Program-made: the position numbers and the translations under genes
Notes under the pieces: generated by a model
The model's input: the letters and a program-made list of their open reading frames with translations, nothing else
What the model was told of the DNA's origin: nothing
Database searches by the model: none
Shown: in pieces, positions 1 through 41,692 of the stretch
Numbering within the stretch: the stretch's first letter is position 1
Layout: each line of letters begins with the position of its first letter
Source of the DNA: Chlorobiota bacterium
Lineage (GTDB): Bacteria; Bacteroidota; Bacteroidia; Bacteroidales; B39-G9
Length of the DNA: 41,692 bases
Direction of reading: 5' to 3'
NCBI GenBank assembly: GCA_013152655.1
Contig: JAADFW010000273.1
Coordinates: 5,962 to 47,653, forward strand

Positions 1-2
1 TA

Positions 3-392
3 TTGTTTATTTTTACAATAATAAAAATAAATGAGATGTATTTTGAGTCAAGATTAAGTGGTATTTTATTGGTGTTATTGATTATAGTTTTTGCGTCATG
101 CAAAGTAAAGCAAGGGGTTAAAACACAAGATTTACAAAATCAAAATGTTGAGAATGAATATCTTAACGATGGATTTGTAAAGGCTTTTATTGTGCAAACA
201 GATAAAACAGATGAACCCTGTGAGTTTTTAATAAAGTTAGAAAACGGAAACTTACTTGAACCTCTTGGCCTTTCTGCTGATTTTAAGAAAAACAATGAAA
301 ATATATGGTTAAAGTATATTAAACAGAGAAGGCCAGGCAGGTGTAATAATGCGCAGCCTGTTGAAATTGTTGAAATAAAAAAACGAGGATAA
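3..392 (+). CDS. hypothetical small lipoprotein-like protein
   Basis: ORF with N-terminal hydrophobic segment and lipobox-like FASC; ends at a hairpin; start may lie downstream of the first ATG. Confidence 0.5.
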   Translation: MFIFTIIKINEMYFESRLSGILLVLLIIVFASCKVKQGVKTQDLQNQNVENEYLNDGFVKAFIVQTDKTDEPCEFLIKLENGNLLEPLGLSADFKKNNENIWLKYIKQRRPGRCNNAQPVEIVEIKKRG

Positions 393-404
393 ATACTATC
401 CTCG
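384..404. terminator. hairpin terminator between convergent genes
   Basis: cgaggata-aatac-tatcctcg perfect 8-bp stem; followed by TTTTTTT when read on the minus strand; overlaps the stop codon of the plus-strand ORF. Confidence 0.7.
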
Positions 405-425
405 TCTAATACTTTTTGTAAAGTC

Positions 426-3368
426 CTATTTTACAAATATTCGTTTAACCTTAGCAAATTTAGAAGAACCAAGGTTTAATAAATAAACCCCGGGAGCGGC
501 ATAAGACATATCAAGAAAATATTCATAATTTCCATTTGTTTTAGTTACCCTGTTTTGAACCAGTGTTTGCCCCATAATATTGTGTACTGTTATTGTAAGT
601 ATTTCATTAATATTCTCATTTGTATAATTTATAAAAAAATGATTTTGCCCATCAGAAGAAACCATTAATTCACTTTTATCAAAAGCATTGTTATTTATAT
701 TTAACGGATACAGAATATTCACAAGGTAATCTTCTGTTTCGCCAAATTCTGTAGAAATGCAGGCATCATTATATACTCCGCCGGCATAATTTGTTTTTGC
801 TCTTAAAAGATGTTCTCCGTACTGAGCATCTTGAGGAACATCAAAATATAGAGTATCAATAAATACACCTTCATCATCATTGTTTGGTGCAATTCTGTAA
901 TTATTCACAACAATTTCATCTGTTTCAAACAGGAAATTATTATTGAAGTCAATCCAGATTTTAAAAAATTGGTTTCCGTGGCCTGTTGTCAGAATTAATT
1001 CATTTGAACTGCCCTGGTATAAATTAGTAATTAAACCGGTATTATCATTATAACCGTTTGTGTCACATTCAGATGTGTTATTAATTGTTCCTAATTGAAA
1101 TCCTTTTATGCCTCTGCCTAAGCTACAATCAGATACGGGCATACACAATGTTTTTGTAATTGTTGTAGTTAATTCATCATTTGTAGTATCAGCATCATCA
1201 GTTAAATGTGTATTTATTTTTAGTTGATAATCTCCAAGATTTGAAAAATTTGCAGTTGTATTAAAAGTGTATGTCATGGTAGCCAGTCGTCGTAATGATT
1301 CTTCAATCTTTTCGGTAACCGGTAATTCATTGTTTATAGTATATGAAATATCAAAGTTTGATTGATTAGTCCCACCAAAATTCTTAATAGTTACCGATAT
1401 GGATTCATTCTCAGTTAAATCTGTACCCGAAACAGGGGTTACTATTTCAACCACACCTATTTCATTTGCATGAAGGCTTGTTATAAATTTAGTTATGGTA
1501 TCGTTATCAGGATAAAGCTCGCTTGCTAATTTAGTAAATGCGGAAATTTTGTACATTTTTCCTGCCATTGAAAAATCACCAAGTGTTTCAAACGTATATT
1601 GTACACTCTCATTACTTTTTAAAGTATCAGTAAGTATTTCATTTACAATAGCATTATTATCAATCTGATAACTAACCGGAATATCGTATTGAGATTCAAT
1701 ACCAAAATTTTTAATAGTTACTGTAATTGGTTCGTTTGCTGATAAAGTGCGGTCAACCGGTTCATTTATACTTACAATGCCAACATCGTTTGAAAAGGTT
1801 GGAGACAAAGAAAAAACACCTACCTGATTTTTCCGGGTACCTTCAGCAAAATATTCCGAAATTGACCAAAAAGTCATATCATCTGTAGGGTCAATAGTCA
1901 TTTGAGAATAATCTCCATATCTGTAGTACGGATCTGACTGATATCCGTTAACTATTGTATCTTCCTGTATGGTCATAATTCCCAATTCATCGTTAGCAAA
2001 CCTGCCTGTATATCTTAATGAAGGATATAAGTTTTCACTTACTGTTGTATAAGCAAGTGCAATATTTCCATTGGCATCCATACACATATTTCCACTAAAA
2101 GCACTGTGTCCGTCAGGTTGCGTATAAGTTCCTTCCTGGTAAATTGACCAGGGTTCGCCAGAAGCCGGTTGTCTTAATTCATACCATCTTATTCCGGCGT
2201 GAGTGTCATTTCCATCAAGGTCAACAACAAAATTAAAAACAACCGAATTATATGTTGAAAATTTACGGTATTGTGCCATGAACATTATTGTAGCTTGCAA
2301 AGCGTCAATATCGCTACCTGTAGGTTGTGGTAAATTTGAAAAAGAACCCCCGTCAAATAAACCATCAAAAGGTTCGGTTTCAATAATTTGAGGTTCTGAA
2401 ATTGTTGAGCTGTCGGGGTTTTCCCAATCAACATTTATGTTCCATATTTTTAAGTGGTCAACCGATACTCCACTCCATGAATCGTCTTGCATATAAACAA
2501 TTGGGGCATTCCCGGGTTCAGGTAAAGTGTTTCCGTTGGCATTAAAGCCTAAAGGACTGTAAAAACCGCTGGTTGAAATACCGGGTAGGGGGAAACCAAT
2601 CATTTGTGCATCAGGGTCGCCTGATATTATTTTATCCCGTTCAATTGCAAATACTACTTCGCTATAACCGGCAGTACTTGAGTTTTTGTTTGCAGTAATA
2701 TAATATCCGTCAGACCAAATAGAGAATTTAGGATAATCAGGGAATGTATTTGTACTGAAATAATAAGTGTACCATCCATCGTTTACAGGATCGGGCCCCT
2801 GACAAATAGCTACTAAAAATCCGTTTAAATCGGTAAATTCAGTAATTAAAAATCTATTGGCAAACGGGTCATATAATACAATTGGGTCACCCAGTGTTTC
2901 GCCCGGGAAAATAGTTGAAAGCGAAGCGGCATTGATAAGTGGATTACCTTCTTTATCCCAAATTCTGAAAGAAGAATTCCATGCATTTATAAAATGATTT
3001 GGGCCAACTGCACCGGTAGGGTCTGTTGGTGTTGCATTTGAACTGGCAGCTTCAAAAATCAGAATAGGTTCTTTCCCTTTTACTTTATTGGCTTTAATCT
3101 GTTTTTCCCATAATGGGTCGTTGCCTTTTGGCAAACCTTTGCCCGGAACCGATTTATTGGCGCCTCTTTTTTTAGGATTAAACTCTTTTGCCCGGTTTTC
3201 AGCCGGAATAAATTTACCATTAGCAATTTGCGAAGAAATTGAAGGTATTTCAATCATAAAGTCGGCAACTTTTGTAAGGGTTGCTTTTTGTAGTTTTTCT
3301 TTTTTTTGTGCTTGTACATTAATTGTGAAAATAATTAACAACAGTAATAAGTTAGTCTTGAATTTCAT
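426..3368 (-). CDS. T9SS type A sorting domain-containing secreted protein with CARDB-like repeats and GEVED domain
   Basis: Signal peptide; two CARDB-like repeats (ITVTIKNFG...); GEVED-like FFKIWIDFNNNFLFETDE; C-terminal GVYLLNLGSSKFAKVKRIFVK sorting signal. Confidence 0.85.
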   Translation of the reverse strand: MKFKTNLLLLLIIFTINVQAQKKEKLQKATLTKVADFMIEIPSISSQIANGKFIPAENRAKEFNPKKRGANKSVPGKGLPKGNDPLWEKQIKANKVKGKEPILIFEAASSNATPTDPTGAVGPNHFINAWNSSFRIWDKEGNPLINAASLSTIFPGETLGDPIVLYDPFANRFLITEFTDLNGFLVAICQGPDPVNDGWYTYYFSTNTFPDYPKFSIWSDGYYITANKNSSTAGYSEVVFAIERDKIISGDPDAQMIGFPLPGISTSGFYSPLGFNANGNTLPEPGNAPIVYMQDDSWSGVSVDHLKIWNINVDWENPDSSTISEPQIIETEPFDGLFDGGSFSNLPQPTGSDIDALQATIMFMAQYRKFSTYNSVVFNFVVDLDGNDTHAGIRWYELRQPASGEPWSIYQEGTYTQPDGHSAFSGNMCMDANGNIALAYTTVSENLYPSLRYTGRFANDELGIMTIQEDTIVNGYQSDPYYRYGDYSQMTIDPTDDMTFWSISEYFAEGTRKNQVGVFSLSPTFSNDVGIVSINEPVDRTLSANEPITVTIKNFGIESQYDIPVSYQIDNNAIVNEILTDTLKSNESVQYTFETLGDFSMAGKMYKISAFTKLASELYPDNDTITKFITSLHANEIGVVEIVTPVSGTDLTENESISVTIKNFGGTNQSNFDISYTINNELPVTEKIEESLRRLATMTYTFNTTANFSNLGDYQLKINTHLTDDADTTNDELTTTITKTLCMPVSDCSLGRGIKGFQLGTINNTSECDTNGYNDNTGLITNLYQGSSNELILTTGHGNQFFKIWIDFNNNFLFETDEIVVNNYRIAPNNDDEGVFIDTLYFDVPQDAQYGEHLLRAKTNYAGGVYNDACISTEFGETEDYLVNILYPLNINNNAFDKSELMVSSDGQNHFFINYTNENINEILTITVHNIMGQTLVQNRVTKTNGNYEYFLDMSYAAPGVYLLNLGSSKFAKVKRIFVK

Positions 3369-3518
3369 AAGTAATAAATTAATTTGTTGGTTTGGGTTAA
3401 AAGTATTTAAAATTAGTCTTCTATAAAATTAGAGATGTTATAATATTTTGTTAAAAAAATAAGAAGTTTAAGAAAATCAGAAGTAATGAATCTTAGTATT
3501 AGTATGAGGTTAGTTTAA

Positions 3519-4688
3519 TTATATTTTATCTAAAGCTTGTTTCAAATCATTGATTAAGTCATCCTGATTTTCAATTCCCACAGAAATTCTAACCAGTGAA
3601 TCAGTAATTCCCAATTTTTCTCTTGTTTTTTCAGGAACTGAAGCATGAGTCATAGGTGCAGGCAGTTCTATTAATGATTCTACTCCGCCCAGGCTTTCAG
3701 CCAGAGCAAAATAGTTTAAGGAAGAAACAAATTTTTTAGCTTCGTTAATACCTCCGTCCAATTCAATAGAAATCATTCCGCCGAAACCTTTCATTTGTTT
3801 TTTAGCAATTTCATGCTGAGGATGGCTGGTTAAGCCCGGATAAATTACTTTTTTTACTTTTGGATGTTGATTTAAAAAATTAGCAATTTGGATAGCATTT
3901 TCGCCATGAACTTTCATTCTTGCCGCAAGTGTTTTTATTCCTCGTAATACCATATAACTATCGAAAGGAGACATAATAGCTCCTACAGAGTTTTGAATAA
4001 ACTGAATTTTTTCATAAATATCTTTATTGTTCGTCATTATTGCGCCACCAATTGAATCGCTATGTCCGTTAATATATTTTGAGGTACTGTGTAAGACTAT
4101 ATCGGCACCCAAATTGAGCGGATTTTGAAAATAGGGGCTCATAAATGTGTTGTCAACTACGGTAATAACTCCTTTACTCTTAACTGTTCGGGCAATATTG
4201 GCAATGTCAGATATTTTAAGTAATGGATTGGTTGGCGATTCTAACCAAAGCAATTTTGTATTTTCTTGTAATGAATTTGCAATATTTTCGGAATTACCCG
4301 TATTAACCAGGCTAAAATTAATATTATAATTTGGCTGAAAAACTTTTAGAAACAATCGTTGTGTTCCGCCATATAAGTCATCTGTTGCAATAACATGGTT
4401 GCCGGTTTGCAACAAAGCTAACAACAATGATGTTTCAGCAGCCATTCCCGAAGAAAAGGCCAATGCATATTTAGCATTTTCCAAAGCGGCTAATTTTGCT
4501 TCTAATGCTTTTCTGGTAGGATTTAACGATCGGGAATATTCATAGCCGGCTGTTGGAATATCAACATCTTGCCTGGCAAATGTGGTTGATAAATGAATAG
4601 GTGATATAACATCGCCACTTCCGCCTTCTTTTATATTAGGCTTTTCTCCAACATGAATTGCGTTTGTTTCGAATTTTTGATTTTTCAT
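3519..4688 (-). CDS. PLP-dependent cystathionine gamma-synthase / gamma-lyase family protein
   Basis: Cys/Met metabolism PLP family signatures: YEYSRSLNPTRKALE, SGMAAE, LHSTSKYINGHSD. Confidence 0.9.
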   Translation of the reverse strand: MKNQKFETNAIHVGEKPNIKEGGSGDVISPIHLSTTFARQDVDIPTAGYEYSRSLNPTRKALEAKLAALENAKYALAFSSGMAAETSLLLALLQTGNHVIATDDLYGGTQRLFLKVFQPNYNINFSLVNTGNSENIANSLQENTKLLWLESPTNPLLKISDIANIARTVKSKGVITVVDNTFMSPYFQNPLNLGADIVLHSTSKYINGHSDSIGGAIMTNNKDIYEKIQFIQNSVGAIMSPFDSYMVLRGIKTLAARMKVHGENAIQIANFLNQHPKVKKVIYPGLTSHPQHEIAKKQMKGFGGMISIELDGGINEAKKFVSSLNYFALAESLGGVESLIELPAPMTHASVPEKTREKLGITDSLVRISVGIENQDDLINDLKQALDKI

Positions 4689-4722
4689 CTTTACTAAATA
4701 TTTACAGATAAATAAGTGAATA

Positions 4723-5694
4723 TTACTCCATTAGGCCTTTTTCTCTCATCCAGTTATCGTTAAATAATGTTGATAAATAATTTTTTCCTGTATCGGGTAA
4801 CAGAATTACGACAACATCTTCTTTTTTTAACTTTTTTGCCAATTGCAAACCGGCATAAATAGCCGACCCGGAAGAAGAACCAACTAAAATAGATTCTTTT
4901 GCCACAAAATCTCTGGCTGTTTTATAAGCCATTTTATCACTAACGGTAATAATAGAATCGATATAATTAAAATCTACAGTTTCAGGAATAAAATCTTCGC
5001 CAATACCTTCGGTTAAATAAGAATGAACAGGCCCTTTTGTTTTATAAAAGTGATGGTAATAAATTGAGCCTTCTGTATCGGCTCCAATTACCTTAATATC
5101 AGGATTTTGTTCTTTTAAATATTTTCCCACACCTGAAATTGTTCCACCTGTTCCAATTCCGCATACAAAATGTGTTATTTTACCTTCTGTATCTTTCCAT
5201 ATTTCAGGGCCGGTTGTTTTATAATGAGTTAGAGGATTCTGTTGATTAAAATACTGATTTGGGGAAAAAGAATTAGGTGTTTCCTTAACCAGTTTTTCAG
5301 CTACTTTGTAATAACTTCTCGGGTCATCCGGGTCAACAGCAGTTGGTGTTCGAATTACTTTAGCTCCGTAGGCTTTAAGCACGTCTTCTTTTTCGCGGCT
5401 CATTTTATCGGGCATAATAAAAATAAGTTTATAACCTTTTAAGTTGCCTGCAATGGCTAAGCCTAAGCCTGTATTGCCCGAAGTTGGCTCTATAATTGTA
5501 CCACCCGGCTTAAGAAGCCCTTCTTTTTCAGCCGCTTCAATCATTTGAATAGCAATCCGGTCTTTTGAACTTCCGCCCGGATTAAAGGATTCGAGCTTTA
5601 CAAGCATGGTTGGTGTCAACCCTGTATTAATGTTGTTAAGCATTACAAGGGGAGTGTTGCCAACTCCATCAAGTATGCTTGAATAATACTTCAT
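4723..5694 (-). CDS. cystathionine beta-synthase / cysteine synthase family protein
   Basis: NPGGSSKDRIA, EPTSGNTGLGLA, GIGTGGTISGVGKYLKE, EGSI...EGIGEDFIPETVD (CBS-like). Confidence 0.88.
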   Translation of the reverse strand: MKYYSSILDGVGNTPLVMLNNINTGLTPTMLVKLESFNPGGSSKDRIAIQMIEAAEKEGLLKPGGTIIEPTSGNTGLGLAIAGNLKGYKLIFIMPDKMSREKEDVLKAYGAKVIRTPTAVDPDDPRSYYKVAEKLVKETPNSFSPNQYFNQQNPLTHYKTTGPEIWKDTEGKITHFVCGIGTGGTISGVGKYLKEQNPDIKVIGADTEGSIYYHHFYKTKGPVHSYLTEGIGEDFIPETVDFNYIDSIITVSDKMAYKTARDFVAKESILVGSSSGSAIYAGLQLAKKLKKEDVVVILLPDTGKNYLSTLFNDNWMREKGLME

Positions 5695-5745
5695 TTTAAT
5701 CGTGTTTTAAAAATTACAGATTCACAAAAATAAGTCGATTTAAAC

Positions 5746-5787
5746 AAAATGTCATTCTTAATAATGTATAAATAAGAATGACATTTT
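5746..5787. terminator. 15-bp inverted repeat hairpin between the metal island and the transsulfuration operon
   Basis: aaaatgtcattctta / taagaatgacatttt perfect stem with a 12-nt loop. Confidence 0.5.
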
Positions 5788-5816
5788 ACTAACCTTAATT
5801 TTGTGCAAAGATAAAC

Positions 5817-6170
5817 TTAAAATACCATCAATGCCATCATTCCTAACATAAAAACCGAACCTCCGACAAATGAAACAAATGTTTGCATTTGCCTGTTTCT
5901 AAAAATAGGTTTGTTAGCGATAAATTGTTCCGGATTTTTTTTAAAAACATACATACATTCGTCCGACTCAAAAGGGTATAATTGTCCCATATACTCAAAA
6001 TATTTAGCACTGTCTGAATTTACAGATTCGTGACAAACAGGATCAATTAGTACTGATGTGTTTTGGTTTCCATGCATGCCATGCATGTTATTATTATGCA
6101 TTCCGGGCATCATCATCATACAGGATGATGTAAAAAACAGGATTATTACAACTATTCCAGCTATTTTCAT
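5817..6170 (-). CDS. YHS-like domain lipoprotein with Met/His-rich segment and C-terminal TM helix
   Basis: Lipobox TSSC; MMMMPGMHNNNMHGMHGNQ; DPVCHESVNSDSAKYFEYMGQLYPFESDECMYVFKKNPEQF resembles YHS. Confidence 0.65.
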   Translation of the reverse strand: MKIAGIVVIILFFTSSCMMMMPGMHNNNMHGMHGNQNTSVLIDPVCHESVNSDSAKYFEYMGQLYPFESDECMYVFKKNPEQFIANKPIFRNRQMQTFVSFVGGSVFMLGMMALMVF

Positions 6171-6238
6171 ATTTATTCGTTTTATGGTTTATAATACAAT
6201 TGTAAACCGCATAAATTGTAATTTACCCTACTTTTAAA

Positions 6239-6266
6239 TATTCCACATTTTTGAAAATGTGGAATA
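6239..6266. terminator. perfect 12-bp stem hairpin directly after the cytochrome c gene
   Basis: attccacatttt tg aaaatgtggaat immediately downstream of the stop at 6267 on the minus strand. Confidence 0.5.
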
Positions 6267-6545
6267 CTAATTTGCCGTTTGCATAAATTCGACAACTTTG
6301 GTTATTTCATCTTTTGTAAGGTTAGCTCTTATTTGCATGTGTAAGCCAATGGTTTCCCAATCAACATCGTTGTATGCCGATGGCGACGGAATGCTGTGGC
6401 ACCTGATGCAATTTTCGCCCCATAACTGGGCACCTGATTTATTACTAACTAAAGCTGATTTATTTGAAGAACAACTGCTTACAATAAATGCTATTGCAAC
6501 AAACGTTACTAATAACATAGTTGTGATTTTATATTGTTTTTTCAT
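6267..6545 (-). CDS. small c-type cytochrome-like protein
   Basis: Lipobox VSSCSS; single heme motif CIRCH; C-terminal TKDEITKVVEFMQTAN. Confidence 0.65.
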   Translation of the reverse strand: MKKQYKITTMLLVTFVAIAFIVSSCSSNKSALVSNKSGAQLWGENCIRCHSIPSPSAYNDVDWETIGLHMQIRANLTKDEITKVVEFMQTAN

Positions 6546-6570
6546 CTGGTTATAATTTTAATTTTTAATT

Positions 6571-6647
6571 GTCAGATGGAACCGTATGATGTAAAATAAT
6601 TATTCTCGTGTGTTTAATAATTATTTTAATCATGCTTGTTTCATCAT
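6571..6647. repeat. intergenic hairpin element, copy 1
   Basis: gatggaaccgtatgatgtaaaataattatt / aataattattttaatcatgcttgtttcatc imperfect ~30-bp inverted repeat with GTGTG loop. Confidence 0.75.
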
Positions 6648-6666
6648 TTTTATTTTTTTAAATATG

Positions 6667-7827
6667 TTAAAATCCTAAAGCCCAATGTAAGAATATAGCA
6701 TTTGTTTTTGTGGTTCCCGGGCTATCATGGCCTCCTTCGCTATTTGTTGTCTGGTAGCTTAGTTTAAACACTGTTCGCCAACTTAACCAATAGTTTAATC
6801 CGTACGATATTTGAGACGCTTGTTGTTCCCATAGGGATCCTTCCGGTGTGTTAATTACAGAATATCTTCCTATAATTTCAAAATTCTTGATAATATTGCT
6901 TCCCGCCATTGTTGGCCTGTAGCTTAACTGGGCAAAATATGCATCGCTTTTGTTTTCAAAAGTGTATTGAGTTGGAATAGTTTCGCCGGGTTCAAGTTCA
7001 AAATAGTCTGCTTTGTCAACCAATGATAAGTTGTATTGTGCTTTAATATCTATAATACCATATAAAGGACTAACTTGCTTTACAAAGGTAAAGTCGCCGG
7101 CCATTAAGTTTGCTCCAGTATTTCCATACAGCGAATCATTTGTATTGCCAACTTTTCCTGAATATACAGAAAACCCTATTTCAACTGATGAGTTGGAAAA
7201 TGGCAGATAACCTATTCGCCCGCCAATAGCTTTATTGTTATTATTATCCTCAAAATTTTCAAATAATAGCATCCCGGCTTCTTCAGGTTCATTACTGCCA
7301 TCTTTTAATACAGGCCCGTTGGTTGTATAAACCGAATAGTTTAATTTTGAGCCGCCAACTGCAAATCCGCCTCGTAATTCTACGCCTATACCCGATGAAG
7401 GAGCAATGCCGTCGTGCCCGAAGCCAAGCGGCATATTCGAAAGCCTGTTAATCCATGCAGGATGAAGCCTTTCAACGAATGTTCCAAAAGGGAGTAAGAA
7501 TTTACCCATGCGAATAGTCATATAATTATTTAAAATGTACGACATGTCAGCATATTCGAAACCAACATTTACCTGGTTATTTTCTAATTCAAATTCAAGT
7601 TCCGATTCAAAAAGTAACCTGTCGGAATGTTTAAAAAGAAAAATTGGGGCAAATGTACTTCCTACATAGCTTGATTGGTTTTTGCCATTTACTGAAGTAT
7701 ATTCAAAACCTGCATGGCCGTAGCCCCGGATCATAAATTGTGTTTTACTAAACATATTTTCTTGTCCGATTAAATTATTTAAACCGGACAAGGATAAAAT
7801 GGATACAAAAATTATTAAATGTTTCAT
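6667..7827 (-). CDS. outer-membrane beta-barrel porin-like protein
   Basis: Signal peptide; repeated amphipathic strands; FLLPFGTFVERLHPAWINRLSNMPLGF; terminal aromatic ...ALGF. Confidence 0.65.
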   Translation of the reverse strand: MKHLIIFVSILSLSGLNNLIGQENMFSKTQFMIRGYGHAGFEYTSVNGKNQSSYVGSTFAPIFLFKHSDRLLFESELEFELENNQVNVGFEYADMSYILNNYMTIRMGKFLLPFGTFVERLHPAWINRLSNMPLGFGHDGIAPSSGIGVELRGGFAVGGSKLNYSVYTTNGPVLKDGSNEPEEAGMLLFENFEDNNNNKAIGGRIGYLPFSNSSVEIGFSVYSGKVGNTNDSLYGNTGANLMAGDFTFVKQVSPLYGIIDIKAQYNLSLVDKADYFELEPGETIPTQYTFENKSDAYFAQLSYRPTMAGSNIIKNFEIIGRYSVINTPEGSLWEQQASQISYGLNYWLSWRTVFKLSYQTTNSEGGHDSPGTTKTNAIFLHWALGF

Positions 7828-7852
7828 ATGTTTATAATTTAAATTTTCAGTT

Positions 7853-7932
7853 GTCAGATGTAACTTACCATGATTTTATAATCATTTTTTTGTGTGATTT
7901 TAATAATTATTAAACCATGGACGTTTCATCAT
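7853..7932. repeat. intergenic hairpin element, copy 2
   Basis: gtcagatgtaacttaccatgattttataatcat... / ...taataattattaaaccatggacgtttcatcat imperfect inverted repeat with GTGTG loop. Confidence 0.7.
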
Positions 7933-7949
7933 AAGTTTAATTTTTAATA

Positions 7950-8354
7950 TTATTTTTTAGATAAAGTCCTGAGATAGTTAACAAGCTGCCAACGCTGATC
8001 ATCAGTTAATATTTCTTTGTAAGAAGCCATAGGTGAACGGCCATTCGTCATTTTCCAAAAAATAGCTCCATCTGTTTGACTTTGAAATTTAACCGTAGTA
8101 AAATTTGCCGGTTTAGGATTTAGTGCAGCACCGGCTATTCCATCGCCTTTCCCTTTATTACCATGGCAAATAGCACATAATTGATTAAATTGTTTCTTTC
8201 CTTCTTTTGTTGCTTCCGTATTGTTTTTATACGGATTTACTAAAGCATCTGCTTCTTCAGGCGCAATCCATTCGCCGGTTTGTTGAACAGCAAAACTCAT
8301 AAAAAGTAATATTCCTAAAGAGGCTAATGAGAATTTGAAAATTTGTTTTTTCAT
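7950..8354 (-). CDS. c-type cytochrome
   Basis: CAICHGNKGKGDGIAGAALNPKPANFT; distal Met region TNGRSPMASYK; signal peptide. Confidence 0.85.
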   Translation of the reverse strand: MKKQIFKFSLASLGILLFMSFAVQQTGEWIAPEEADALVNPYKNNTEATKEGKKQFNQLCAICHGNKGKGDGIAGAALNPKPANFTTVKFQSQTDGAIFWKMTNGRSPMASYKEILTDDQRWQLVNYLRTLSKK

Positions 8355-8372
8355 AATGTTAAATTTTAATGA

Positions 8373-8738
8373 TTATTTGAATTTTATATCTTTTTGGTCA
8401 ATTCTTCTTTCAAATTGACAACATTCAGGTAGTGATTCGTAATCTTTAATTGTGGCCAGATGCATCTCCGTATCGTGACCTGTTTTTGCAATTGCCATAC
8501 TCACCCTATCCTTATTTGTTTTAGTTGAATCTAAACTTACACTGATAATTTTAGTTTTTTTATTCCAAAAAGCATGAGATACACCTTCAACTGAATATGC
8601 AGCTTTTTCAATACTTTCTTTACAGATATCACAATTTCCGTAAACTTTAAACTTAACGGTTTTGCTTGTTTGAGAATAAGCAACAGAAATTCCAATAATG
8701 TATAGGAGTAAAACAAAACTTGTAATTCTTGCTTTCAT
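8373..8738 (-). CDS. periplasmic HMA-domain metallochaperone with C-terminal CC motif
   Basis: Signal peptide; KVYGNCDICKESIEKAAYSVEGV; C-terminal LPECCQFERR; paralogous to 9568..9972 and 21941..22306. Confidence 0.8.
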   Translation of the reverse strand: MKARITSFVLLLYIIGISVAYSQTSKTVKFKVYGNCDICKESIEKAAYSVEGVSHAFWNKKTKIISVSLDSTKTNKDRVSMAIAKTGHDTEMHLATIKDYESLPECCQFERRIDQKDIKFK

Positions 8739-8762
8739 CTGTTTATAATTTATTTATTAAAT

Positions 8763-8862
8763 GTCAGCACCCGTCCCGAAACTGTTTCGGGATGAAACCG
8801 TATGAAGAGAATAATCATTATCATGTGTGTGTAATAATTATTCTAATCATGCTTGTTTCATA
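8763..8862. repeat. intergenic hairpin element, copy 3, with nested 24-bp palindromic insertion
   Basis: gatgaaaccgtatgaagagaataatcatt / aataattattctaatcatgcttgtttcat plus inserted gcacccgtcccgaaactgtttcgg relative to copy 1. Confidence 0.75.
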
Positions 8863-8926
8863 ATAAATTAAGATTTATGGTTCATAATTGAAAAAAGAAG
8901 TACATAGTAAGCGCTAAAATCAGGGG

Positions 8927-8956
8927 GTAAGAGATGGTAATATTACCATCTCTTAC
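8927..8956. terminator. perfect 30-bp palindrome, probable terminator/mRNA hairpin
   Basis: gtaagagatggtaat attaccatctcttac, directly downstream of the stop at 8966 on the minus strand. Confidence 0.6.
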
Positions 8957-8965
8957 TTTTATGAT

Positions 8966-9523
8966 TTATTGTTTAGTTCCCTGAAAACGTTTATAAATTC
9001 TTGTATTATTAGTCATTTCAATATTCATGGTGTAATCAATTGTATGATTTGCAATATTGAAACCACCGTAATGCATATCTATGCTATCGTGTTCTTCATC
9101 TAAATGATGAGCCCAGTCAATCATTCCATTTTCATCTATCATTTCATCGTTATTCATGCCTCCATTTCCCATGCCATGATGTTCGTCTGAGAGATGATGT
9201 CCATATTCCATATTGAACATACTATCGGTATAACAGAGCATGATACTGTCGCCATTGCTATACATCAACATTGAAAAAGTTGTATCTAATTCTTCACCAT
9301 AACAATGAATTTTAACAGTCTGGCTGTCAATTTTTGTAGCCACTAATGTTGCATTAGTTACAGTTTCAGTGTTTTCTGTAGTTAATGTTCCAGTATAAGT
9401 TCCTGAAATATCCGATGACTTATCATTCTGTCCATCAATATTCTGGTCATCTTTTGTACATGAAATTAGCGTGGTTATTAAAATTGACATACCCCAAAAT
9501 GCTATTTTTCTAAAGTTTCTCAT
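8966..9523 (-). CDS. His/Met/Asp-rich lipoprotein, putative metal binding
   Basis: Lipobox ISCTKDD; GHHLSDEHHGMGNGGMNNDEMIDENGMIDWAHHLDEEHDSIDMHYGG. Confidence 0.6.
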   Translation of the reverse strand: MRNFRKIAFWGMSILITTLISCTKDDQNIDGQNDKSSDISGTYTGTLTTENTETVTNATLVATKIDSQTVKIHCYGEELDTTFSMLMYSNGDSIMLCYTDSMFNMEYGHHLSDEHHGMGNGGMNNDEMIDENGMIDWAHHLDEEHDSIDMHYGGFNIANHTIDYTMNIEMTNNTRIYKRFQGTKQ

Positions 9524-9567
9524 TTTTAATTTATGATATATTCTAAACTATTTATAAAGGCCTTTTC

Positions 9568-9972
9568 TTAGCTTTTTCGTTCATACTTACAGCATCCTGA
9601 TAATGAAGCATAAGCATCATCATCGGCTCTAATTATGTCAGTATCGTGGCCTGCTTTGGCAACTGCCCTGTGAACTTCATTAATGCTAATTTCCTCATCG
9701 TAAGTTATGGTTAACATTTTAGTGTTAACATCCCAGTCAGCACTTTTAATGCCCGATATTTTATTAACTGCAAGTTCAATTCTTGCTTTGCACATGGTAC
9801 ATTTGCCGTAAACTTTAAAAGTTGAATTTAGCTTTCCGGTTTCGGTTTTTGTTTCAGTAGTTTGAATAGTTGCATGACTACCACAACTGCTGCCACACTG
9901 TGCATTTGAGTTTGTAAAACTAAAAAGTGCAATGCTGCTTATTGCGAATAATTTAAAAATTGATTTTTTCAT
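9568..9972 (-). CDS. periplasmic HMA-domain metallochaperone with C-terminal CC motif
   Basis: Signal peptide; KVYGKCTMCKARIELAVNKISGIKSADWD; C-terminal LSGCCKYERK. Confidence 0.82.
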   Translation of the reverse strand: MKKSIFKLFAISSIALFSFTNSNAQCGSSCGSHATIQTTETKTETGKLNSTFKVYGKCTMCKARIELAVNKISGIKSADWDVNTKMLTITYDEEISINEVHRAVAKAGHDTDIIRADDDAYASLSGCCKYERKS

Positions 9973-10002
9973 TTGTTTAAAGATTTATGGTTTAAAATTG
10001 AT

Positions 10003-10380
10003 TTATTCGTGATTATGCTCATGTTCGGTATGCTCTTTATCTTTCATTTCAACTAATTTCATACCGCATTTCGGACAATCGCCTGGCTTGTCCATCATAA
10101 CTTCAGGATGCATTGTGCACGTGTACATTTTTGCATCCATATGTTCCATTTTGTCATGGTTCATTTCTGTTTTCTCAACCAGCTTCATACCACACTTAGG
10201 GCAATCTCCGGGTTTATCCATCATAACTTCGGGATGCATTGTGCAAGTGTACATTTTAGCTTCCATCTGATGATCTTCCTGTACAGATTTTGTTTTGTCA
10301 GAACCTGAATTGTTGCATGATGCAAGCGTTACTAATCCTATCAGGACTGTTCCCAGAATTTTAATTTTCATTTTTTTCAT
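10003..10380 (-). CDS. lipoprotein with two tandem heavy-metal-binding (HMBD) domains
   Basis: Lipobox LASCNN; YTCTMHPEVMMDKPGDCPKCGMKLVE present twice; His-rich C-terminus. Confidence 0.85.
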   Translation of the reverse strand: MKKMKIKILGTVLIGLVTLASCNNSGSDKTKSVQEDHQMEAKMYTCTMHPEVMMDKPGDCPKCGMKLVEKTEMNHDKMEHMDAKMYTCTMHPEVMMDKPGDCPKCGMKLVEMKDKEHTEHEHNHE

Positions 10381-10514
10381 ATTTAAAAGTTATTAGTTTC
10401 AAAACGCAAATGAACCCCACTAATATTCATCCTTGTTTTGTGATTTAAATTTATTTATTAAGTGGGTTTTTGGGTATTGAGTATTTTTTTATTCTTTATA
10501 TTTACTTCTATTAA

Positions 10515-11063
10515 TTAATATTTATCACCACGATGTTGTAAAACGGCTTGCAATATTTCTATATGTAAACCTTCTTTCATTGGTGCTATTGCTTCAAAAC
10601 AATTTAACTTGTCATCTTTTAAGTTAAAGCTTATGTTAAGCATACAGGCATATTCGCCATTAGAATAGAGATGTTCTAAAACGCCATTTCCCTTAATAAA
10701 AACTCTATTATTGTTACACTCTAAAAAACCTTCAATATTAAATTCCTGTGAAGGATGACTTTCGGTATTTATGTAATCTAAACCCAGGGATCCTTTAAAA
10801 TGAATTTCGTTATTTACTTTTTTAATCAAGTTAGAATCAATTGAATCTATCCCGGTTTTAAGTGTTGAGGGGTCAATAATAATGGTAATGTCTGCTGTTT
10901 CATAATCTAATAAAACTTGCAGGTTGTGACTTTGAAACTTAACATTCTGCTCGTTAACTTTAGTTTGCATAATCAGATGCCCGTTCTTTGTTGAATAGAA
11001 ATCTTGTGCTTTAACTGTGTTAGTAACAAGAAATATTACAAATAGAAATAAGTAGTTTTTCAT
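10515..11063 (-). CDS. YceI-like secreted protein
   Basis: Signal peptide; YceI-like layout (TADITIIIDPSTLKTGIDSIDSNL..., IHFKGS..., IKGNGVLEHL). Confidence 0.55.
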   Translation of the reverse strand: MKNYLFLFVIFLVTNTVKAQDFYSTKNGHLIMQTKVNEQNVKFQSHNLQVLLDYETADITIIIDPSTLKTGIDSIDSNLIKKVNNEIHFKGSLGLDYINTESHPSQEFNIEGFLECNNNRVFIKGNGVLEHLYSNGEYACMLNISFNLKDDKLNCFEAIAPMKEGLHIEILQAVLQHRGDKY

Positions 11064-11108
11064 TTAAAAAAAGTTTATATTCAATAATTGACTATCAGTT
11101 TATTATCC

Positions 11109-11732
11109 TTAGTGTGAATGCTCCGTATGGCTATGTTCATCTTCTTCATGGGTTGATTGCTCAGTGCTGTCGCTACTGTTATGATCTTCCATGGTTGTAT
11201 GTTCATGTACTTCGCCATTTGTATGTTCATGCTGTTCTGTTGTAGCATGTTCGTGCTCTTCGCCCGGAGCATGTTCATGTGGCTGATTGGAAATCATTTT
11301 TTCCATTGGAATAATTCCGGCACCTTCTTCGTAAACCATTTTTCCACCCAAATGTGCAGTATAACCTACAATACTTGCTACTATTAACAGGCCGGCAGCA
11401 AATAAATATACTTCGTTAATTTTCATCTTTTTTATCCTAAAGCCTAACCATATTAACAATAAGGTAGTGATGGATAAAACTATGATTCCTAATAACTGAT
11501 GAGTTTCCATAATTGTATGTATGGCATTGTTATGCACTAAATTATTTTCTGCAATAAGCCCGGTAATAACAGCAACAATGGCACTTAATGCACCTAAGGC
11601 TAAATTCCAGAAAGTTAGTTGGATGAATAATTCACGTTTCTTTTTTAGAAAGATAGCTAAAACAATAAACAGCAATGCAGCAATAATAAGAGCTACCGGA
11701 AAATGTACTAATTTTGGATGAAGTGGTGTCAT
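11109..11732 (-). CDS. DUF2231-like membrane protein with His-rich C-terminal tandem repeat
   Basis: LHPKLVHFPVALIIAALLF start typical of DUF2231; four TM segments; C-terminal HEHxxxE repeats. Confidence 0.8.
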   Translation of the reverse strand: MTPLHPKLVHFPVALIIAALLFIVLAIFLKKKRELFIQLTFWNLALGALSAIVAVITGLIAENNLVHNNAIHTIMETHQLLGIIVLSITTLLLIWLGFRIKKMKINEVYLFAAGLLIVASIVGYTAHLGGKMVYEEGAGIIPMEKMISNQPHEHAPGEEHEHATTEQHEHTNGEVHEHTTMEDHNSSDSTEQSTHEEDEHSHTEHSH

Positions 11733-11775
11733 AATAATGTATTTTTTAAGTTTTAAAATATATTTAATAGAATTA

Positions 11776-12168
11776 TCAGCTGATTTGTTGTAATACTGTA
11801 AGAAGTTTTTCTTTAATAAGTTTTGCTACAGCTGTAAGATTTTCATTTTCAACTGCTTGCATGGAAGCAGTGGGGTCAATTACAGCAACATCAATAGTGC
11901 TGTCTTTGGTTTCTTTAACAACAACATTACAAGGAAGCATCAAGCCGATAAACTCTTCTGATTGTAAAGCTTTGTAAGCAAAGGGCGGATTACATGCCCC
12001 AAGTATTTGATATTTTGCAAAGTCAACATTAATTTTCTTCTTCAAGGTTGCTTTTACATCAATTTGTGTTAATACTCCAAAGCCTTCTTTTTTAAGCGCT
12101 TCGGTAACCAGTTGAATAGCTTCGTCAAAACCTATTCCTTTCAAGTTTGTTTTAAAATAGTAATTCAT
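11776..12168 (-). CDS. DUF302 domain protein
   Basis: GFDEAIQLVTEALKKEGFGVLTQIDVKATLKKK...YQILGACNPPFAYKAL...GLMLPCNVVV; start refined to MNYYFK, removing the overlap with the ATPase. Confidence 0.88.
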   Translation of the reverse strand: MNYYFKTNLKGIGFDEAIQLVTEALKKEGFGVLTQIDVKATLKKKINVDFAKYQILGACNPPFAYKALQSEEFIGLMLPCNVVVKETKDSTIDVAVIDPTASMQAVENENLTAVAKLIKEKLLTVLQQIS

Positions 12169-12190
12169 ATTTTTTGTATTAATTATATAA

Positions 12191-14500
12191 TTATTGTTTT
12201 CGTAATCGTAAAGCATTTGCAATTACCGAAACAGAGCTAAAGCTCATAGCTAAGGCTGCTAACATAGGGCTTAATAAGATTCCGAAAAACGGAAATAAAA
12301 GTCCTGCTGCAATAGGAACACCTAAAATGTTATAAACAAAAGCAAAAAACAGGTTTTGTTTAATATTGCGCATAACTTTTGTACTTATATCCCTGGCTCT
12401 CATAATTCCGTTAAGGTCTCCTTTTACCAAAGTAATTTCGGCACTTTGCATGGCAACATCTGTTCCGGTACCCATGGCAATGCCAATATTTGCCTGTGCC
12501 AATCCGGGAGCATCATTTATGCCGTCACCAGCCATTGCAACAATACTGCCTTTTTCCTGGTACTCTTTTACAGTTTTATATTTATCTTCAGGAAGGCAAT
12601 CGGCTTTAAAACCATCTAATTGTAATTCGTCTGCAACGGTTTTTGCCGTTCTGGCATTATCACCGGTAAGCATAATTACTTTTACACCCGATTTTTTCAG
12701 TTTTTTAACTGCAAGGGCTGTGCTTTCTTTAATAGGGTCAGCTATACTCACTACACCTTCAACCTTATTATCAACAGACAAATACATTACAGTTTGCCCG
12801 GTTTCCTGTAATCCTTCAACAAAAGATTTTACCGATTCGGGAATTTTAATATTAAATTCATCCATCAATTTTTGGTTGCCAATACCAACACGTTGATTAT
12901 CTATTAATCCTTTAACTCCTTTTCCTGTTACCGATTCAAAATCAGTAATGCTTCTCAGTTTTAGATTTTTCTTTTTTGCACCTTTTACAATAGCCATTGC
13001 AATAGGGTGTTCGCTATTAGAATCTAAGGCGGCAGCAATGCTGAGAATCTCATCTTCAGTATGTGTGCCAAACGATTTTATTGTTTTAAGCGATGGCTTG
13101 CCTTCTGTTAATGTTCCGGTTTTATCAACAATTAAAGTATCTACTTTATTCATTTCTTCCAAAGCACGTGCATCTTTAACCAAAACACCCGATTGAGCAC
13201 CTCTTCCCGTTCCAACCATTACAGACATAGGGGTTGCCAGGCCAAGTGCACACGGACAGGCAACAATTAATACTGCAACTGCATTTACAAAAGCGTAAAC
13301 ATACCGTGGTTCAGGCCCGTAAGCTGCCCATAAAATAAAGGTTAGGATAGAAACAAAAACAACAATAGGAACAAAATATTTTGAAACCGTATCGGCTAAT
13401 TTTTGGATTGGTGCCCGTGACCTTGAAGCCTGGTTAACCATTTCAATAATTTGCGACAACAAAGTATCTGAACCCACTTTTGTAGCTTCCATATCAAACG
13501 TTCCTGTACCATTTATTGTACCACCGGTAACCAAATCGCCTTCCGCTTTATCAACCGGTACAGGTTCGCCGGTAATCATGCTTTCGTCAACATGGCTGTT
13601 TCCATTAACGAGTTTCCCGTCAACGGGAATTTTTCCGCCTGGTTTAACCCTTAGTATATCACCTGTTTTAACCTCTTCTAATGGAATTTCCATTTCTTCG
13701 CCATTTCTAATAACAAGGGCTACAGGAGGTGTGAGGTTTAGCAGGGCTTTAATAGCAGAATTAGTACGGCTGTGTGCTCTTAATTCAAGTACCTGCCCCA
13801 AAAGTACTAACGAAAAAATAACAGTTGCTGCTTCGAAATATACATGAACATTACCTTCTAAATCTTTAAATTGTGCAGGGAATATATTTGGGAAAAGCAA
13901 TGCAAAAATACTGAATAAAAATGCTGCTCCTACACCAAGCGATATTAGTGTCCACATGTTTGGCGATAATCTTCGTACAGAGTTTACACCCCGCTTAAAA
14001 AATTCTCCACCTGCATAAAAAATAACAGGTATTGAAAGAACCAATTGAACCCAGTTCCAATTTCTCATATTCATTATATTTTTTAGAGGATTCCCCGGAA
14101 AAATATCTGCCATGGCAATAAAGAGAACAGGCAAAGTGAAAATTACTGCTATAATAAATCTCTTCAACATTTTTTTATAAGCAATAATCTCTTCATCCTC
14201 TTTGGGTTTTAACGGAATTAATGTCATTCCGCATTTAGGGCATTCACCCGGTTCATTTTTAATGACCTCGGGGTGCATTGCGCATGTATATTGCGATTTT
14301 TCACCAACTGGCTTTTCTTCAGAAACAGTATGATTATGTTCTGCATGATGGTGGTGAGAATGATCCATCATATTCATTTCGGATTTTTGAGTATTTAATT
14401 TTACTAAATCCATGTTGCAAACCGGACACTTCCCCGGTTTATCATAAGTTTTGTCACCCTCACATTTCATCTGACATTGATAGGTTTCATTTGTTTCCAT
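12191..14500 (-). CDS. P1B-type heavy-metal (copper) ATPase with two N-terminal HMBD-like domains and no HMA domain
   Basis: [37 protein letters not shown]-terminal [26 protein letters not shown] and [27 protein letters not shown]. Confidence 0.93.
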
Positions 14501-14584
14501 GATTTTATATATTTATGATTAATAATTTTTTAATTTATAATATTATTACTGATATAAATAACCAGTTTTCATTTCAATAAGCGC

Positions 14585-15640
14585 TTATTTTTTTTTATCC
14601 AGTAAATATTTCTTAGCACTTAACACAGCTTTTGCTCCTTCTCCGGAAGCAATAATTATGCGCTTTCCAAAAGCATTAGTAACATCGCCACAAGCAAATA
14701 TGCCCGGCTTATTTGTTGAACAATCGGGGTTTATGATTATTTCGCCTGCCCGGTTTAGGTTTACTAAATCTTTGCAATATTCGGTATTGGGCAAAAAGCC
14801 AACTTGTATAAAAACTCCTTTACATGGTAATTTTGTTGTAGCCATTGTATCTTCCGATTGAATTATCACACCTTCAACACTGTCTTCTCCATATATTTCG
14901 GTTATATTGTAGCCTTCGTAAATTTTTATGTTATTATACTTTTTAATTTTGTCAATATTCTTTTGATCGGCTATCATCTTACCTTTGGTTATTAATGAAA
15001 CATTACAGCCGGTTTTACTTAAGTCTTCTGCTGTTTGTGCTCCTGAGTTTCCTCCTCCAATTACCACTACATCCAATCCTTTAAACAAGCTAATATCCTG
15101 CACAGAACTATAAGAAACTCCTTTCCGAACCAATCTGTCTTCACCTGGAATTCCCATTTTCCTTTTCTTCATGCCTGTTGCAATGATTAAAGTTTGAGAT
15201 TCATATTTTTCCCGGTCTTTGGTAATAATTTCAAATTTATCACCTATCTGATTAATTTTTATCACTTCACCCATTTTGTGTTCTAAATAGTGTTCCTCAA
15301 GGAACTGGTCTCTGAATTTCTCAGCTAATTCTTTACCTGTAATAAATTCAAACCCCATATAGTTTTTCACTTTTGAACTGTCAATAGCCTGGCCGCCAAT
15401 GTCATTAGTAATTAAGAATGTATTTAACTTTGAAATAGAGGCATAAACCGCAGCCGTAAGCCCTGCCGGCCCGCCACCAATAATAATCAAATCGTAGGTG
15501 CTTTTTTTAGAATATTCAAGAGGTGAATCTTTGAACTTGTTCAAGCATCCGTTTGAACAGAAATAATATTTTTTGCTTTCAATTTCAATGGAATAATGTT
15601 CATGTTCTACATTCATTCCGCAAACGGGATCTTTATACAT
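14585..15640 (-). CDS. YHS domain fused to thioredoxin reductase-like FAD/NAD(P) oxidoreductase lacking CxxC
   Basis: MYKDPVCGMNVEHEHYSIEIESKKYYFCSNGCLNKF then GGGPAGLTAAVYAS, GGGNSGAQTAEDL, PGIFACGDV; GVSYSSVQDI at the usual CxxC position. Confidence 0.85.
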   Translation of the reverse strand: MYKDPVCGMNVEHEHYSIEIESKKYYFCSNGCLNKFKDSPLEYSKKSTYDLIIIGGGPAGLTAAVYASISKLNTFLITNDIGGQAIDSSKVKNYMGFEFITGKELAEKFRDQFLEEHYLEHKMGEVIKINQIGDKFEIITKDREKYESQTLIIATGMKKRKMGIPGEDRLVRKGVSYSSVQDISLFKGLDVVVIGGGNSGAQTAEDLSKTGCNVSLITKGKMIADQKNIDKIKKYNNIKIYEGYNITEIYGEDSVEGVIIQSEDTMATTKLPCKGVFIQVGFLPNTEYCKDLVNLNRAGEIIINPDCSTNKPGIFACGDVTNAFGKRIIIASGEGAKAVLSAKKYLLDKKK

Positions 15641-15658
15641 TTTTATTTTCTTTTTAGA

Positions 15659-15871
15659 TTAAACAATATCTTCTGCTTTTTCCTGGTATTCTTTTTTACT
15701 GATTTCACCTTTGGCATATCTTTCTTTCAGAATATCAAGGGCTGATTTGCTTTCAGATTGATTATTTTGATTTATATTTTTTGAAATGAACCATATAAAT
15801 GCAATAAGTACAATCAGGCCGATAATCCATCCAAATCCCATGCCCCATCCGTGATTAAATCCGTTCATCAT
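15659..15871 (-). CDS. small membrane protein with C-terminal SHOCT domain
   Basis: One TM helix; ALDILKERYAKGEISKKEYQEKAEDIV. Confidence 0.8.
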   Translation of the reverse strand: MMNGFNHGWGMGFGWIIGLIVLIAFIWFISKNINQNNQSESKSALDILKERYAKGEISKKEYQEKAEDIV

Positions 15872-15894
15872 AATTTGTTATTTTTTTAAGTTTA

Positions 15895-17232
15895 TTAATA
15901 TTCTACTTGAATTTTTTCAGGTACAGGACTATATTTTCTGATAATTACGCGGTCGCCCTTGTCGTAAGAAAAATAATTCCATAACCAGTTTATTGCAATA
16001 AGTAATTTGTTTCTGACACCAATTATGGTCATTAAATGAATAAACGACCAAATAAGCCATGCCAAAAAACCACTAAATTTCATGTTATTAATAACAGCAA
16101 CCGCTTTTTTCTTTCCGATGGTTGCCATTGAGCCTTTATCATGGTATTTAAAAGATGATGCAGGTTTGTCTTTAATTATTTTAATAAGATTTGTTGCTAA
16201 AGTTTTGCCTTGCTGAATAGCTGCTTGTGCTACCATTGGGTGCCCGTTTGGGTACTCTTTGGTTTTCATTACAGCCAAATCGCCAATTGCAAACACATTT
16301 GCAAGTGATTTAACCTTAGAATTTGAATCAACAATTATTCTGTTTTGCTTGTTAATGGCATCAGTTGGCAAACCACTAAAAGTTACACCCTGTACACCTG
16401 CTGTCCAAATGAAAGTAGCTGCATTTATTGTATTTCCGTTATCAAGCGTAATTTTTGTTCCATCGTACATTTTTGTGCGTGTATTTAGCAAAACATCCAC
16501 CTTCATTTCGGAGAGATAATTAATAGTTTTGTCTGATAGTTTAGTCGGCATTTGTTGTAACAGCCGGTTGTTTGCTTCAATTAAAAATATTTTCATTTCA
16601 ATATTTTTAAGCTCAGGATAATCTCTTGGCAATACATATTTCTTAAACTCGGCTAATGCACCTGCCATTTCAACACCTGCCGGGCCGCCTCCAATTATGG
16701 CAATGCTACTTAATATTTCTTTTTCTTCTTTTATGCAGGTTACGGCAGCTTTTTCTAAGTTTTGCAACAGTTCGCTTCTTATATCCAGCGAATCGGTAAC
16801 TGATTTTAAACCTTGTCCGAAATTTTTAAACCCATCATTTCCGAAGTAATTAGTAGTACTTCCACCAGCCAACACAAGATAGTCATAATACACATATCCT
16901 ATTGAAGTATTGAGCCGTTTGTTTTCTGAATCAATTCCGGTAACCTCAGCCATACGGAATACTACATTTTTAAAATTGTTGAATAATTTTCTGAATGGAA
17001 AAACAATGCTGTCAGGTTCAATACCGCTGGTTGCAACCTGGTAAAGCAAAGGCATAAACTGGTGAAAATTGTTTTTATCAATAAGCACAACCTGCACGGG
17101 CATATTCCTTAATTTTTTAACCAAATTTAAGCCTGCAAAACCGCCACCCACAATTATTATTCTGGGAAGTTTAGTTTCAGGAACACAAATATGTCCCTTT
17201 TCAAAGCAGTTTATTTTTTCGCAACATTGCAT
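15895..17232 (-). CDS. type II NADH dehydrogenase-like flavoprotein with Cys-rich N-terminal extension
   Basis: RIIIVGGGFAGLNLVKKL, MPLLYQVATSGIEPDSI, AAIQQGKTLATNL; N-terminus MQCCEKINCFEKGHIC. Confidence 0.88.
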   Translation of the reverse strand: MQCCEKINCFEKGHICVPETKLPRIIIVGGGFAGLNLVKKLRNMPVQVVLIDKNNFHQFMPLLYQVATSGIEPDSIVFPFRKLFNNFKNVVFRMAEVTGIDSENKRLNTSIGYVYYDYLVLAGGSTTNYFGNDGFKNFGQGLKSVTDSLDIRSELLQNLEKAAVTCIKEEKEILSSIAIIGGGPAGVEMAGALAEFKKYVLPRDYPELKNIEMKIFLIEANNRLLQQMPTKLSDKTINYLSEMKVDVLLNTRTKMYDGTKITLDNGNTINAATFIWTAGVQGVTFSGLPTDAINKQNRIIVDSNSKVKSLANVFAIGDLAVMKTKEYPNGHPMVAQAAIQQGKTLATNLIKIIKDKPASSFKYHDKGSMATIGKKKAVAVINNMKFSGFLAWLIWSFIHLMTIIGVRNKLLIAINWLWNYFSYDKGDRVIIRKYSPVPEKIQVEY

Positions 17233-17256
17233 ATGTCAAAAATCTTATAATTAATG

Positions 17257-17598
17257 TTATACGGCAAGAATGCCACTTTCGTCGGTTCTTACTTTATACA
17301 CTTCATCAACAGGCGATATAATAATCATTCCGTCGCCACGGTATCCGGTACGGCCGTTTTGTTTTATAGTGTCAATTATTTTCCGGATGTGTTCGTCAGC
17401 TACCAGTATTTCAAGTTTAATAACTCTGTATGCATTGGCAAACGGATATTTTTCGCTTATGTGGCCTTTTTCTTCATCGGTATAATGGCCGGTTCCTTCA
17501 CAATCTACAAACGTCATACAACAAAATCCTTCTTTTTTTAAGGCATTGTACACGTCTTCTATTTTACGATGCCGTATGTAAGCTTTTATTAGTTTCAT
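17257..17598 (-). CDS. PII family signal protein
   Basis: MKLIKAYIRHRKIEDVYNALKKEG ... GRTGYRGDGMIIISPVDEVYKVRT. Confidence 0.88.
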   Translation of the reverse strand: MKLIKAYIRHRKIEDVYNALKKEGFCCMTFVDCEGTGHYTDEEKGHISEKYPFANAYRVIKLEILVADEHIRKIIDTIKQNGRTGYRGDGMIIISPVDEVYKVRTDESGILAV

Positions 17599-17653
17599 GA
17601 TTTACAGTTTTTAAATGTTTAATTGTTCAATTTACGTTTTAATGCTAAGTAAG

Positions 17654-17869
17654 TCAACTTTTTTCAGGGCAACTTACCAAGTTAGTAATTCCACAAGCAG
17701 CGCAAGCGGTTGATTCACTACTAATATTATCAGTTTTACAAGAATGTACTGTAAATTCTGCATTTTTATCATACAATTGTTTTATCCAGATTGTAAGCAT
17801 AAAGATACCTACAAGTCCTGTTGACAGAAAAAACATTTTTACAAATAAGCTTAATAAATGAGTGTCCAT
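17654..17869 (-). CDS. small single-TM protein with C-terminal Cys motifs
   Basis: Start refined to MDTHLLSLFVKMFFL; TM helix followed by SCKTDNISSESTACAACGITNLVSCPEKS. Confidence 0.5.
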   Translation of the reverse strand: MDTHLLSLFVKMFFLSTGLVGIFMLTIWIKQLYDKNAEFTVHSCKTDNISSESTACAACGITNLVSCPEKS

Positions 17870-18031
17870 TTTTTTAAATTTTAACTGTTTAATATTTAAT
17901 AATTTCGAAGTATTTCTTTTAATAGAAACAGGAGTTTGAATTGAAACGGATTGCTTCAAATCAAATTTACCGGATAGCATATTCAATAATAACAGAGTTA
18001 TTTAACGAATATACATATCTGGAACATTACA

Positions 18032-18472
18032 TTATAAAAGGAATGATTGTATCAGAGAGAGGAATTGTCCTGTGCCTGGCCAATTATTGTTAGTATTATC
18101 GAAATTTGTTTCTTTTTTGTAAGATGTGAAAAGATTAGTTTCATCCTCATAAAGAGTTCTGAAAGGGGTAGAAACAAAATTATTGCTTATACTTATTTCT
18201 TGTACGGTATTTGTAAAGTAATCGCTTATTTTTACAAATGTTGTTTCATTATTACAACTATCGGTTTCACTCCCATATATTTGAAACATAACTTTATGAT
18301 TCATATTCATTGCTTGTTTCATATGGCCGTTAACGTGGTCACAGTTTTCAGCTTTTGTATCAATGCCGTATGAATATAAATTACCGTTACAATAATGAAA
18401 ATTAATAGTCAGCCCAACTGTTGTAACTAACAGAAAGAGAGATAAGATAGTATAGCTGACTTTTTTAATCAT
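18032..18472 (-). CDS. HYC...CC-type small exported protein, paralog A
   Basis: Start refined to MIKKVSY by alignment with two paralogs; TVGLTINFHYCNGNLYSYGIDTKAENC. Confidence 0.7.
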   Translation of the reverse strand: MIKKVSYTILSLFLLVTTVGLTINFHYCNGNLYSYGIDTKAENCDHVNGHMKQAMNMNHKVMFQIYGSETDSCNNETTFVKISDYFTNTVQEISISNNFVSTPFRTLYEDETNLFTSYKKETNFDNTNNNWPGTGQFLSLIQSFLL

Positions 18473-18520
18473 AGTGTTTTTTATTATACAAGTAAAAGTA
18501 TTTAGATTCAAGCAATTAAG

Positions 18521-18564
18521 TATTATACAATTTTCAGAAAAACTTACATAATTTTCAGGTTTTT
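18521..18564 (-). promoter_or_regulatory. putative HMA-AraC operator A
   Basis: tattatacaattttcagaaaaacttacataattttcaggttttt; aattttcag direct repeat with 21-bp period; 49 bp upstream of the refined start at 18472. Confidence 0.7.
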
Positions 18565-18565
18565 A

Positions 18566-18883
18566 TTAGTGATTCAAGTCACAACAATCCAGCTTTTTAT
18601 TGCCGTATGCTTGCTTGTTTTCATTTATCATATTCTGAATTATACGTGTAAAAAAACCGGGTTTTTCATTTTCTGTTTTAAACAAAATTCCTGATTTACT
18701 GAACAACTGCTGTAAAAAATTCTTGCTTAAAATAAATGAATTATAATTCAAGCTGATGAGTTCATTAGTAATATTAAAACTTTGAATTCCTTCTGTTTTT
18801 TCTATCAGTACTTTAATTTTTTGTTTTTCAGTTTCCAGTAAGGGTTTTTCAAGATAAAATACTGTTGATTTATATTCTTCCAT
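18566..18883 (-). CDS. hypothetical protein, possibly degenerate HMA-like fold with C-terminal CC...H
   Basis: MEEYKSTVFYLEKPLLETEKQKIKVLIEKTEGIQSFNITNELISLNYNS...; no CxxC in the expected loop; C-terminal LDCCDLNH. Confidence 0.45.
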   Translation of the reverse strand: MEEYKSTVFYLEKPLLETEKQKIKVLIEKTEGIQSFNITNELISLNYNSFILSKNFLQQLFSKSGILFKTENEKPGFFTRIIQNMINENKQAYGNKKLDCCDLNH

Positions 18884-18952
18884 GATTTTAATATTTAAGA
18901 GTGAAGTTATAATTTTTTTGTTTTTTATTATTATAGTTTTAAAATTTAACAA

Positions 18953-19765
18953 TTATTTACCGGTATCAACAATAACAGGTAGTCCATCTTTGCCTAAGGG
19001 AATAAAATAGAAAGTTGAATTGGGGCTTTTTGACAATTTATCCTGTACTTCAAGGGCCTTAAATTGCAGATACTTAACAGTTAGCCCCTCGTCAATTATT
19101 TGCTGTGCATCTCTTTGTCCGCGTGCTTTAATTCTTTGAATTTCAGCTTCTTTTTCGGCTATTTCCATTTCAAAAGATTTTTGTTCAATTTGTTGTTTGG
19201 TAGCCAGTTTAACATCAGTTGCCTGCGTTACTACCGGAGAATACATGATATGGTCAAGTGTTACACGGTCAATGTCAATATGTTTACCTGAAAGTTCGTT
19301 CTTTAAATTCTCAAAAATTTCTGTTTCAATTTCAGTACTTTTAGCTGACAGTTCGCTGTAAATATATTTTGCCAGAATGCTTCTTGTTACACTGATAAAT
19401 TCGGGTTTAACTATGCTTTGATAATAATTTCTTCCAATTTCAAGTATTAAACTTGGCAATTCGTCTTGCTTGGGTTTTAAAATTACCGATACCGATAAAG
19501 TAGTATGTAATTCATCAGAAGTTAGAATTGAAATTTCCTCCTGGTAGCTTTTTAACTGAACATTATACTTCATCATATTATTCCATGGCATTTTCCATGC
19601 AAGTCCGTCTGCATAAACCTTTTCGGTTTTCAGCCCTCTTCCAAGCGGCCTGTTTATTACTCCGTTGTATCCGGGCTTAATTATTGCCGCACAACCGTTA
19701 ACAATGAATATTATTGCAATTCCTATTGCTAAATTAAATATTGATATATTTTTTATAGTTTTCAT
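18953..19765 (-). CDS. SPFH/prohibitin-like lipoprotein
   Basis: Lipobox NGCAA; KYNVQLKSYQEEISILTSDELHTTLSVSVILKP; EMEIAEKEAEIQRIKARGQRDAQQIIDEGL. Confidence 0.82.
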   Translation of the reverse strand: MKTIKNISIFNLAIGIAIIFIVNGCAAIIKPGYNGVINRPLGRGLKTEKVYADGLAWKMPWNNMMKYNVQLKSYQEEISILTSDELHTTLSVSVILKPKQDELPSLILEIGRNYYQSIVKPEFISVTRSILAKYIYSELSAKSTEIETEIFENLKNELSGKHIDIDRVTLDHIMYSPVVTQATDVKLATKQQIEQKSFEMEIAEKEAEIQRIKARGQRDAQQIIDEGLTVKYLQFKALEVQDKLSKSPNSTFYFIPLGKDGLPVIVDTGK

Positions 19766-19769
19766 TTTA

Positions 19770-20186
19770 TTAATTTTTTAAGTGATTAAACGAATATTTA
19801 TTACATACCGGACACCAGCTATTTCTAACTTTTATACTAAAAGCTGAAGTAAACCAGCGATGTCCGATTTTACACTCCCATAGCAATTTGCTTTTAGAGT
19901 TTATATACTTTTGTGACAAACATTTACCTCCTTTCTTATTAGCTAATTCAACCATTTCTTCAATTGTAAGTTTTTTATTGCCTGCACAAACAGGACACCA
20001 GCTATTCTGATGTATCAAACTATCAGGCTGGGCCCACCATTTATGCCCGTTTTTACATTGCCATAGCAATTTTATTTTCTGATTTTTATAAGTATCTGAT
20101 AAACAGCAGCCCCCTTTCAGTTCTGCTATTTTATGCATATAGTGAATATTTAGCTTTGTCTTTTTATAATTTATAGTAAGATTCAT
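19770..20186 (-). CDS. protein with two treble-clef/zinc-ribbon repeats
   Basis: LLWQCKNGHKWWAQPDSLIHQNSWCPVC and LLWECKIGHRWFTSAFSIKVRNSWCPVC. Confidence 0.75.
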   Translation of the reverse strand: MNLTINYKKTKLNIHYMHKIAELKGGCCLSDTYKNQKIKLLWQCKNGHKWWAQPDSLIHQNSWCPVCAGNKKLTIEEMVELANKKGGKCLSQKYINSKSKLLWECKIGHRWFTSAFSIKVRNSWCPVCNKYSFNHLKN

Positions 20187-20225
20187 TTTTACTTATTGAT
20201 TGTTTGAAGTATTGATATTTAATTA

Positions 20226-21032
20226 TTACTCTTTTGAAGCCAGGTAGTTAACAGTTTCCCTGGTGTTTAAAGGTTTTGTTACATTTCCTGTTCGCAAGTA
20301 AAATATAGTTCGTTCTCCCTCTTTAAAATAAACCGGATTTTTTGATGTTTCAATAAAAATGCTGCAAATTTCTTTAATGGCAATTTCATGAAAATTAATA
20401 TGTAGTAAAGGACATATATAAGCTCCAAATTTGTAAGCTACCATTTGCATGATTCGCTGTTGAAAGCCATCTTTGTTTTTTTTCTTAAGCGTAAAATAGT
20501 CGTCTGCTAATCCAATAATTTTCCCATCATCATCAACACCAAGAAGTAAAATTCCGCCTTCGCCGTTAAGAAATCCCGCAATGGATTTTAATATTACATC
20601 TTCAAGCGACTTATTTACATTTCCACGCCTGTAATCGTAACGTAGCGATGATTTGAACTCAACATGATTATTTTCTCCGTCACTTATTAATTTTGAAATA
20701 CTTCTGCTTAGCAGCTTTTCATTTGTCTTTAGCTTTTGTTTATTTTTTGTAATTGCATTTTTATATAAACCTGAACCTATACCTGTTAAACCACCGATTG
20801 TGGCAAAAGTAACGGCCATTGGCATCATATGCAGGCTAAAAGAAAGCTTCAGGCGTTCGCCAATTGTTTCAAATATTAAATGTAATGACGGGTCAATAGG
20901 ATTAAACTCAAACCAATAAATGACCATAGTAAGAGGGTGTAAAATTAAATAGCCTATAAATATTCCAATAATGGAATGTAGGAGTATATAATTTTTTGTT
21001 TTTAGATTTTTTATATTTATGTTGTTTTTCAT
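20226..21032 (-). CDS. membrane-anchored AlbA_2/Schlafen-like ATP-binding domain protein
   Basis: Two N-terminal TM helices; ENNHVEFKSSLR...SIAGFLNGEGGILLLGVDDDGKIIGL...YFKEGERTIFYLRTGNVTKPL. Confidence 0.8.
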   Translation of the reverse strand: MKNNINIKNLKTKNYILLHSIIGIFIGYLILHPLTMVIYWFEFNPIDPSLHLIFETIGERLKLSFSLHMMPMAVTFATIGGLTGIGSGLYKNAITKNKQKLKTNEKLLSRSISKLISDGENNHVEFKSSLRYDYRRGNVNKSLEDVILKSIAGFLNGEGGILLLGVDDDGKIIGLADDYFTLKKKNKDGFQQRIMQMVAYKFGAYICPLLHINFHEIAIKEICSIFIETSKNPVYFKEGERTIFYLRTGNVTKPLNTRETVNYLASKE

Positions 21033-21219
21033 GTTTTATTAAATTAACTGTTTCGTTAATCTTTCAATTTGGTGTTTTAATAATATGAAGGCTGTAAATC
21101 ACCAAATTGTGGAATATAAATTCAATGAATAAATCTGTAGGGTAGGTGCAACTATTACAAATAGTTTTAGTTTATTAAAGTATAGTTGTATTCAATAAAA
21201 CTATTAGCATTAGATGCAC

Positions 21220-21244
21220 AATTAGAGTCTGATAAACTCTAATT
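21220..21244. terminator. hairpin following HYC paralog B
   Basis: aattagagt ctgataa actctaatt perfect 9-bp stem just downstream of the stop at 21251. Confidence 0.4.
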
Positions 21245-21250
21245 AAAATT

Positions 21251-21691
21251 TTAAAGCAAATAAGATTGGAATAAAGAAAGGATTAGCCCGGTATCAGGCG
21301 AATAATTGTGAGAATTATCAAAATTTGGTGCTTCTTTGTTTACTGCAAGGTAATTAATTTTGTGCTGAATAAGGGTTTTGATAAAGAAAGTTAGAAGGTT
21401 GTTACTAATTTCTGTTTTTTGAATTGCATTCGTAAAACTATCATTGATTTTTACAATTACACTTTCATCATCGCATTTATTATTGTCGTTTCCAATGGTA
21501 TGACACATAATTTGACGATTCATGTTGATAGTTTGTTCTTTAGGAATTTCATTCTTGCAACAATTCTCAGCTTTTACATCAATACCATATGAATACAAAA
21601 CACCGGCACAGTAGTGAAGATTAATAGTCAGCCCAACTGTTGAAATTAACAATAGTACAGAGAGAATTATATAGCTGACTTTTTTAATCAT
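21251..21691 (-). CDS. HYC...CC-type small exported protein, paralog B
   Basis: Start refined to MIKKVSY; TVGLTINLHYCAGVLYSYGIDVKAENCCKNE. Confidence 0.72.
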   Translation of the reverse strand: MIKKVSYIILSVLLLISTVGLTINLHYCAGVLYSYGIDVKAENCCKNEIPKEQTINMNRQIMCHTIGNDNNKCDDESVIVKINDSFTNAIQKTEISNNLLTFFIKTLIQHKINYLAVNKEAPNFDNSHNYSPDTGLILSLFQSYLL

Positions 21692-21739
21692 ATTATGTGC
21701 TAATTTTGTAAGTAAATATACAAACATACAATTGTTTGG

Positions 21740-21783
21740 TATTATACAATTTTCAGAAAAACTTACATAATTTTCAGGTTTTT
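21740..21783 (-). promoter_or_regulatory. putative HMA-AraC operator B
   Basis: 44 bp identical to 18521..18564; 49 bp upstream of the refined start; minus-strand TATGTTTG resembles the Bacteroidota TAnnTTTG -7 element between it and the gene. Confidence 0.72.
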
Positions 21784-21860
21784 TATTGCAATAATCAGAA
21801 AGTTATATTAACCTGAAAAAATCATACAAAAGCGAAGCGAATTGTATTCAATAATAAATA

Positions 21861-21899
21861 AACAAGGGCTAACTTTATTAAATTAAGTTAACCCTTGTT
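21861..21899. terminator. strong hairpin terminator at the end of the cus operon
   Basis: aacaagggctaactt / aagttaacccttgtt stem with one mismatch, downstream of the stop at 21941. Confidence 0.65.
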
Positions 21900-21940
21900 T
21901 TGCGATAAGTACCTAATATCAGGCATTAAATTTTATTATT

Positions 21941-22306
21941 TTATTCTTTCCTGTCATATTGGCAACATCCGGGAAGCTCGTTGTATGCCTCGTCACTTCC
22001 TTTGTGCATTTCGGTATCGTATCCAACATTTGCAATTGCTTCCTGAACCATATGGTTTACCATCGTTTTGGTTGAATCGTAGCTCAATTCCATAATCTTG
22101 GTTTCTTTGTCCCAGTCAGCTTTATAAACACCTTCAATGGTATTGGCAGCTTTCTCAATTCTTTCCTCACACATTCCGCAATTACCCCATACTTTAAAAC
22201 TTATGGTTTTACTGTTTGCATTGTCTTCAACTTTTTGTTCCTGTGCATGTAAAAGGCTTGTTCCTAAAAACATTAGGCCTAATACGATTTTCATTGTTTT
22301 TTTCAT
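21941..22306 (-). CDS. periplasmic HMA-domain metallochaperone with C-terminal CC motif
   Basis: KVWGNCGMCEERIEKAANTIEGVYKADWD...LPGCCQYDRKE; signal peptide. Confidence 0.82.
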   Translation of the reverse strand: MKKTMKIVLGLMFLGTSLLHAQEQKVEDNANSKTISFKVWGNCGMCEERIEKAANTIEGVYKADWDKETKIMELSYDSTKTMVNHMVQEAIANVGYDTEMHKGSDEAYNELPGCCQYDRKE

Positions 22307-22343
22307 TGTTTTAAGATTTATATTTATAATTGATTTTAAACTC

Positions 22344-24158
22344 TTACTTAAATTCTTCTCTTGTTTCGCCGCATTTCATCATTGCTTCGCCAAAATAAGG
22401 ATTGAATATTTCTTTGGTTTCGCTAAACCAGTAAGCACCTTTTTCTCCAATAGCCATTGGGCAATATTGATAATAGGTTGTCAGGTTTTCAACTCCAAAC
22501 ATTTTAATGCTTTTGTAAAAAGTCAGGTTATAATTGGCAAAAGCGGCACGTTGTTCTTCAATATCCTTGCTTCCAATCATCTTATCTAAATTTTTGTTTA
22601 ACGCTTCAACCTGATTCATCCACATAATATGTGTATTTCCTTTTAATAATTTCATATTAATTTCCTGAAGAGCAACTTTTAAATTTTTAGCTGTTTTAGC
22701 AACTAATTTCGAATCGGTAGCAATAAAAGCATCTTTCATTGTAAGATATACTTTAAAAGAGCTGGCAAATTGAGTTTTAAATTTGTCGCTAATTTTTGAA
22801 GAACTTGTTTTTTTCTCAGGCGTATTCATTGAAGTACTCTTTTTCTTGTCACCACCCATATCCATTCCGGGCATTCCTGCCATTCCACCAGCGGGGCCAC
22901 CACCAGCCGGCGACATCATGCTTTGCTTACTAAGTAATTGTGCAGCAGCATCAATTTTAAATACGCCATTGGCAGCTACTTCTTCATTTTCTTTTAAACC
23001 TTGGGTTACAATGTAATAGTCACCTGCATCTTCTCCCAGTTTAATTTCTCTATGTTCAAATACCATTTCCTTTCCGGGAACTTTAACATATACTACAGCG
23101 CGTTTACCCGTCCATAAAATTGCAGATTTAGGTACAGTAATTGCATTTTTTATTCCCGGAAGCATTGTTTTAAGAATTCCGCTGGTAAACATACCCGGTT
23201 TTAATAAACCTTTTGTATTGTCTAATTCTGTTCTAACATAAGCTACTCTTCTTTTAGGGTCAACTACCGGATCAATAAAAGTAACAATACTGGAAAAATC
23301 TTTTGATGGCATTGACTTAACTGTAAAGTTAATTTTGTCGCCTAATTTAACCCAGGGGATATCACTTTCGTATGCATCAAACATAACCCATAAGTGGTTA
23401 AGGTTTATTACTTCAAAAAGTTGGTCGCCTTCTTTTACATAATCGCCAAGTGCTACATGCCTCATTGTTATTGTACCGGTTATAGGCGATACAACGTCAA
23501 AATAGAACTGCGGTTCGCCGGAAGTTTCTATTTCGTTAATTTGCTTTTCTGTCAAATCCCACAATTTTAGTTTATTGCGCGATGCTTTGTAAAAAGTAGG
23601 ATTATCTTCTTTGTATTTCATTGCTTCAAAAAGTTCTTTTTGTGCTGTGACCAAATCAGGCGAATAAATAGACGCTAACTTTTGTCCTTTAACTACTTTT
23701 TCTCCGGTAAAATTGACAAACAGTTTTTCTATTCGTCCACCAAAACGGGCTGTAAGTTTTGAAATATTTCGTTCGTCAGCTTTAATTTTACCAGGAAAAT
23801 AAACTTCCTTATAAGGAGCTTTCTTTTCAATAATAACAGTTTGAACCTGTGCTATTTTCATAGCTGTTTCTGACATTTTGATTTCTGAAATACTAAGTTC
23901 TTCTTCACCACCGCCTTCTACTGGAATAAGTGTCATGCCGCAAATTGGGCATTTGCCGGGTTTATCCATTCTTATTTGAGGGTGCATAGAGCAAGTCCAA
24001 ACTTCTTTTCCATTCACAATTTCTTTTTTGAGCTCATGTCCTTCGTGATTTTCTACAGGAGCACTATTTCCTCCAAAAAATACCCATCCTAATATTATTC
24101 CTGCTGCAATAGCAACGGAAGAGATAATTATTTCTCGTTTTTTTAAATTTAGTTTCAT
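22344..24158 (-). CDS. cusB: CusB-like RND periplasmic adaptor with N-terminal HMBD and C-terminal DUF3347-like domain
   Basis: WTCSMHPQIRMDKPGKCPICGMTLIPV; membrane fusion core; Met-rich linker GGMAGMPGMDMGG; C-terminal YYQYCPMA...GAYWFSETKEIFNPYFGEAMMKCG. Confidence 0.9.
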   Translation of the reverse strand: MKLNLKKREIIISSVAIAAGIILGWVFFGGNSAPVENHEGHELKKEIVNGKEVWTCSMHPQIRMDKPGKCPICGMTLIPVEGGGEEELSISEIKMSETAMKIAQVQTVIIEKKAPYKEVYFPGKIKADERNISKLTARFGGRIEKLFVNFTGEKVVKGQKLASIYSPDLVTAQKELFEAMKYKEDNPTFYKASRNKLKLWDLTEKQINEIETSGEPQFYFDVVSPITGTITMRHVALGDYVKEGDQLFEVINLNHLWVMFDAYESDIPWVKLGDKINFTVKSMPSKDFSSIVTFIDPVVDPKRRVAYVRTELDNTKGLLKPGMFTSGILKTMLPGIKNAITVPKSAILWTGKRAVVYVKVPGKEMVFEHREIKLGEDAGDYYIVTQGLKENEEVAANGVFKIDAAAQLLSKQSMMSPAGGGPAGGMAGMPGMDMGGDKKKSTSMNTPEKKTSSSKISDKFKTQFASSFKVYLTMKDAFIATDSKLVAKTAKNLKVALQEINMKLLKGNTHIMWMNQVEALNKNLDKMIGSKDIEEQRAAFANYNLTFYKSIKMFGVENLTTYYQYCPMAIGEKGAYWFSETKEIFNPYFGEAMMKCGETREEFK

Positions 24159-24188
24159 TATTTTATAGTTTTTGAATTGTTAAAATTT

Positions 24189-25445
24189 TTAATTTCCTAA
24201 TAAGTAATTTATAAAAGCAATAGCTGCATTTTTATCTGCCCTGGCTTTATCTAACTCAAGTTCATATTTGAGTACTTTTCGTTCCATACGAAGCACTTCC
24301 TCAAAGTTTTTACTATTTGTAGAGTATTCAGCCAGCAATATATCTAACGATTTTTTTGAAAGATATAATTGTTTGTCATACAAAATAATTCTGCGCTGGC
24401 CATCTCTGTAATCTTTAAAGCCTTGTTCAAATAATGTGCTTAATTGATTAACCCTATTGGTTTTTTTAAATTTATTAGCTTCCATTTTATATGAAGCTTC
24501 TTTTACCATACTGTTATATTTTTTACGATATAACGGAATTGTAATCCCAACTTGAGGTAATAAGATTATGTCTTTCCCGTTTTCACTTGCGCTTAAAGCA
24601 GAGTTGCTACTTTTGCCAACAGCCGTATAAGCCATTCCTATTTTAAAATCAGGCATGCCTGATTTATTGGCAACTTCTTCCTGATGTTCCCATGAAAGAA
24701 TACGATGTTCAATTTGTTTGATACTATGGTTTTGTAGCTTTATGCTATCAAGAATAGCATCTCTTTCGTAAAGTAAACTTTCATTCCATAAAGTGTCTGG
24801 AATAATAACAAGTTCGTTTTTATCTGTATTTAATAAATTATTAAAAAGAACCTGCATAGCATATCTGCTGTCTTGTAAGTAAGCCAACTGGTTTTCTAAA
24901 TCTGCAATATCTATTTCTACACGTAATTCGTCAACAGCAGAGGCTTTTCCTGATTCAAATTTTATATTAGCCAATTGTTGAAAAGTATTTAATATATCGA
25001 TATTTTCTTTTGTTATACCAATACCTTTATCAATAAAATAAAGATTATAATAAGCAGATTTTACATTGTAAAATAATTGAGATTTTGCATCTTCAAATAC
25101 TTCTAATTTTGCTTTTGCTATTTCAGAAACAACGTTTTCTTTGCTGTTTAATAAACCAAACCATGGGAAAACCTGTGAAATAGAGGTGCTAAATTGTTGT
25201 GGCCCTACACGAGTTTCAGCCGGTGAGATAAAATAGCCGAACGCTAATTGAGGGTCAGGCAATGCACCTACCTGTGGTATTTTTTCCATAGCAGCCATAT
25301 ATTCACTGAATTTACTTTTTAAATCAGGATTATTAGTAGCTGCTGTTTGCAGATATTGATTTAATATTTCCTGGCTATTAATATTTAGAGAAATAAATAG
25401 AAATAAATAGAAATATATTGTTTTTATCGCTTTCATTTTTTTCAT
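24189..25445 (-). CDS. TolC/CusC-like outer-membrane efflux protein
   Basis: NPDLKSKFSEYMAAMEKIPQVGALPDPQLAFGYFISP; coiled-coil repeats; adjacent to cusA and cusB. Confidence 0.88.
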   Translation of the reverse strand: MKKMKAIKTIYFYLFLFISLNINSQEILNQYLQTAATNNPDLKSKFSEYMAAMEKIPQVGALPDPQLAFGYFISPAETRVGPQQFSTSISQVFPWFGLLNSKENVVSEIAKAKLEVFEDAKSQLFYNVKSAYYNLYFIDKGIGITKENIDILNTFQQLANIKFESGKASAVDELRVEIDIADLENQLAYLQDSRYAMQVLFNNLLNTDKNELVIIPDTLWNESLLYERDAILDSIKLQNHSIKQIEHRILSWEHQEEVANKSGMPDFKIGMAYTAVGKSSNSALSASENGKDIILLPQVGITIPLYRKKYNSMVKEASYKMEANKFKKTNRVNQLSTLFEQGFKDYRDGQRRIILYDKQLYLSKKSLDILLAEYSTNSKNFEEVLRMERKVLKYELELDKARADKNAAIAFINYLLGN

Positions 25446-25500
25446 TTTTTATATTGATTATAAGTAGTTATAATAAAGTTATTTAACTTTATATCTACTG

Positions 25501-28500
25501 TTATTTTTTCAACTGTCCTTCTTTCCACATACTATACAAAACCGGAACAACAAACATTGTCATTACCTGTATAATCATACCTCCGAAAGATGGTATGGCC
25601 ATTGGCACCATAATATCTGCACCTTTGCCTGATGAAGTAAGAACTGGTATTAAAGCTATTATAGCAACAGAAGCAGTCATCATAGCCGGTCTTACTCTTT
25701 TAATTCCTGCATGTAAAACAGCTTCGCGAATTGCTTTTACTGATTTAGGCTTCTCTTTTGCAAATACTTGAGTTATATAAGTTCCCATAATAACACCATC
25801 GTCGGTTGCAATACCAAACAGGGCAATAAATCCTACCCAAACGGCAACACTTATATTTATTGGGTGCATCTGAAACAAGTCACGCATATTTGTACCTGCA
25901 ACGCTAAAGTTTAAAAACCAACCTTGTCCGTATAGCCACATCATTATAAAACCTCCGGAAAAAGCAACAAATATACCGGAAAATACCATGGATGAAGTTG
26001 CAACATTTCCAAATTGGAAATAAAGGATAAGAAAAATAACAATTAAACATATAGGAACAACAATTGCTAATCTTTTGGTTGCTCTTATCTGGTTTTCGTA
26101 ATTACCTGTAAATTTATAATTAACACCTGCAGGAACAACAAATTCACCAGATTCTATTTTTGCATTTATAAATCGTTGTGCTTCTTCAACCACATCAACT
26201 TCTGCAAAGCCTGGTTTTTTATCAAAAATTACATAACCATCTAAGAATGTATCCTCACTCTTAATTATTTGAGGGCCTCTTCTATAGGTAATATTAGCTA
26301 ATTCTCCTAAAGGAACTTGTTCGCCGTTAGGCAACGGAATTAAAATATTTTTTACGTCATAAGGATTATCCCTGAACTCTCTGGCATAACGCACGCGAAT
26401 TGGAAAACGCTCTCTGCCTTCAACCGTAGTTGATAGTTTAATACCACCAATGGCAACTTCAATATAGTTTTGCATGTCTTTTATTGTAAGTCCGTACCGT
26501 GCAATGGCTTTGCGGTCAATGTCAAATTCAAGGTAAGGTTTTCCAACAATTCTATCGGCAAAAACCGATGAAGATTCAATACTTGGAACTTGTTGAAGAA
26601 TCTTTTCCAAATCTAATCCCACTTTTTCAATGGTTTCCAAATCCGGCCCAAAAACTTTTATTCCTATAGGAGCTCTCATACCTGTTGAAAGCATTATTAA
26701 ACGAGTTTGAATAGGTTGCAGCTTTGGTGCCGATGTCATGCCGGGAACCCGTGATGCTTTTACAATTTCTTTCCAAATATCATCCGGCGAATTAATCTCT
26801 TTTCTCCACTGCCTGTAATATTCTCCTTTTTTATCTTTAATTAATTCTTCAATCGGAATTTCTCTGAATTTATCAACTCCATATTTGTAAGTTGTTCCGT
26901 CTTTTAGCATGAAAGCACCATCATCATTAACTTTAAACCGGACTTTATATCCATCTTCATCAACAATATATTGTGGCCTATAGCTAATTGTGTTTTCAAA
27001 CATTGAGATTGGTGCCGGGTCTAAGGCTGATTTTACTCGTCCCCATTTTCCAACAACCGATTCAACTTCGGGAATTGCGTTTACATTTTTATCAACTATT
27101 TTTATGACTTCTAAGTTTTCTTCAATACCGGAATGCGACATGGTTGTTGGCATTAACAGGAATGATCCTTCATCTAAAGAAGGCATGAATTCTTTGCCTG
27201 CTCCCGGAAAAGTTTTGCTAATGGCCTGCCAGCCATTTGTTTGTCGTAACTCTAAGCCTATTTTTTCAGAACCTGTTGCAATAAACCCAAATAGTTTATC
27301 AAAACCTATCCATGATGTAATTCCGAATACAAAAACAAATATAGGGATAGATAAAAATTTCCATTTATTATCTAAACACCATTTTAGTATTGAGGAATAA
27401 AAATGAACAATGGTCATTAATGCACCCAAAACAGTTCCAATAATAACACCTACAAATATAAAGTTTACAAACAAGCTGTTTTGTGCGCCGAGGGGCATCC
27501 ATGCTTCTGCCAGAAAATATGTAATAATCGTTATAGTAATAGCAATATTTATAATGTTAACATATTTCCTTTTATTTTCAGGCCATTTATGTTCTAATAA
27601 ATTATTTACTCCAAATGCAACTAAGGACAAAGCCAATAAATTGCCAAAGAATATTGTGACAAGAATTCCTAAACCTATTAACGTTCCGTTCCAGATTCTT
27701 TTAGTGTGTTTTTCACCAAAATTTATTGAAAAAATACCATGTGCCAAGGCAGGAATAACAATTATTCCAATTACTAATGAGGATACAATTGCAAATGTTT
27801 TAGTGAACGCCAAAGGCCTGAAAAGTTTTCCTTCTGCTGCCTGCATGGCAAATACAGGTAAAAAACTTACAATTGTTGTAGCAAGGGCAGTAATAATGGC
27901 TGATGCTACTTCAACGGTGGCTTCGTAAATTACCTGCAATAGAGCTTTCCCTTTTAATCCTTTATTCTCCGGCATTTCAAGGTGCCGGACAATATTTTCG
28001 GTAAACACTATTCCCACATCAACCATTACCCCAATGGCAATAGCAATACCAGATAATGCTACAATGTTGGCATCGACACCAACTTTTCGCATAGTAATAA
28101 ATGTGATTAACACGCCTAAAGGCAATAAACTGGAAATGAGAATTGATGCCCGCAGATTTACCATTAATATAATAACCACTATTATACTTATAAGTATTTC
28201 ATGTGTTAATGCTTCCTCAAGTGTTCCCAGCGTTTCTTTTATTAATCCCGAGCGGTCGTAAAACGGAACAACTGTAACTTTTGAAATAGTTCCGTCGGGC
28301 AATGTTTTACTTGGCAATCCGGGAGCTATTTTTTTGATGGCTTCTTTTACATTATTTATAACCTCTAATGGGTTGGCGCCATATCTTGCAACAACCACAG
28401 CTCCTGTAGCCTCAGCTCCATCTTTGTCTAATCCTCCCCGGCGTGTTGCCGGCCCGTAGTTTACAACTGCTACATCTTTAATTCGTATGGGTGTATTTCC

Positions 28501-29310
28501 ATTTACAGTTACTACAGCTTCTTTAAGGTCATCTAAATTTCGTATATAGCCAAGTCCTCTAACAAGGTATTCAACTCGGTTAAACTCCATTGTTCTTGCT
28601 CCAACATCAAGGTTGCTTTTCTTAACGGCATTCATAATTTGAGCAACATTAACATTGGCAGCTTTCATGGCAACCGGGTCAATGTCAACCTGATATTCTT
28701 TTACAAAACCTCCAATGGGTGCTACTTCAGAAACTCCCTTTGCAGAAGTTAACGCATAGCCTACGTAAAAGTCTTGTATAGTTCTTAATTCTTGCGGGTC
28801 CCATCCACCGGCTGGTTTCCCTGTTTTTGGGTCGCGGCCTTCCAGTGTGTACCAAAAGACCTGGCCAAGTGCCGTCGCATCAGGCCCTAACGCAGGTTGA
28901 ACATCACTCGGCAGCGTTCCGGATGGCAAAGAATTTATTTTTTCTAAAATTCTTGTCCTGCCCCAATAAAATTCTATGTTTTCATCAAATATTATATAAA
29001 TAGTAGAAAGCCCGAAAATTGAGCTGCTACGAATAGTTTTAACACCGGGCACGCCTAACATGGCTACCGTTAACGGGTAAGTAATCTGATCTTCAATATC
29101 CTGCGGAGAGCGCCCCATCCATTCGGTAAAAACTATTTGTTGATTTTCTCCTATGTCAGGAATTGCATCAACGGGTACAGGGTCTCTTGGAATGAAGCCT
29201 CCACCCCAGTTAAAAGGGGCTGTTGAAATACCCCAAACAACCAGCACGAGTACAATTATACTGGTAACCAGTTTATTCTCTAAAAAATATCGGATAATTT
29301 TGTTTAACAT
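25501..29310 (-). CDS. cusA: CusA-like Cu(I)/Ag(I) HME-RND efflux pump
   Basis: IPDIGENQQIVFTEWMGRSPQDIEDQITYPLTVAMLGVPGVKTIRSSS; STGMRAPIGIKVFG; GIATDDGVIMGTYI. Confidence 0.95.
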   Translation of the reverse strand: MLNKIIRYFLENKLVTSIIVLVLVVWGISTAPFNWGGGFIPRDPVPVDAIPDIGENQQIVFTEWMGRSPQDIEDQITYPLTVAMLGVPGVKTIRSSSIFGLSTIYIIFDENIEFYWGRTRILEKINSLPSGTLPSDVQPALGPDATALGQVFWYTLEGRDPKTGKPAGGWDPQELRTIQDFYVGYALTSAKGVSEVAPIGGFVKEYQVDIDPVAMKAANVNVAQIMNAVKKSNLDVGARTMEFNRVEYLVRGLGYIRNLDDLKEAVVTVNGNTPIRIKDVAVVNYGPATRRGGLDKDGAEATGAVVVARYGANPLEVINNVKEAIKKIAPGLPSKTLPDGTISKVTVVPFYDRSGLIKETLGTLEEALTHEILISIIVVIILMVNLRASILISSLLPLGVLITFITMRKVGVDANIVALSGIAIAIGVMVDVGIVFTENIVRHLEMPENKGLKGKALLQVIYEATVEVASAIITALATTIVSFLPVFAMQAAEGKLFRPLAFTKTFAIVSSLVIGIIVIPALAHGIFSINFGEKHTKRIWNGTLIGLGILVTIFFGNLLALSLVAFGVNNLLEHKWPENKRKYVNIINIAITITIITYFLAEAWMPLGAQNSLFVNFIFVGVIIGTVLGALMTIVHFYSSILKWCLDNKWKFLSIPIFVFVFGITSWIGFDKLFGFIATGSEKIGLELRQTNGWQAISKTFPGAGKEFMPSLDEGSFLLMPTTMSHSGIEENLEVIKIVDKNVNAIPEVESVVGKWGRVKSALDPAPISMFENTISYRPQYIVDEDGYKVRFKVNDDGAFMLKDGTTYKYGVDKFREIPIEELIKDKKGEYYRQWRKEINSPDDIWKEIVKASRVPGMTSAPKLQPIQTRLIMLSTGMRAPIGIKVFGPDLETIEKVGLDLEKILQQVPSIESSSVFADRIVGKPYLEFDIDRKAIARYGLTIKDMQNYIEVAIGGIKLSTTVEGRERFPIRVRYAREFRDNPYDVKNILIPLPNGEQVPLGELANITYRRGPQIIKSEDTFLDGYVIFDKKPGFAEVDVVEEAQRFINAKIESGEFVVPAGVNYKFTGNYENQIRATKRLAIVVPICLIVIFLILYFQFGNVATSSMVFSGIFVAFSGGFIMMWLYGQGWFLNFSVAGTNMRDLFQMHPINISVAVWVGFIALFGIATDDGVIMGTYITQVFAKEKPKSVKAIREAVLHAGIKRVRPAMMTASVAIIALIPVLTSSGKGADIMVPMAIPSFGGMIIQVMTMFVVPVLYSMWKEGQLKK

Positions 29311-29487
29311 ACTTAAAAATTAATATTGATTTATTATTGAATTATTAGATATATAAATTTTAATGTCCTCTTGGCAGTTTTAATTCTACATATTTTTTTA
29401 AATGTGTAAAACTCTAATGTAAGCATTAAATAATAATTCACAAAATATTACTATTTAATATCACACAAACCAGTCAGACTACATAAA

Positions 29488-29922
29488 TCAGAATAAGAAT
29501 ACTTGTAAAAAGGAGAAAATTTGCCTCGAATAAGGCGGAGAGTCATTATCGTTTAAGATACTTGTACTAGTTACCTCATATGTAAAAATGTTGAATATGC
29601 CGGTAAAAGCATAAAGTACAATAGTATCATTAATATTAGTATTTATATTTTCAGTTGTAGTAGTAAAATAATCATCTATTTTAACTAAAACTGTTTCATC
29701 ATTACAATGATTATTTTGTGGTTCTTCAATGTGGCATTGATTGTTTTGCTCACTATTGTTCATATGAGTTTTATGATTATTATCTTCACAGCAATTATTA
29801 TTTTCAGAATCTATTGCCACAGAATATAAGTTTCCTGCACAATAATGTAGGTTAATAGTTAACCCCATTGTTGTAATCAACAATGCAAGTGATATAATAA
29901 TATAGCTGATTCTTTTAATCAT
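29488..29922 (-). CDS. HYC...CC-type small exported protein, paralog C
   Basis: MIKRISYIIISLALLITTMGLTINLHYCAGNLYSVAIDSENNNCCEDNNHKTH. Confidence 0.72.
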   Translation of the reverse strand: MIKRISYIIISLALLITTMGLTINLHYCAGNLYSVAIDSENNNCCEDNNHKTHMNNSEQNNQCHIEEPQNNHCNDETVLVKIDDYFTTTTENINTNINDTIVLYAFTGIFNIFTYEVTSTSILNDNDSPPYSRQIFSFLQVFLF

Positions 29923-29966
29923 AGTTTTTTATTCCTGACAAATATATGCAGGTTAATTTATTTGAA

Positions 29967-30005
29967 TTTTACACAATTTTCTTAAAATGTTACATAATTT
30001 TCTGA
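29967..30005 (-). promoter_or_regulatory. putative HMA-AraC operator C
   Basis: ttttacacaattttcttaaaatgttacataattttctga; aattttct half-sites with 21-bp period; 45 bp upstream of the start at 29922. Confidence 0.65.
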
Positions 30006-30045
30006 TACAATTTTAATCGAAAATTAGTTATAGGAATACACTATC

Positions 30046-30258
30046 TTAATTAACTATTTCCGAATTATAACCTGCCGTTTTTAATACATTAATAATTTCT
30101 GCCGGTGTAATACCATCAGCCTGTATAGTTAAAATTCTATCTTTTGATGTCAGGTCAACTTCCCAGTTTTTTATTCCGGTTTCTTTGTTTAAAAATGGTG
30201 TAACAGTTGCCTTACAACCATTACAAGTAATGTTTGTTTTAAATTTTAATTCTTTCAT
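30046..30258 (-). CDS. cytosolic HMA-domain copper chaperone-like protein
   Basis: ELKFKTNITCNGCKATVTPFLNKETGIKNWEVDL; 5 nt from the ATPase gene. Confidence 0.85.
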   Translation of the reverse strand: MKELKFKTNITCNGCKATVTPFLNKETGIKNWEVDLTSKDRILTIQADGITPAEIINVLKTAGYNSEIVN

Positions 30259-30263
30259 TTTTA

Positions 30264-32510
30264 TTAAATTTTTATAAATTTTAATCTTAAGCTATTGGTA
30301 ACAACCGAAACAGAACTTAATGCCATGGCTGCGCCTGCAATCATAGGATTTAATAAAAATCCTGTAAAAGAATACAAAATACCTGCGGCAATTGGTATTC
30401 CGATAAGGTTATAAACAAATGCCCAGAATAAATTCTGTTTTACTGTTTGCACAGTTTTTCTTGATAACTCAATAGCTTGTGAAATTTTTGAGAGGTCTGA
30501 TGAAATGATAGTCATTTTTGCCACATCCATAGCAATATCCGAACCTTTTCCCATAGCAATGCTTACATCAGCCTGAGCTAATGCGTGCGAATCGTTTATG
30601 CCATCGCCAACCATGGCTACCACTTTATTTTCTTTTTGAAGTTTTTTAGCAAATTCAGCTTTGTCTGATGGCAATGTATTTGCCATATAATTTTTTATAC
30701 CAACTTTTTGGGCAACAGCCTTAGCTGTTTTTTCATTGTCGCCAGTAAGCATATAGGTTTCGATACCCAGTTTTTGTAATTTTTGTATGGCCAGTATAGA
30801 ACTGTTTTTAACTTTGTCGGCTAAAGCAAAAACTGCCTTTACTTTTGTGTTATCTGCAAAATAGATTAATGTTTTAGCCTGTTCTTCCAGTTTGTTTACT
30901 TTATCTGAAATTTCATCCGGAATTTTAATTTCATTATCAGACAATAATTTCTTATTTCCAACAAAATATTTTGTATCATTTATTTCCGCAAATACACCTT
31001 TGCCCGGAATGTTTTCAAAATTATTGATTTCAATTTTATGAGCCTTGTCACTTTTAAAACTGCCTAAAACGGCTTCTGCCAATGGATGTTCTGATCGCGA
31101 TTCGATTGAATAAAGGATATCTTTCAAAATTGAACGGTCATTTAAATTCTCATCCCATATAGTATCTGTAACTTTGGGTTTTCCTTCGGTAATGGTTCCG
31201 GTTTTATCTAATATAATAGCATTTATTTTTTTTGCTGTTTCTAAGCTTTCTGCATCTTTTATTAGAATTCCGTTTTCGGCACCTTTGCCAATGCCAACCA
31301 TTATAGCGGTTGGTGTAGCTAAGCCAAGTGCGCACGGACAGGCAATTACCAGTACGGCAACAAGTGACAGAAAAGCATGAGTTAATGCATTTTCTCCGCC
31401 AAATACAATCCACAAAACAAAGCTTAACAAAGCAATAGCCATAACTACCGGGACAAAAATTCCGGCTACTTTATCTACCAGTTTTTGCACAGGTGCTTTA
31501 CTTCCTTGTGCTTCCTCAACCATTTTAATGATTTGTGCTAAAACGGTATTGCCTCCAACTTTTTCGGCTTTAAACTGAAAACTGCCTTTTTGATTTACGG
31601 TACCGGCAAAAACTTTTTCACCGGCTATTTTTTCAACAGCAATAGGTTCACCAGAAATCATGCTTTCATCAACAAATGAATTTCCGGTGGTTACTTCGCC
31701 ATCAACCGGTATTTTTTCACCTGGTTTTACCAGTATTATATCATTCTCAACAATTTCAGAAACTTTAATTTCAACTTCGCTGCCATTGGTATTTATTTTA
31801 GTAACCGTTTTAGGTTGAAGCCCTATTAGTTTTTTTAAAGCCGAATTAGTACTTGATTTAGCTCTTTCTTCCAATAATTTACCCAACATAATAAATACAA
31901 TAATAACTCCGGCTGCTTCATAGTAAACATGTGCTTCAAGTCCTTTAGCAGTTAATATTTTGGGGAATAGCGTATTGAAAACACTAAATAAATATGCAAT
32001 TGAAGTACTTAAAGCTACCAATGTATCCATATTTGCCTTACCGTGTTTGGCTTGTTTCAAAGCATTTACAAAAAACTGTTTTCCAAAAATAAATAATATG
32101 GGTGTTGCTAAAGCCCACATAATATAATTAGCAAAGGGTATTTCATTAAATACCATACTAATTAATATTAAAGGGATGGCAAGTATTGCAGCCCAAATAG
32201 TTCTTTTCTTTAAAATAAGGAAATGATTGGCTTTTATTTCGTCGGGAGAATCATTTTTACCGGTTTCTGTATTTTCAATAATTAAATCATAACCTATTTC
32301 CTGAATTACATTTTTCATTTTTTCAGGTGTAATGCTATGATAATCATACTCTACCATTACTGATGAACTGGCAAAATTTACTGCTGCATTTACAACACTT
32401 TCCTGAGCATTAAGCATGCTTTCAACACTGGCTGCACACGATGCACAACTTAACCCGGTAACGGGAAAAGTTTGTTTGCGCATTTCTTTTTTTTCAACAA
32501 CAATTTCCAT
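30264..32510 (-). CDS. copA: P1B-type copper ATPase with N-terminal HMA domain
   Basis: [57 protein letters not shown]; start refined to ATG at 32510 because the listed ORF begins with TTG. Confidence 0.93.
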
Positions 32511-32559
32511 TTCTCTATTAATTTTAAAATGCAAAGTTGCATCAGAAAATTAAAGGAGA

Positions 32560-32597
32560 TATTACAGGATTTTCAGAAAAAGTTACATTATTTACAC
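32560..32597 (-). promoter_or_regulatory. putative HMA-AraC operator D
   Basis: tattacaggattttcagaaaaagttacattatttacac; aligns to operators A-C; 50 bp upstream of the refined copA start and abutting the araC stop. Confidence 0.6.
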
Positions 32598-33164
32598 TTT
32601 ATCAAGCGATTTTCGTTTGTTCTTGCCTAATTGTTTGAAGTTTTTAGGTGTCATGCCTGTTATTTTTTTAAATTGGTTACTCAGGTGAGCAACGCTGCTA
32701 TAGCCTAATTTCCAGGCAATTTCGGAAAGGGTAAATTCATTATAAACAATAAGCTCTTTTGCTTTTTCTATTTTTTGCAGGATGATATAATGTTCAATCG
32801 TAATTCCCTCAACCGAAGAAAATAACTGGCTCAGGTATTTATATTCAAAATTTAATTCCTTACTGATTAATTCTGACCAAATTATATTTTTTTCACTTAA
32901 GTCATCATAATGAATTGTTTCAATAACAATATTTTTAACCGATTCAATTAACCGGCTTTTCCTGTCATCAATAAGTTCAAACCCGTTTTCTTGTAATACT
33001 TGTTGTAATGTTTCCAACTTTTTTTTATCAATTTCCCCAACTACGTCAACTTCGCCAAGCTTAATATTTTTGATTTTAATTTCCAACTTTTCCAGTTCCT
33101 CACTAACAACTTTAATGCATCGGGGACAAACCATATTTTTAATATGCAAAACGTTACTTTTCAT
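32592..33164 (-). CDS. AraC-family regulator with N-terminal HMA-like domain
   Basis: N-terminal VLHIKNMVCPRCIKVVSEELEKL; C-terminal FTLSEIAWKLGYSSVAHLSNQFKKITGMTPKNFKQL HTH. Confidence 0.92.
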   Translation of the reverse strand: MKSNVLHIKNMVCPRCIKVVSEELEKLEIKIKNIKLGEVDVVGEIDKKKLETLQQVLQENGFELIDDRKSRLIESVKNIVIETIHYDDLSEKNIIWSELISKELNFEYKYLSQLFSSVEGITIEHYIILQKIEKAKELIVYNEFTLSEIAWKLGYSSVAHLSNQFKKITGMTPKNFKQLGKNKRKSLDKV

Positions 33165-33327
33165 AAATCAAAAATAGAATATTAATAGATGAAAAACAAT
33201 GTTAAAACTTGTTTTAGCAATATATTAATTGGAATTAATTTTACTTTTTTACTTTTTACTTTTTCAAGGACAATAAGCCAAGGCTCTGCATCTTGTACGC
33301 TTTATTTTTTACTTTTTATTTTTCGAT

Positions 33328-34134
33328 TTATTCCAAAACAAACTCTTTAATAATTCTTACAAGTTTTTCGGGTTGTTCAGCATGCAGCCAATGGCCGGCA
33401 TTTTCAATAATTTTTATATCGGCGTACGGAAATATTGCTCGTATTGCAGTATAATCTTTTTCTTCAATATAATTTGACAAAGCACCTTTAATAAATAAAA
33501 TTGGAAATCCTGTAATTTCTTTTCCATCTGCAATTTTGCGTTCATCAATACCTTCTAAAATAACATTCATATGCTCTTGTAAAGCTTTAATATTTATGCT
33601 CCATTCAAAAGAATTGTCTTTATTTCGGTGTAAATTTTTTAATAAAAATTGCCTGACTTTTTTTGAAGGAATATTTTCACATAGTTTATTGTCAACCTCT
33701 TCTCGTGAAGATATGTTGCTAAAATCAACTTCCATCATTGAATTTATAATAATTGAATGGTCAATAGTATTTTGTTTTTTTTCACTTATGTTGTAAGTTT
33801 TTGGTGCGATATCAATTATTATTAAACTCAAAATCCGTTCAGGATGTTCCAAGGCAAAATACATTGCAGTTTTTCCGCCCATTGAGTGTCCCATTATTAT
33901 TGCCTGCTCAATAAAATGCTCGTCCATAAATTCAAGCAAATCATTTTTCATTAACTTGTAATTATGATTTTCAGAGTGTGGCGAACGTCCATGGTTGCGC
34001 TGATCAATAATAAATACTTCAAAATTTGAAGCCAACATTTTTCCAATGCTCACCCAATTATCTGATGCACCATATAAGCCATGAATTATGATTAACGTGG
34101 GGCCTTCGCCAAACTTTCGGTAAAAGAGTTTCAT
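33328..34134 (-). CDS. alpha/beta fold hydrolase (YbfF-like)
   Basis: LIIIHGLYGASDNW, DQRNHGRSPHS, MGHSMGGKTAMYFA, NAGHWLHAEQPE. Confidence 0.92.
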   Translation of the reverse strand: MKLFYRKFGEGPTLIIIHGLYGASDNWVSIGKMLASNFEVFIIDQRNHGRSPHSENHNYKLMKNDLLEFMDEHFIEQAIIMGHSMGGKTAMYFALEHPERILSLIIIDIAPKTYNISEKKQNTIDHSIIINSMMEVDFSNISSREEVDNKLCENIPSKKVRQFLLKNLHRNKDNSFEWSINIKALQEHMNVILEGIDERKIADGKEITGFPILFIKGALSNYIEEKDYTAIRAIFPYADIKIIENAGHWLHAEQPEKLVRIIKEFVLE

Positions 34135-34278
34135 TTTTTTATTGCATTATTATCAGTTTTTCAAAAAAAACATTACTAAAAATAATAAATTATAATAATC
34201 AAATTAAGGAACAGGCTGGTTTGCTATTTGATAATTGTTTTCTGATGCTTGCCAAAGCAATAAAAATCGTATGGTTTA

Positions 34279-34992
34279 TTATTCTAATAGCCTTAAATAC
34301 ATCTGAATAGTATTTTCAAGTCCATAATATAATGCATCTGATATTAGTGCGTGGCCAATTGACACTTCTTCTAAACCCTTTATATGATCTTTAAAAAATT
34401 TTAAATTATCAAGATTCAGGTCATGTCCGGCATTTAATTCTAAATTAACATCACCGGCTATTTTAGCTGCTTTTATAAAAGGCTTAATAGCTTTTTCCCT
34501 GTTTTTTTTATAATTAGCTGCATATGGCTCAGTATAAAGTTCCACCCTGTTTGTTAATGTTTTTGCTGCATGAATAATGTTTTCCGGATTTGTATCGACA
34601 AAAATGGAAGTTCTTATTCCTTTTGCGTGAAAACGCTTAATTATTTCTTTCAAAAACTGTTGATGTTTTACGGTATCCCAACCCGCGTTTGAAGTTAGCG
34701 TGTCAGGTGGGTCAGGAACCAGCGTAACTTGAGTAGGGACAATTTCAAGAACCAGGTTAATAAATTTTTCATTAGGATATCCTTCAATATTAAATTCTGT
34801 AGTTATAATGGGTTTAATATCATAAACATCCTGATATCTAATGTGTCGTTCGTCAGGCCTGGGATGCACTGTTATGCCTTCGGCCCCGTATTGCTGACAA
34901 TTAATGGCTGCTTCTAATACATTTGGAATATTACCGCCTCTTGCATTTCGTATTGTAGCAATTTTATTTATATTTACACTTAAACGGGTCAT
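34279..34992 (-). CDS. pdxJ: pyridoxine 5'-phosphate synthase
   Basis: [62 protein letters not shown]. Confidence 0.95.
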
Positions 34993-35055
34993 TTTTATTA
35001 TTAATTTTAAATTAATTTGTAAATTAATATTTCGTAAATTTAGAACTATTATTCA

Positions 35056-35721
35056 ATGTTGGCAAAAGATTTAATATCAGATGTTGTTCCTGCACTAAAA
35101 ACTTCAGATTCAGGCTTAACTGCCTTAAACTGGATGGAAGTATTTAGAATCTCTCATTTACCAATTATTAATAATACAAAATTACTTGGTTTAATATCAG
35201 ATGCCGATATTTATGATTTGAATATGGCGAATGAACCTGTAGGCAATCATTCCTTATCGCTAACTTGTCCTTCAGTTAAATACAATCAGCATATTTATGA
35301 AGTTATAAATCTTATTTCTAAATATAAATTAACAGTAGTTCCGGTAATTGATGAAGACAGCAAGTACATGGGCTTAATCACCTTATACGATTTATTACAA
35401 AATTTTGCTCATCTTACAGCTACACAAAATCCGGGTGGGATAATTATTTTAGAATTAAATCAAAATGATTATTCATTAACGCAAATTGCCAATATTATTG
35501 AAAGCAACGACACTAAAATATTAAGTTTGTATATTACTTCGCCTCCCGATTCAAATAAAATGGAACTTACTATTAAAATAAATAAAACTGATATTTCATC
35601 TATTCTTCAAACATTTAACCGTTATAATTACTCGGTTAAAGCTTCTTATTTAGACGATGAAGAACTTAATGATTTGTATAAATCCAGGTTTGACCAATTT
35701 ATGCGATACCTTAATATTTGA
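35056..35721 (+). CDS. CBS domain-containing protein
   Basis: Two CBS motifs: HLPIINNTKLLGLISDADIYD and VVPVIDEDSKYMGLITLYDLL. Confidence 0.88.
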   Translation: MLAKDLISDVVPALKTSDSGLTALNWMEVFRISHLPIINNTKLLGLISDADIYDLNMANEPVGNHSLSLTCPSVKYNQHIYEVINLISKYKLTVVPVIDEDSKYMGLITLYDLLQNFAHLTATQNPGGIIILELNQNDYSLTQIANIIESNDTKILSLYITSPPDSNKMELTIKINKTDISSILQTFNRYNYSVKASYLDDEELNDLYKSRFDQFMRYLNI

Positions 35722-35736
35722 CCTTCATCATATTTT

Positions 35737-37149
35737 ATGAATTTAGTTTTAAAAACAAATTTCTTAATCCTGTTTTTCTTTCTTGTAATAAATGCTACTA
35801 AAGCAGTGCCTCAATCTACATCTGATTCAAAATATTTTCATATTATTGAAATTGTAATTAAAGGTAACGAAAAAACAAAAACAGATGTTATTTTAAGAGA
35901 ACTCACATTCTCAAATGATGATTCTATTGAGTCAATTGATATTAATAAAAGACTTAAAGAAAGCCAATATAATTTAATGAATACACACTTGTTCAACTTT
36001 GTTACTTTAAGTTATATTGAATTAGAACCGCTAAAAATCAGGGTAACTATATTATTACAAGAAAGATGGTATTTTTTTCCGTATCCTATTTTAGAACAGG
36101 CCGATAGAAATTTTGCAACCTGGCTAAATTCGCATAATTGGGAGAGGATAAACATTGGCTTACATTTAAAACAATATAATTTTAGAGGAAGAGATGAAAC
36201 TGTTTCAATAAAATTCAGGAAAGGCTACAGGGAGCAATATGCATTTGCTTATAACAATATACATTTAGACAATACTAAAAAGAATCTGCTAAATTTTGAA
36301 GCTTCGCTTTTCAGGCAAAGTGAAGTAGCATATAAATTATATGAAAACAGACTGCAATATTTTTCGTCTTCCGATAAGAAAATGTTTGTAAACAATTATT
36401 TATCAGTAAATTATATCTATCGTCCTCATATAAATAACTTTCATTATTTTACGTTTACTTATGAATATTATAAAATTGCAGATACTGTTTTGTTATTGAA
36501 TGACAATTACCTGAACAAAAGCAATGTTTTAACTTATTTTTCTTTTGAATATAAATTTGTTCAAGAAAACAGGGATTTGGCTATTTTTCCTTTAACAGGA
36601 AGTTATTTTGATTTTAGTATTAAACAAAATGGATTTAACCTCTTAAAGAATTCTATTTCTTATTATCAAATTTCGTTACAATATGAATATTATAAAAATA
36701 TTATAAAGCGTCATTATTGGAGTTCTGTTTTAAAAATTGCCAAAACAAAAAACATACAATTGCCATTTATCTTGAACAATGCGTTGGGTTATAATTATTA
36801 TTTATATGGTTTCGAAGATTTTGTAATTAACGGAAATGATTTTGTTTTGTATAAAACCGAATGGCGATACGAAATGATAAAACCCAGATTATTTTATATT
36901 CCTTACCTAAATAATGAGAAATTTAGCAAGGCTTTCTATTCTTTTTATTTGCATCTTTTTATGAATGCCGGTTATGTGAATAATTTATATTCAACGGGTT
37001 ATAATAAAATGGAAAATAATTTATTAACAAGCTTGGGTGCAGGAATAGATTTTTTTACCTATTACGATAAAGTTATTCGTTTTGATTATTCATGGAATAA
37101 ATATGCAGGTTCTAATTTTTTTGTAACTCTTGTTTATAATAATAAATGA
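35737..37149 (+). CDS. POTRA-containing outer-membrane barrel protein (BamA/TamA-like)
   Basis: IIEIVIKGNEKTKTDVILREL...INKRLKESQYNLMNTHLFNFV POTRA signature; barrel-like C-terminus. Confidence 0.75.
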   Translation: MNLVLKTNFLILFFFLVINATKAVPQSTSDSKYFHIIEIVIKGNEKTKTDVILRELTFSNDDSIESIDINKRLKESQYNLMNTHLFNFVTLSYIELEPLKIRVTILLQERWYFFPYPILEQADRNFATWLNSHNWERINIGLHLKQYNFRGRDETVSIKFRKGYREQYAFAYNNIHLDNTKKNLLNFEASLFRQSEVAYKLYENRLQYFSSSDKKMFVNNYLSVNYIYRPHINNFHYFTFTYEYYKIADTVLLLNDNYLNKSNVLTYFSFEYKFVQENRDLAIFPLTGSYFDFSIKQNGFNLLKNSISYYQISLQYEYYKNIIKRHYWSSVLKIAKTKNIQLPFILNNALGYNYYLYGFEDFVINGNDFVLYKTEWRYEMIKPRLFYIPYLNNEKFSKAFYSFYLHLFMNAGYVNNLYSTGYNKMENNLLTSLGAGIDFFTYYDKVIRFDYSWNKYAGSNFFVTLVYNNK

Positions 37150-37294
37150 TGCATACTGGTTTGGAATAAATATAGAAGTACAAATTCTCATTTTAAAAAT
37201 ATTTTGTCTGAATTTTTTCAAAAAATTGTTTAATAGTAATGTTTTCAATAATATTGCTGATTGAAAGTAATTATTTTTACTAAAAATTATTAAC

Positions 37295-38176
37295 GTGAAT
37301 ATTGCCATATATGGTAAAAATTTTGATAAAAGTTTTTTGCCGACCATAAGAAGTATATTTCAGATACTTGCAATAAATAAAGCAGAAATAATATTACATG
37401 AAGACTTTTATTATTTTATGTATGATAATTTTAATTTTAAGCCTGAAATAAGTTTATTATTTACTAAGGAAAAAAACATTTCGCCTGATACTGATTTTAT
37501 GCTTAGCATTGGTGGTGATGGCACTTTTTTGGAAACTATTTCTTATGTGAGAAATAAGAATATTCCGGTAGTTGGAATTAATACCGGCAGGCTGGGTTTT
37601 CTTGCTGATATTGCTCAAAATGAAGTAGAAACTTGTATTAATGCATTGTTTACCGGAGATTATAAATATGAATCAAGATCGCTGCTTCAGGTTAATACAA
37701 AAAATAATTTGTTGGGTGATATTAACTTTGCGTTGAATGAAGTTACAGTTCAAAAAAAAGATACTTCATCAATGATAACTGTTCATGCATATTTAAATAA
37801 TCAGTTAATAAATTCATTTTGGGCTGATGGTTTAATTGTCTCAACACCAACAGGTTCAACAGCCTATAGCTTAAGTGTAGGAGGCCCAATTGTGTCACCG
37901 GGGTCAGAAAACTTTATTATTACTCCTTTGGCACCTCATAATTTAACAGTAAGGCCAATAGTAGTTTCCAATTCAAACGAAATTACATTAAAAGTACATG
38001 GAAGAAGTAAAAAATATCTTTTAGCATTAGATTATCGTTCTTTTGATTTTGATTCTTCAATAGAAATAAATATTAAAAAGGCTGATTTTGACATAAAGCT
38101 TGTAAAATTAGAAGGGCATGACTTTTTTACTACTTTACGTAATAAATTAATGTGGGGCGTTGATAAAAGAAATTAG
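37295..38176 (+). CDS. nadK: NAD kinase
   Basis: SIGGDGTFLETI, GINTGRLGFLAD, NEVTVQ, DGLIVSTPTGSTAYSLSVGGPIVSP. Confidence 0.96.
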   Translation: MNIAIYGKNFDKSFLPTIRSIFQILAINKAEIILHEDFYYFMYDNFNFKPEISLLFTKEKNISPDTDFMLSIGGDGTFLETISYVRNKNIPVVGINTGRLGFLADIAQNEVETCINALFTGDYKYESRSLLQVNTKNNLLGDINFALNEVTVQKKDTSSMITVHAYLNNQLINSFWADGLIVSTPTGSTAYSLSVGGPIVSPGSENFIITPLAPHNLTVRPIVVSNSNEITLKVHGRSKKYLLALDYRSFDFDSSIEINIKKADFDIKLVKLEGHDFFTTLRNKLMWGVDKRN

Positions 38177-38309
38177 TACATTCGTCAATTAATTAATTAT
38201 ATGAAACTCAGATTTTTAAAAAATAAGATGCCATTTTTGAATGATTAACTTATAATTCTTATTTTTACAAGTTTAGAAGTAATCAAGATTAGTATAACTT
38301 AAGTAAATT

Positions 38310-39221
38310 ATGAAGAGGTATTTAACAATATTATTAATACTTGCAATTTTGATTCCTGCTTTTAGTTATTCACAGCGGTCGTCTCGTTGGAAACGAACCA
38401 GGTATGAGTTAATTGCAGGTACAGGTACAACAAATTTTTTAGGTGAATTAGGAGGCTCGGATAAGGCAGGAGCTAATTTTTTTAGCGATTTTGAAATTTC
38501 AACTTCACGGCCTCTGTTGCATGCAGCTTTCAGATATAAAATACTCGAACCATTAGCAGGCAAAGTTGCATTGTCATATGGCTGGGTTGAAGGGAGCGAT
38601 GAGAAAACCAATAATATTTATCGAAAAAACAGAAATTTAAAATTTTATTCACCAATTATAGAGTTTGGTGGCCAATTAGAATATTCATTAATAAAAGAAA
38701 AAGTAGGAAAACGCTATAATATGCGTAAAACCAGAGGCTTACAACAACTATTGCGTGTAAATACTTATATATTTGCAGGCTTTGCAGGTTTTTGGTTTAA
38801 TCCTAAAGGAAAAGATTCTACAGGTACATGGCAAGCATTACAGCCATTAGGAACAGAAGGGCAGGGTTTAGTTCCAACGCGGCCATTATATTCCAGAATT
38901 TCAGTTGCAATTCCTTTAGGAATAGGATTTAAATATGGAATTACCCGCAAATTAAGTATTGGGTTAGAATACGGAATGAGATATACTTTTACCGATTATA
39001 TTGATGATGTGAGTACAACATATTATGACAATAATATGTTACGAACAGCAAAAGGCGATATTGCTGCTTATTTGGCCGATCCTAGTTTAGGAGAATTAAG
39101 CGGTCAAACAGTACCAAATCAGCAAAGGGGAAATCCGAGAGATAACGATTCTTATATGTTTACTATAATTACGGTATCATATAAATTAAATACAGGTAGA
39201 AACGGATTGCCTAAATTTTAG
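38310..39221 (+). CDS. DUF6089-like outer-membrane beta-barrel protein
   Basis: Signal peptide; YELIAGTGTTNFLGELGG; FTDYIDDVSTTYYD; C-terminal KLNTGRNGLPKF; shared architecture with the next ORF. Confidence 0.7.
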   Translation: MKRYLTILLILAILIPAFSYSQRSSRWKRTRYELIAGTGTTNFLGELGGSDKAGANFFSDFEISTSRPLLHAAFRYKILEPLAGKVALSYGWVEGSDEKTNNIYRKNRNLKFYSPIIEFGGQLEYSLIKEKVGKRYNMRKTRGLQQLLRVNTYIFAGFAGFWFNPKGKDSTGTWQALQPLGTEGQGLVPTRPLYSRISVAIPLGIGFKYGITRKLSIGLEYGMRYTFTDYIDDVSTTYYDNNMLRTAKGDIAAYLADPSLGELSGQTVPNQQRGNPRDNDSYMFTIITVSYKLNTGRNGLPKF

Positions 39222-39306
39222 TTTTGGTAGAATTTTGAAACATTTTCATACTTTTACCGTTTATTGAGTATTATTTTTATTAAAAACAAGTTTACATAAG
39301 ATATAA

Positions 39307-40113
39307 ATGTCTTATATACAGAGAATAATTTTATTTATTACAATTAGTGCATTTACGTGGCCATTTAATGGTTATTCCCAATATTGGAAACAAACGTCTT
39401 TTGAAGGAATTTACGGCTTAGGTGCATCAAATTTAATGTCTGATGTGGGCTCGCCTGATCCTGATAAGGTAGGTATAATTGGAGAAAATTTCTGGTTAAG
39501 GCCATTATCTTTTAGGCCTGTTTTTACTTTTGGAGGCAGGTATATGTTTAATAAAAGAATGGGTGTAACAGCCCGTTTAACAGTAGCTAATCTGTCAGCA
39601 GCCGATGCTTATGGAGGATATCGCCAAACCAATCGTATTACAAATACTATGATTTTTGAACTTTCAGGCCAATATGAATATTATGTGATAAAAGAAAGAC
39701 GCCGTCAAAATGTTTATCGTACCCGGGCTTACAAATGGTTTAATAGTATAAATGTTCCAACATATTTTTTTATTGGAGTGGGAGAGTCTTTGTTTTTTGC
39801 AAAAACACAACCAGATAAAAGGTATATTAACAATCCCGGTTATAAAGATACTTTTGAAAGGCCTGAAAAATATAATCACACAACTCCCGTTATACCTGTT
39901 GGAATTGGTGTAAAATTCCGGTTAAATAAGATAATACGTTTTGGTGTTGAAGCTGGTTTTAGAGTTACCTTTACTGATTATCTTGATGAATATAAACATG
40001 TGATGGAAAGCGGATATGCCTGGCCGGATACATACCAATTTTTACTTTTTACATTAAATTACAAGTTAAAAACAGGAAAAAGTGGTTTACCTCGATTTAG
40101 ATATAAATTTTAG
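39307..40113 (+). CDS. DUF6089-like outer-membrane beta-barrel protein
   Basis: FEGIYGLGASNLMSDVG; FTDYLDEY; C-terminal KLKTGKSGLPRFRYKF; paralog of the preceding ORF. Confidence 0.7.
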   Translation: MSYIQRIILFITISAFTWPFNGYSQYWKQTSFEGIYGLGASNLMSDVGSPDPDKVGIIGENFWLRPLSFRPVFTFGGRYMFNKRMGVTARLTVANLSAADAYGGYRQTNRITNTMIFELSGQYEYYVIKERRRQNVYRTRAYKWFNSINVPTYFFIGVGESLFFAKTQPDKRYINNPGYKDTFERPEKYNHTTPVIPVGIGVKFRLNKIIRFGVEAGFRVTFTDYLDEYKHVMESGYAWPDTYQFLLFTLNYKLKTGKSGLPRFRYKF

Positions 40114-40795
40114 TTCTGAAAAATATTCCCCAAAAGATAAAATAATTCTGCTCATACTTTTTTTTATATTTGCACCTTTATTAAATAAAGCACAAAAAAA
40201 AGCAGATATTGGACTTATGAGTGGAGTCAGTTATTACATTGGAGATATTAACCCGTCAAAACATTTTTATAAGCCTGGTATTTTATATTCTGCTTTTTAT
40301 CGTTATAATTTTCACAAACGATATTCATTAAAAAGTAGTATTAATTATGCTTCGTTAAAAGCTGACGATGCCGATTTTACAAATAGCCGTTTCCAATTAA
40401 TAAGGAATGAGAATTTTGCAAGTAAAATACTGGATGTAAGTTTTCAGTTTGAATTTAATTTTTGGCCATACATAACAACATTAGTTGACGAAGACAGATA
40501 TAGCCCGTATATTTTTGCCGGTTTTACCGGATTTTATTCATTTGGACAATTCAGCAGTGTACATTATGGCATACCTTTTGGTGCAGGTTTTAAATTTAAT
40601 TTAAATAAAAGATTTGGAATTGGCTTGGAATACAGTTTTAGAAAAACATTTACTGATATGATAGATGGCTCAACAAACTGGGGCAGTACTGAAAATTTTG
40701 CCTATACGAAAGATTGGTATTCATTTTCCGGTTTTTTTGTGAGTTATAAATTTTATACTAAAAATTTAAATTGCCCTACTTATATTGATCAATAG
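40082..40795 (+). CDS. DUF6089-like outer-membrane protein (start uncertain)
   Basis: ADIGLMSGVSYYIGDINPSKHF...YSPYIFAGFTGFY...FTDMIDGS; the listed start is GTG and overlaps the upstream CDS. Confidence 0.75.
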   Translation: MVYLDLDINFSSEKYSPKDKIILLILFFIFAPLLNKAQKKADIGLMSGVSYYIGDINPSKHFYKPGILYSAFYRYNFHKRYSLKSSINYASLKADDADFTNSRFQLIRNENFASKILDVSFQFEFNFWPYITTLVDEDRYSPYIFAGFTGFYSFGQFSSVHYGIPFGAGFKFNLNKRFGIGLEYSFRKTFTDMIDGSTNWGSTENFAYTKDWYSFSGFFVSYKFYTKNLNCPTYIDQ

Positions 40796-40805
40796 ATATA
40801 GTGAT

Positions 40806-41546
40806 ATGACTTTAAAAGATAAACTAATTAAAGAAAAATTACCTAAGCATATTGCTATTATTATGGATGGTAATGGCAGATGGGCTAAACAAAAGGGAGG
40901 AACCAGGATATTTGGACATAAAAATGGAGTAAAAGCTGTTAAAGATACAGTTGAAGCTGTTGCTGAATTGCAAATCCCCTTTTTAACATTATATGCTTTT
41001 TCTACTGAAAACTGGAGGCGGCCAAAAACTGAAGTTAATGCTTTAATGTCTTTATTGGTTTCTTCTTTAAGTGATGAAACTGAAACACTAATTAAAAATA
41101 ATATTCGTTTATTAGCAATTGGCAATATTAAATCATTGCCGGTTAAAGTTCAGGACGAATTGAATGAAGTTATTGAAATAACAAAGAACAACAATGGGTT
41201 AACATTAATTTTAGCATTAAGTTATAGTGCGAGATGGGAAATTATTGAAGCCGTTAAGAATATTAGTAAAGATGTAAAAAATGGAGTAATGAATATTGAA
41301 GAAATTGATAGTGAGAAATTTAGCTCATACCTGACAACTTCTGATATTCCCAACCCTGAATTATTAATCAGAACTAGTGGAGAGTATAGAATTAGTAATT
41401 TCTTGCTTTGGCAAATTGCTTATACCGAGCTTTATTTTACTAATAAACTTTGGCCTGACATAAGACGGGAAGACATATATAATGCTTTAATTGATTATCA
41501 AAAAAGAGAAAGGCGTTTTGGTAAAATAAGTGAACAATTAAAATAA
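40806..41546 (+). CDS. uppS: isoprenyl transferase (undecaprenyl diphosphate synthase)
   Basis: PKHIAIIMDGNGRWAKQKG, LTLYAFSTENWRRP, RTSGEYRISNFLLWQIAYTELYF; start refined to MTLKDK. Confidence 0.95.
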   Translation: MTLKDKLIKEKLPKHIAIIMDGNGRWAKQKGGTRIFGHKNGVKAVKDTVEAVAELQIPFLTLYAFSTENWRRPKTEVNALMSLLVSSLSDETETLIKNNIRLLAIGNIKSLPVKVQDELNEVIEITKNNNGLTLILALSYSARWEIIEAVKNISKDVKNGVMNIEEIDSEKFSSYLTTSDIPNPELLIRTSGEYRISNFLLWQIAYTELYFTNKLWPDIRREDIYNALIDYQKRERRFGKISEQLK

Positions 41547-41568
41547 TTGATAAAAATTTAAGGAGTTA

Positions 41569-41692
41569 ATGTTTAAAAAATTAATTTTCGTTTTAGGAAT
41601 ACTGTTTATCGGAAATAGTATAATTGCACAAGTTAGTTTAAATTCTGGCTTATCAAAGCTTGATTATGCTAATCCTAAGGAATTTGAAATAG
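41569..41692 (+). CDS. bamA: BamA outer-membrane assembly factor, 5' fragment truncated by window end
   Basis: aggag RBS then MFKKLIFVLGILFIGNSIIAQVSLNSGLSKLDYANPKEFEI, typical Bacteroidota BamA N-terminus directly after uppS. Confidence 0.65.
   Translation, partial: MFKKLIFVLGILFIGNSIIAQVSLNSGLSKLDYANPKEFEI

What the first reader, a model, noticed from the sequence alone, without database searches (positions are those of the whole stretch)
14585..15640. YHS-thioredoxin-reductase-like fusion that has lost the redox CxxC
The N-terminal ~45 aa is a YHS-type metal-binding module (DPVCGM...YYFCSNGC). The flavoprotein follows with both dinucleotide-binding motifs, but GVSYSSVQDI replaces the GVSYCATCDG-type active site. 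The protein cannot do canonical thioredoxin reduction through that disulfide. Within a copper island it may be an NAD(P)H-dependent metal reductase or sensor, with electrons delivered to YHS-bound metal.
Basis: partly seen in the sequence, partly recalled or inferred. Interest (0 to 1): 0.78.

Follow-up and report, generated by a model that had tools for sequence, protein, structure and literature searches.

The report
Copper-linked flavoprotein lacking redox cysteines
This gene encodes one member of a rare but evolutionarily stable enzyme family in which a copper-binding-type module is fused to a thioredoxin-reductase-like flavoprotein that has no redox cysteine pair, usually beside a copper-export pump, so it may use NADH to reduce or sense copper in the cell.

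Summary
Confirmed, with one correction: the gene is on the minus strand (15640->14585). P0001 (351 aa) has a YHS domain (residues 3-44) fused to a TrxR/AhpF-like flavoprotein (49-346), with YSSVQD where TrxR has YCxxCD.

It is not a decayed copy. I recovered about 26 relatives from Bacteroidota, Nitrospirota and a third phylum. Every fused copy that could be read across the site lacks the CxxC; all 51 un-fused relatives in the tree keep it. The fusions fall in one clade. All keep the three YHS cysteines, and the fourth ligand is Asp or Cys wherever covered. In clade I the old CxxC site became a conserved Y-[G/S/K]-x-[I/V]-[Q/H]-D motif. A copper P-type ATPase lies within about 8 kb in 18 of 22 clade-I loci, against 1 of 20 controls. 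The host genome has a normal CxxC TrxR elsewhere.

Best reading: an NADH-dependent flavoprotein that passes electrons from FADH- to copper held by the YHS site and so supplies Cu(I) to the exporter. That catalysis is inferred, not shown. A copper-gated reductase with another acceptor is nearly as likely. I found no description of the family in the papers searched. New variant of a known kind.

The parts
14585..15640 (-). YHS-flavoprotein fusion gene, 351 aa (P0001)
   Evidence: homologs
15509..15634 (-). YHS domain, residues 3-44; putative metal ligands D4, C7, C28, C32 (three Cys invariant in 25 aligned members; position 4 Asp or Cys in the 24 that cover it)
   Evidence: Pfam PF04945; ligand assignment by analogy to M. 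phlei AC D178/C181/C204/C208 (PMC4626032)
14669..15496 (-). TrxR/AhpF-like FAD/NAD(P)H flavoprotein region (Pyr_redox_2, residues 49-324)
15092..15109 (-). site of the missing CxxC, residues 178-183 (SSVQDI): positions 178 and 181 align with the two cysteines, Asp182 retained
12191..14500 (-). copper P1B-type ATPase with HMBD metal-binding repeats, next gene downstream, 84-nt gap
   Evidence: TIGR01511 605.9 bits, HMBD PF19335; conserved neighbour
15895..17232 (-). NDH-2-type NADH dehydrogenase, next gene upstream; also directly upstream in L109
   Evidence: PF22366 NDH2_C
17257..17598 (-). PII-like protein, upstream; recurs in L093, L094, L108
   Evidence: PF00543
5817..6170 (-). small lipoprotein-like YHS protein, the only other YHS domain found in this genome

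Best explanation
A probably cytosolic flavoenzyme of the TrxR/AhpF fold that dispenses with the disulfide relay. SHOWN by sequence: a fused YHS module with an intact Asp/Cys + 3 Cys ligand set; both dinucleotide-binding motifs; no CxxC; a conserved replacement motif in clade I; one clade; and strong linkage of clade I to copper ATPases. INFERRED: NADH (no HRRxxxR-type NADPH motif) reduces FAD. With no cysteine pair next to the flavin, FADH- passes electrons directly to an acceptor, most likely Cu(II), or oxidised copper-thiolate, held or delivered by the YHS domain, giving Cu(I), the form handled by the neighbouring P1B ATPase and Cus pumps. The YHS domain thus stands where AhpF carries its thioredoxin-like N-terminal domain.
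For: Every fused member readable across the site lacks CxxC while all 51 un-fused relatives keep it; the fusions form one clade (100/99). D/C4 (24 of 24 covered) and C7/C28/C32 (25 of 25) are kept. Clade I conserves Y-[GSK]-x-[IV]-[QH]-D at the site. A Cu ATPase lies within about 8 kb in 18/22 clade-I loci against 1/20 controls (Fisher p 3e-7), in 17 of the 18 downstream on the same strand, in several overlapping or within 70-230 nt. Multicopper oxidase, CusABC and CsoR-like genes recur nearby. YHS is a demonstrated copper-responsive module with the same ligand pattern (PMC4626032). CxxC-less TrxR-fold enzymes that transfer electrons directly from flavin are known (FNRs, PMC10294844). The only two YHS domains found in this genome are in this island. 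A normal TrxR is present elsewhere.
Against: No activity, metal binding or flavin binding was tested. Clade II (5 proteins from the phylum of L004, labelled Myxococcota by the tree tool) has YHS and no CxxC but no copper ATPase within the flanks available, so copper export is not universal. Several hosts are probably anaerobic (Thermodesulfovibrio relatives, own knowledge), where copper is already mostly Cu(I). The structure model (mean pLDDT 78.7, pTM 0.66, residues 83-106 below 50) does not fix the YHS position relative to FAD. NADH preference rests on absence of a motif only.
Confidence: 0.38

Rival explanations
1. Copper-gated reductase (sensor/switch): copper binding to YHS changes conformation and turns on or off NADH-dependent electron transfer to another acceptor (quinone, ferredoxin-like carrier, O2 or a partner), as YHS gates cyclase activity in M. 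phlei.
For: Direct precedent for a fused YHS domain regulating a neighbouring enzyme domain through an 8-residue linker (PMC4626032); the linker here is also short (about 4-8 residues between Pfam boundaries); copper context.
Against: No candidate acceptor gene is consistently linked; NDH-2 is adjacent in only two loci.
Confidence: 0.27
2. Intramolecular thiol relay as in AhpF: FADH- reduces a YHS disulfide (C28-C32 or C7) or a copper-thiolate, and YHS then reduces a partner protein thiol.
For: The closest solved relatives by sequence are AhpF C-terminal domains, which pass electrons to an N-terminal redox domain; the three YHS cysteines are invariant.
Against: AhpF itself uses the flavin-adjacent CxxC that is missing here; YHS Cys have precedent as metal ligands rather than redox disulfides; no peroxiredoxin was recognised in the flanking gene lists inspected.
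Confidence: 0.14
3. [quoted passage not shown]
For: TrxR-fold FNRs lacking CxxC are an established class (PMC10294844); several linked ATPases carry their own YHS.
Against: The family profile scores AhpF/TrxR structures (230-240 bits) far above FNRs (about 145 bits); the host has a separate FNR-like protein on a long distinct branch.
Confidence: 0.12
4. Decayed thioredoxin reductase or annotation artefact.
For: One split, frameshifted copy exists (L092).
Against: Intact ORFs at 40-66% identity across phyla with strongly conserved replacement motif and ligands.
Confidence: 0.02

Closest known systems
Alkyl hydroperoxide reductase subunit F (AhpF), C-terminal TrxR domain
   Same: Best PDB sequence match (4o5q/1fl2/1hyu, E about 1e-55 to 1e-54); an additional N-terminal domain on a TrxR-like flavoprotein; similar LFKG and MxADQ-type regions
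   Different: AhpF has CxxC in the flavoprotein and a thioredoxin-like N-terminal domain; here neither, with a YHS metal site instead
Low-Mr bacterial thioredoxin reductase (TrxB, TIGR01292)
   Same: Fold and dinucleotide motifs; 264 bits over the whole model
   Different: Below the equivalog cut-off (343), no CxxC, extra YHS
[quoted passage not shown]
   Same: TrxR fold without CxxC
   Different: Lower-scoring group (about 145 bits against 230-240); in the solved ones the match covers only the flavoprotein part, no YHS
YHS-domain adenylyl cyclase of Mycobacterium phlei (PMC4626032)
   Same: Fused YHS with D-x2-C-x20-22-C-x3-C ligand pattern; copper link
   Different: Effector is a class III cyclase, not a flavoenzyme; YHS is C-terminal
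Bacterial cupric reductases: CcoG (Fe-S), E. coli NDH-2 activity
   Same: Proposed reaction: reductant to Cu(II) giving Cu(I)
   Different: CcoG is a membrane Fe-S protein; the NDH-2 activity is considered quinol-mediated and unspecific (PMC7558416)

Membership tests
Thioredoxin-disulfide reductase (TIGR01292) | CxxC(D) redox pair next to FAD | tested here: not met
   S178/Q181 in place of Cys; absent in all fused relatives readable at the site
Thioredoxin-disulfide reductase (TIGR01292) | score above equivalog cut-off 343 bits | tested here: not met
   264.2 bits
Thioredoxin-disulfide reductase (TIGR01292) | FAD and NAD(P)H GxGxxG/A motifs, TrxR fold | tested here: met
AhpF | N-terminal thioredoxin-like domain plus score above 502.9 bits | tested here: not met
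   262.8 bits, only residues 43-347 match, to positions 207-513; YHS at the N terminus
TrxR-like FNR | no CxxC | tested here: met
TrxR-like FNR | FNR-group sequence and C-terminal FAD-stacking residue | tested here: inconclusive
   FNR structures score about 100 bits lower than TrxR/AhpF; stacking residue not examined in a dimer model; root position unresolved
YHS domain (PF04945) | profile score above gathering cut-off | tested here: met
   43.9 against 30.3 bits
YHS domain (PF04945) | Asp/Cys + three Cys metal ligands | tested here: met
   D4, C7, C28, C32; Cys invariant in 25 rows, position 4 D or C in 24 of 24 covered
Cupric reductase (functional class) | NAD(P)H-dependent Cu(II) reduction | not testable with these tools
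   needs purified protein

The most novel reading that the evidence does not exclude
A previously undescribed family of soluble, NADH-dependent copper reductases in which a YHS copper site takes the place of the thioredoxin-reductase disulfide as the immediate electron acceptor of the flavin, feeding Cu(I) to P1B exporters.
Probability: 0.33. Interest if true: 0.8.

Novelty: new variant of a known kind. Interest (0 to 1): 0.57.

Why it matters
Bacterial copper exporters handle Cu(I), but a 2020 review names only CcoG as a specific bacterial cupric reductase (PMC7558416). A conserved flavoprotein with a fused copper-type module, encoded beside copper ATPases, is a concrete candidate for a cytosolic one, and a test case for how the TrxR fold works without its disulfide. 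If it is a switch instead, it would be a further case of YHS acting as a copper sensor on an enzyme.

Tried and rejected
Decayed-copy hypothesis: rejected. Chance motif: rejected. Plasmid search with the protein: 811 records match, all below 60% identity; the 20 best places listed cover only the flavoprotein part (query start residue 33 or later; ahpF, trxB and similar), so none of the rows shown is a YHS fusion; the other 791 were not inspected. NDH-2 with a Cys-rich N terminus as a partner Cu reductase: the Cys are not conserved in the L109 copy and adjacency holds in only two loci. L102 P-type ATPase was excluded from the copper count because it scores as Ca-type. Rooting loss against never-present CxxC: the tree with two remote extra rows gave long-branch artefacts; with one FNR row the fusions stay one clade (97/78) but the direction stays open. 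Structure model: adequate for the fold (TrxR best hits), not for the YHS-FAD distance; no coordinates were available to me. Promoter/terminator scan was at chance level. Literature searches for YHS with thioredoxin reductase, FAD-dependent enzymes or TRASH found no description of the fusion; only open-licence papers are held.

Full report
OBSERVATION. The ORF 14585-15640 is real and lies on the minus strand. It encodes 351 aa: a YHS domain (PF04945, residues 3-44, 43.9 bits) joined by a few residues to a flavoprotein of the thioredoxin-reductase fold (Pyr_redox_2, residues 49-324). The best sequence matches of known structure are AhpF and TrxR. At the site aligned with YCxxCDG of AhpF/TrxR it reads YSSVQDI: both cysteines are absent and the Asp is kept. 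It scores 264 bits against TIGR01292 (cut-off 343) and 263 against AhpF (cut-off 503), so it should not be named either.

FAMILY. Searching species genomes and the order, class and phylum of the host, Nitrospirota and the phylum of L004 gave 25 YHS-fused proteins that could be aligned (24 loci plus the window; A2), plus partial copies in one MAG (L007, L092). None of those readable at the site has CxxC, while the 51 un-fused TrxR/AhpF-type relatives in the tree keep it. In clade I (20 of the 25 aligned rows) the site is a conserved Y-[G/S/K]-x-[I/V]-[Q/H]-D (one row has S for Y); in clade II (5 rows from the phylum of L004) it is of an EFHAL type. In A2 the YHS cysteines C7, C28 and C32 are invariant; position 4 is Asp, or Cys in two rows, and one row does not reach it. 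In the tree of the flavoprotein part all fusions fall in one clade (100/99), kept at 97/78 with an FNR outgroup row. The property is therefore stable and under selection, not decay; whether CxxC was lost or absent from the start is not settled. The family is rare: 1 of 395 genomes sampled in the class, 5 of 394 in the order, 9 of 198 with a full-length match in Nitrospirota, 1 of 299 in the host phylum, the host itself counted each time in its own groups.

CONTEXT. In the window the gene sits in a copper island: Cu P1B ATPase with HMBD repeats directly downstream, DUF302, HMBD proteins, CusCBA-type efflux, a second Cu ATPase and an HMA-AraC regulator. Across clade I, 18 of 22 loci have a Cu ATPase within about 8 kb, 17 of them downstream on the same strand, in several cases overlapping or nearly so; among 20 loci around CxxC relatives one full ATPase was seen (Fisher p 3e-7). 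Caveats: relatives are not independent, contigs differ in length, and one ATPase (L102) was dropped as Ca-type. PII-like, multicopper oxidase, CsoR-like and NDH-2 genes recur less often. Clade II shows no copper ATPase in its flanks. The host has only two YHS domains, both in this island, and a normal CxxC TrxR elsewhere.

PLASMIDS. tblastn against the plasmid collection found 811 records, all below 60% identity; the 20 best places shown align only the flavoprotein part, mostly ahpF or trxB, so no fusion is visible among those rows. The remaining 791 were not inspected.

MECHANISM. Shown: architecture, ligand conservation, missing CxxC, copper linkage. Inferred: NADH -> FAD -> acceptor without a thiol relay. 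The most economical acceptor is copper held at the YHS site, because YHS is a copper-responsive module with the same ligand pattern in M. phlei adenylyl cyclase (PMC4626032), TrxR-fold enzymes without CxxC do pass electrons directly from flavin (PMC10294844), and the neighbouring ATPases belong to a class that exports Cu(I). The same precedent also supports a copper switch on another reaction, so confidence is about 0.38 against 0.27. The AlphaFold model and its fold search support the TrxR fold but not the YHS-FAD geometry.

NOVELTY. The papers found do not describe the fusion. Components are known; the combination, its constant CxxC absence and its copper linkage appear new. Filed as a new variant of a known kind.

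Noticed in passing
window 17257-17598 (-): PII-like protein (PF00543) in the copper island that recurs near the YHS flavoprotein in L093, L094 and L108; resembles the reported PII-NG association with metal efflux (PMC7726332).
   Followed up: partly
window 15895-17232 (-) and L109 6569-7942: NDH-2-type NADH dehydrogenase directly upstream of the YHS flavoprotein in both; the window copy has a Cys-rich N terminus (MQCCEKINCFEKGHIC).
   Followed up: partly
window 32592-33164 (-) and L109 9070-9651: HMA-like N terminus fused to an AraC-type HTH; in L109 a similar protein lies directly downstream of the YHS flavoprotein.
   Followed up: partly
L001 2021-3460: Transposase-like ORF (IS66 type by eye) inserted between the YHS flavoprotein and its Cu ATPase.
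   Followed up: no
L092 1707-2803: Second copy of the YHS flavoprotein in MAG G456 split into two overlapping frames, next to a YHS-bearing Cu ATPase and a CsoR-like gene.
   Followed up: partly
L064-L068: Clade II YHS flavoproteins with an EFHAL-type stretch in place of CxxC, no copper ATPase in the flanks; function and context unexplained.
   Followed up: partly
L003, L007, L092, L098, L099: Linked Cu ATPases that themselves carry YHS domains by pattern match.
   Followed up: partly

Follow-up and report, generated by a model that had tools for sequence, protein, structure and literature searches.

How does a bacterium of the Bacteroidota sense copper in its cytoplasm, and with which protein? 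To our knowledge, copper sensing in this phylum is poorly described. The question arises at a locus of a Chlorobiota bacterium (contig JAADFW010000273.1 of assembly GCA_013152655.1), of which we analyzed a stretch of 41,692 nucleotides, hereafter the window. An earlier note on this DNA had drawn attention to an AraC-type regulator gene with a metallochaperone-like N-terminus and had read its product as a one-component Cu(I) sensor of copA and of the genes for HYC_CC_PP family proteins (HYC). We therefore analyzed the domain structure of the regulator, its family, its gene neighborhoods and the promoters that it may control.

Domain architecture of the regulator

The open reading frame proposed in the note was recovered at exactly the same coordinates. 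The gene and its parts are as follows.

32592..33164, minus strand: HMA-AraC regulator gene; open reading frame with ATG start, 190 aa; Pfam HMA and HTH_18; AlphaFold2 pLDDT 87.7
32970..33158, minus strand: HMA domain, aa 3-65, E-H-E-E-H-E (Pfam, phmmer, family profile, AlphaFold2, Foldseek)
33117..33128, minus strand: CxxC codons, Cys13 (33128-33126) to Cys16 (33119-33117) (sequence and conservation)
32907..32963, minus strand: linker helix, aa 68-86 (AlphaFold2 model)
32628..32879, minus strand: AraC-type DNA-binding domain, aa 96-179, two HTH (Pfam, AlphaFold2, Foldseek)

The AraC-type HTH was matched by PF12833 with 64.5 bits at aa 101-178 and by PF00165 with 40.6 bits. At the N-terminus, PF00403 (HMA) aligned to aa 5-63 over its full length (profile positions 1-62 of 62) with an E-value of 0.0013 and 19.5 bits, so that this domain taken alone misses the curated Pfam cut-off of 24.8 bits. 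The Pfam HMA profile likewise matched only six of 33 relatives at E 0.01. In a phmmer search the regulator matched Bacillus subtilis CopZ at E 0.0016, and a profile built from the 33 relatives and run against the PDB matched, over positions 2-62, the Wilson ATPase ATP7B at E 9.4e-9 and CopZ at 2.3e-5. Because the family profile reaches HMA proteins at E 9e-9, the HMA homology is not in doubt.

Structure prediction, which the note had named as a check, gave the same picture: in the AlphaFold2 model (pLDDT 87.7, pTM 0.80) the N-terminus does model as HMA, with strands and helices in the ferredoxin-like order beta-alpha-beta-beta-alpha-beta (E3-9, H14-26, E31-35, E38-42, H47-59, E63-65), and the DNA-binding domain was modeled with its helices within aa 96-179. 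Foldseek matched the model to CopZ (2qif; E 0.012, probability 1.00) and to many AraC DNA-binding domains, among them 6swi at E 8e-6. The loop that would bind the metal is an MxCxxC motif, M11-V-C13-P-R-C16. Thus, the HMA-like N-terminus with a CxxC (MVCPRC) and the AraC-type HTH, both read from the sequence in the note, were borne out by Pfam, the family profile, AlphaFold2 and Foldseek, and the AraC-type DNA-binding domain is complete.

The copper island in the window

As the note had it, the regulator lies 5' of copA on the same strand; 81 bp separate the two genes. Along the minus strand the regulator is followed, in this order, by copA, copZ, HYC1, cusA, cusC and cusB.

30264..32510, minus strand: copA, P1B-1-type Cu(I)-ATPase (TIGR01511; CPC, YN and MxxSS motifs; start taken as ATG 32510)
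30046..30258, minus strand: copZ-like chaperone, HMA, 70 aa (PF00403, 26.8 bits)
29488..29922, minus strand: HYC_CC_PP family protein 1 (HYC1) (NF047658, 58.8 bits)
25501..29310, minus strand: cusA/czcA RND pump (TIGR00914)
24189..25445, minus strand: cusC-like outer-membrane efflux protein (PF02321)
22344..24158, minus strand: cusB-like adaptor with HMBD and DUF3347 (domain matches)
21251..21691, minus strand: HYC_CC_PP family protein 2 (HYC2) (NF047658 and sequence; start taken as ATG 21691)
18032..18472, minus strand: HYC_CC_PP family protein 3 (HYC3) (NF047658 and sequence; start taken as ATG 18472)

The CPC, YN and MxxSS motifs of copA are what we take to be the signature of a Cu(I)-ATPase (P1B-1). 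Its mechanically assigned start, TTG 32534, falls within the promoter and overlaps the -7 element described below; translation more likely begins at ATG 32510. For HYC2, too, the mechanically assigned start (21727) falls inside the promoter. We know of no function for the HYC_CC_PP family. The island also contains a protein with a C-terminal LDCC putative metal-binding motif (18566-18952; NF040898) and a P-II-like nitrogen regulator protein (17257-17598). A second copper-type P1B ATPase (12191-14500) and a small HMBD protein (10003-10380) have no predicted operator of the kind described below and are probably under another regulator.

An old and widespread family

When one genome per species was scanned, 470 coding stretches proved to be related to the regulator, and the best 80 of these 470 came from Marinilabiliaceae, Salinivirgaceae, Flavobacteriaceae, Chitinophagaceae, Cytophagales and Ignavibacteria. 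Relatives were also found on plasmids of Hymenobacter, Runella, Aureibacter and others. In public annotation they are called merely "AraC family transcriptional regulator" or helix-turn-helix protein. Because the regulator belongs to a large family, which the author of the note did not see, its architecture is not peculiar to the Chlorobiota bacterium genome; as judged from these sequences, it is old and shared and no local fusion. A further count, 220 of 297 genomes, takes in plain AraC proteins and is no count of the HMA-AraC fusion. The genome of the bacterium itself (a fragmented assembly of 287 contigs, 92% complete) holds a single copy at E 1e-3.

In the metal-binding loop, the pattern K9-N10-M11-V12-C13-x-R15-C16 holds without exception across 33 diverse members and almost without exception across 81. 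Of 167 copies in a larger collection, 144 keep MxCxxC. Since these 144 are grouped by the motif itself, each of them necessarily has M11, C13 and C16, and the more telling figure is that only 23 copies lack the motif, 18 of them with Ser in place of Cys13. A copA gene, in many cases accompanied by copZ, also follows the regulator in Flavobacterium, Marivirga, Ignavibacteria and other groups.

A predicted operator shared by copA and the HYC genes

A repeat was first suspected from the DNA that immediately follows the regulator gene in relatives. An unbiased expectation-maximization (EM) motif search of 45 non-redundant regions downstream of the regulator reached a log-likelihood of 231, compared with 91-95 on four shuffled sets, and the consensus is a direct repeat with a period of 21 bp, TGTAAC-N15-TGTAAC. 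A second matrix was built from 20 EM sites and run on all remaining sequence; three EM matches that sit in the HMA-loop coding sequence of the next gene were excluded from it. The predicted operator of the HMA-AraC family is a new result of the present analysis. Four sites were predicted in the window.

32560..32587, minus strand: predicted operator of copA, TGTAACTTTTTCTGAAAATCCTGTAATA (motif discovery, training set, and matrix scans)
29967..29994, minus strand: predicted operator of HYC1 (held-out match)
21740..21767, minus strand: predicted operator of HYC2 (held-out match)
18521..18548, minus strand: predicted operator of HYC3, 28 bp identical to that of HYC2 (held-out match)

These four sites score 23-25 bits, the three HYC sites were absent from the training set, and no further site above 16 bits was found in the window; the maximum in 60 simulated windows (one strand) was 17.3 bits. 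The copA and HYC targets suggested in the note are thus matched by a predicted operator before copA and before all three HYC_CC_PP genes. At HYC1 a weaker site (29988-30015) overlaps the operator and gives three half-sites in a row. The identity of the HYC2 and HYC3 operators over 28 bp suggests a recent duplication. We rejected a candidate site (6239-6266) that precedes the gene of a Met/His-rich YHS protein; it scores 12.8 bits, about chance level, and is an inverted repeat.

Beyond the window, the 4-Mb genome of the bacterium, scanned by pattern only, contains six exact matches to a degenerate pattern. Four are the copA and HYC operators, and the other two, near genes without a copper link, were taken as chance. 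In 1.55 Mb of loci, 58 sites exceeded 17 bits (training sites included) where 2 were expected. A stricter pattern gave 18 matches in 297 Bacteroidota genomes at 21-bp spacing and none in the same genomes at the control spacing of 22 bp. About half of the 18 face genes without an evident copper link (OmpW-like, UspA); at eight loci in other Bacteroidota the strict pattern stands before OmpW-like outer-membrane and UspA-type genes. One strict match precedes a paralogue with Ser in place of Cys13, from which it follows that such paralogues may use the same DNA site. At another locus (L077, 6555-7206) two HMA-AraC genes stand in tandem, with operators before the second gene, before copA and near a copZ-like gene further on.

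The 21-bp direct repeat is present and conserved, and direct repeats spaced by about two helical turns near a promoter are a trait of the AraC/XylS family. The pairing of protein and site is a prediction, under which the regulator would bind the repeat through its AraC-type domain.

Gene neighborhoods and the nature of the metal

We examined neighbors at loci that were retrieved through homology from a broad sample of genomes. Copper genes (copA, copZ, HYC, cusA or cusB) lie within 4 kb of 44 of the 60 copies with an intact CxxC and of none of the 17 copies that read MVSxxC (Fisher p 2e-8, a value that kinship among the copies makes overstate the case). It is this gene company that suggests copper as the metal. 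HMA domains can bind Hg, Zn or Cd too and are also found in MerP and ZntA, and the regulator might sense such a thiophilic metal, or several, and control a broader efflux set. Many Flavobacteriaceae members precede ArsR/MerT/MerA-like genes, and an Aureibacter copy precedes a SO_0444 family Cu/Zn transporter. For many of these flavobacterial members no strong operator was found within 6 kb, and in many of them residue 160, which lies in the recognition region, is Tyr instead of His; their DNA site, and perhaps their metal, may hence differ. Against this reading, the mer-type neighborhoods belong mainly to one flavobacterial clade, while the targets in the window and at most non-flavobacterial loci are copA with P1B-1 motifs, copZ and cus genes, and we consider another metal unlikely, though the strongest of the alternatives to copper sensing by an activator. 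In part of the flavobacterial clade, weak versions of the operator (10-13 bits) precede copA operons. A neighbor cluster labeled "MerT" was discarded as evidence, as it mixes MerT-like, small HMA and SO_0444-type proteins. At six Chitinophaga loci the regulator lies near genes that, on inspection by eye, resemble cytochrome-oxidase-type and hemN-like genes, often with an HYC gene nearby but not copA.

Promoter geometry and the regulatory sign

Three promoter elements in the window bear on the direction of control.

32532..32539, minus strand: -7-like element CAACTTTG of copA, whose start lies 27 nt downstream of that of the second half-site
29939..29946, minus strand: -7 element TATATTTG of HYC1, with spacing identical to that of copA
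33169..33199, minus strand: probable promoter of the regulator gene itself, TTG-N20-TATTTTTG (matched by 0.2% of shuffled regions)

Counted from the start of the second half-site, a TAnnTTTG-like element begins 26-28 nt downstream in 25 of 31 sites, and at exactly 27 nt in 20; these 31 were picked by hand among sites found before and test the spacing, not the presence of a site. Half-sites over the -33 region are occupied by AraC-type class II activators such as AraC and SoxS. The published Bacteroides sigma consensus consists of TAnnTTTG at -7 and TTTG near -33 (PMC7366714), and together with the observed spacing it implies that the second half-site covers the -33 region. Near the own promoter of the regulator (33199-33169), matrix scans found no operator.

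This geometry suggests activation. An operator over the -33 region could block RNA polymerase just as well, so that the regulator might instead repress copA and the HYC genes in the absence of copper and be relieved by Cu(I). The fixed spacing of 26-28 nt between half-site and -7 element, combined with a 21-bp direct repeat, is the geometry of an AraC-type class II activator, and we consider repression unlikely, somewhat less probable still than a different metal.

A clade that lost Cys13

The copies with Ser in place of Cys13 form one clade (SH-aLRT 99), and a PAS-domain protein follows 10 of the 17 (Fisher p 2e-8, which kinship again makes overstate the case). In these sequences the loss of the metal site goes along with departure from copper genes, and the direction of this trend is clear. 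At ten loci of the clade the loop is KYMVSxRC, with Ser for Cys13 and Tyr for Asn10; a PAS-domain protein is usually next and the same operator is often nearby. The clade looks like a one-time metal sensor turned to another use.

These copies also bear on whether the CxxC might be a thiol redox switch and no metal site at all. The two cysteines would be able to form a disulfide, and the Ser clade often still has the operator; Met11 and the HMA fold, on the other hand, are retained together with both Cys, and the loss of Cys13 is accompanied by the loss of copper neighbors, which makes a redox switch very improbable. We attach hardly any weight to the last alternative, in which the regulator is unrelated to copper, its adjacency to copA accidental and the motif that of another factor: the pairing of protein and motif is predicted and some matches elsewhere face genes without a copper link, but the copper association spans many genera and orders and copper neighbors are lost in one specific clade.

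Comparison with known regulators

None of the domains of the MerR (CueR), CsoR, CopY or CusRS systems is among the Pfam and NCBIfam matches of the regulator, in agreement with the note, which had set it apart from them. They share with it the presumed job of sensing copper and switching on copA or cus genes, and differ in their unrelated MerR, CsoR and CopY folds or two-component organization and in their operators. The N-terminal domain resembles CopZ and other HMA metallochaperones (2qif, 1k0v) in fold and MxCxxC site, whereas these are free chaperones without a DNA-binding domain. The C-terminus corresponds to the two-HTH domains of SoxS, MarA and AraT (7w5w, 1bl0, 6swi), which have no metal-binding HMA domain, SoxS and MarA being single-domain proteins.

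The closest functional parallel is YbtA, an AraC-family protein of the Yersinia high-pathogenicity island, which responds to Cu(II) complexed with yersiniabactin and switches on siderophore genes; its C206S/C209S double mutant is inactive, so that the CXXC is essential (PMC8725597). Both are AraC-type proteins with a CXXC in the sensor part, YbtA being an activator needed for a copper-linked response and the HMA-AraC regulator being predicted to respond to copper, and the putative binding sites at YbtA promoters are repeats as well (PMC8725597). YbtA differs in having a large Cys-rich ligand-binding domain with the CXXC, not described as HMA, in place of a 65-aa HMA domain, and in having siderophore genes as targets rather than predicted Cu(I) export genes. 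AraC-type copper-linked control via a CXXC is therefore already known from YbtA, and what is described here is a one-component regulator of the AraC type whose sensor domain is of the metallochaperone type. Full-text searches of open-licence papers found no description of such a regulator, an absence that is weak evidence.

Proposed function and significance

The domain architecture, its conservation, the genomic association, the operator and its -7 spacing were computed directly. On this basis, we regard it as probable that the regulator is a one-component Cu(I) sensor and class II activator of the copA-copZ and HYC-cus genes; the sensor reading of the earlier note thus finds its support at the levels of sequence, structure prediction and promoter anatomy. 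The regulator would be made from its own ordinary promoter and act in the cytoplasm, where the CopZ-like HMA domain would bind Cu(I) (or Ag(I)) through Cys13 and Cys16. Metal binding may then alter the linker helix or pair two HMA domains, dimerization through the HMA domains being a guess, and two AraC-type DNA-binding domains would occupy both half-sites of the 21-bp direct repeat. The target promoters have a TAnnTTTG-like -7 element, and their upstream contact would depend on the activator (class II), which could recruit RNA polymerase at copA-copZ, HYC1 (with cusA-cusC-cusB downstream), HYC2 and HYC3.

The HMA-AraC regulators are probably an undescribed way of copper sensing in Bacteroidota. 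We put at somewhat better than even the broader proposal that they form a class of one-component Cu(I) sensors not described before and are the main cytoplasmic copper sensor across much of the Bacteroidota and Ignavibacteria, with one 21-bp-repeat operator over -33, with HYC_CC_PP proteins as new members of the copper regulon, and with one clade that lost the metal site and was reused beside PAS-domain proteins. In that clade, nature already provides a comparison for studying how a sensor comes to lose its metal. If the proposal is true, a gene family annotated only as "AraC family transcriptional regulator" would be assigned a function together with a DNA target and a regulon, and HYC_CC_PP, an orphan family, would be linked to copper.
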